Assembly (NCBI GenBank): GCA_018333725.1
Contig: JAGXSM010000213.1
Location: 1 to 33,584 of the forward strand
From: Melioribacter sp.
Lineage (GTDB): Bacteria > Bacteroidota > Ignavibacteria > Ignavibacteriales > Melioribacteraceae
DNA length: 33,584 bases
Direction of reading: 5' to 3'
Both the position numbers and the translations under genes were made by a program. The notes under the pieces are model-generated. The model did not search any database. It was given only the letters and a program-made list of their open reading frames with translations, and was not told where the DNA came from. This document shows, in pieces, positions 1-33,584 of the stretch (within the stretch, counting starts at the first letter, position 1; each line of letters opens with the position of its first letter).

Positions 1-196
1 TGCAAACGTCATGCTGTTCATACTTCGTATAGTTTGAGATTACCGAAGCGTGATGAATAAAATTTATTTTTTGCAAACGTCATGCTGTTCATACTTCGTA
101 TAGTTTGAGATTACCGAAGCGTGATGAATAAAATTTATTTTTTGCAAACGTCATGCTGAGCGTCCCGAGCAAGGCGAGGGATAGCCGAAGCATGAC
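1..196. repeat. Array of three REP-like palindromic elements, the first two in a 71-bp tandem
   Basis: The 71-bp unit starting TGCAAACGTCATGCTG begins at 1, 72 and 143. Each unit contains a palindromic element with outer arms GTCATGCT and AGC(A/G)TGA(C/T), at 8-54, 79-125 and 150-196. Copies 1 and 2 are identical over the unit and have a small inner hairpin (ATAC-TTC-GTAT at 20-30). Copy 3 shares the left arm but has a GC-rich core with TCCC...GGGA. The window edge cuts the array, so more copies may lie upstream. No reading frame explains this stretch. The outer arms and the short unit fit a REP-type extragenic palindrome family. Confidence 0.85.
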
Positions 197-235
197 TGGA
201 AAGGTAAACAGAACCAGATTAAGTGATGATTACCC

Positions 236-281
236 GTCAGACTTCGACTCACACGACTTTCGTCGTGTGGCTCAGTCTGAC
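236..281. repeat. Second type of palindromic element (two-stem hairpin)
   Basis: The outer arms are GTCAGACT (236-243) and AGTCTGAC (274-281). The inner arms CACACGAC and GTCGTGTG flank a 4-nt TTTC loop at about 258-261. Both stems are perfect 8-bp matches, giving a long hairpin of a different sequence family from the neighbouring GTCATGCT elements. It lies 61 bp upstream of the GIY-YIG gene and has no terminal T run, so it does not look like a terminator. Confidence 0.75.
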
Positions 282-341
282 TTAGATATGCTGAATTAGA
301 CATTCATAGTTTTTATCAATCTGTTTTAAGAAGATTGAGAT

Positions 342-656
342 ATGAGAAAGCAAATGTATGTTTATATTTTAAGATGTTCCGATGGTACTTATTATACTGG
401 AGTTACAAATAATATTGAGCGACGTCTTCAAGAGCATAAATCTGAAAGACATAATAGTTATGTATCAGCAAGATTACCTTTTGAACTTTTTTATTACGAA
501 GAATTTAATAGCCCGTTAATTGCTATTGAAAGAGAAAAACAGATCAAGGGTTGGAGCCGGGCTAAAAAGGAAGCATTAAAATATCGGGATTTTGATAAAC
601 TTAAAATCCTATCAAAAAACAGAAAAGCAAAGCAACATCATATTGTCTATCCTTAG
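342..656 (+). CDS. Small single-domain GIY-YIG endonuclease (UPF0213/YhbQ type)
   Basis: A 104-residue protein that is essentially only the GIY-YIG nuclease fold: YVYIL at residues 6-10, YYTG at 17-20 (the 'YIG' part), NNIERRL at 23-29 with the expected Arg after the second strand, and the REKQIKGW helix at 64-71 whose Glu65 is the likely metal ligand. No DNA-binding domain is fused. The start could be M1 or M5 (354); neither has a strong ribosome binding site. The 3' end is unusual. The last codons and the stop run into a degraded copy of the flanking palindromic repeat (about 632-683), and more copies sit on both sides. The family is known to be a nuclease; its substrate here is unknown. 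The repeat association suggests a possible role in repeat dispersal or processing, comparable in arrangement to RAYT transposases and REPs. Confidence 0.88.
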   Translation: MRKQMYVYILRCSDGTYYTGVTNNIERRLQEHKSERHNSYVSARLPFELFYYEEFNSPLIAIEREKQIKGWSRAKKEALKYRDFDKLKILSKNRKAKQHHIVYP

Positions 657-754
657 TAAAGGGCGAGATTGCCGAAGCGTGATGAATAAAGTTTATTTTT
701 TGCAAACGTCATGCTGAGCGTCCCGAGCAAGGCGAGGGATAGCCGAAGCGTGAC
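632..754. repeat. Downstream repeat copies flanking the GIY-YIG gene
   Basis: About 664-716 repeats the tail and head of the upstream 71-bp unit (GCCGAAGCGTGATGAATAAA, then TGCAAACGTCATGCTG). A full palindrome follows at 708-754, with arms GTCATGCT and AGCGTGAC and the same GC-rich core as the copy at 150-196. A degraded copy begins inside the 3' end of the GIY-YIG gene near 632. The gene is therefore bracketed by direct copies about 560 bp apart. The palindrome at 708-754 sits only 16 bp before the proline dehydrogenase start, so it must lie in that gene's leader or promoter. Confidence 0.8.
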
Positions 755-770
755 TTGAGATTGGAGAATA

Positions 771-1703
771 ATGAGCTTAACCAGAAACATCCTATTGTGG
801 ATGTCTGAAAATAAATTTATGAAAGAACGAATTCCAAAACTGGGATTCGTTCGAAAAGCTGTAAAAAAATTCATGCCGGGTGAAACCGAAGATTTTGCCC
901 TCGATGCTGCGGCACAGTTTTCACAATTTGGTATTCCCTCAGTTTTTACAAAACTGGGTGAAAACATTACACAAATTTCTGAAGCAGATTTAGTCCGAGA
1001 TCATTACTTAAAATTGATTGAGAAAATTGTTGAAAGAAAATTGGATATTGAAATTTCTGTAAAGCTCACCCAGCTCGGTTTTGATCACTCGGAAGAAGAA
1101 ACCTATAATAACTTTATAGCCATAGTTAAGAAAGCTAAAGAGAAGCTCGGCAACTCTGTTTTTATTGATATGGAAAGCAGCATTTACACTCAAAGAACAC
1201 TCGACTTTTATAAAAAGTGCAAAAAAGATTTTGAAAATGTTGGTCTATGCTTACAAGCCTATTTATTTAGAACGCAGAATGATATAGAAGAATTATTTAG
1301 TATTAATCCATCAATCAGAATGGTGAAAGGCGCATATAAAGAACCGCACAGCCTGGTGTTTAAGGACAAGCCAATGGTGGATGAGAACTTTTTTGTTTGC
1401 GCAAATAAACTTTTGCTGCAGTCAAAACAAAATAACATCAGACCGGTTTTTGCAACACACGATGAAAAACTTATTAAGCGAATAACACAGGAAGCTGATC
1501 GCATCGGTATTAAAAAGTCTGCGTACGAGTTTCAGATGCTGTACGGAATAAAGACCACTTTACAAAAACAGCTTGCAAAAGATGGTTATCAATTCCGTGT
1601 TTTAATTGCATACGGCGAATCGTGGTATCCGTGGTACATGCGCCGGCTTGCAGAACGTCCGGCAAATATCTGGTTTGTAATTAAAAACATATTCTCTAAT
1701 TAG
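771..1703 (+). CDS. Monofunctional proline (or hydroxyproline) dehydrogenase, PRODH family
   Basis: An FAD-dependent (beta/alpha)8-barrel enzyme that oxidises L-proline to 1-pyrroline-5-carboxylate, or the 4-hydroxy forms. Its 310 residues match the short single-domain Thermus/Deinococcus type rather than full PutA. Visible motifs are SVKLTQLG, DMESS, FATHDEKLI, EFQMLYG and the carboxylate-binding Arg pair R291/R292 in WYMRRLAERPAN. The position corresponding to E. coli PutA Tyr540, which disfavours hydroxyproline, appears to be Leu278 (RVLIAYG), so substrate preference is open. It is followed after 38 bp by the HOGA1-like aldolase in the same direction, likely one transcript through the aminotransferase at 5145-6260. 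The partner P5C dehydrogenase is at 10535-12172, not adjacent. A palindromic repeat lies immediately upstream. Confidence 0.92.
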   Translation: MSLTRNILLWMSENKFMKERIPKLGFVRKAVKKFMPGETEDFALDAAAQFSQFGIPSVFTKLGENITQISEADLVRDHYLKLIEKIVERKLDIEISVKLTQLGFDHSEEETYNNFIAIVKKAKEKLGNSVFIDMESSIYTQRTLDFYKKCKKDFENVGLCLQAYLFRTQNDIEELFSINPSIRMVKGAYKEPHSLVFKDKPMVDENFFVCANKLLLQSKQNNIRPVFATHDEKLIKRITQEADRIGIKKSAYEFQMLYGIKTTLQKQLAKDGYQFRVLIAYGESWYPWYMRRLAERPANIWFVIKNIFSN

Positions 1704-1741
1704 ATTCACTTTTCGGAATAAGAACAACACATGAGCAATCT

Positions 1742-2626
1742 ATGAAACAGTTAAAAGGAATTATGCCTCCAATAACAACTCCATTTGTAAATGGTGAACT
1801 TGCTGCAGACAAACTTGAATTCAACATTAACAGGTGGAATAAAACCGGATTAACCGGTTATGTCGTAATGGGTTCTAACGGTGAATCTGTTTTCTTAACA
1901 CGGGATGAAAAATTAAAACTTGTTGAGATTACAAAAAAATCGGCATCGCCGGATAAATTGATTATTGCCGGAACCGGAAGCGATTCAATAAAAGAAACAA
2001 TTTCTCTTTCAAACGAATCTGCCGAAAGAGGTGCAGACTTTGCATTAATACTAACACCTTCATTTTATAAATCCGAAATGAAACATAATGCATTCATAAA
2101 ATATTTTACGGCAGTTGCTGATGCTGTAAAAATTCCTGTAATTATTTATAACGTACCCAAATTCACCGGTGTTGATATCGAAGCCGAAACTGTATCAAAG
2201 TTATCTGAACATCAGAATATTGTTGGAATAAAGAACAGTTCAGAAAACGTTCGGCAGAACAATGAATTTGTATTTTCAACAGATAATAATTTTTCGGTAA
2301 TTGTTGGAACAGCTTCTATGCTCTATTCAGGATTTACCTCAGGATGTGCCGGCGGCATTCTTGCACTTGCAAATATTGCCCCCGATCAGTGCGTTGCAAT
2401 TCAGAACCATATAGAAAAAGGAAACCTGAAAGAAGCATTAGAAATCCAGAACAGAATGATCCCGGTTAATAAAGCTGTAACCGCTAAATTTGGCGTGGCA
2501 GGATTAAAAGCTGCTATGGATATGCTCGGCTATTTCGGAGGCGAACCAAGAGCTCCTCTTTCACCGTTAAATGAAAAGAGTATGGAAGAACTTAAACAGA
2601 TTCTTCTTTTAGCCGGCTTGCAATAA
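1742..2626 (+). CDS. DapA-superfamily aldolase, 4-hydroxy-2-oxoglutarate aldolase (HOGA1)-like
   Basis: A 294-residue class I (Schiff base) aldolase of the DHDPS/NAL superfamily. Lys164 in VGIKNSS is the imine lysine and Tyr136 in IIYNVP is the proton-relay tyrosine. The residue 44-48 motif is GSNGE, as I remember it for animal HOGA1, rather than the GTTGE of authentic dihydrodipicolinate synthase. The C-terminal block with KFGVAGLK, GYFGG and RAPL also resembles HOGA1 as I recall it. HOGA1 splits 4-hydroxy-2-oxoglutarate into pyruvate and glyoxylate in hydroxyproline breakdown. The neighbours support this: a PRODH upstream, an alanine-glyoxylate-type aminotransferase downstream and an ALDH4A1-type dehydrogenase nearby. 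Alternatives are dihydrodipicolinate synthase or a 2-keto-3-deoxy sugar acid aldolase, the latter because a GH2 glycosidase follows directly. Confidence 0.85.
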   Translation: MKQLKGIMPPITTPFVNGELAADKLEFNINRWNKTGLTGYVVMGSNGESVFLTRDEKLKLVEITKKSASPDKLIIAGTGSDSIKETISLSNESAERGADFALILTPSFYKSEMKHNAFIKYFTAVADAVKIPVIIYNVPKFTGVDIEAETVSKLSEHQNIVGIKNSSENVRQNNEFVFSTDNNFSVIVGTASMLYSGFTSGCAGGILALANIAPDQCVAIQNHIEKGNLKEALEIQNRMIPVNKAVTAKFGVAGLKAAMDMLGYFGGEPRAPLSPLNEKSMEELKQILLLAGLQ

Positions 2627-2663
2627 CTGATTAAAAATATCTTTTCAATAAATCGGTCCATTT

Positions 2664-5120
2664 ATGAAAACATGGAAATTATTAGCCGTTGTTTTCTTCA
2701 TATCATTTTTTATCAACCATGCTCAAACTAAATTATTATCAATCCCATCTGAGCGCGAGAAACTTCTGATGGATTTCAACTGGAGATTTCACTTTGGCAA
2801 TTCAGAAGATCATCAGAAAGATTTTAATTACGGTTTGGAAGAACCATTCGCTAAAGCCGGTGCGGGTAACAGCGTTTTAAGAAACGATTTTGTTGACTCT
2901 ACCTGGAGAATATTAGATTTACCACATGATTGGGCTGTTGAACTTCCATTTCAAAATCGAATTGAAGATGATCAAATAGTTGCACACGGTTATAAACCGA
3001 TCGGCAAAAAATTCCCTGAAACAAGTATCGGCTGGTATAGAAAAACATTTAACATTCCTTCAAGTGATAGAGGAAAAAGATTTACAATAAAGTTCGATGG
3101 GGTTTTCCGGGATTGTCATGTCTGGCTTAACGGGCATCTTCTTGGAAGAAATTTGAGCGGATACAGTGAGTTCAGTTATGATATAACAGACTATTTGCTT
3201 TACGACAAACCGAACGCACTTGTAGTTAGAGTTGATGCAACATTTTATGAAGGTTGGTTTTACGAAGGCGCTGGAATTTACCGCCATGTCTGGCTTATTA
3301 AAACAAATCCGCTTCACATTCCGCTTTATGGAACATACGTTACAACCGAAGTACTAAAAGGAAATGCTGACATTGAGATTGAAACCGATCTGAAAAATGT
3401 TTTTAACTCTGCTCAGAAATTTGTACTTCATTCTTTTATAATAGACAGTAAGAATAATATTGTCGGCAGTAATTCAACTAAAACTGAGATTGATCCATTC
3501 GGAGAAAAAAAGATTACTGAGAAAATTAATATTAAGAACCCGTCTCTCTGGTCAATTGAAACACCAACACTTTATAAGCTAGTTTCGGTCATTGAAAAAA
3601 ATAATCAGGTTGTTGATAGAGTTGAAACTACATTTGGAATAAGAAAAATTACATTTGATAAGGACAAAGGATTTTTCTTAAACGGGAAACATGTTAAGAT
3701 AAAAGGGGTCTGCTGCCATCAGGATCATGCTGGAGTTGGTTCAGCATTACCAGACCGGCTGCAATACTATAGGATTGAGTTATTAAAAGAGATGGGTTGT
3801 AATGCGTATCGGACAAGTCATAATCCTCCTACAAATGAATTACTTGATGCATGCGATAAACTTGGAATGCTGGTGCTTGATGAAAACCGGCTTATTGGAA
3901 GTAGTCCGGAATTTATCAGCCAATTTGAAAGATTAATTCTGAGAGATCGAAACCATCCTTCAATTATTGCATGGTCTTTGGGTAACGAAGAATGGGCGAT
4001 TCAAACAATAGAAGTTGGAAAACAAATTGCCTTATCTCTCATGCAGATCCAAAAGAAACTCGATTCGTCCAGATTATCTACCTATGCAGCCAATACACCC
4101 AGGTACGAAGGAATAAATAGCGTAATCGATTTACGTGGATTTAATTATATGAAAATTTGCAACATCGATAAATACCGTCAGGATCATCCCGAACAAATTT
4201 TATGGGGAACAGAAGAAGTTAGCAATCTTTGCACTCGTGGAATCTATTCTAACATTCCCGAAGAAGGTTTTATGGCAGATTATGATACTAACTTCCCGGG
4301 GTGGGGATCGACTGCAGAAAAATTCTGGACTTTTTATGACGAGCGCGAATGGCTCGCCGGAGGATTTGTCTGGACGGGATTCGATTACCGCGGTGAACCG
4401 ACTCCTTATAAATGGCCGTGTATCAATTCACACTTTGGAATTATGGATATGTGCGGATTTCCAAAAAATGTTTACTACTATTATCAGTCATGGTGGAGCG
4501 TCAAAGATGTTCTTCATATTTTCCCTCACTGGAACTGGCAAGGGAAAGTTGGAGATACAATAAACGTTTGGTGCTATTCGAACTGCGATAATGTTGAATT
4601 GTTTTTAAATGGAAGAAGTCTGGGTAAAAAAGATGTGATTAAAAATTCTCATCTGGAATGGAATGTTATTTATGAGCAGGGAATTCTTGAAGCTAAGGGA
4701 ATGAAAAATGGAAAAGAAATTTACTCTAAAGTACAGACCACCGGAGAAACTTATACGGTAGTTTTAACTCCCGATAGAAAAAAAATAAATGCTGATGGAG
4801 AAGATATTTCTATTGTGAATGTAATTGCAATTGATTTCGATGGTAATGAAGTTCCTACAGCAAATGAATCGTTAGTCTTCGAAATAAAAGGTAATGGGAC
4901 AATTATCGGAGTTGGAAACGGTAACCCGAGCAGTCACGAACCGGATAAGTACTTGAAGGGGAATTACAAACGCTCCCTATTCAATGGTAAATGTCAGGTA
5001 ATAGTACAATCAACAAAAGAAGCCGGAGAAATTGTTTTAACAGCTCGTTCAGAAAGATTAAAATCTGCAGCAGTCGAGTTAACAACATTAAAAACAGAAC
5101 TTAGACCGGCTGTAAAATAA
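2664..5120 (+). CDS. Secreted glycoside hydrolase family 2 (beta-galactosidase-like)
   Basis: An 818-residue exported glycosidase. Residues 1-20 form a signal peptide (KLLAVVFFISFFINHAQ). Next come the GH2 sugar-binding jelly roll (about 40-215, with GWYRKTF and YEGAGIYRHVW), an Ig-like sandwich (about 220-320) and the TIM barrel (about 325-610, starting FFLNGKHVKIKGVCCHQDH). Glu442 in SLGNEEW is the likely acid/base, and Glu517 or Glu518 in LWGTEEVS the likely nucleophile. The C-terminal part resembles a DUF4982-type domain followed by a bacterial Ig-like domain, the usual Bacteroidota arrangement. The substrate cannot be read from sequence; beta-galactosides are the default. It sits between the HOGA1-like aldolase and the aminotransferase with gaps of 37 and 24 bp, so it is probably co-transcribed with amino-acid catabolic genes, which is unexpected. 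Confidence 0.9.
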   Translation: MKTWKLLAVVFFISFFINHAQTKLLSIPSEREKLLMDFNWRFHFGNSEDHQKDFNYGLEEPFAKAGAGNSVLRNDFVDSTWRILDLPHDWAVELPFQNRIEDDQIVAHGYKPIGKKFPETSIGWYRKTFNIPSSDRGKRFTIKFDGVFRDCHVWLNGHLLGRNLSGYSEFSYDITDYLLYDKPNALVVRVDATFYEGWFYEGAGIYRHVWLIKTNPLHIPLYGTYVTTEVLKGNADIEIETDLKNVFNSAQKFVLHSFIIDSKNNIVGSNSTKTEIDPFGEKKITEKINIKNPSLWSIETPTLYKLVSVIEKNNQVVDRVETTFGIRKITFDKDKGFFLNGKHVKIKGVCCHQDHAGVGSALPDRLQYYRIELLKEMGCNAYRTSHNPPTNELLDACDKLGMLVLDENRLIGSSPEFISQFERLILRDRNHPSIIAWSLGNEEWAIQTIEVGKQIALSLMQIQKKLDSSRLSTYAANTPRYEGINSVIDLRGFNYMKICNIDKYRQDHPEQILWGTEEVSNLCTRGIYSNIPEEGFMADYDTNFPGWGSTAEKFWTFYDEREWLAGGFVWTGFDYRGEPTPYKWPCINSHFGIMDMCGFPKNVYYYYQSWWSVKDVLHIFPHWNWQGKVGDTINVWCYSNCDNVELFLNGRSLGKKDVIKNSHLEWNVIYEQGILEAKGMKNGKEIYSKVQTTGETYTVVLTPDRKKINADGEDISIVNVIAIDFDGNEVPTANESLVFEIKGNGTIIGVGNGNPSSHEPDKYLKGNYKRSLFNGKCQVIVQSTKEAGEIVLTARSERLKSAAVELTTLKTELRPAVK

Positions 5121-5144
5121 ATTTTTTATTATCAGAGGAATATT

Positions 5145-6260
5145 ATGAGTAGTTCTTTTACACCTTTTAACAGAATATTGATGGGACCCGGTCCATCAAA
5201 TGTAAATCCAAAAGTTTTACAAGCATTATCCAAACCGGCTCTTGGTCATCTCGATCCGCAATTCATCGGATTGATGGATGAAATAAAAGATCTATTGCGA
5301 TACACATTCAAAACCGAGAACGAAGCAACGTTTGTTCTCTCCGGTCCGGGTTCTCTTGGAATGGAAGCTTGTCTTGTAAATCTTATTCACCCGGGCGATA
5401 AAGTTATTGTATGTGTCGGTGGATATTTCGCTAACAGGATGACTCAAATTGTTGAAAAGATCGGAGGCAATCTTGTAACAGTAAAAGAAACCTGGGGACG
5501 TGCAATCGATCCGGAGAACCTTGAACATTCACTTAAACAGAATCCCGATACAAAAGTGGTTGCATTTGTACATGCCGAAACATCTACCGGAGCTTTATCG
5601 GATATAAAAACACTTTCGGGTATTGCTCATAAATATGGGGCATTTGTAATTGCAGACACGGTTACTTCACTCGGTGCAGTTGAAGTCAGGATTGATGAAT
5701 GGAAAATTGATGCTGCGTATTCATGTTCTCAGAAAGGTCTTGCGTGTGTTGCGGGTATGTCGCCTATTACATTCAGTCAGCATGCGGTCGAGTTTATTAA
5801 GAACAGAAAAATTCCGGTTCAAAGCTGGTTCAACGATTTGAATCTTCTATTAAGTTATTGGAATGGTCCCGGTAAAAGAGCATATCATCATACCGCGCCA
5901 AGTAATCAGTTCTATGGATTGCATGAAGCATTGCTGTTATTGAAAGAAGAAGGAATTGAAAACTCATGGCAAAGGCACAAAGAAAATAGTGTTAAATTAA
6001 TCTTACGGCTAAAAGAATTGGGATTAGAGCCGCTCGTTCCTGAAAATGAAAGAATACCAAACCTGCTAACAATTAAAATTCCCCATGGTGTTGATGAATT
6101 AAAAGTAAGAACTGAATTGTTAAACAAGCATAACCTTGAAATTGGCGCTGGCTTGGGAGAACTTGCCGGAAAAGTTTGGCGAATCGGTTTAATGGGTTAC
6201 AATTCCAATGAAAAAATGATTGATTATTGTATTGGCGCTTTCAAAGATGTGTTGAAATAA
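5145..6260 (+). CDS. Class V aminotransferase, alanine-glyoxylate aminotransferase (AGXT)-like
   Basis: A 371-residue fold-type I PLP enzyme. The N-terminus has LMGPGPSNVNPKV. Lys197 in SCSQKGL is the PLP lysine. YHHTAPSN (around 247-254) and KVWRIGLMGYN near the C-terminus match alanine-glyoxylate and serine-glyoxylate aminotransferases. The reaction would turn glyoxylate plus alanine (or serine) into glycine plus pyruvate (or hydroxypyruvate). An AGAGGAA Shine-Dalgarno precedes the ATG. It closes the 771-6260 run, and glyoxylate is the product expected from the HOGA1-like aldolase two genes upstream, so the two fit as consecutive steps. Serine-pyruvate or other small amino-acid transaminase activity is possible. 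I see no clear terminator after it. Confidence 0.9.
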   Translation: MSSSFTPFNRILMGPGPSNVNPKVLQALSKPALGHLDPQFIGLMDEIKDLLRYTFKTENEATFVLSGPGSLGMEACLVNLIHPGDKVIVCVGGYFANRMTQIVEKIGGNLVTVKETWGRAIDPENLEHSLKQNPDTKVVAFVHAETSTGALSDIKTLSGIAHKYGAFVIADTVTSLGAVEVRIDEWKIDAAYSCSQKGLACVAGMSPITFSQHAVEFIKNRKIPVQSWFNDLNLLLSYWNGPGKRAYHHTAPSNQFYGLHEALLLLKEEGIENSWQRHKENSVKLILRLKELGLEPLVPENERIPNLLTIKIPHGVDELKVRTELLNKHNLEIGAGLGELAGKVWRIGLMGYNSNEKMIDYCIGAFKDVLK

Positions 6261-6311
6261 CAAGTTGGAATTAATAAAGACTGGTCAATAAGAAAATTTT
6301 TAAAAAATAAC

Positions 6312-6340
6312 TTGACAAACTGCTGAACAATAATTATTTT
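6312..6340 (+). promoter_or_regulatory. Possible promoter for the 6380-10337 operon
   Basis: A TTGACA hexamer at 6312-6317 lies 17 bp before TATTTT at 6335-6340, about 40 bp upstream of the 6380 start. The spacing suits a sigma-70-like promoter. An imperfect CTTTA-N5-TAAAG inverted repeat follows immediately (6343-6357). Promoter consensus in this group is often different, so this is weak. Confidence 0.35.
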
Positions 6341-6379
6341 CACTTTAGAAATTAAAGCACTTTGTAAAAGGGAAGAAAA

Positions 6380-6976
6380 ATGGACGATAAAACAGCATTA
6401 GAGGAATTACAGTTCATACGGAAAGTAATCGATGAAACGCGTCAAAGCGTTGTTTACAACGGCAAGGATTCTATTTTCTGGGGCATAATTATAATAATAG
6501 GGATGATGTCAACTTATATTTTGGTTATAAACGAGATCTACTTTAGATATGCTTATATCTGGTTAGTATTGATCTCTATTGGTTGGGTTTATTCACTCTA
6601 TAATGGTAAAAAGCAAAAAGCAAAATTCCCCTCAACTTTTGCTGGTAAACTTATTGGATATGTATGGGGTATGGCTGGCATTTCAATGACAATTATTGGT
6701 TTTGTCGGAACTTATAGTGGAGCTGTTAGCCCTATGGGAATTAGTCCCATTGCTTGCATAATAATGGGCGGAGCTTACTTCCTAACCGGAAAGTTGTGTG
6801 AAGCAAAGTGGATAAGCAATTTATCCTACGGTTGGTGGATCGGCGGAACTGCATTATTATTTATTAAAACTGTCGAATCGTTTTTAATTATGTCTCTATT
6901 AATGTTATTTTTTCAGACAATACCCGGAATAATAATTTATAGAAAGTACAAAAAAGAGATAGCGGTAAAATCGTGA
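6380..6976 (+). CDS. Integral membrane protein paired with a winged-helix regulator
   Basis: A 198-residue protein with a short charged N-terminus (DDKTALEELQFIRKVIDETRQ) followed by about five or six hydrophobic segments: around 32-52, 58-75, 90-112, 118-136 and 150-190. No enzymatic motif is visible. The stop codon overlaps the GTG start of the next gene by 4 bp (GTGA), so the two are translationally coupled. Small membrane proteins coupled to HTH_34-type regulators recur in Bacteroidota. A sensor or regulator-anchoring role is plausible but not shown. Confidence 0.75.
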   Translation: MDDKTALEELQFIRKVIDETRQSVVYNGKDSIFWGIIIIIGMMSTYILVINEIYFRYAYIWLVLISIGWVYSLYNGKKQKAKFPSTFAGKLIGYVWGMAGISMTIIGFVGTYSGAVSPMGISPIACIIMGGAYFLTGKLCEAKWISNLSYGWWIGGTALLFIKTVESFLIMSLLMLFFQTIPGIIIYRKYKKEIAVKS

Positions 6977-7269
6977 GCCAGTTCGATTATCAACAAATTG
7001 ACGACATAATTCATTCTAGAATTAGATTAGCTATTATGGCTCTTTTAATTTCCATAGAAGAAGCGGAATTTAATTTTATAAAGGAAAAAGTTAATACGAC
7101 TGATGGAAACCTAAGTGTCCACATTCGAAAACTTGAAGAAGCTGGTTATGTATCTATTAAAAAGGAATTTGTTGATCGAAAACCAAGAACAACTTATGCT
7201 CTTACAAAAAATGGAAGAAAAGCTTTTGAAATTTATCTTGATCATTTAGAGAAGCTAATCAAAAAATAA
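6973..7269 (+). CDS. Winged-helix transcriptional regulator (HTH_34 / MarR-PadR-like)
   Basis: A 98-residue single-domain winged helix. RIRLAIMALLISIEEAEFNFIKEKVNTTDGNLSVH provides helices 1-3, with TTDGNLSVHIRKLEEAGYV as the recognition helix region. KKEFVDRKPRTTYALTKNGRKAF is the wing. This is the HTH_34 pattern. The start is GTG at 6973, overlapping the upstream stop by 4 bp. The reading frame gives no better in-frame start. It lies between its membrane partner and the exported TPR-like and TonB-receptor genes. A perfect inverted repeat 15 bp after its stop (7285-7301) is a candidate operator. Confidence 0.88.
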   Translation: MSQFDYQQIDDIIHSRIRLAIMALLISIEEAEFNFIKEKVNTTDGNLSVHIRKLEEAGYVSIKKEFVDRKPRTTYALTKNGRKAFEIYLDHLEKLIKK

Positions 7270-7284
7270 TTTTTTTGTTTATAT

Positions 7285-7301
7285 ACTTTATAAAATAAAG
7301 T
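7285..7301. promoter_or_regulatory. Candidate operator: perfect inverted repeat ACTTTAT-AAA-ATAAAGT
   Basis: Two perfect 7-bp arms with a 3-bp spacer lie in the 59-bp gap between the winged-helix regulator and the TPR-like gene. The same arms recur as ACTTTATAAAGT at 17966-17977, and an imperfect version lies at 6343-6357 before the operon. Recurrence near the regulator suggests a binding site. AT-rich sequence makes chance palindromes common, hence modest confidence. Confidence 0.4.
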
Positions 7302-7328
7302 TCTTTATACAATAACAAAGAGGTTAAC

Positions 7329-8102
7329 ATGAAAAATGTAATCCAATTATTAATTATTCTTTCACTTGTAATTACAAATCTTCTATCGGCTCAAAATCAA
7401 GATAGAATAGAAGAGAACAAAATACTGGAAGCAATAAACCTTGCTGATAAAGCATTGGTTGTTTACAATAAAGATATGCTTCTTAAAGCAAGAGAAGTAT
7501 TCGAAAAAGAAAGTGATAATCTGACTTGTCTGTTTTTTCAAACCTTCTGTGAATATAAACTTCTGGAAATGAGCTCCCGACCGGGTAATGGAGACCTGTT
7601 CGATAAAATTTACGACACAGCTGTTGAAAATGCTGAACAACTTTCATCCGCCGAAGGTTTTGAATCGGAAGGTAAAACTCTTCTTGCCGGAATTTATATG
7701 ATGAAGATTGCATCAAATCCAATGTCTGCTGTCTCGCTTACAACAAAAATTCATGCACTTCTAGACGAAGCACAAAGTATCAATTCCTCCAATCCAAGAT
7801 CATATATTATTAGAGGAATCATGAAGTTTCAAACCCCGGCTATGTTTGGTGGAAGTTTAGAAGATGCAGTAAAAAATTTCTCGAAAGCAATTCAACTCTT
7901 TGAAAAGGAAGACCAGGTCGAACCTGTTAAACCTCACTGGGGTTATCTTGAATCAATTATATGGATGGGCCTTGCCCAGGAGAAACTGGAAAACTTTGAT
8001 GCAGCAAAATTCGCCTATCAGAAGGTGCTGAATCTTGAACCAGATTACACCTGGGTTAAATATTCTTTGCTTCCGAACTTGCTTAAGAAAATTGGGAATT
8101 AA
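7329..8102 (+). CDS. Exported TPR-like protein of unknown function
   Basis: A 257-residue protein with a clear signal peptide (residues 1-21, ending LLSAQ). The mature part is helical. The C-terminal segment about 200-257 (HWGYLESIIWMGLAQEKLEN onward, through FAYQKVLNLEPDY) reads as a tetratricopeptide repeat, and the 150-190 region may hold another. No catalytic motif is visible. An AAGAGG ribosome binding site precedes the ATG. It is 21 bp upstream of the TonB-dependent receptor, so it probably acts in the periplasm with it, possibly in envelope processing or substrate handling. This role is inferred from context only. Confidence 0.75.
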   Translation: MKNVIQLLIILSLVITNLLSAQNQDRIEENKILEAINLADKALVVYNKDMLLKAREVFEKESDNLTCLFFQTFCEYKLLEMSSRPGNGDLFDKIYDTAVENAEQLSSAEGFESEGKTLLAGIYMMKIASNPMSAVSLTTKIHALLDEAQSINSSNPRSYIIRGIMKFQTPAMFGGSLEDAVKNFSKAIQLFEKEDQVEPVKPHWGYLESIIWMGLAQEKLENFDAAKFAYQKVLNLEPDYTWVKYSLLPNLLKKIGN

Positions 8103-8123
8103 TTATTTCTGAAAGGGACAAAA

Positions 8124-10337
8124 ATGATTGAGCAGAAAAAAATAATACTGATAATAATTTTACTTATTGCTGGATTAATATCTTTATCGGCACAGGAAAA
8201 AACTAGAATTGAAGGCTCTATAAAAGACGATAAAAATAAACCTGTTCCATATGTAAACGTATTTCTTTTAAACACAACCGATGGGACAATGAGTGATGAA
8301 GAAGGTAATTTCAGTTTTAAGACTTCCGCCAAAGGGAAAGTAGTTCTAATTGCCAGTATTGTCGGATATGAAAAATTTGAAAGAGAGTTTGAAATTACTG
8401 CGACAAGATTTCACTTTGATATACAGCTTAAAGAGAAAGCCGTTAATCTGAAAGAAACTATTGTAACGGGAAGTTCTTACGGTTCCGAAAAAGAGAAAGG
8501 ACTGGTTATTAGCAGGATTGATGTACTTACTACTCCAGGAGGAGCCGCAGATATTTTTCAATCACTTAAGACTTTACCCGGATTAACACAGGTATCTGAA
8601 AGTGCTGAGTTATACGTCCGGGGCGGTGATCCTATTGAAACACTGACTATGGTTGATGGTTCAATCGTCTATCATCCATTTACATTTGAATCGGCATACG
8701 GCGGTCTCTTCTCTAATCTTACTCAAAGCGCAGTGAAAGGTATTTATTTCTCAAGTGGAGGTTTTTCATCAAAATATGGAAATGTACTTTCCGGAGTACT
8801 TGATATTGAAACACGGGATCAGCCTTCGAGGTCACAATATCAAATTGGTCTATCGCTGGCAAACGGTTCATTAACTGCAGATATACCGCTGAGTGAAAAT
8901 AAACTTGGAATGTATTTCGACTTGCGGCAAAGTTTTACAAAACCAATATTCTGGTTAAATGGTGGATTGGATCGGATGACATTATCTCCAACTTCAAGAA
9001 ATGGAACTGGTGGAATAATTTACTCCTATTCAAAGACAGGAAAATTGAAATTGTTCGGAATGATTGCCGACGATAAGCAAGGTGTTAAAGTCGAACGAGC
9101 GGAATATACAGGTGCTTTCAACGGTAATTCTAATAATCTTTTTGTTAATCTGCAAAACACAAATATTCTTTTCGAATCAGTTATCATGAAGAATAGTGTT
9201 GCTTATAATAAGTATTCCAACAACTGGCTGATTGGAATACTTGATCTTACCAAAACCGATTATGTTTATACATTCAGAAATGATTTTGAAATTTCAGTTA
9301 ATTCCTCAAATAAAATCCTTGTGGGTGCTGAATATGAAAAGCGCGAAGTAAACTATCTTGGTAAAATTCCGGAAGATGATTTCGATATTCGTCCTGACGG
9401 TAATTCAAAAATAATTGATGCAACATTTTACGGATCGCGGTTTGCCGGTTACACAGAATTTCAATCTGCTAATCCATTCGGATTATCCAATGTATCGGTT
9501 GCTACGGGAATACGTTATGATAGAATCCCGGAACTAAAACTCGACTGGTTAGATCCTCGTTTGAGCATAAGCTATAAACTGAGTGATAAATCAATAGTAA
9601 AATTGGGTGCCGGAGTTTTTCATCAGCTCCCTAATCCCCAATTATTTAGACCCGTTGATGGCAACCCAAATTTGAAATCCATGAAAGCTGAACATTTGAT
9701 TATATCTTATGATTATAACATTGATGAGCAAAACTCCTTCAGAATGGAAGTTTATCACAAGGAATATTCTAACCTACCGAAAGAAAATTCGATACTAAAT
9801 TATGATAACAGCGGAAAAGGATTTGCAAACGGAGTGGATATTATTTTTAAAGGATTTCTTCCGTTTAATATTACCGGATGGATCTCTTACGGATTCATAA
9901 ATACAAAACGAGATTGGATGGACTTTGATGGGTTTACAAGCAGTTCATTCGACATTACACATAATTTTTCACTAGTCTTGAAATATAATCTTAGCGATTT
10001 ATGGCAGATCGGGATAAATGCAAAATACGCTACGGGTCGTCCTTACACTCCTGTTGAATCATCATACTATAGAGACGATCTGAAAATTTTTGAACCAATT
10101 TATGCGGCAACAAATTCTGATAGATTTCCTGACTATAGACGAATCGATCTTCGTATTATGCATTTTAACACAATATTTGAGAACATCTCTTTTGTAGCTT
10201 ATATGGAAGGCTTAAATATTTTTAATCATCAAAACATTTTTGGCTATACATATTCTCCTGATTATTCAGAACGGAAAGAAATAAAGAGCTACTTCGGACG
10301 GCGTATGCTCGTTTTCGGATTTATGTTTGGTTTTTAA
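8124..10337 (+). CDS. TonB-dependent outer-membrane receptor with CarboxypepD_reg-like domain
   Basis: A 737-residue receptor: signal peptide (1-23, ending LSAQ), a carboxypeptidase-regulatory-like beta-sandwich (about 29-105, with GSIKDDKNKPVPYVNVFL), a plug domain (about 115-225, with LPGLTQVSESAELYVRGGDP) and a 22-strand-type barrel ending in an aromatic residue (FGFMFGF). It imports or binds a ligand at the outer membrane using TonB energy. No SusD partner follows, so it is not a standard Sus pair. The upstream neighbours are a regulator, a membrane protein and an exported TPR-like protein. Its ligand is not readable from sequence. A terminator follows at 10345-10383. Confidence 0.92.
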   Translation: MIEQKKIILIIILLIAGLISLSAQEKTRIEGSIKDDKNKPVPYVNVFLLNTTDGTMSDEEGNFSFKTSAKGKVVLIASIVGYEKFEREFEITATRFHFDIQLKEKAVNLKETIVTGSSYGSEKEKGLVISRIDVLTTPGGAADIFQSLKTLPGLTQVSESAELYVRGGDPIETLTMVDGSIVYHPFTFESAYGGLFSNLTQSAVKGIYFSSGGFSSKYGNVLSGVLDIETRDQPSRSQYQIGLSLANGSLTADIPLSENKLGMYFDLRQSFTKPIFWLNGGLDRMTLSPTSRNGTGGIIYSYSKTGKLKLFGMIADDKQGVKVERAEYTGAFNGNSNNLFVNLQNTNILFESVIMKNSVAYNKYSNNWLIGILDLTKTDYVYTFRNDFEISVNSSNKILVGAEYEKREVNYLGKIPEDDFDIRPDGNSKIIDATFYGSRFAGYTEFQSANPFGLSNVSVATGIRYDRIPELKLDWLDPRLSISYKLSDKSIVKLGAGVFHQLPNPQLFRPVDGNPNLKSMKAEHLIISYDYNIDEQNSFRMEVYHKEYSNLPKENSILNYDNSGKGFANGVDIIFKGFLPFNITGWISYGFINTKRDWMDFDGFTSSSFDITHNFSLVLKYNLSDLWQIGINAKYATGRPYTPVESSYYRDDLKIFEPIYAATNSDRFPDYRRIDLRIMHFNTIFENISFVAYMEGLNIFNHQNIFGYTYSPDYSERKEIKSYFGRRMLVFGFMFGF

Positions 10338-10344
10338 TTATCAG

Positions 10345-10383
10345 CCGGATGGAATATTTATTAATTCATCCGGTAAGTTTTTA
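10345..10383 (+). terminator. Rho-independent terminator after the TonB receptor
   Basis: The stem CCGGATG (10345-10351) pairs with CATCCGG (10367-10373) around an AT-rich 15-nt loop, followed by a T-rich tail (GTTTTTATTTTC). Confidence 0.65.
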
Positions 10384-10534
10384 TTTTCTCTTAAATAATA
10401 AAACATAAGATTCGCCTTTATTTTCAAGGGTTTTCTTAAGTTCAATCCGATTTTTTGGTTTCGCACCGGATATTTTTCCTAATTTTACCTACCTAAAAAA
10501 CTGATTTATCGTAAAACGAAAAGAAGGACACTTT

Positions 10535-12172
10535 ATGGCCAACGCAATTTTCAACGTACCATTACCACCCAATGAACCTGTAAAAAATTATGCACCCGGT
10601 TCTCCTGAAAAAGCTGCACTGAAATCGAAACTTGATGAATTAGCAAACCAGCAAATTGATATCCCCATAATCATCGGCGGAAAAGAAATTAGAACCGGCG
10701 ATACCGATAGCTGTGTAATGCCACACGATCACAAACATGTTCTTGCAAAATATCATAAAGTTGGTGAGAAAGAAGTTAAGATGGCGATCGATTCTGCGAT
10801 GGACGCACACAAAACTTGGTCCAGAATGGATTGGCAGGATCGGGTTTCTGTTTTTCTGAAAGCTGCTGATCTTCTTGCACTTACTGAATGGAGATATATA
10901 TTGAACGCTGCAACTATGTTAGGTCAAAGTAAAAATCCATTCCAGGCAGAAATTGATTCTGCTGCAGAGCTGGCAGATTTCTTCCGTTTTAATTCTTACT
11001 ACGCTATGCAAATTTACCAGCAGCAGCCGCTTCACTCTCCTTTTGGCATGTGGAACAGATCCGAATACAGACCACTCGAAGGATTTATTTTTGCGGTAGC
11101 TCCATTCAATTTCACATCAATAACCGGCAACCTTCCTACAGCTTGTGCTATCATGGGTAATGTTGCATTATTAAAACCTGCTTCAAGTTCAGTTTACTCG
11201 GCTTACTGGATTATGAAATTGTTAGAAGCTGCGGGACTTCCATCGGGAGTAATTAACTTCGTTCCCGGCTCGGGTTCTAAAGTCGGCAATCCGGTTATGG
11301 ATTCTGAATACTTCGGTGGAATTCACTTCACCGGTTCAACACCAACATTTCAATCGATGTGGAGAACAGCGGCAAATAATTTAGCAAAGTATAAATCGTA
11401 TCCGCGCATAGTTGGAGAAACCGGCGGTAAAGATTTTATCTTCGCCCATTCCAGTGCAGATATTACAGCATTAGGAGTTGCAATGATTCGCGGTGCTTTT
11501 GAGTATCAGGGACAGAAATGTTCTGCAGCATCGCGTGCTTATATCCCAAAATCGATCTGGCCTAAACTAAAAGAATACACGCTTGCAGAGTTGAAGACAG
11601 TCAAGGTGGGAGATCCGCGCGACTTCACAAATTTCTTTAACGCTGTAATTGATAAAGGCGCATTCGACACAATTACCGGTTACATTGATTATGCTAAGAA
11701 ATCGAATGAAGCTACAATAATTGCCGGCGGCGGTTACGATAGTTCTAAAGGATATTTTATCGAACCAACAATTATTGAAACAACAAATCCAAAATTCAAA
11801 TCGATGGAAGAAGAAATATTCGGACCGGTATTAACATTATACGTTTACGATGATAATAAATATGAAGAGACATTACAGATTTGCGATCAGACTTCTCCAT
11901 TCTCATTAACCGGAGCAATTTTTGCACAGGACAGATTTGCAGTTGAAAAAGCGGATAAAGCATTAACGCACGCTGCCGGCAACTTCTATATTAACGATAA
12001 ACCAACAGGTGCCGTTGTTGGTCAGCAACCATTCGGCGGTGCAAGAGCAAGCGGAACAAATGATAAAGCCGGAAGCTATTTGAATCTTATCCGATGGGTT
12101 TCTGCTCGAACAATTAAGGAGAATTTTATTCCTCCTAAAGATTACCGTTATCCATTCATGAATGAGAAATAG
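10535..12172 (+). CDS. pruA: 1-pyrroline-5-carboxylate dehydrogenase (ALDH4A1 type)
   Basis: A 545-residue NAD-dependent aldehyde dehydrogenase that converts glutamate-gamma-semialdehyde to glutamate, the second step of proline catabolism. The length and whole-chain pattern fit the mitochondrial ALDH4A1 group: NEPVKNYAPGSPE at the N-terminus, AEIDSAAELADFFRFN, PFNFTSITGNLPTA and GQQPFGGARASGTNDKAG. Catalytic Cys329 is in GQKCSAAS and general-base Glu295 in GETGGK. Animal ALDH4A1 also oxidises the 3-hydroxy analogue from hydroxyproline to 4-hydroxyglutamate, which links it to the PRODH, HOGA1-like and AGXT-like genes at 771-6260. It is a single-gene unit between terminators at 10345 and 12191, so it is transcribed separately from PRODH. 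An AGAAGGA ribosome binding site precedes the ATG. Confidence 0.95.
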   Translation: MANAIFNVPLPPNEPVKNYAPGSPEKAALKSKLDELANQQIDIPIIIGGKEIRTGDTDSCVMPHDHKHVLAKYHKVGEKEVKMAIDSAMDAHKTWSRMDWQDRVSVFLKAADLLALTEWRYILNAATMLGQSKNPFQAEIDSAAELADFFRFNSYYAMQIYQQQPLHSPFGMWNRSEYRPLEGFIFAVAPFNFTSITGNLPTACAIMGNVALLKPASSSVYSAYWIMKLLEAAGLPSGVINFVPGSGSKVGNPVMDSEYFGGIHFTGSTPTFQSMWRTAANNLAKYKSYPRIVGETGGKDFIFAHSSADITALGVAMIRGAFEYQGQKCSAASRAYIPKSIWPKLKEYTLAELKTVKVGDPRDFTNFFNAVIDKGAFDTITGYIDYAKKSNEATIIAGGGYDSSKGYFIEPTIIETTNPKFKSMEEEIFGPVLTLYVYDDNKYEETLQICDQTSPFSLTGAIFAQDRFAVEKADKALTHAAGNFYINDKPTGAVVGQQPFGGARASGTNDKAGSYLNLIRWVSARTIKENFIPPKDYRYPFMNEK

Positions 12173-12190
12173 TTAGACATCTTTCCCAAA

Positions 12191-12220
12191 AACTTCCCTT
12201 CTCCGAAGGGAAGTTTTTTT
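12191..12220 (+). terminator. Strong rho-independent terminator after pruA
   Basis: A perfect 11-bp stem, AACTTCCCTTC (12191-12201) with GAAGGGAAGTT (12205-12215), closes a 3-nt loop and runs into a T tract ending at 12220. Confidence 0.9.
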
Positions 12221-12231
12221 AAGGAGTGAAC

Positions 12232-13524
12232 ATGAAACGTTATTTGAATTTCTTTATTCTAATCCTTTTTGTCTATTCAATCTCCTACTCCCAAACCGAA
12301 ACAGAATTATTTAAGAAGCTAAAATCCTTCAAAGAAATTGCAAATATCCAGCCGGTTAGAGTTGATACAACGTATAAGGAAGGATATGAAATATTAATAA
12401 CACAACCGGTTGATCATAAGAATCCCAAAAGCAAAAAATTTACACAACGTATTTTCCTATCGCACATCGATTTCTCGCAACCAATGGTATTTGTAACCGA
12501 AGGATATTCGGCAAATCGAAATTCTAAAACAGAACTTTCGAGAATATTAGGTGCAAATCAGATTATTGTTGAGCATCGCTACTTCGGAAAGTCTGTTCCG
12601 GAAAATCTTGACTGGAAATATTTAACAATTGAACAGGCCGCCAACGATCATCATAAAATAGTTGAACTGTTTAAGAAACTTTACAACGGAAAGTGGGCAA
12701 ATACCGGTGTTAGTAAAGGAGGTCAAACGACTCTTTATCATCGCTATTTCTTTCCTAATGATGTAGATGTTTCGGTTCCTTATGTTGCACCGATTAATCT
12801 TGCACAGGAAGATCCGCGCATTTATATGTTTCTAAACAGTGTTGGTACCGAAGAGTGCAGAGAGAAAATAAAAAAATTTCAGCGCGCGTTCCTAACAAAA
12901 AGAGATGAAGTCCGCACCCTACTAATGAAAGATGCAGAACAGCAGAATATTCAAATTGCGTGGGATTACGACTTTGTGTTAGAATACATGACATTAGAAT
13001 ACTCATTCGCATTCTGGCAATGGGGACAAACAAAGTGTGAGGATATTCCATCACCGGATGCGAGTGCAGAGGAATTATATAATCACATGAAAGCATCTAA
13101 TCCATTGTATTTCTTCACCGAGCAAGCCATGAAAGATTTTGGTCCATTTTATGTTCAGGCATATAATGAAGTCGGTTATTATGGTTATGATCTTGCACCT
13201 TTTAAAGATTTGCTTGTAGAAATAAAAGATGGATCGAATATTATGCTTGTTCCCGAAGGCGCAAAGGTTGAATACAACTGCAGTAGTTTGCAAAAGGTTA
13301 ATACCTGGCTTCAGAAAGAAGCAAGTAACATACTTTACATTTACGGTGGTAACGATACATGGAGCGCAACATCAATACAATTGCTTGGCGAAAACAATTG
13401 TGTTAAGATGGTAAAAAAAGGGGGCGCGCACGGAACTAATATCAGAAGCTTCGAAGGCGAAGAAAAGGAACTAATCTATTCTACTTTAAAAAACTGGCTC
13501 GGATTAAAAGTTAACCGATTGTAA
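12232..13524 (+). CDS. Secreted S37-family (PS-10-like) serine peptidase
   Basis: An alpha/beta-hydrolase peptidase of about 430 residues with signal peptide MKRYLNFFILILFVYSISYS. The ATG at 12232 is chosen over an in-frame GTG at 12226 because AAGGAG lies 5 bp before it. The catalytic triad can be read as Ser161 in GVSKGG, Asp375 in YGGNDTW and His400 in GGAHGTN. The QPVDH, EHRYFG and YVAPINLAQEDPR blocks fit Peptidase_S37, which contains the Streptomyces tripeptidyl aminopeptidase PS-10; S28 prolyl peptidases are distant relatives. It probably trims extracellular or periplasmic peptides, possibly proline-containing ones, just downstream of the proline catabolic gene pruA. It is flanked by terminators on both sides, so it is monocistronic. 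Confidence 0.87.
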   Translation: MKRYLNFFILILFVYSISYSQTETELFKKLKSFKEIANIQPVRVDTTYKEGYEILITQPVDHKNPKSKKFTQRIFLSHIDFSQPMVFVTEGYSANRNSKTELSRILGANQIIVEHRYFGKSVPENLDWKYLTIEQAANDHHKIVELFKKLYNGKWANTGVSKGGQTTLYHRYFFPNDVDVSVPYVAPINLAQEDPRIYMFLNSVGTEECREKIKKFQRAFLTKRDEVRTLLMKDAEQQNIQIAWDYDFVLEYMTLEYSFAFWQWGQTKCEDIPSPDASAEELYNHMKASNPLYFFTEQAMKDFGPFYVQAYNEVGYYGYDLAPFKDLLVEIKDGSNIMLVPEGAKVEYNCSSLQKVNTWLQKEASNILYIYGGNDTWSATSIQLLGENNCVKMVKKGGAHGTNIRSFEGEEKELIYSTLKNWLGLKVNRL

Positions 13525-13529
13525 AATTT

Positions 13530-13584
13530 ATCTGCCTTAAGAGAAAGTAATTTTTTCTTCCTAATTCTTTTAAGGCAGATTTTC
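13530..13584 (+). terminator. Terminator after the S37 peptidase
   Basis: ATCTGCCTTAA (13530-13540) pairs with TTAAGGCAGAT (13570-13580). The stem extends inward through GAGAA/TTCTT and is followed by TTTCT. Confidence 0.75.
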
Positions 13585-13683
13585 TATTAAAAACAATTTC
13601 AAGCACATGTAATATTCTTTCACTATTTTTCTTATAGAAATTTTCCTCTCCTCCATTCAACCAATAAAATGTGGAGGTGATTT

Positions 13684-14436
13684 ATGAAAGTCCTCGGCTC
13701 ATACGAAAAAGCCCGTATCTACATCGAAAAACATTACGAAGAATCCGAAGAAGCAAAACTCCACCGTAGAAGATTAAATCCCGGACCAATAATTACAATA
13801 TCCAGAGAGACAGGAACCGGCGCAGTAAAGGTATGTGAAAGCCTGGTGGAGTATTTAAATAACCGCGCAATGCCCGAATACAACGACTGGGCATTTTTTG
13901 ACAAAGAATTGATGGAAAAGGTTATGGAGGACCATAATCTGCCTGATCACTTTAAAAAATATCTCTCGGAAGAAAAACCGGCAAAGATCGATTCCTGGTT
14001 TGGTGAAATATTAGGAATCACTCCATCTAAACTACTTCTGCTTCATAAAACGTCCCAGACAATTACTAAACTTGCTGAATATGGAAATGTAATATTAGTA
14101 GGCCGGGGTGCTAACATCATACTCTCTCACATGAAGCGTGCATTTCATATCAGATTAGTCGCACCGTTAAATTTCAGAATTGATACGGCAATGAACATTT
14201 ACAACCTTGACCGGAGAGCAGCAATAGAGTTCATTAAGACCGAAGATGAATCCCGCAAACATTACATTTTAAAATATTTTCATAAAAGCATTGAAGACCC
14301 ACATTTGTATCATGCAATAATTAACACAAATCTACTTAGTTTTAATGAAATTGCCGATATGATCGGCCATTGTGTTATTAAGCGTTTCCCCCACTTTTTT
14401 AACCAGTCAAAAATTGAATTGCCTGGAATAGAGTAA
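13684..14436 (+). CDS. Cytidylate kinase-like family protein
   Basis: A 250-residue protein of the cytidylate-kinase-like group (Cytidylate_kin2 pattern). The nucleotide-binding start is ITISRETGTGAVKV at about 37-50, and the central block has ILVGRGANIIL and FHIRLVAPLNFRI. The P-loop-like segment lacks the classical GK[ST], as is usual in this divergent branch. The N-terminal stretch of about 35 residues is extra relative to Cmk. Activity on CMP is unproven; these proteins are typically annotated only by similarity. The start has a very good GGAGGTGA ribosome binding site. It is bounded by terminators on both sides and is therefore its own unit. Confidence 0.85.
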   Translation: MKVLGSYEKARIYIEKHYEESEEAKLHRRRLNPGPIITISRETGTGAVKVCESLVEYLNNRAMPEYNDWAFFDKELMEKVMEDHNLPDHFKKYLSEEKPAKIDSWFGEILGITPSKLLLLHKTSQTITKLAEYGNVILVGRGANIILSHMKRAFHIRLVAPLNFRIDTAMNIYNLDRRAAIEFIKTEDESRKHYILKYFHKSIEDPHLYHAIINTNLLSFNEIADMIGHCVIKRFPHFFNQSKIELPGIE

Positions 14437-14447
14437 CAGTATATTTT

Positions 14448-14496
14448 AAAGAGCAGAATTAAATTCCCTGTGTTCTAAATTAATTCTGCTCTTTTT
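14448..14496 (+). terminator. Terminator after the cytidylate-kinase-like gene
   Basis: AAAGAGCAGAATTAA (14448-14462) pairs with TTAATTCTGCTCTTT (14480-14494). The loop is CT-rich and the 3' arm ends in a T run. Confidence 0.85.
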
Positions 14497-14526
14497 ATAT
14501 TACAACAATTCGTAACGGAGAAAAAA

Positions 14527-16029
14527 ATGTTATCTAAAATCAAAATTGTTATTTCGTTAATCGTCATTTTATTCATATCAACAAATATTTATCCTCAACA
14601 AACAAAGCTGGAGAGAATTGATAGTTATATTCAGCAAGCTATGATTGATTGGAAAATGCCCGGCTTTGCTGTAGCAATTGTTAAAAATGATACTGTAATT
14701 TTTTCTAAAGGTTACGGCGTTAAAGATATTAGAACAAATGAACCCGTAGATGAAAACACAAATTTTATGATTGCATCCTGTTCAAAGGCATTTACTACCG
14801 CATCAATTGCGCGATTGGTAGATCAGGGTAAATTAAAATGGGACGATCCGGTTACCAAATACTTGCCATATTTTCACATGTATGATCCCTGGGTTACAAA
14901 GGAAATGACAATCAGAGATCTTGTAACACACAGAAGCGGACTTGCAACATTCAGCGGGGATATACTCTGGCTCGGCTCAACTTATGATAAGGATGAAGTT
15001 ATAAGGCGCGCACAGTACCTGAAACCCACTTCAAGCTTCCGTTCGCGGTACGGATATCAGAATATTATGTACAGCGTTGCCGGAGAAGTGATTAAAGCCG
15101 TATCCGATACTAACTGGCATGGTTATATAAAACATAATTTTTTCGAACCGCTTGGAATGACAAGAAGTAATACATCAATTAAAGAGATGAAAGAGAAAGA
15201 AAATAATGCATGGCCGCATAGAATTGATAACGGGAACGTTGTAGCTCATAGCGATTATTATTCAATTGAAACCGTTGCGCCGGCTGGTGCAATCAATTCT
15301 AATGTTAAGGATATGGTTCAGTGGATTCGTTTGCAATTGAACAAAGGGAAGGTTGGCGACAGAAGAATTTTTAGCGAACGCCAATCGAATGAAATGTGGT
15401 CGAATAGTATGTTTCTCGGTAATAATAATTATGGATTAGGATGGTTTATTGCCTATAACAACGGCAAGCGTGTATTGAACCATGGTGGAGGAATGCCGGG
15501 AATGATTTCCGATGTTACAATTATACCCGAAGAAAAACTTGGTCTGGTTATTCTTAGCAATTATGAAACCGGAATGGTAAATGCAATAAGAAATTACATT
15601 ATGGATGTTATGATAAATATTGAACCGAAAGATTATAACAAGATGATGCTTGAAAACTGGTCCAGAAGGATGGAAAACTTTGAAAAGGAAAATAAGAGAA
15701 GAGAAGATGTAAGAGTAAAAAACACAAAGCCCTCTCTCCCGCTCGAAAAATATTGTGGAACTTACGAAGATAAAATGTACGGAAAAGCCGAGGTAAGTCT
15801 TAAAGATGGAATATTATTTTTGCAGTTTGTTCCATCGCCGGCATTTAAAGGTGAATTAAAACATTATCACTTCGATCAATTCTATATCGACTGGGAAGAT
15901 GAATTCCTGACAAGGGGCTGGGTAAAATTCGATATGAACTTTAACGGCGAAATTAAACAATTCAATATCGAGGTCCCTAACTCGCCGGATTTTATCTTTA
16001 CCGAATTATTGTTCGAAAAGGTGAAATGA
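14527..16029 (+). CDS. Exported beta-lactamase-family serine hydrolase
   Basis: A 500-residue penicillin-binding-protein-like hydrolase (PF00144 type). The signal peptide covers about 1-23. Ser84-Cys-Ser-Lys87 is the SxxK motif, Tyr177-Gln-Asn is the YxN motif, and His319-Gly-Gly replaces KTG, as in esterase/DD-peptidase relatives of class C beta-lactamases. The C-terminal part, about 395-500, resembles the DUF3471 beta-barrel domain seen in many such proteins (KYCGTYEDKMYG). Probable roles are D-aminopeptidase, peptide or ester hydrolysis in the periplasm. Beta-lactam resistance is not implied. The M61 peptidase follows 61 bp later without a clear terminator, so the two may be co-transcribed. 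Confidence 0.88.
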   Translation: MLSKIKIVISLIVILFISTNIYPQQTKLERIDSYIQQAMIDWKMPGFAVAIVKNDTVIFSKGYGVKDIRTNEPVDENTNFMIASCSKAFTTASIARLVDQGKLKWDDPVTKYLPYFHMYDPWVTKEMTIRDLVTHRSGLATFSGDILWLGSTYDKDEVIRRAQYLKPTSSFRSRYGYQNIMYSVAGEVIKAVSDTNWHGYIKHNFFEPLGMTRSNTSIKEMKEKENNAWPHRIDNGNVVAHSDYYSIETVAPAGAINSNVKDMVQWIRLQLNKGKVGDRRIFSERQSNEMWSNSMFLGNNNYGLGWFIAYNNGKRVLNHGGGMPGMISDVTIIPEEKLGLVILSNYETGMVNAIRNYIMDVMINIEPKDYNKMMLENWSRRMENFEKENKRREDVRVKNTKPSLPLEKYCGTYEDKMYGKAEVSLKDGILFLQFVPSPAFKGELKHYHFDQFYIDWEDEFLTRGWVKFDMNFNGEIKQFNIEVPNSPDFIFTELLFEKVK

Positions 16030-16090
16030 AAAAAAGAATAAAATAAATTTTCAATAAATCCGGCACATTCAAGCCGGATATACCGTCAAA

Positions 16091-17920
16091 ATGGTGTTAA
16101 ATAAATACGGACATGAAATGAAGCATTCAATTACAGTAAAATATTTACTCGTTCTTCTGATAATTACATTTTCAACATCATTATTGGCGCAGCATAAGTT
16201 CTATGTTAACCTTAATGACCGGGCTGATGATCTATTTAAGGTTACTCTCTTACCTGAAAAACTAACCGAGAAAAATAAAATTTATCAGTTTGCCGCAACT
16301 GCACCGGGAACATATCAAATAATGGATATCGGAAGATACGTTAGAAGCTTCAAGGCATACGATAAATCGGGATCTGAAATTTTAGTTACCAACATTTCAA
16401 CAAATCAGTGGGAAATTTCCAGACCTCAATCAGTTTATAAAATTGAATACTCTATTGCCGAAACATTCGATACCCCCATGAATGAAAATCCGGTTTACCC
16501 TATGTGCGGCAGTTCATTAGAAGATGATCATGCATTAATTAACGGGCAAACTGTGTTTGGTTATTTCAATGCAATGCAGAAATACCCGATAGAAATTAAA
16601 CTTGAATACCCTGATAACTGGATTGTTGGAACTGCGCTTGAGAAGAATAACAACGGATTCTATTATGCACCGGATTATGATTATGTTGTTGATTCTCCGA
16701 TCCTGATGGGCAATCTTACAAAAGCTTCTGCAAAAATTGAAAACACTGTTATTGATGTTTTTACATACTCAAAGAAAGGATTGATTAAATCGGAAAGTAT
16801 TCTAACCGGGCTCGAAGACATCTTAAGCGCAACAAATCAATTTTTAAACGGCTTACCTGTTGAAAGATATGTGTTCTTATTCCATTTCGAGAATTTTTCC
16901 GCCGGTGCATGGGAGCATAATTACAGCTCTATTTATGTTATGAAAGAAGATGCATTAAATGAGCGGTATATGACGGAGTTACGCTCAACTGCAGCACATG
17001 AATTTTTTCACATTGTAACTCCACTGCTCATTCACAGCGAACTGGTTGCGAATTTTAATTACGAAAAACCTGTTATGTCTAAGCATCTCTGGTTTTACGA
17101 AGGAGTAACTGAGTGGGCTTCGGATATCCTTCAGCTTAGAGATTATATTATGTCCATTGATGATTATTTATTACAGGTAAGACAGAAGCTGAATGTCAAT
17201 GATAATTTTGATCAGTCACTTTCACTTACAAAACTTGGTGTTGAATCAACAGAAAGGCAAACCGAATATTTCAATATCTATAATAAAGGATCTGTAGTTG
17301 CTACTCTTCTTGATATCCGGCTTTTAGAATTATCAAAAGGAAAGAAAGGATTGAGAGAATTAATACTTGATTTAGCAAAAAAATACGGAGCTAAAAAATC
17401 TTTTTCTGAAGAAAACTTTTTTAACGAACTTGTTAAAATGACCTATCCTGAAATAGGAGACTTTCTTAATAAATATATTGATGGTTCTGAAAAACTTCCG
17501 GTTAAAGAATATTTTGCAAAGGTTGGAATTGATTATAGTGAATCTGCCGGTGTTGATTCTTCGAGAACTGGATTGGGATTTGGAATCGGTTTTAAAGACA
17601 ATAGTTTCGTAGTAGTAAATGTTGATCCTGCTAATGCAGATAAACTTAAGACCGGAGATGTGCTTTACAAATTTGAAGGTGAAGAAATCACAATGCAAAA
17701 TGCCCAACAGTTATTAGCTCCTCTTGGAAAATTAAAAGTCGGCGATAGTTTCAAAATTACTATTCTAAGAAACAGCGAAGAGCATGAGGCAAGTATTACT
17801 ATGCAACCCCGACAGATAAAACATGTTTTCAAATTGATGGATAATCCTTCTAAAGAACAAAGTTTCTTAAGGGAAATGTGGACACAGAACCAGATGAATT
17901 ATAAAGCAAGTATGGAGTAA
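16091..17920 (+). CDS. M61-family glycyl aminopeptidase with C-terminal PDZ domain
   Basis: A 609-residue exported metallopeptidase. Zinc ligands are His303 and His307 in HEFFH, with Glu304 catalytic, and Glu337 in LWFYEGVTEW as the third ligand. A PDZ domain covers about 495-580 (LGFGIGFKDNSFVVVNV, then GDVLYKFEGEEI). The M61 type enzyme removes N-terminal Gly or Ala. Two starts are possible: ATG at 16091, or ATG at 16118 (M10), which begins a more typical signal peptide (KHSITVKYLLVLLIITFSTS). Neither has a clear ribosome binding site, and I favour 16118 as the biological start. It neighbours other exported hydrolases. Glycine is also the predicted product of the AGXT-like enzyme in this window. 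Confidence 0.9.
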   Translation: MVLNKYGHEMKHSITVKYLLVLLIITFSTSLLAQHKFYVNLNDRADDLFKVTLLPEKLTEKNKIYQFAATAPGTYQIMDIGRYVRSFKAYDKSGSEILVTNISTNQWEISRPQSVYKIEYSIAETFDTPMNENPVYPMCGSSLEDDHALINGQTVFGYFNAMQKYPIEIKLEYPDNWIVGTALEKNNNGFYYAPDYDYVVDSPILMGNLTKASAKIENTVIDVFTYSKKGLIKSESILTGLEDILSATNQFLNGLPVERYVFLFHFENFSAGAWEHNYSSIYVMKEDALNERYMTELRSTAAHEFFHIVTPLLIHSELVANFNYEKPVMSKHLWFYEGVTEWASDILQLRDYIMSIDDYLLQVRQKLNVNDNFDQSLSLTKLGVESTERQTEYFNIYNKGSVVATLLDIRLLELSKGKKGLRELILDLAKKYGAKKSFSEENFFNELVKMTYPEIGDFLNKYIDGSEKLPVKEYFAKVGIDYSESAGVDSSRTGLGFGIGFKDNSFVVVNVDPANADKLKTGDVLYKFEGEEITMQNAQQLLAPLGKLKVGDSFKITILRNSEEHEASITMQPRQIKHVFKLMDNPSKEQSFLREMWTQNQMNYKASME

Positions 17921-17936
17921 TACATAGTTTAATTTA

Positions 17937-18029
17937 AGAACACCATTTTTCGATAATTATTTTACACTTTATAAAGTAGTACAAATAAATTAGATTGATA
18001 TAGAATAATAAACCGGTACGTGGTGTTCT
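17937..18029 (+). promoter_or_regulatory. Long-range inverted repeat whose 3' arm abuts the 18030 start codon
   Basis: AGAACACCA at 17937-17945 is exactly complementary to TGGTGTTCT at 18021-18029, immediately before the ATG. The only Shine-Dalgarno-like bases (GGTG, 18022-18025) lie inside the second arm, so pairing in RNA would hide them. If transcription starts between the arms, the pairing cannot form. Function is speculative. Confidence 0.35.
17966..17977. promoter_or_regulatory. Palindrome ACTTTATAAAGT, second copy of a candidate operator
   Basis: A perfect 12-bp palindrome about 55 bp upstream of the trypsin-like lipoprotein gene. It shares both arms with the inverted repeat at 7285-7301 beside the winged-helix regulator. 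Confidence 0.35.
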
Positions 18030-19070
18030 ATGAACAGAATAAAAAAGTTTTCGTTAATATTTCTGCCTCTTTTTGCTTTATTAATATTTTCCTGTACATC
18101 AACTTACGAATCAATCTATCCTACCTTAAACGATGGCAAATATGATAGTGAATTCCCATATAAAAGCTCCTCTAAACAGCTTGAAGAAATAAGCAATTCC
18201 ATAAAGCTTATTAATTGTATTGCGTTTTATAATAGTTATGTTTTTGATGAAAGCTCCTCGCTAACAATTAGAGAAGTAAAAAGAATTGATATTGAAAAAT
18301 CTGCTACAAAAGTAATATTCTATAATAATACTGCTTCGGGAACAGCAACAATTATTGGTGTGAATAACGGGAATGTTCTACTAATTACAGTTGCACATAT
18401 TGTAAATTTCCCTGATACAGTAATTTCATACTATTCTAATCCCGATGGAACTCCATCTCAAAAAGTTCAGAGTGTTTCAGTAAAAACGCGTCAATCAAAT
18501 TACATCCCCGATCTGCCCGATGGCGGAGACCTTGATATAGTTCTGATGGACAAATCACTTGACATTTGTCTGTTAGGTAAAAAGTTCGATTCAATTGCCG
18601 CATCACGGCTTTCTGTTTTTAATTATCAGTGGGGACTTTCTTCTGAACTGGAATGGGGTACTTTTATTTATGTCTTCGGTTACCCGATGAATTACAAAAT
18701 GATCTCTAAAGGAATTGTTAGCAGTCCGGGTAGAGAAAAAAATACATTCCTGATTGATGCGGTCTTTAATCGCGGATCGAGTGGAGGTATTGTCCTTGCG
18801 ATAAGAGATGGCATTCCAAACTTTGAATTAGTCGGATTGGTTAAATCGGTTCCGGCAGATTTTCAATATGTTGTTCACCCGCTCTCCAAAACTCAGGAGT
18901 TGGAATATAACCCTATGATTCCATACAAAGGTGAATTGTTTGTTCAAAAAGAACAGATTATGAGAACAGGAATAACCAAGGTAATTGGTATTGAAGCTGT
19001 TGCTGAGTTTATTAAACTGAACAGATCTTTTTTATTGAATAAAGGATTCTATGTTAATAACCTCTTTTAA
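18030..19070 (+). CDS. Trypsin-like serine protease lipoprotein
   Basis: A 346-residue putative lipoprotein: a hydrophobic N-terminus ends in the lipobox-like LIFSC, with Cys22 as the acylation site. The body is a trypsin-fold domain with a readable triad: His123 in TVAHIV, Asp178 in LDICLL and Ser251 in NRGSSGG. GTATIIGVNNGNVLLIT before the His matches the first beta-barrel. There is no PDZ domain, so this is not a standard DegP. It would act at the membrane surface, in the periplasm or outside. An inverted repeat covers the region just before the ATG. It is convergent with the Tat-exported PLP enzyme; only 24 bp separate the two stop codons. Confidence 0.8.
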   Translation: MNRIKKFSLIFLPLFALLIFSCTSTYESIYPTLNDGKYDSEFPYKSSSKQLEEISNSIKLINCIAFYNSYVFDESSSLTIREVKRIDIEKSATKVIFYNNTASGTATIIGVNNGNVLLITVAHIVNFPDTVISYYSNPDGTPSQKVQSVSVKTRQSNYIPDLPDGGDLDIVLMDKSLDICLLGKKFDSIAASRLSVFNYQWGLSSELEWGTFIYVFGYPMNYKMISKGIVSSPGREKNTFLIDAVFNRGSSGGIVLAIRDGIPNFELVGLVKSVPADFQYVVHPLSKTQELEYNPMIPYKGELFVQKEQIMRTGITKVIGIEAVAEFIKLNRSFLLNKGFYVNNLF

Positions 19071-19094
19071 TTTTTTTTCTGATTATTTACCTGA

Positions 19095-20408
19095 TTACCC
19101 TTCCATAACTTCTTTTACTTCCCCTTTGGCAACCTTAACTATTATGTCGCCGAAAAGATCCATTTCTGAAGTTAACGTATAAACATTTGGTGTAACTCTG
19201 ATTCCTTTGAACTCAGGATGAATAATTGGTACGACATAAATCCTGTGCTTGCTAAGCAAATAGTCCACAAGCTTGGGTACATCCACTCCGTCAATGTAAA
19301 AGTTAACAAGTCCGCACCAGTTTGATGTATCGTCAATGTTAACTCTGAATTTAACATTCTTAAATCCCTTTACCCTGTTAATCCATCTTGAATGCAAGTA
19401 ACGGAATCTTTCGGCTTTTCTTTCAATACCGATAGCCTCATTAAATGCAAGAGCTTCTGCAACGGCATTATGTGTTGCAGCCGGATGAGTTCCTATTTCT
19501 TCAAACTTTCTGATATTCTCATCCATCTCTTTAGGTGCTGCCATTAAAGGCCATATTGTTTTGATCAAATCTTTTTTTACATACAACATACCGGTTCCAA
19601 CCGGTGCATAAGTCCATTTGTGAAGCGATGAACCAAAAAAATCAACGTCAAGATCAGAAAGTTTATACGGTATGTGATTGAATGAGTGAGCCGCATCGCA
19701 TATAACAGGAATTCCAGCATCATGGGCTAATTTACTTACCTGTAGTACCGGCAATATTTGTCCGGTTAGAAAACAAATGTGACTTACAAGAATAGCTTTA
19801 GTCTTTGGTGTAATTCCTTTCCGGAAAGCATTAACATAATCATCTTTATTCATCAAAGGTGTTGGATAAGGGACTTGAACAAGTTTAATTCCCCATCTTC
19901 TTTCGAGCTGGGTATATGTTGTAAGCATTCTTGGATAATCTTGAGTTGTGGTTAATACTTCGTCGCCTTCTTTTAAGTTCATTCCCTGTTGAACAATTTG
20001 CAACGATTCACTTGCATTACGGGTAACAGCAACTTCTTCCTTATCGCATCCGAATAAGATTGCAAGCTTCTCACGTACTGTTTCAATTTGGGGTTCTACA
20101 TGCCGCCACATAAAGTAAGCAGGTGCCTGGTTGGAGTAATCGATATAGCGTTTGAATGCATCGATTACAACTTTAGGTGCAGGAGAAACACCTCCGTTGT
20201 TTAGATTGATCAATGTTCTGTCGACCTCAAAAGCTGACTGAATCCGTCCCCAGAAAGCATCATCAGAGGCAAGTTCCTTTGCTGATTTATCAACTGCTAA
20301 TTGTTCAACTGCTTCTGCAACTCTTGCAATTGCATCGGTTTTAAGAACTACAAATGCTGCACCGGTGGTAAGTAAAAACCTGTTTAGAAATTCTCTGCGT
20401 GACGACAT
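19095..20408 (-). CDS. Tat-exported class V aminotransferase-fold PLP enzyme (isopenicillin-N-epimerase-like)
   Basis: A 437-residue PLP enzyme of the aminotransferase class V / cysteine desulfurase superfamily, in the branch often annotated isopenicillin N epimerase. Lys264 in SSLHKWTYAPVGTG is the PLP lysine, and CDAAHSFNHIP carries the cofactor-ring Asp and the stacking His. The N-terminus MSSRREFLNRFLLTTGAAF is a good twin-arginine signal (SRREFL then a hydrophobic segment), so the folded, cofactor-loaded enzyme is probably exported. The substrate is unknown. An AAGGGG ribosome binding site precedes the ATG. It is divergent from mgsA across a 212-bp region holding a small perfect palindrome. 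Confidence 0.87.
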   Translation of the reverse strand: MSSRREFLNRFLLTTGAAFVVLKTDAIARVAEAVEQLAVDKSAKELASDDAFWGRIQSAFEVDRTLINLNNGGVSPAPKVVIDAFKRYIDYSNQAPAYFMWRHVEPQIETVREKLAILFGCDKEEVAVTRNASESLQIVQQGMNLKEGDEVLTTTQDYPRMLTTYTQLERRWGIKLVQVPYPTPLMNKDDYVNAFRKGITPKTKAILVSHICFLTGQILPVLQVSKLAHDAGIPVICDAAHSFNHIPYKLSDLDVDFFGSSLHKWTYAPVGTGMLYVKKDLIKTIWPLMAAPKEMDENIRKFEEIGTHPAATHNAVAEALAFNEAIGIERKAERFRYLHSRWINRVKGFKNVKFRVNIDDTSNWCGLVNFYIDGVDVPKLVDYLLSKHRIYVVPIIHPEFKGIRVTPNVYTLTSEMDLFGDIIVKVAKGEVKEVMEG

Positions 20409-20503
20409 GGTAAGCCCCTTTGAATTTTGGCTTCAAATTTTGAAATAATTTCCTCAAAAGCAATCATTATTTCTTAATATATTTTTAATGGGAATGAGCT
20501 AAA

Positions 20504-20520
20504 AACTATTAGAAATAGTT
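20504..20520. promoter_or_regulatory. Palindrome AACTATT-AGA-AATAGTT in a divergent promoter region
   Basis: Perfect 7-bp arms with a 3-bp spacer lie between the minus-strand PLP enzyme gene and the plus-strand mgsA gene, a position suited to an operator. No regulator is assigned. Confidence 0.3.
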
Positions 20521-20620
20521 GGCATTGTTTATTACTTTAGCATAAGATTTTTTATGTCCGACAAGAGATTAATGAATTTCGATTCGGACCGATTTAATAA
20601 TTAACAGAGGGGATATTAAT

Positions 20621-21103
20621 TTGGCAGAAGAGATTAAAAAAGAACTATTGAGCAGAAAAACGATTGCGCTTGTTGCTCACGATAACAAGAAAAAAGATTT
20701 AATTGAATGGGCAAAGTATAACCGGGATTCATTGGCAAATCATACTATTCTTGCAACAGGAACTACGGGCATATTACTCGAAAAAACTCTCGACATAAAA
20801 ATTGAGAAGTTGCAAAGCGGACCATTAGGAGGCGATCAGCAAATTGGCGCTATGATTTCTCAAAGTGAAATCGACCTTTTAATTTTCTTCTGGGATCCGC
20901 TCGAAGCTCAACCGCACGATCCCGATGTTAAAGCTCTATTAAGAATTGCTGTAGTATGGAATATTCCTATTGCATGTAACCGTGCTTCGGCAGACTTTAT
21001 TTTTTCTTCTCCATTAATGACAAGCGAATATACACGCCTTGTACCGGATTATGAGAATTACAGAAAGCGAAGAATTGCTACAGAAGAAAATTCAAATGAA
21101 TAA
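20621..21103 (+). CDS. mgsA: Methylglyoxal synthase
   Basis: A 160-residue enzyme converting dihydroxyacetone phosphate to methylglyoxal plus phosphate, a bypass of lower glycolysis. [21 protein letters not shown] and [12 protein letters not shown] are family hallmarks. Asp72 in GGDQQ is the catalytic base (Asp71 in E. coli), and [19 protein letters not shown] is also diagnostic. Length is close to E. coli MgsA (152). The start is TTG at 20621, supported by AGAGGGGA about 8 bp upstream and no usable ATG nearby. The 3' end overlaps the next gene by 8 bp, so mgsA, the DinB-like gene and the 2H gene are one transcript. Confidence 0.95.
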
Positions 21104-21605
21104 ACCCGATAAAACAGAATATGCAGAATACTATCACAAATATGTGTTAGAAGTCCCCGCCGGAAATATTACAGATATACTCGAAGATCAATTAAACTCT
21201 TCCGTTGAATTTCTATCGGGAATTTCCGAGGATAAATCGATTTACAGATATCAGCCCGGTAAGTGGAGTATCCGCGAAGTGCTTGGGCATATAATAGATT
21301 CAGAACGTGTTTTTGCTTACCGCGCGTTAAGGTTTTCGAGAGGAGATCAAAAACCATTACAGGGTTTTGATGAGAATCTTTACATAAATAATTCCAATTA
21401 TAATATGATCGGCATTCAATTTCTGATCGAAGAATTTTATCATCTCCGCAAATCGACAATATCCTTATTCAGATTGATGAAAAATGAAATGTGGCTTAAC
21501 AAAGGAAATGCTTCCGGTTATGATGTTACAGTTAGAGGGTTAGCATACATAATCGCCGGACATGCAGAACATCATTTAAGAGTAATTAAGGAGAGGTATT
21601 TGTAG
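21096..21605 (+). CDS. DinB-like four-helix metal-binding protein
   Basis: A protein of about 169 residues of the DinB/YfiT superfamily. [25 protein letters not shown] holds the first His ligand (GHIIDSE), and [15 protein letters not shown] near the C-terminus holds the other His ligands of the usual triad. The start is taken as the ATG at 21096, which overlaps the mgsA stop by 8 bp; a longer in-frame start at 21039 would overlap mgsA by 65 bp and adds nothing recognisable. Family members include bacillithiol or mycothiol-dependent transferases and proteins of unknown function. Placement after mgsA allows a thiol-dependent electrophile-detoxification role, but this is only suggested. Confidence 0.82.
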
Positions 21606-22130
21606 ATGTCACTTCTTGTATTAGCATATCCAACAATTGAAAAGAAAGATTTCAACTGGATTCAATCTGTCCGTAAAGATCACGACGAGCGTTATTACAA
21701 AATAGTAAATCCCCATTTTACGATTGTCTTTCCTGTAAACAATTGCGAGTATAATCAATTATCCGAGCACGTTAATAAAGTAACCAGAAAATTCGGAACA
21801 TTTTTCTTTGTGTTGAGATGTGCCCAGATTGTAAAAGATTCCTTCAGTGATTATACGGATGTCTTTCTTATTCCAGAGGAAGGATACCGGTTGTTTGTAA
21901 AACTTCATGACGCACTTTATTCTGGAATATTAGAGAAAGAATTGAGGCTCGATATTCCATTTATTCCCCATTTAGGTATTGCAAACAGTCTCGACCCGCT
22001 TAAATGCAAGGACCTTGCCGATAAACTGAACAGTAAGAATATCGAAATAGTTGGTGCTATTAATAAACTTGATATTGTTTCTTACGAAGAGAATAATGTA
22101 AAATCTCTCGGCTCAATTGTTTTGCAGTAA
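21606..22130 (+). CDS. 2H phosphoesterase (2'-5' RNA ligase-like)
   Basis: A 174-residue protein with two H-x-T/G signatures: NPHFTIVFPV near residues 36-45 and IPHLGIANS near 119-127, about 80 residues apart as expected for the two-lobed 2H fold. The second motif has Gly where many have Thr or Ser. The ATG directly follows the DinB-like stop codon (TAGATG), so it is the third gene of the mgsA transcript. It could be a cyclic-phosphodiesterase or RNA-end enzyme; the substrate is unknown. Confidence 0.8.
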   Translation: MSLLVLAYPTIEKKDFNWIQSVRKDHDERYYKIVNPHFTIVFPVNNCEYNQLSEHVNKVTRKFGTFFFVLRCAQIVKDSFSDYTDVFLIPEEGYRLFVKLHDALYSGILEKELRLDIPFIPHLGIANSLDPLKCKDLADKLNSKNIEIVGAINKLDIVSYEENNVKSLGSIVLQ

Positions 22131-22197
22131 AATTACAAAATGATAAAACCAATTTAACTGCAATACGACTAATGGTTAAGAGTTTATAAAATAATTA

Positions 22198-22536
22198 ATG
22201 AAAAAAATTAAGTACATAATCGGCAACATAAGTATAGAAGCCGTCCTTTGGACAATAGCACTTCTATATTTGTTATTTATTAATCCATATGAAGTGCAGA
22301 AATTTACATTGTGTCCTTTCCACAATATGGGTATTGAATATTGTCCCGGTTGCGGACTCGGAAGGTCGATATCATTTTTATACCATGGAGATTTTATTCA
22401 TTCATTAAAAACACATCCGCTTGGCATAGCTGCTTTCATTCTGATTTTACTTAGAATAATTCAATTGACAAAACAAACCATAAAAAACATTAAATCACAA
22501 AAGAGAGGTGATTCATGGCAAACGTCTATGAATTAA
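22198..22536 (+). CDS. DUF2752 small membrane protein
   Basis: A 112-residue protein with a hydrophobic N-terminal segment (about 10-27), the DUF2752 core CPFHNMGIEYCPGCGLGRS with three conserved Cys, then THPLGIAAFILILLRI as a second membrane helix. Function of the family is unknown. It overlaps the TM2-domain gene by 22 bp. A DUF2752/TM2 pair is a common arrangement in Bacteroidota. Confidence 0.85.
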   Translation: MKKIKYIIGNISIEAVLWTIALLYLLFINPYEVQKFTLCPFHNMGIEYCPGCGLGRSISFLYHGDFIHSLKTHPLGIAAFILILLRIIQLTKQTIKNIKSQKRGDSWQTSMN

Positions 22537-22859
22537 TGCCCGAAATTATGGGCGAAGAACAAATGTACATCTCAAGTTTAATCAAGAACCTTGACGATCA
22601 GAAAGCGCAGCAATTTGCAAACATCTACCGTGCCCGCAGAAGAGATCCAATGATTATACTTCTCGTTACGCTTGTTGGATTTTTAGGAATTGCCGGAATT
22701 CAAAGATTTTTAACCGACCAGATCGGACTAGGAATTTTATATTTACTGACCGGCGGTATTTGTTTAATTGGAACAATTATAGACCTGGTTAATTACAAAA
22801 GAATCGCATTTGAGTATAATCAGAAGCAAGCAGCTCAAATTATAATGATGATTAAATAA
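22515..22859 (+). CDS. TM2-domain membrane protein
   Basis: A 114-residue protein. The soluble N-terminal half, about 1-47, ends in basic RARRRDP. Two transmembrane helices with the TM2 pattern follow (GIAGIQRFLTDQIGLGILYL, then LTGGICLIGTIIDL). A good AGAGGTGA ribosome binding site lies inside the upstream gene. Exact role unknown. Confidence 0.85.
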   Translation: MANVYELMPEIMGEEQMYISSLIKNLDDQKAQQFANIYRARRRDPMIILLVTLVGFLGIAGIQRFLTDQIGLGILYLLTGGICLIGTIIDLVNYKRIAFEYNQKQAAQIIMMIK

Positions 22860-22976
22860 AATTAATTGCTTTGTTCTGTTTGAAAATTATCATTATGTTT
22901 AAGACGGTAGGCAATCGAAAAGTTTTTTAGTTGTCTCGTTTTATTTAATTAGTATAATTTCATAGGAGTCTATTCA

Positions 22977-23189
22977 ATGGCAGAACGTGAAAGCGGAACC
23001 GTAAAATGGTTTAATGCTGCAAAAGGTTTCGGTTTTATCGAACGCACGCAAGGCGGAGACATATTTGTTCACTTTTCTTCTATCAAATCCGAAGGTTTTA
23101 AAAGTCTTGAAAAAGGCCAGAAGGTTGAGTTCACTGTTGGTGACGGACCAAAGGGACCGCAAGCTCAAGACGTCACCTTAGTGAAATAA
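22977..23189 (+). CDS. Cold-shock domain protein (CspA family)
   Basis: A 70-residue single-domain nucleic-acid chaperone. [17 protein letters not shown] carries RNP1 and DIFVHFSSI carries RNP2; the length is typical. AGGAG precedes the ATG with 8-nt spacing. The 117-bp upstream region is enough for a structured 5' leader, common in csp genes, but I see no defined motif there. A terminator follows. Confidence 0.96.
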
Positions 23190-23211
23190 TAAAGTATTAT
23201 TAACTACGTGC

Positions 23212-23240
23212 AAACCCCCGAATTATGTGGGTTTATTTTT
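23212..23240 (+). terminator. Terminator after the cold-shock gene
   Basis: AAACCC (from 23212) pairs with GGGTTT (23229-23234), followed by ATTTTTT. The stem is short but well placed 22 bp after the stop codon. Confidence 0.65.
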
Positions 23241-23330
23241 TCTATTACTATGTCTTCTAAATTCTTACTTAATTTTGAACTTAGAATTCAATCATATTGT
23301 TATGACATTTATAAAAAATAAATTTTAACA

Positions 23331-23426
23331 GTGAAGACCAGATACACATATTATCTCATACTGATTTTCGGTAAAACTGAAAAACATTCCCTTTCTTTAA
23401 GCAGCCGCTGTTGTTGTTGCTTCTAA
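23331..23426 (+). CDS. Candidate cysteine-responsive leader peptide ending SSRCCCCF
   Basis: A 31-codon frame opens at GTG 23331 and ends TGT TGT TGT TGC TTC TAA at 23409-23426, giving ...LSLSSRCCCCF. Four consecutive Cys codons at the end of a short ORF directly upstream of the cysteine-biosynthesis genes cysE and cysK is the signature of a cysteine-sensing leader peptide; polycysteine attenuator uORFs are documented in mycobacteria. The exact start is uncertain: no clear Shine-Dalgarno precedes the GTG, and CTG or ATT codons inside the frame could serve. A leaderless start is also possible. A hairpin and a T7 tract overlap or follow the Cys codons (see 23399-23433). Confidence 0.6.
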   Translation: MKTRYTYYLILIFGKTEKHSLSLSSRCCCCF

Positions 23427-23433
23427 TTTTTTT
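23399..23433 (+). promoter_or_regulatory. Possible attenuator hairpin and T tract overlapping the Cys codons
   Basis: AAGCAGC (23399-23405) can pair with GTTGCTT (23416-23422, one G-U pair), and seven T residues follow at 23427-23433. The 3' arm overlaps the last Cys codon, so a ribosome stalled at the Cys codons would prevent the hairpin. A second hairpin, TTTTCGGT-AAA-ACTGAAAA at 23365-23383, lies upstream in the same leader. The stem is short, so termination strength is doubtful. Confidence 0.4.
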
Positions 23434-23479
23434 ACTATCAAATTCATTTCAAATAAAATTTTTATCAGGATAAATTAAT

Positions 23480-24325
23480 ATGGAAACGAACAATAAGTTA
23501 GATTCATTCATAACCGAGTTGCAAAGTAAAAGAGAGCTGCATTCCTGCACAATCTCTCTAAAAAATAATACTGTTAACTTCATTAATAGTCAGATTAGTT
23601 TGCTTTTTCCGCACTTTGCAGAAAAAATAGATAACAAAAGCATTCCACAAGAAATCGATTCTATAAAGAATCAGTTAATAAAATTAATTAATTCACTAAA
23701 CGGATTGACTAAAATTGATGCTGAAAGTGTAACTCAGAATTACATCGAAAAATTGCCGGATATTCATAATAAATTATGGATGGATGCTAATGCAATTTAT
23801 GATGGCGATCCGGCTGCAGAAAGTATTGACGAGGTAATACTCGCATACCCCGGTTTTATGGCAATTCTGATTTACAGATTTGCGCACGAACTATATAAAC
23901 TTAGAGTCCCTATAATACCAAGAATAATGTCGGAACATGCTCATCAAATAACGGGTGTCGACATTCATCCTGGTGCAGTAATCGGTTCTCCGTTTTTTAT
24001 TGATCACGGGACGGGAATAGTAATTGGAGAAACAACTGTAATTGGCAATAATGTAAAAATATATCAGGGAGTAACTCTTGGCGCGCTAAGTGTTAAAAAA
24101 GAATTATCAAATGTAAAGAGGCACCCTACCATAGAAGATGATGTAATAATTTATGCGCAATCGGTTATTCTTGGAGGTAATACAGTCATCGGTAAAAACA
24201 GTGTAATAGGTGGCAACTCGTGGATTGTTCAAAGTATTTCTCCTAATTCGGTTGTGAATAATAAAAACGAAGTAAGAATCAAATCAAACAAAGATTTTGA
24301 AGAACCAATTAACTTTATTATTTGA
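23480..24325 (+). CDS. cysE: Serine O-acetyltransferase
   Basis: A 281-residue enzyme making O-acetylserine from serine and acetyl-CoA. The N-terminal helical region is followed by [20 protein letters not shown] and the left-handed beta-helix with hexapeptide repeats from about 160. Catalytic His candidates are in [12 protein letters not shown] and [11 protein letters not shown], and VTLGALSV is the acetyl-CoA-binding turn. It is the longer SAT form, close to the SAT/EpsC group. The next gene, cysK, begins 11 bp after the stop codon, so the two form a cysteine-synthase operon. The 290-bp upstream region holds the polycysteine leader. Confidence 0.95.
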
Positions 24326-24336
24326 AAGGATACGTT

Positions 24337-25248
24337 ATGAAAGCAAATAACATACTTGAAACTATCGGCAACACACCACATGTTAAAATAAACCGCATCT
24401 TTGGTAATAAACACGAAATATGGATTAAGCTCGAACGTGCAAATCCTGGGGCTAGTATTAAAGACCGGATTGCACTCGCAATGATAGAAGAAGCTGAAAA
24501 ACAGGGAATAATAAAACCCGATAGTGTAATTGTTGAACCAACTTCCGGAAACACCGGTATTGGCTTAGCAATGGTTGCGGCTGTTAAAGGTTATCAACTG
24601 ATCTTAGTAATGCCGGAATCAATGTCGGTTGAAAGAAGAAAAGTTATGGCTGCATACGGAGCTAAATTCGAATTAACACCCCGTGAATTAGGAATGAGAG
24701 GTGCTATTGAAAAAGCAAATGAAATTGCAGCCCAAAATCCAAAAGCCTGGATACCACAGCAATTTGAAAATAGGGCAAATGTAAATATTCACATTAGCAC
24801 TACGGCAAAAGAAATATTAAATGATTTTGCCGATGGAATTGATTATCTGATAACAGGTGTTGGAACGGGCGGACATATTACCGGCGTATCAAAAGTACTT
24901 AAAGAAAAATTTCCTCAGCTTAAAACTTTTGCGGTTGAACCTGAATTATCGCCAGTACTTTCCGGCGGCAAACCAAGTCCGCATCCTATCCAGGGAATTG
25001 GAGCTGGATTTATTCCTAAAATACTCGATGCTTCTGTTCTTGATGGGGTAATTACAGTATCAAAAGAAGATGCGTTCGAATTTGCACAACGTGCTGCAAA
25101 AGAAGAAGGAATTTTTATGGGAATATCTTCAGGTGCATCACTCGCGGCAGTATCAAAAAAGATAAAAGAGATTCCAGAAGGGAAAAAAATTCTTACTTTT
25201 AATTATGATACTGGAGAAAGATATTTATCTATAGAGGGTTTGTACTGA
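24337..25248 (+). CDS. cysK: Cysteine synthase (O-acetylserine sulfhydrylase)
   Basis: A protein of about 303 residues, a fold-type II PLP enzyme making cysteine from O-acetylserine and sulfide. Lys42 in GASIKDRIA binds [14 protein letters not shown] is the asparagine-loop substrate motif, [10 protein letters not shown] binds the PLP phosphate and GISSGAS is the late serine motif. The ATG at 24337 is chosen because GAAAGGA lies 6 bp upstream; an upstream in-frame TTG at 24322 would overlap cysE. It forms an operon with cysE, the other half of the cysteine-synthase complex. A strong stem-loop ends the unit. Confidence 0.95.
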
Positions 25249-25262
25249 TATAATTGAAGAGT

Positions 25263-25296
25263 TTTACTCCCATTCTTAAACGTGAATGGGAGTAAA
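25263..25296. terminator. Stem-loop between convergent cysK and decarboxylase genes
   Basis: A perfect 13-bp stem, TTTACTCCCATTC (25263-25275) with GAATGGGAGTAAA (25284-25296), closes an 8-nt loop and lies between two convergent genes. It is probably used in both directions, although the T tails are short. Confidence 0.75.
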
Positions 25297-25301
25297 TTCT
25301 A

Positions 25302-26759
25302 TTACTGATTTTTCAGTTCATTTAGTTTTTCATTTATTAATTTCCATGCAAACTCAACATGCTTTTCTTCCATTCGTAATCCAGAGATTACCAATCTGAT
25401 TGTAAACTTTCCTTTTAGTTTAGTGTGGACTAAAAATATTTTTCCCGTTTCATTGAGCATGTTCAGTAATTTTTCGTTCAAGAGATTTAATTCATTTTCA
25501 TTCAGGTTATCATTGGGTTTAGCACGAAAACAAATTGTACCAAAGTAAACCGGAGCTAATCTTTCGAATTTAGGATTTCCATCAATCCAGCCGGCAAAAA
25601 GTTTTGCTAACCTTAAATGCTCTCTTAATCTCTGTTGTAATCCTTCAATACCAAAGTACCGCAGAACAAACCAGAATTTTAGAGAGCGGAATCTTCTGCC
25701 AAGTTGAATTCCGTAATCCATATAATTAATTACGGATTCTTCGGTTGTCTTAAGATATTCAGGAACAAGACTGAATGCTCTTTTCAAAACATCCGGCTTG
25801 GATGTGTAGAGAATACTGAAATCAACCGGAACAAAGAGCCATTTATGCGGATTGATAACAATCGAATCTGCTTTTTCCATTCCCTTAAAATAACTTTCCA
25901 TTTCCGGAAGCATTGCAGTTACCCCTGCATACGCACTATCAACGTGAAGCCATATCTTTTCTTTCTCGCATATTTCAGCAATCGCATCAACAGGATCTAC
26001 AGCTGTTGAAGAAGTTGTTCCAATAGTTGCAACTACACAAAACGGATGATAACCTTTTAACCTATCTTCATTAATTGCAGCTTCTAATTTATCCGGTATC
26101 ATTGCAAAGTTTTCATCGGTTGGAATTTTCCTTGTTCCGGTTAATCCTATTCCAAGCGTTAAAGCAGCTTTCTCAATTGATGAGTGCGTCTGTTCCGTGC
26201 AATACAAAATCAATCTTGGTAAACCGGTCATTCCATTTGTGCGGACATCCAGACCTGTGTATTCACGCGCAGCAGCTATTGCATGCATTGTGCTCACAGA
26301 TGCTGTATCATACACAATACCAAAGTAATTCGAAGGCAAGCCAATAATCTCGCGGAACCAGTTAAGAACAGTTTCTTCCAGTTCAGTCCCGGAAGGATTC
26401 GATTTCCAGACCATTCCGTTTGTATTGAACGCTGCCGATAGTAATTCACCCAAAATTCCCGGTCCGCTCGATGTTGAATTGAAATATGCCATAAAGTTCG
26501 GATGATTCCAGTGAGCAACACCGGGTAAAATAATTTTATTCAGGTCATCAATTATTCTTTCAAACTTTTCTCCATCCGCTGGAGCTTTACCGGGTAATTG
26601 GGATTTTACTTCGCCGGGTTTTATTTGTGCAAGTACGGGATACTTTTCGATGTTATCGAGGTAATCGGCAACCCAATCGATTAATTGGTAACCGTATTTT
26701 TTAAATTCCTCGGAAGGCATATCCAAGGAATTCTTGCTCATGCTCTTAATCTTGCTCAT
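25302..26759 (-). CDS. Group II PLP-dependent decarboxylase (aromatic-L-amino-acid decarboxylase type)
   Basis: A 485-residue PLP enzyme. Lys306 in INPHKWLFVPVDFS is the PLP lysine, HVDSAYAGV carries the cofactor Asp, WNHPNFMAYFNST is the N-terminal substrate-site block and TEQTHSSIEKA contains the ring-stacking His. This pattern fits aromatic amino acid decarboxylases (Tyr, Trp, Phe or DOPA); the exact substrate is not readable. The start region contains a near-perfect 18-bp direct duplication (GAGCATGAGCAAGA twice), giving two possible ATGs at 26759 and 26741, so the N-terminal MSKIKS may be a recent duplication. It lies 5 bp after the alpha/beta hydrolase stop and is probably co-transcribed with it. 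Confidence 0.9.
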   Translation of the reverse strand: MSKIKSMSKNSLDMPSEEFKKYGYQLIDWVADYLDNIEKYPVLAQIKPGEVKSQLPGKAPADGEKFERIIDDLNKIILPGVAHWNHPNFMAYFNSTSSGPGILGELLSAAFNTNGMVWKSNPSGTELEETVLNWFREIIGLPSNYFGIVYDTASVSTMHAIAAAREYTGLDVRTNGMTGLPRLILYCTEQTHSSIEKAALTLGIGLTGTRKIPTDENFAMIPDKLEAAINEDRLKGYHPFCVVATIGTTSSTAVDPVDAIAEICEKEKIWLHVDSAYAGVTAMLPEMESYFKGMEKADSIVINPHKWLFVPVDFSILYTSKPDVLKRAFSLVPEYLKTTEESVINYMDYGIQLGRRFRSLKFWFVLRYFGIEGLQQRLREHLRLAKLFAGWIDGNPKFERLAPVYFGTICFRAKPNDNLNENELNLLNEKLLNMLNETGKIFLVHTKLKGKFTIRLVISGLRMEEKHVEFAWKLINEKLNELKNQ

Positions 26760-26764
26760 GCTCT

Positions 26765-27601
26765 CTAAAATTTTGTTTTACTTAACCACTCACAAACAAT
26801 TCTTGTAAGCTTTATTCTGCTATCGGAGAAGGAGTGACCGGTTTCTAAAATATGTTCTTCAAAATTTGCTGCGCCTGAAATTTTTAATGCACCAACCAAA
26901 GGTTTATGATGAATATCGAGCGGTGCTATCGTATCATGTTTAGCAACTATTATAAGCCAATTTTTACTTTTCAAAGTATCAAGATGATTTAGCAGGTTCC
27001 ACTCTTTTTTATTTGTGATCATTTCATTCAATAATGTTACCGCTGATTCACACCTAACAAATTCCATTGCCGGCTGCATCGTATCGGCACTAAACTGAAT
27101 CAGCTCGTTATTTCCTTCAATGAATTCTCCGAAAAGACCTGAATTGAAACCGGCAAGGGATGCAACATTTTTTATATCGCCATATTTAAGTGAATTGTAA
27201 ACGGCTGAAAATCCACCCATGCTATGACCGATTAAAATAATTTTGTTGCTGTCAACTTTATATTTTTCTTCAGCAGATTTACTTTTTAAAAATCGAATTG
27301 CATTATCAGTATCTTCAATAAGGTTTGTCCATCTGTACTCCCCTTCACTCCCCCAGCACCCGCGGTAGTGAAAAACCATAACATTAAAACCGCTTCTTCT
27401 AACAGCATGAGCGATATCATAATTTACTTCGTTACCCGGGAAACCATGAAGCAGAAGTATTGTGGGGTGGAGCCCCTCGCCGGATGCAAAGAAAAATGTG
27501 CCGAGCAATCTGCATCCATTACTGGTAAATGAAACCGGCTGCATCGAAGCTGGAAATTTGGAGTCGTTAGGAGCGTCCTGGGTTACTGGATCGAAATTCA
27601 T
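26765..27601 (-). CDS. Alpha/beta hydrolase (acyl-peptidase/esterase-like)
   Basis: A 278-residue cytoplasmic hydrolase without signal peptide. LLHGFPGNE is the oxyanion-hole segment, Ser127 in GHSMGG is the nucleophile elbow, Asp223 in VAKHDTIAP is the acid and His256 in LETGHSFSD the base. The fold and the DTDNAIRFLKS block resemble dipeptidyl/acylaminoacyl-peptidase-like and S9-type hydrolase domains without the propeller. The substrate is unknown. It precedes the decarboxylase gene on the same strand with a 5-bp gap, which suggests a linked pathway. Confidence 0.87.
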   Translation of the reverse strand: MNFDPVTQDAPNDSKFPASMQPVSFTSNGCRLLGTFFFASGEGLHPTILLLHGFPGNEVNYDIAHAVRRSGFNVMVFHYRGCWGSEGEYRWTNLIEDTDNAIRFLKSKSAEEKYKVDSNKIILIGHSMGGFSAVYNSLKYGDIKNVASLAGFNSGLFGEFIEGNNELIQFSADTMQPAMEFVRCESAVTLLNEMITNKKEWNLLNHLDTLKSKNWLIIVAKHDTIAPLDIHHKPLVGALKISGAANFEEHILETGHSFSDSRIKLTRIVCEWLSKTKF

Positions 27602-27826
27602 TTGTATTCCTAAAAATATTATATTACTTAAACTTTATTGCACACAAAGATAAGCAGAATTCAAGTTGTTTGTTAAGAAGTGTTACAACTGAATGATGAT
27701 GATATTTCATCAATAATTATCTAATCTATATGATTACCTAAAACGGTTTAATTCTTCAACTGCTCCAAATATATTTTTAAGTTCTTTATTGTGTTGAGAC
27801 TAATTATTTTTCCAAAAATATAGGAT

Positions 27827-28504
27827 TTATAATTCCCAACTATGTGCTATACTTATTTTTATCATCCAGGGTACTTTGTAATAATTCCATGTAGTTTTAT
27901 ATAAAGGTCCCGACTGCATATCTCTTTCCCAGCCGTAATTAACATTATTAAGTGATAAGTTAATTTGAATTTCTGTTAAGAGATCTTCTGATATTCTATA
28001 ACCTCCCCCTATAACTAAAAATGGAAGTAATACTCTTTCTGAAGCTGCGCTGTTACTTGCAGCTCTGGGAAGATTGTAATGTGCATTTAATCCGCTAATA
28101 ATGTACATATCTGAATCTAAATTGTAAGACCAAAATAATCCTATATCATAACCAAAATAAATATAACCTAATATAATTCCGGGTCTTAAAGAAATTCCTA
28201 TTTTCTCGTCAGTAAACTGTGTTAGAGAAAATGTAATTCCCAGGTTTCCTTCAATAGATAATTCCTTTGTCTTTATAAGAGGATTAAAACTTACTTTTTC
28301 AACATTTGCTAAGTATGTAATTGGTTCTAAATGAATACCAAAATAGGTTTGCGCAGATATAACCGTTTGTAAGCAAAACAAAAATAAAATAAGATATGCT
28401 TTTATTTTAAATCTCCTTATAATTCTATAACTACCCAGTACAAAATACTTGAATAGATGAATCTTATCGTTCCATAAACAGGTTCTATATCTATAATAAA
28501 TCAT
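27827..28504 (-). CDS. Predicted outer-membrane beta-barrel protein, tandem paralogue 3
   Basis: The reading frame gives 225 residues from the ATG at 28504, but the signal peptide (KAYLILFLFCLQTVISAQ) begins only at residue 35. A strong AAGGAG sits 7 nt before an ATA codon at 28405-28403, exactly where the two sister proteins have their ATG (MKAKNL.., MKNKIY..). The ancestral start was therefore probably ATG, now ATA, leaving the gene weakly expressed or started upstream. The mature part alternates polar and hydrophobic residues like a small barrel and shares a [RQ][PY]GI(I/V/L)L...GY(E/D)(L/I)GLF block with its neighbours. Function is unknown. Confidence 0.65.
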   Translation of the reverse strand: MIYYRYRTCLWNDKIHLFKYFVLGSYRIIRRFKIKAYLILFLFCLQTVISAQTYFGIHLEPITYLANVEKVSFNPLIKTKELSIEGNLGITFSLTQFTDEKIGISLRPGIILGYIYFGYDIGLFWSYNLDSDMYIISGLNAHYNLPRAASNSAASERVLLPFLVIGGGYRISEDLLTEIQINLSLNNVNYGWERDMQSGPLYKTTWNYYKVPWMIKISIAHSWEL

Positions 28505-28528
28505 TTTAATCCGGGAGATAAAGAAACA

Positions 28529-29092
28529 TTAAAATATATCCCAAGTTATATTGAAACCAAGTTTTACAATGCTTTTTACTTCTTTATCCATAATTCTTGA
28601 ATACGTCAATCCGTCCATATCAATTTCATATGCAAACTTTCTATCCGAGGTCCAGAAATAGATTAAATCAATGAATGAATTTGAGCCTAAGATTAGTCCA
28701 ATACCAAGACCTTTGTAAAATATTCCTTTTTCATAGCTGCCCCCTCTATTATGTGCCGTTCCAATATTGGAATGATGGTTTGCACCAAGCAATAAAAAAA
28801 ATTGAGATGGCAATATTTTAATTTTACTAAATAAGCCTAATTCATATCCTGAATATTCATCGTTTATCAGAACTATTCCCGGCCGTATTTCAAAATTGAA
28901 TATTTCCCATGGCTCAATTAGAAGATTACCAGATATACTAAATATTAAAGGTATATTAAAGTTTTCATTTCTCTGTTCTCCAAAAAGAATCCCCGGTTCA
29001 TATCTAAATCCAATTTTAAGTGTTTGCGCAAATTGATTTTCAATTACTGTAACAACAATTAAGAAAACTATTAACAAGTTTTTTGCTTTCAT
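28529..29092 (-). CDS. Predicted outer-membrane beta-barrel protein, tandem paralogue 2
   Basis: A 187-residue exported protein with signal peptide MKAKNLLIVFLIVVTVIENQFAQ. The mature part is strand-rich and contains RPGIVLINDEYSGYELGLFS, the block shared with its two neighbours. It ends in an aromatic residue (WDIF), as outer-membrane barrels do. It is the middle gene of a minus-strand series of three similar proteins and probably belongs to the transcript that begins with the lipoprotein gene near 30871. No known family is recognised. Confidence 0.7.
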   Translation of the reverse strand: MKAKNLLIVFLIVVTVIENQFAQTLKIGFRYEPGILFGEQRNENFNIPLIFSISGNLLIEPWEIFNFEIRPGIVLINDEYSGYELGLFSKIKILPSQFFLLLGANHHSNIGTAHNRGGSYEKGIFYKGLGIGLILGSNSFIDLIYFWTSDRKFAYEIDMDGLTYSRIMDKEVKSIVKLGFNITWDIF

Positions 29093-29151
29093 ATATAGTC
29101 GATTTTGTACTTCATCTTAACGTAAAAAAAATCGTTCATTTATATTTTACG

Positions 29152-29721
29152 TTAGAAGTCAAATGATATTCCTATACTAAATTTTATTAAATTTATTAAT
29201 AATATTGGTTCTTTTAGCATACCTTTTTCAACATCCCAGTAACGAAAATCAGCATATTGGTTTTCCCCAATTGGTATTTGATATGACAATTGAATAAAAA
29301 GAATATCAGTAAGATAGGTACCAAGTCCAATCGTTCCAACTAACAAGTAATTACTTTTTGAAATGTGATGAAATGAGTTGGTTCCGCTATTCTTATGTGT
29401 TAATACTCCACATGAAACAAATTCTTTATTTTCTCTTAAAAAGTATTTAAATATCAATCCTGTTTCAAATCCGTTGTACCTATTACCTTCTGATAACAAT
29501 ATGCCATATTGCAAGTCCAGTTTAATATTTTTATTAATTTCCATTCCACCGAATAAATAAAAGCTAGTTACATAAAATTTTGATTCTGGTTGAAATTGAA
29601 ATTGAGAGCGAAGAAAGAAAGCTTCACCCTTTAGACCCCCATAAAAAGACTGCGATAATATATTTGAATAGTTAGTTAATAAAAAAAACAATAAGTTTAT
29701 CAAGTATATTTTGTTTTTCAT
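29152..29721 (-). CDS. Predicted outer-membrane beta-barrel protein, tandem paralogue 1
   Basis: A 189-residue exported protein: signal peptide to about residue 23 (LINLLFFLLTNYSNILSQ), strand-rich body, shared block QYGILLSEGNRYNGFETGLI, and C-terminal FDF typical of barrels. The ATG has a GAAGG ribosome binding site and lies only 12 bp after the stop codon of the broken lipoprotein gene, so the two were one operon. The function is unknown; context suggests a surface assembly with the lipoprotein. Confidence 0.72.
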   Translation of the reverse strand: MKNKIYLINLLFFLLTNYSNILSQSFYGGLKGEAFFLRSQFQFQPESKFYVTSFYLFGGMEINKNIKLDLQYGILLSEGNRYNGFETGLIFKYFLRENKEFVSCGVLTHKNSGTNSFHHISKSNYLLVGTIGLGTYLTDILFIQLSYQIPIGENQYADFRYWDVEKGMLKEPILLINLIKFSIGISFDF

Positions 29722-29733
29722 TTTGCACCTTCG

Positions 29734-30871
29734 TTAGAAAGTAACTATTCTTGTTTCATATGTAGGATACTTATCAATTAGGATCCATTCCGGCCCCAAA
29801 GTATATGGGTCGCAATTACAAGGATTTTGGTCAATACATTCATAAACATAGACCCATTTTCTTTCTACTTTTCTTAACCAACCCCATTTCCAAGCGAATA
29901 AAGAAAATGTTTCAATATTATTATTAGAATAAACATCTGTATTATCCTCATATTGGTATAGCCAAATACCATACAATCCCAAATTCGTAGCATGACCGAT
30001 TAAGTCATCATATTCGCTTAAATCTTTATGCGCCCCAATCCAAGTCATTGAAAAATTTACAAGTTCTTCATGAAAATCTGTCCATAATGATCTTTGGTCC
30101 GGATTAAACCATTCTGGATAATCATTGTATCTTGTGCACATAATTGAATTTACAGTGTGCTCAATTTAGTTAGCATTTGAAACAATGTTTTCTCCTGCAA
30201 TAAATCTTGATGTAGTATAGTATGTTCGAAAAAAACTACTCATAGATTCCACTTGTTGAACAGTACCATTTTGATTCGACAATGGTTCATCTGTATAATA
30301 ACCCCAGAGTGCCGGTCTATTTTGAACGTCTGTTTGATATTGATTATTAGTAACAAAGAATCCTCCACCCATTATATTCGAGGGAGTATATCCCGCTGCA
30401 ATTACATTATCATATGGCCAACCGAGAGTTGTGTACATATAGTTAAATCCGAACTTTTCTTTGAGTTCTCTAATTCTAGATATATTACTCCATCTTTCTT
30501 CTGTTGGCCAAATCCCTACAATCTTCCCCGGTACATTCTCATAATGATCAAACAACCAATAGTTAACAACTTTTTGACACTGGCTAGCAGCATTCGGCAC
30601 TATTTCTCCACCTCCTCCTTTATCCTTGTCCTTCTCCTATTCTTTATCCTTGTCTTTTGTTTTAGTGGAATCTCCTGTCATTGATAAATTCAAGCCGGAA
30701 TCTTCTTTACTGGATTTCAATAATTGATTCGGTTCTGTTGGCGGTTCATTTGTGCACCGGTTAAAAAATACAAATGCGATCAATAGTAATAAAATGTGAG
30801 TGAGTGAGTGAGTGAGTGAGTGAGTGAGTGCGTGAGTGAAATGATAATTCAACAAATGATGAACTTTTCAT
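29734..30871 (-). pseudogene. Broken, possibly phase-variable lipoprotein with a TIM-barrel-hydrolase-like body
   Basis: Three open segments, 30855-30640, 30636-30169 and 30165-29734, lie in one frame and are split only by TAG (30639-30637) and TAA (30168-30166), so they are one gene of about 374 codons. The N-terminus is a 4-bp repeat (TCAC on this strand) followed by ILLLLIAFVFFNRC, a signal with a likely acylated Cys, then a charged DSTKTKDKDKE linker that contains the TAG. The body (KIVGIWPTEERWS, FGFNYMYTTLGWP, ALWGYYTDEP) resembles a TIM-barrel hydrolase, with DEP a possible catalytic site; the family is unidentified. The only start with a strong ribosome binding site (AAAGGGGG) is the ATG at 30871, which is out of frame at the present repeat number. 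Without readthrough it makes no full product. Confidence 0.75.
30796..30839 (-). repeat. Tetranucleotide repeat tract (11 units of GTGA, reading TCAC in the gene)
   Basis: Eight exact GTGA units (30796-30827), one GTGC variant (30828-30831) and two more GTGA units (30832-30839) lie inside the signal-peptide coding region of the lipoprotein gene. In the gene frame they encode a repeating THSL pattern. Gain or loss of one unit shifts the frame, the usual basis of slipped-strand phase variation. Confidence 0.9.
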
Positions 30872-31044
30872 GATAACCCCCTTTAAGTTTTGTTAATTGC
30901 ATTTATAAACTGCAAAATATTTTTGAAAGTTTCAATAATAAAAAATAATATTCACGAAATATATGCTTCCAAATAAACAATCCTTTTCAATTGCCTACTT
31001 CATTTCTTATCTTTGCTCATTATTTTTCAACAATTCTGAGATAT

Positions 31045-32730
31045 ATGCGATTTACTAAAAATTTCATCCCGACTCTCAAAGAAGTTCCGGCAGATGCCGT
31101 TATTCCAAGTCACATTTTAATGATCCGCGCCGGTATGGTAAGAATGCTTTCGGCTGGGATCTATTCCTTTTTACCACTCGGGTATAAAGTTGTAAGAAAA
31201 ATTTCCGATATCATTCGCGAAGAGATGAATGCAATAGGCGGACAGGAATTCCACTTTCCGGGATTAAATCCAAAAGAGATCTGGGATGCAACCGGAAGAG
31301 TTGAAGCATTCGGCGATATTTTATTCCATGTTAAAAACCGCGAGTACGTTCTTGCCCCAACACATGAAGAGATTGTTGCGTTCCATGCTAAAGGTGCAGT
31401 TACATCATATAAAGATCTACCGCAAATATGGTATCAGATTCAGACTAAATTCCGTAATGAACCAAGACCAAGAAGCGGTGTTATACGCGGAAGACAATTT
31501 CTAATGAAAGATGCCTACACACTCGATAAAGACTTCGAAGGTCTTGATGTCGGTTATGCAAAACATGACGTGGCTTATAGGAAAATTTTTGACAGATGCG
31601 GATTGAAGTATTTTGTTGTAGGAGCCTCATCCGGTGCAATGGGCGGAAGTAAATCCGAAGAGTTTATGGTTAAGAGCGATGCCGGTGAAGATACAATAGC
31701 TTATTGTGAAAAATGTGGTTACGCCGCCAATGTTGAAGTTGCTCAATCAGTTGCAAAATCTGCAACACGGCATTCCGAAAGTAAATCGTATTATGAAATT
31801 TCAACACCAAATGTAAAATCAATTGATGAGCTTTGTGCGTTCTTGAAGATTGATGAACACGAGACTGCTAAATCGAGAGTCTATATTCACGATGGGAAAC
31901 CGGTTCTTATACTTATGCTTGGTAATGATGAAGTGAATGAAACCAAACTTGGAAGTCTCCTCGGCAGCAATGTTCGTCCTGCACATCCCGAAGAATTAAA
32001 AGAGATTTCAGGTGCAGATGCTGGGTCAATTGGCCCAATAGGATTCAAACATAGAATAATAGCCGATAACCTTTTGAAAGACGCCAATAATCTTTACAGC
32101 GGCGCCAACAAGAACGATTTTCACATCGGCGGAATTGACCTTAAACGCGATATTCCGAACATTGAATATGCAGACCTTCGCACGGTTGAAAACGGTGAAT
32201 TGTGTGTGCGCTGCAGTTCAACTCTTGAAGTCTTCAAAGCAATTGAACTCGGACATATTTTCAAGCTCGGTACAAAATATTCCGAAGCCCTTGGCGTTAA
32301 TTACCTTGATGAAAATGGAAAAGAACATCCAATTGTAATGGGAAGCTACGGAATAGGTGTTGAGAGAATTTTTGCATGTTACATCGAACAGAATTACGAC
32401 GATAAAGGAATAATCTGGAAGAAACCTCTCGCTCCGTTCGATATTCATCTTATCGGATTAAACATGAAAAACACTCACGTTGCCGAAACTTCAAATAAAC
32501 TTTATGATGATTTACAAAAGGAAGGGTTTGAGGTTCTATTCGATGACAGAAATGATGTTAGTGCCGGTGTTAAATTTAACGATGCCGATCTGCTTGGAAT
32601 GCCGGTTCAGGTTATTGTTGGTGAGAAGAATTTGAAAGATGGAAAAGTTGAATTGAAACAACGTGTGACAAATGAAAAAAATGTTTTAGAGCTATCCGGA
32701 TTAATAAAAAAACTAAAAGAACTAAACTAA
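31045..32730 (+). CDS. proS: Prolyl-tRNA synthetase, bacterial type with editing insertion
   Basis: A class II synthetase of about 561 residues from the ATG at 31045 (MRFTKNFIPTLKEVP). An upstream in-frame TTG at 30991 would add an 18-residue tail with no match to the family start. Motif 2 is FRNEPRPRSGVIRGRQF, motif 3 is GSYGIGVERIFA, and the TQLK-type binding block appears as FLMKDAYTLDKD. A YbaK-like editing insertion covers about 220-390 (HDGKPVLILMLGNDEVNE and onward). The C-terminal anticodon domain has GVKFNDADLLGMPVQVIVG. It is essential for charging tRNA-Pro and is divergent from the lipoprotein locus. Confidence 0.95.
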   Translation: MRFTKNFIPTLKEVPADAVIPSHILMIRAGMVRMLSAGIYSFLPLGYKVVRKISDIIREEMNAIGGQEFHFPGLNPKEIWDATGRVEAFGDILFHVKNREYVLAPTHEEIVAFHAKGAVTSYKDLPQIWYQIQTKFRNEPRPRSGVIRGRQFLMKDAYTLDKDFEGLDVGYAKHDVAYRKIFDRCGLKYFVVGASSGAMGGSKSEEFMVKSDAGEDTIAYCEKCGYAANVEVAQSVAKSATRHSESKSYYEISTPNVKSIDELCAFLKIDEHETAKSRVYIHDGKPVLILMLGNDEVNETKLGSLLGSNVRPAHPEELKEISGADAGSIGPIGFKHRIIADNLLKDANNLYSGANKNDFHIGGIDLKRDIPNIEYADLRTVENGELCVRCSSTLEVFKAIELGHIFKLGTKYSEALGVNYLDENGKEHPIVMGSYGIGVERIFACYIEQNYDDKGIIWKKPLAPFDIHLIGLNMKNTHVAETSNKLYDDLQKEGFEVLFDDRNDVSAGVKFNDADLLGMPVQVIVGEKNLKDGKVELKQRVTNEKNVLELSGLIKKLKELN

Positions 32731-32813
32731 ATTTTACACAAAGGACAGAGAGGATTTTCAAAGCCGGTTTTATACTTTGCACACCCGGCGAATTCTCTGC
32801 GTGTTAGTCTTTT

Positions 32814-33488
32814 ATGATTCCAAAACTCTTCATAGTCTCAACACCTATCGGTAATTACGACGATATTACTCTCCGTGCTATTAATATTCTGAAAGAGGTC
32901 GATTTTATTATCTGCGAAGAATTTAAAGAAGCACGACGGTTACTTTCACAATTCAAAATTGATAAAGAATTATTCTCGCTTAATGAACACAACGAAGATG
33001 AAGCAAGTGAAGAAGTTTTAAGAAAGATTAAAGAAAATAAATCTGCAGCGTTAATATCAGATTGCGGAACGCCTCTTTTCTCGGATCCGGGGACAAAACT
33101 TATTCAACTGTGCATAGAAAGTAATATTGAAGTTATACCTGTCCCCGGCGCAAGTTCAATAATGGCTGCATTAGTTGGTTCCGGATTTTCGCTTGATAAG
33201 TTTTATTACGCCGGCTGGCTCTCTCCAAAATCAGATATTCGCAAAAAAGAATTGCTAAGATTAAAAAGTATTAAAGAAATTATTGTCCTGATGGAAACAC
33301 CTTACCGGCTTAAGGCAATTCTGACAGACATTGTTAAAGTATTCGGAAGTAATACCAGATTAGTTGTTGGTTTCGACCTGACATTGCCTACAGAAAAATT
33401 CTTGCGGGGCAGATCTGCAGATATTCTAAAAATTGTTGAAACAAAAAATCTTAAAGGCGAGTTTGTTATTATTATAGATAACACATAA
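32814..33488 (+). CDS. rsmI: RsmI-like tetrapyrrole-methylase-fold methyltransferase
   Basis: A 224-residue SAM-dependent methyltransferase related to the 16S rRNA C1402 2'-O-methyltransferase. STPIGNYDDITLRAINILKE, SDCGTPLFSDPG and PVPGASSIMAALVGSGF match RsmI. It is odd in two ways: the usual AEDTR after the first block reads CEEFKEA, and it is about 60 residues shorter than E. coli RsmI, lacking the small C-terminal domain. Short forms are known in Bacteroidota, so it may be the true RsmI or a divergent paralogue. It follows proS by 83 bp with no clear terminator between them. Confidence 0.8.
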   Translation: MIPKLFIVSTPIGNYDDITLRAINILKEVDFIICEEFKEARRLLSQFKIDKELFSLNEHNEDEASEEVLRKIKENKSAALISDCGTPLFSDPGTKLIQLCIESNIEVIPVPGASSIMAALVGSGFSLDKFYYAGWLSPKSDIRKKELLRLKSIKEIIVLMETPYRLKAILTDIVKVFGSNTRLVVGFDLTLPTEKFLRGRSADILKIVETKNLKGEFVIIIDNT

Positions 33489-33499
33489 GGGTCCTTCGA

Positions 33500-33584
33500 A
33501 TGAAGCGCAACATGTTCCGCTGGCTGGAAGAATTAAAATCCACTTCCCGTAAAAAACCGTTACCGGTACTTTCATTTCCCGCCA
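33500..33584 (+). CDS. Start of a URO-D/methyltransferase-like gene (partial, cut by the window end)
   Basis: The ATG at 33500 has AAGGG about 8 nt upstream and lies 11 bp after the rsmI-like stop. The 28 visible codons read MKRNMFRWLEELKS and then KKPLPVLSFPA without a stop. The PVLSFP pattern resembles the N-terminus of uroporphyrinogen-decarboxylase-family and corrinoid methyltransferase proteins. This is too short for a firm identity. Confidence 0.55.
   Translation, partial: MKRNMFRWLEELKSTSRKKPLPVLSFPA

Follow-up and report, generated by a model that had tools for sequence, protein, structure and literature searches.

The cysE-cysK locus and its leader frame

The window analysed here, a 33,584-nt stretch of Melioribacter sp. 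DNA, carries on its forward strand a serine O-acetyltransferase gene, cysE (23480-24325), followed by cysK, which encodes cysteine synthase A (24337-25248, ATG at 24337). The initial annotation had assigned cysteine-synthesis functions to these genes, and NCBIfam models back both assignments: cysE lies above the cut-off of NF041874 and matches TIGR01172 with E=3e-50, though below the cut-off of that model, and cysK lies above the cut-off of TIGR01139. Upstream of cysE, on the same strand, is the leader frame MKTRYTYYLILIFGKTEKHSLSLSSRCCCCF (23331-23426), read from the sequence and backed by family conservation, with a GTG start codon (23331-23333) and 31 codons. It contains four consecutive Cys codons, TGT TGT TGT TGC (23409-23411, 23412-23414, 23415-23417 and 23418-23420), which are the proposed ribosome stall site, and closes with a Phe codon (23421-23423) and TAA (23424-23426), giving a peptide that ends in RCCCCF. 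The Cys codons, the stop and the gap of 53 nt between TAA and the cysE ATG at 23480 are exactly where the initial annotation had put them. Directly 3' of the TAA is a T7 tract (23427-23433), with which a G-free, unstructured linker begins (23427-23462; 4 C, 0 G); a Shine-Dalgarno-like AGGA (23467-23470) stands 9 nt before the cysE ATG.

The gene upstream of the leader encodes a cold-shock protein. After it come a terminator-like hairpin and a T run (about 23212-23241), and the leader and cysE-cysK therefore look like a separate transcript. To judge from the sequence, this transcript probably arises from the predicted promoter TTGAAC-N17-TGTTAT (23275-23303, forward strand), with transcription expected to start near 23310, about 20 nt before the leader GTG. 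Among 40 family leaders, 21 have the motif KTGAAC upstream, as against a mean of 3.8 and a maximum of 10 in shuffles. The window also holds a weaker overlapping promoter candidate (23325-23354), whose use would take the GTG out of the transcript. NCBIfam has no peptide family model for the leader, and an Rfam search of the leader gave no match, only sub-threshold ones over the neighbouring csp gene. One of these, a cspA thermoregulator match at 22893-23240 (55 bits, cut-off 78), probably reflects the csp coding sequence.

Conservation of the Cys codons

A frame that is never translated might contain a TGT/TGC run by coincidence. Four consecutive TGY codons are frequent in this genome (41 sites), and the leader GTG has no clear Shine-Dalgarno site. 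However, among the 30 of these 41 sites that were inspected, the leader alone lies outside a long open reading frame, the other 29 being in or opposite one, and when the 200-nt region upstream of cysE was shuffled 20,000 times with dinucleotides preserved, not a single CCCC frame arose. Conservation was assessed in 42 cysE upstream regions from Melioribacteraceae (Ignavibacteria), in which frames were sought within 200 nt. A short frame with C-C or C-x-C was present at 40 of the 42 loci, as against a mean of 1.9 and a maximum of 6 in shuffles and 5 on the reverse strand; a CCC frame was present at 23 (shuffles 0.0, reverse strand 0). Since the family sequences are related, these counts overstate independence and do not stand for independent events. 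A clear leader was absent at two loci, L010 and L131.

When the leaders of related cysE genes were compared, in the spirit of a check that the initial annotation had put forward, both the Cys run and its position proved to be conserved in the family. The leader occupies the same position before cysE, with about 50-60 nt from stop to start at most loci, and 37 of 39 leaders have 0-1 codons between the Cys codons and the stop. Within the genus, leaders ending in SICCCCF-stop and NCCCCCS-stop are found at the same place before cysE, and the same-genus counterparts at L003 and L008 also start with GTG. The locus has the general make-up of a ribosome-mediated amino-acid leader, namely a short frame, rich in codons for the amino acid that the pathway makes, immediately before a pathway gene. 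In 17 of 25 loci with a poly-Cys leader, the motif CTAAT lies at or just after the leader stop (window 23420-23428), sometimes outside the stop codon.

Two types of leader can be distinguished in the family: type A, with a poly-Cys run as in the window, and type B, which in most members ends in GY[FLY]xTC[ILMV]C-stop (L009, L011, L012, L017, L050, L132-L135, L137, L138 and L140). In type B, the entropy summed at codon positions 1, 2 and 3 is 3.4, 2.5 and 7.9, respectively; as variation concentrates at third positions, it is the peptide that is conserved; possibly it is an arrest peptide. By eye, some type B leaders appear to be leaderless. At L011 and L133, the palindrome TTGACAAAAAAGTCAA occupies the -35 region of the predicted promoter upstream of the leader, and possibly constitutes a putative operator of some regulator.

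The family-wide retention of a Cys frame relative to shuffles and the reverse strand, the variable third codon positions of type B leaders and the recurrence of Cys-rich leaders on sulfate operons (see below) make coincidence scarcely credible. The initial annotation's argument that such a run is unlikely to precede cysteine genes by chance is thus borne out by the shuffles and by the family, and sequence comparison indicates that the leader frame is real and under selection.

Cys-rich leaders on sulfate operons

Sulfate operons of the family, consisting of a DUF2061-like small gene (by eye) and then cysH-cysD-cysN, also have Cys-rich leaders, as does a sulfate-binding-protein operon in the relative G045; the gene names in these operons were read by eye from the sequence, cysD alone having been found by a family model. 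Taking the G045 set in, examples of these leaders are ...MSCLMYCCCCC-stop, ACACCC-stop, CICTPSMCCCC-stop and CMCLCCINC-stop. On some sulfate operons, a first leader (e.g. MKKVFLVDCCMCLTLRIRSVKEL-stop) precedes a strong intrinsic terminator, the 5' arm of which complements the leader end, with antiterminator complementarity z values of -7.4 (L206), -3.9 (L208), -3.1 (L218) and -1.9 (L216). After the terminator comes either another Cys leader, of the stop-proximal kind, or a SAM riboswitch, as in L216 and L218. The former arrangement is seen upstream of cysH at L206 (reverse strand) and L208, where Cys-rich leaders stand in tandem: a terminator and an antiterminator go with the first, and the second is stop-proximal and terminator-free. 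In the latter, the riboswitch (L216:360-474, 86.7 bits; L218:375-473, 79.1 bits) lies between the Cys-rich leader-terminator and the sulfate operon, an order that would place two sulfur sensors in series.

In the leaders of L207, L208 and L215-L218, the Cys codons are mixed with Met codons (CMC, MCCC, CCMCC), and such sulfate-operon leaders possibly sense both sulfur amino acids. The same scan gave no Cys-rich leader at the cysC-cysD-cysN loci L201-L204, which probably serve sulfation and not cysteine synthesis. In the genome to which the window belongs (87% complete), no sulfate-binding or cysD gene that might share the leader was found.

Terminator-type leaders and the hairpins of the window

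Outside the family, a terminator lies within 130 nt upstream at 17 of 78 cysE loci, and 13 of these 17 terminators follow a Cys-rich frame, an arrangement familiar from textbook attenuators. Over 17 loci, including four of the sulfate leaders, antiterminator complementarity has a mean z of -2.1, a mean that keeps L086, L122 and L224, where the run was taken to end at a later Cys and the segment used is therefore probably too short. By inspection, the frame of a terminator-type leader often continues for several codons beyond the Cys run. None of twelve tested terminator-type loci matched Rfam. That relatives possess terminator-type cysteine attenuators is, on sequence grounds, well supported.

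Could the window leader be a classical transcription attenuator of this kind, in which a hairpin over the Cys codons and the T7 tract form an intrinsic terminator that is blocked by a stalled ribosome? The two hairpins and the T tract reported in the initial annotation do exist. The upstream hairpin, TTTTCGGT-AAA-ACTGAAAA (23365-23383, forward strand; arms 23365-23372 and 23376-23383, from folding), is possibly a pause hairpin, and by eye L003 and L008 have a comparable T-rich/A-rich hairpin. The second (23399-23422, forward strand; stem 23399-23405/23416-23422, -9.4 kcal/mol) covers the last Cys codons. A similar hairpin in L008, and the terminator-type Cys leaders found before cysE in other Bacteroidota and on the family's own sulfate operons, would fit such a mechanism. 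However, the stem is weak, the T7 tract begins 4 nt after it, and a consensus terminator scan of the window did not call the hairpin and T tract at 23399-23433. Nor is the hairpin a family trait: it is missing from L003, in the same genus, and terminators were called at only four of the 42 family cysE loci. At two of the four, a Cys frame precedes the terminator, and in each case it is the Cys codons that form the hairpin. For the stretch from leader stop to cysE, RNAalifold found no well-supported conserved structure in the family, folding was not clearly below that of shuffles (mean z 0.15 for type A, -0.32 for type B), and no conserved alternative structure that could act as an antiterminator was found at family cysE loci. 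An intrinsic terminator at 23399-23433 was therefore rejected, being neither conserved nor called by the scan and lacking its hairpin in L003. The hairpin and T-tract attenuator implied by the initial annotation finds no support in this clade, and intrinsic termination is quite unlikely to be the output of the window leader.

Accessibility of the cysE start

A second type of output is translational attenuation, in which the cysE start would be buried in RNA structure and become free only when a ribosome is stalled at the Cys codons. The closest experimentally studied polycysteine leaders, those of mycobacteria, work in this way (PMC9031893, PMC13236596). In type A leaders, the leader end and the cysE start pair slightly better than shuffled sequences (mean z -0.48, SEM 0.2), most strongly in L041 (-3.8) and then in L043 and L007. 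Against this, the pairing in the window itself is worse than shuffled (z +1.2), the family has no conserved structure, and under a modelled stall the mean shift in accessibility at the cysE start is 0.01, no larger than with shuffled linkers, L033 alone being responsive. In the window the modelled change is -0.02, a weak test that uses predicted structures only. As the stall had no effect in this modelling of predicted structures, unmasking of the cysE start by a stalled ribosome was rejected as a candidate; as an account of the leader's output, translational attenuation is doubtful, if less so than intrinsic termination.

A probable cysteine-sensing leader with a possible Rho-dependent output

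The best overall explanation of the data is that 23331-23426 encodes a leader peptide whose translation monitors the supply of charged tRNA-Cys and so controls cysE-cysK (probability roughly 0.8). The cysteine leader-peptide idea of the initial annotation is strongly supported by the conservation of the Cys run and its position in the family, by the presence of such leaders on sulfate operons as well and by the terminator-type versions in other Bacteroidota. The sensor step, stalling of ribosomes on the Cys codons at cysteine starvation, is very probable on comparative grounds. With ample cysteine, ribosomes would translate through all four Cys codons, terminate at the neighbouring stop and be released; under shortage they would be held at these codons, at the very end of the frame, and expression of the genes downstream would rise.

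How the stall would be converted into expression is a separate matter. Relative to the leader stop, a C-rich, G-poor stretch reaches from about -60 to about +30, the Cys codons excepted. In the family linkers the C:G ratio is 297:91, with C exceeding G in 38 of 39, as against 273:216 and 23 of 42 for other genes of the family, and Rho is encoded (700 bits). The locus thus combines what a tna-type mechanism calls for, an encoded Rho and, next to the leader stop, an unstructured segment rich in C and poor in G. A stalled ribosome would shield this segment, of which the linker at 23427-23462 is a proposed part, from Rho, and a released ribosome would expose it, so that transcription would end before or in early cysE. 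Such tna-like Rho-dependent termination, postulated by analogy, is favoured because neither a terminator nor unmasking of the cysE start was found; I regard it as the leading output, at slightly less than even odds. The C-rich, G-poor linker may also have been selected merely to stay unstructured or free of false Shine-Dalgarno sites.

An unstructured linker and a fairly constant stop-to-start distance (about 50-60 nt at most loci) would equally suit translational coupling, in which ribosomes that finish the leader reinitiate at cysE across the linker, with the Cys run tuning the process. However, coupling would reduce cysE expression at cysteine shortage, the wrong direction for a biosynthetic gene, and relatives use attenuation; it is very unlikely. 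The order of preference for the output is therefore Rho, then start unmasking, then intrinsic termination and, last, coupling.

Comparison with known systems

Leader peptides with Cys runs are known in Actinobacteria (Seliverstov et al. 2005, PMC1262725), and Rho was proposed for the mycobacterial cys leaders on the same grounds as here (PMC1262725); translational attenuation was later reported for them (PMC13236596, PMC9031893). Polycysteine leaderless sORFs of mycobacteria were described by Canestrari et al. 2020, as cited in PMC9031893, PMC13236596 and PMC9094748. The window leader resembles these actinobacterial and mycobacterial leaders in being a short frame with a Cys run near its stop directly before cysteine genes, in the lack of a terminator and in the use of one kind of leader for several operons. 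It differs in belonging to another phylum and in showing no detectable peptide similarity beyond Cys. Where the sORFs are leaderless, its candidate promoter would give it a short 5' UTR, and unlike in the mycobacterial report, modelling of its family gives no support for start unmasking. In Rhodobacterales, the uORFC-8-2 motif before cysS includes a Cys-codon uORF proposed to control this cysteine-related gene (PMC8632094); it differs in that its two Cys codons are part of a structured element that includes an intrinsic terminator, and in that its target is cysteinyl-tRNA synthetase.

The terminator-type leaders of Bacteroidota and of sulfate operons share the sensor, a Cys-run peptide, and have the same or related target genes. 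In them, however, the Cys run is usually followed by extra codons and an antiterminator strand and then by a strong terminator, none of which the window leader has. TnaC, encoded by the E. coli tna leader, is an arrest peptide responding to excess tryptophan. The output proposed here is like that of tna with Rho, with a stall at the end of the leader frame, a C-rich segment beside the stop and no need for a hairpin; unlike TnaC, the window leader would respond to codon starvation through lack of cysteine. Because a defining feature of each was tested and not found, in structure tests that are weak, the window leader is classed neither as a classical attenuator nor as a mycobacterial-type sORF, and at the sensor step it would work like both.

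In the mainly open-access papers searched, no such leader is described for Bacteroidota or Ignavibacteria, weak evidence on which cysteine leader control appears new to these groups. A rather speculative proposal is a Melioribacteraceae cysteine 'ribulon' with one Cys-codon sensor and different outputs, a terminator on sulfate operons and Rho on cysE-cysK, in which one branch would have swapped poly-Cys for GY[FLY]xTC[ILMV]C-stop, possibly a cysteine-sensitive arrest peptide acting beyond codon starvation alone. The present analysis adds Ignavibacteria and other Bacteroidota, with several sulfur operons at once, to the range of cysteine-responsive leader peptides, beyond Actinobacteria and Alphaproteobacteria. 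As terminator-type and terminator-free forms of the same sensor occur side by side, one can now ask how output mechanisms switch and whether Rho is used.
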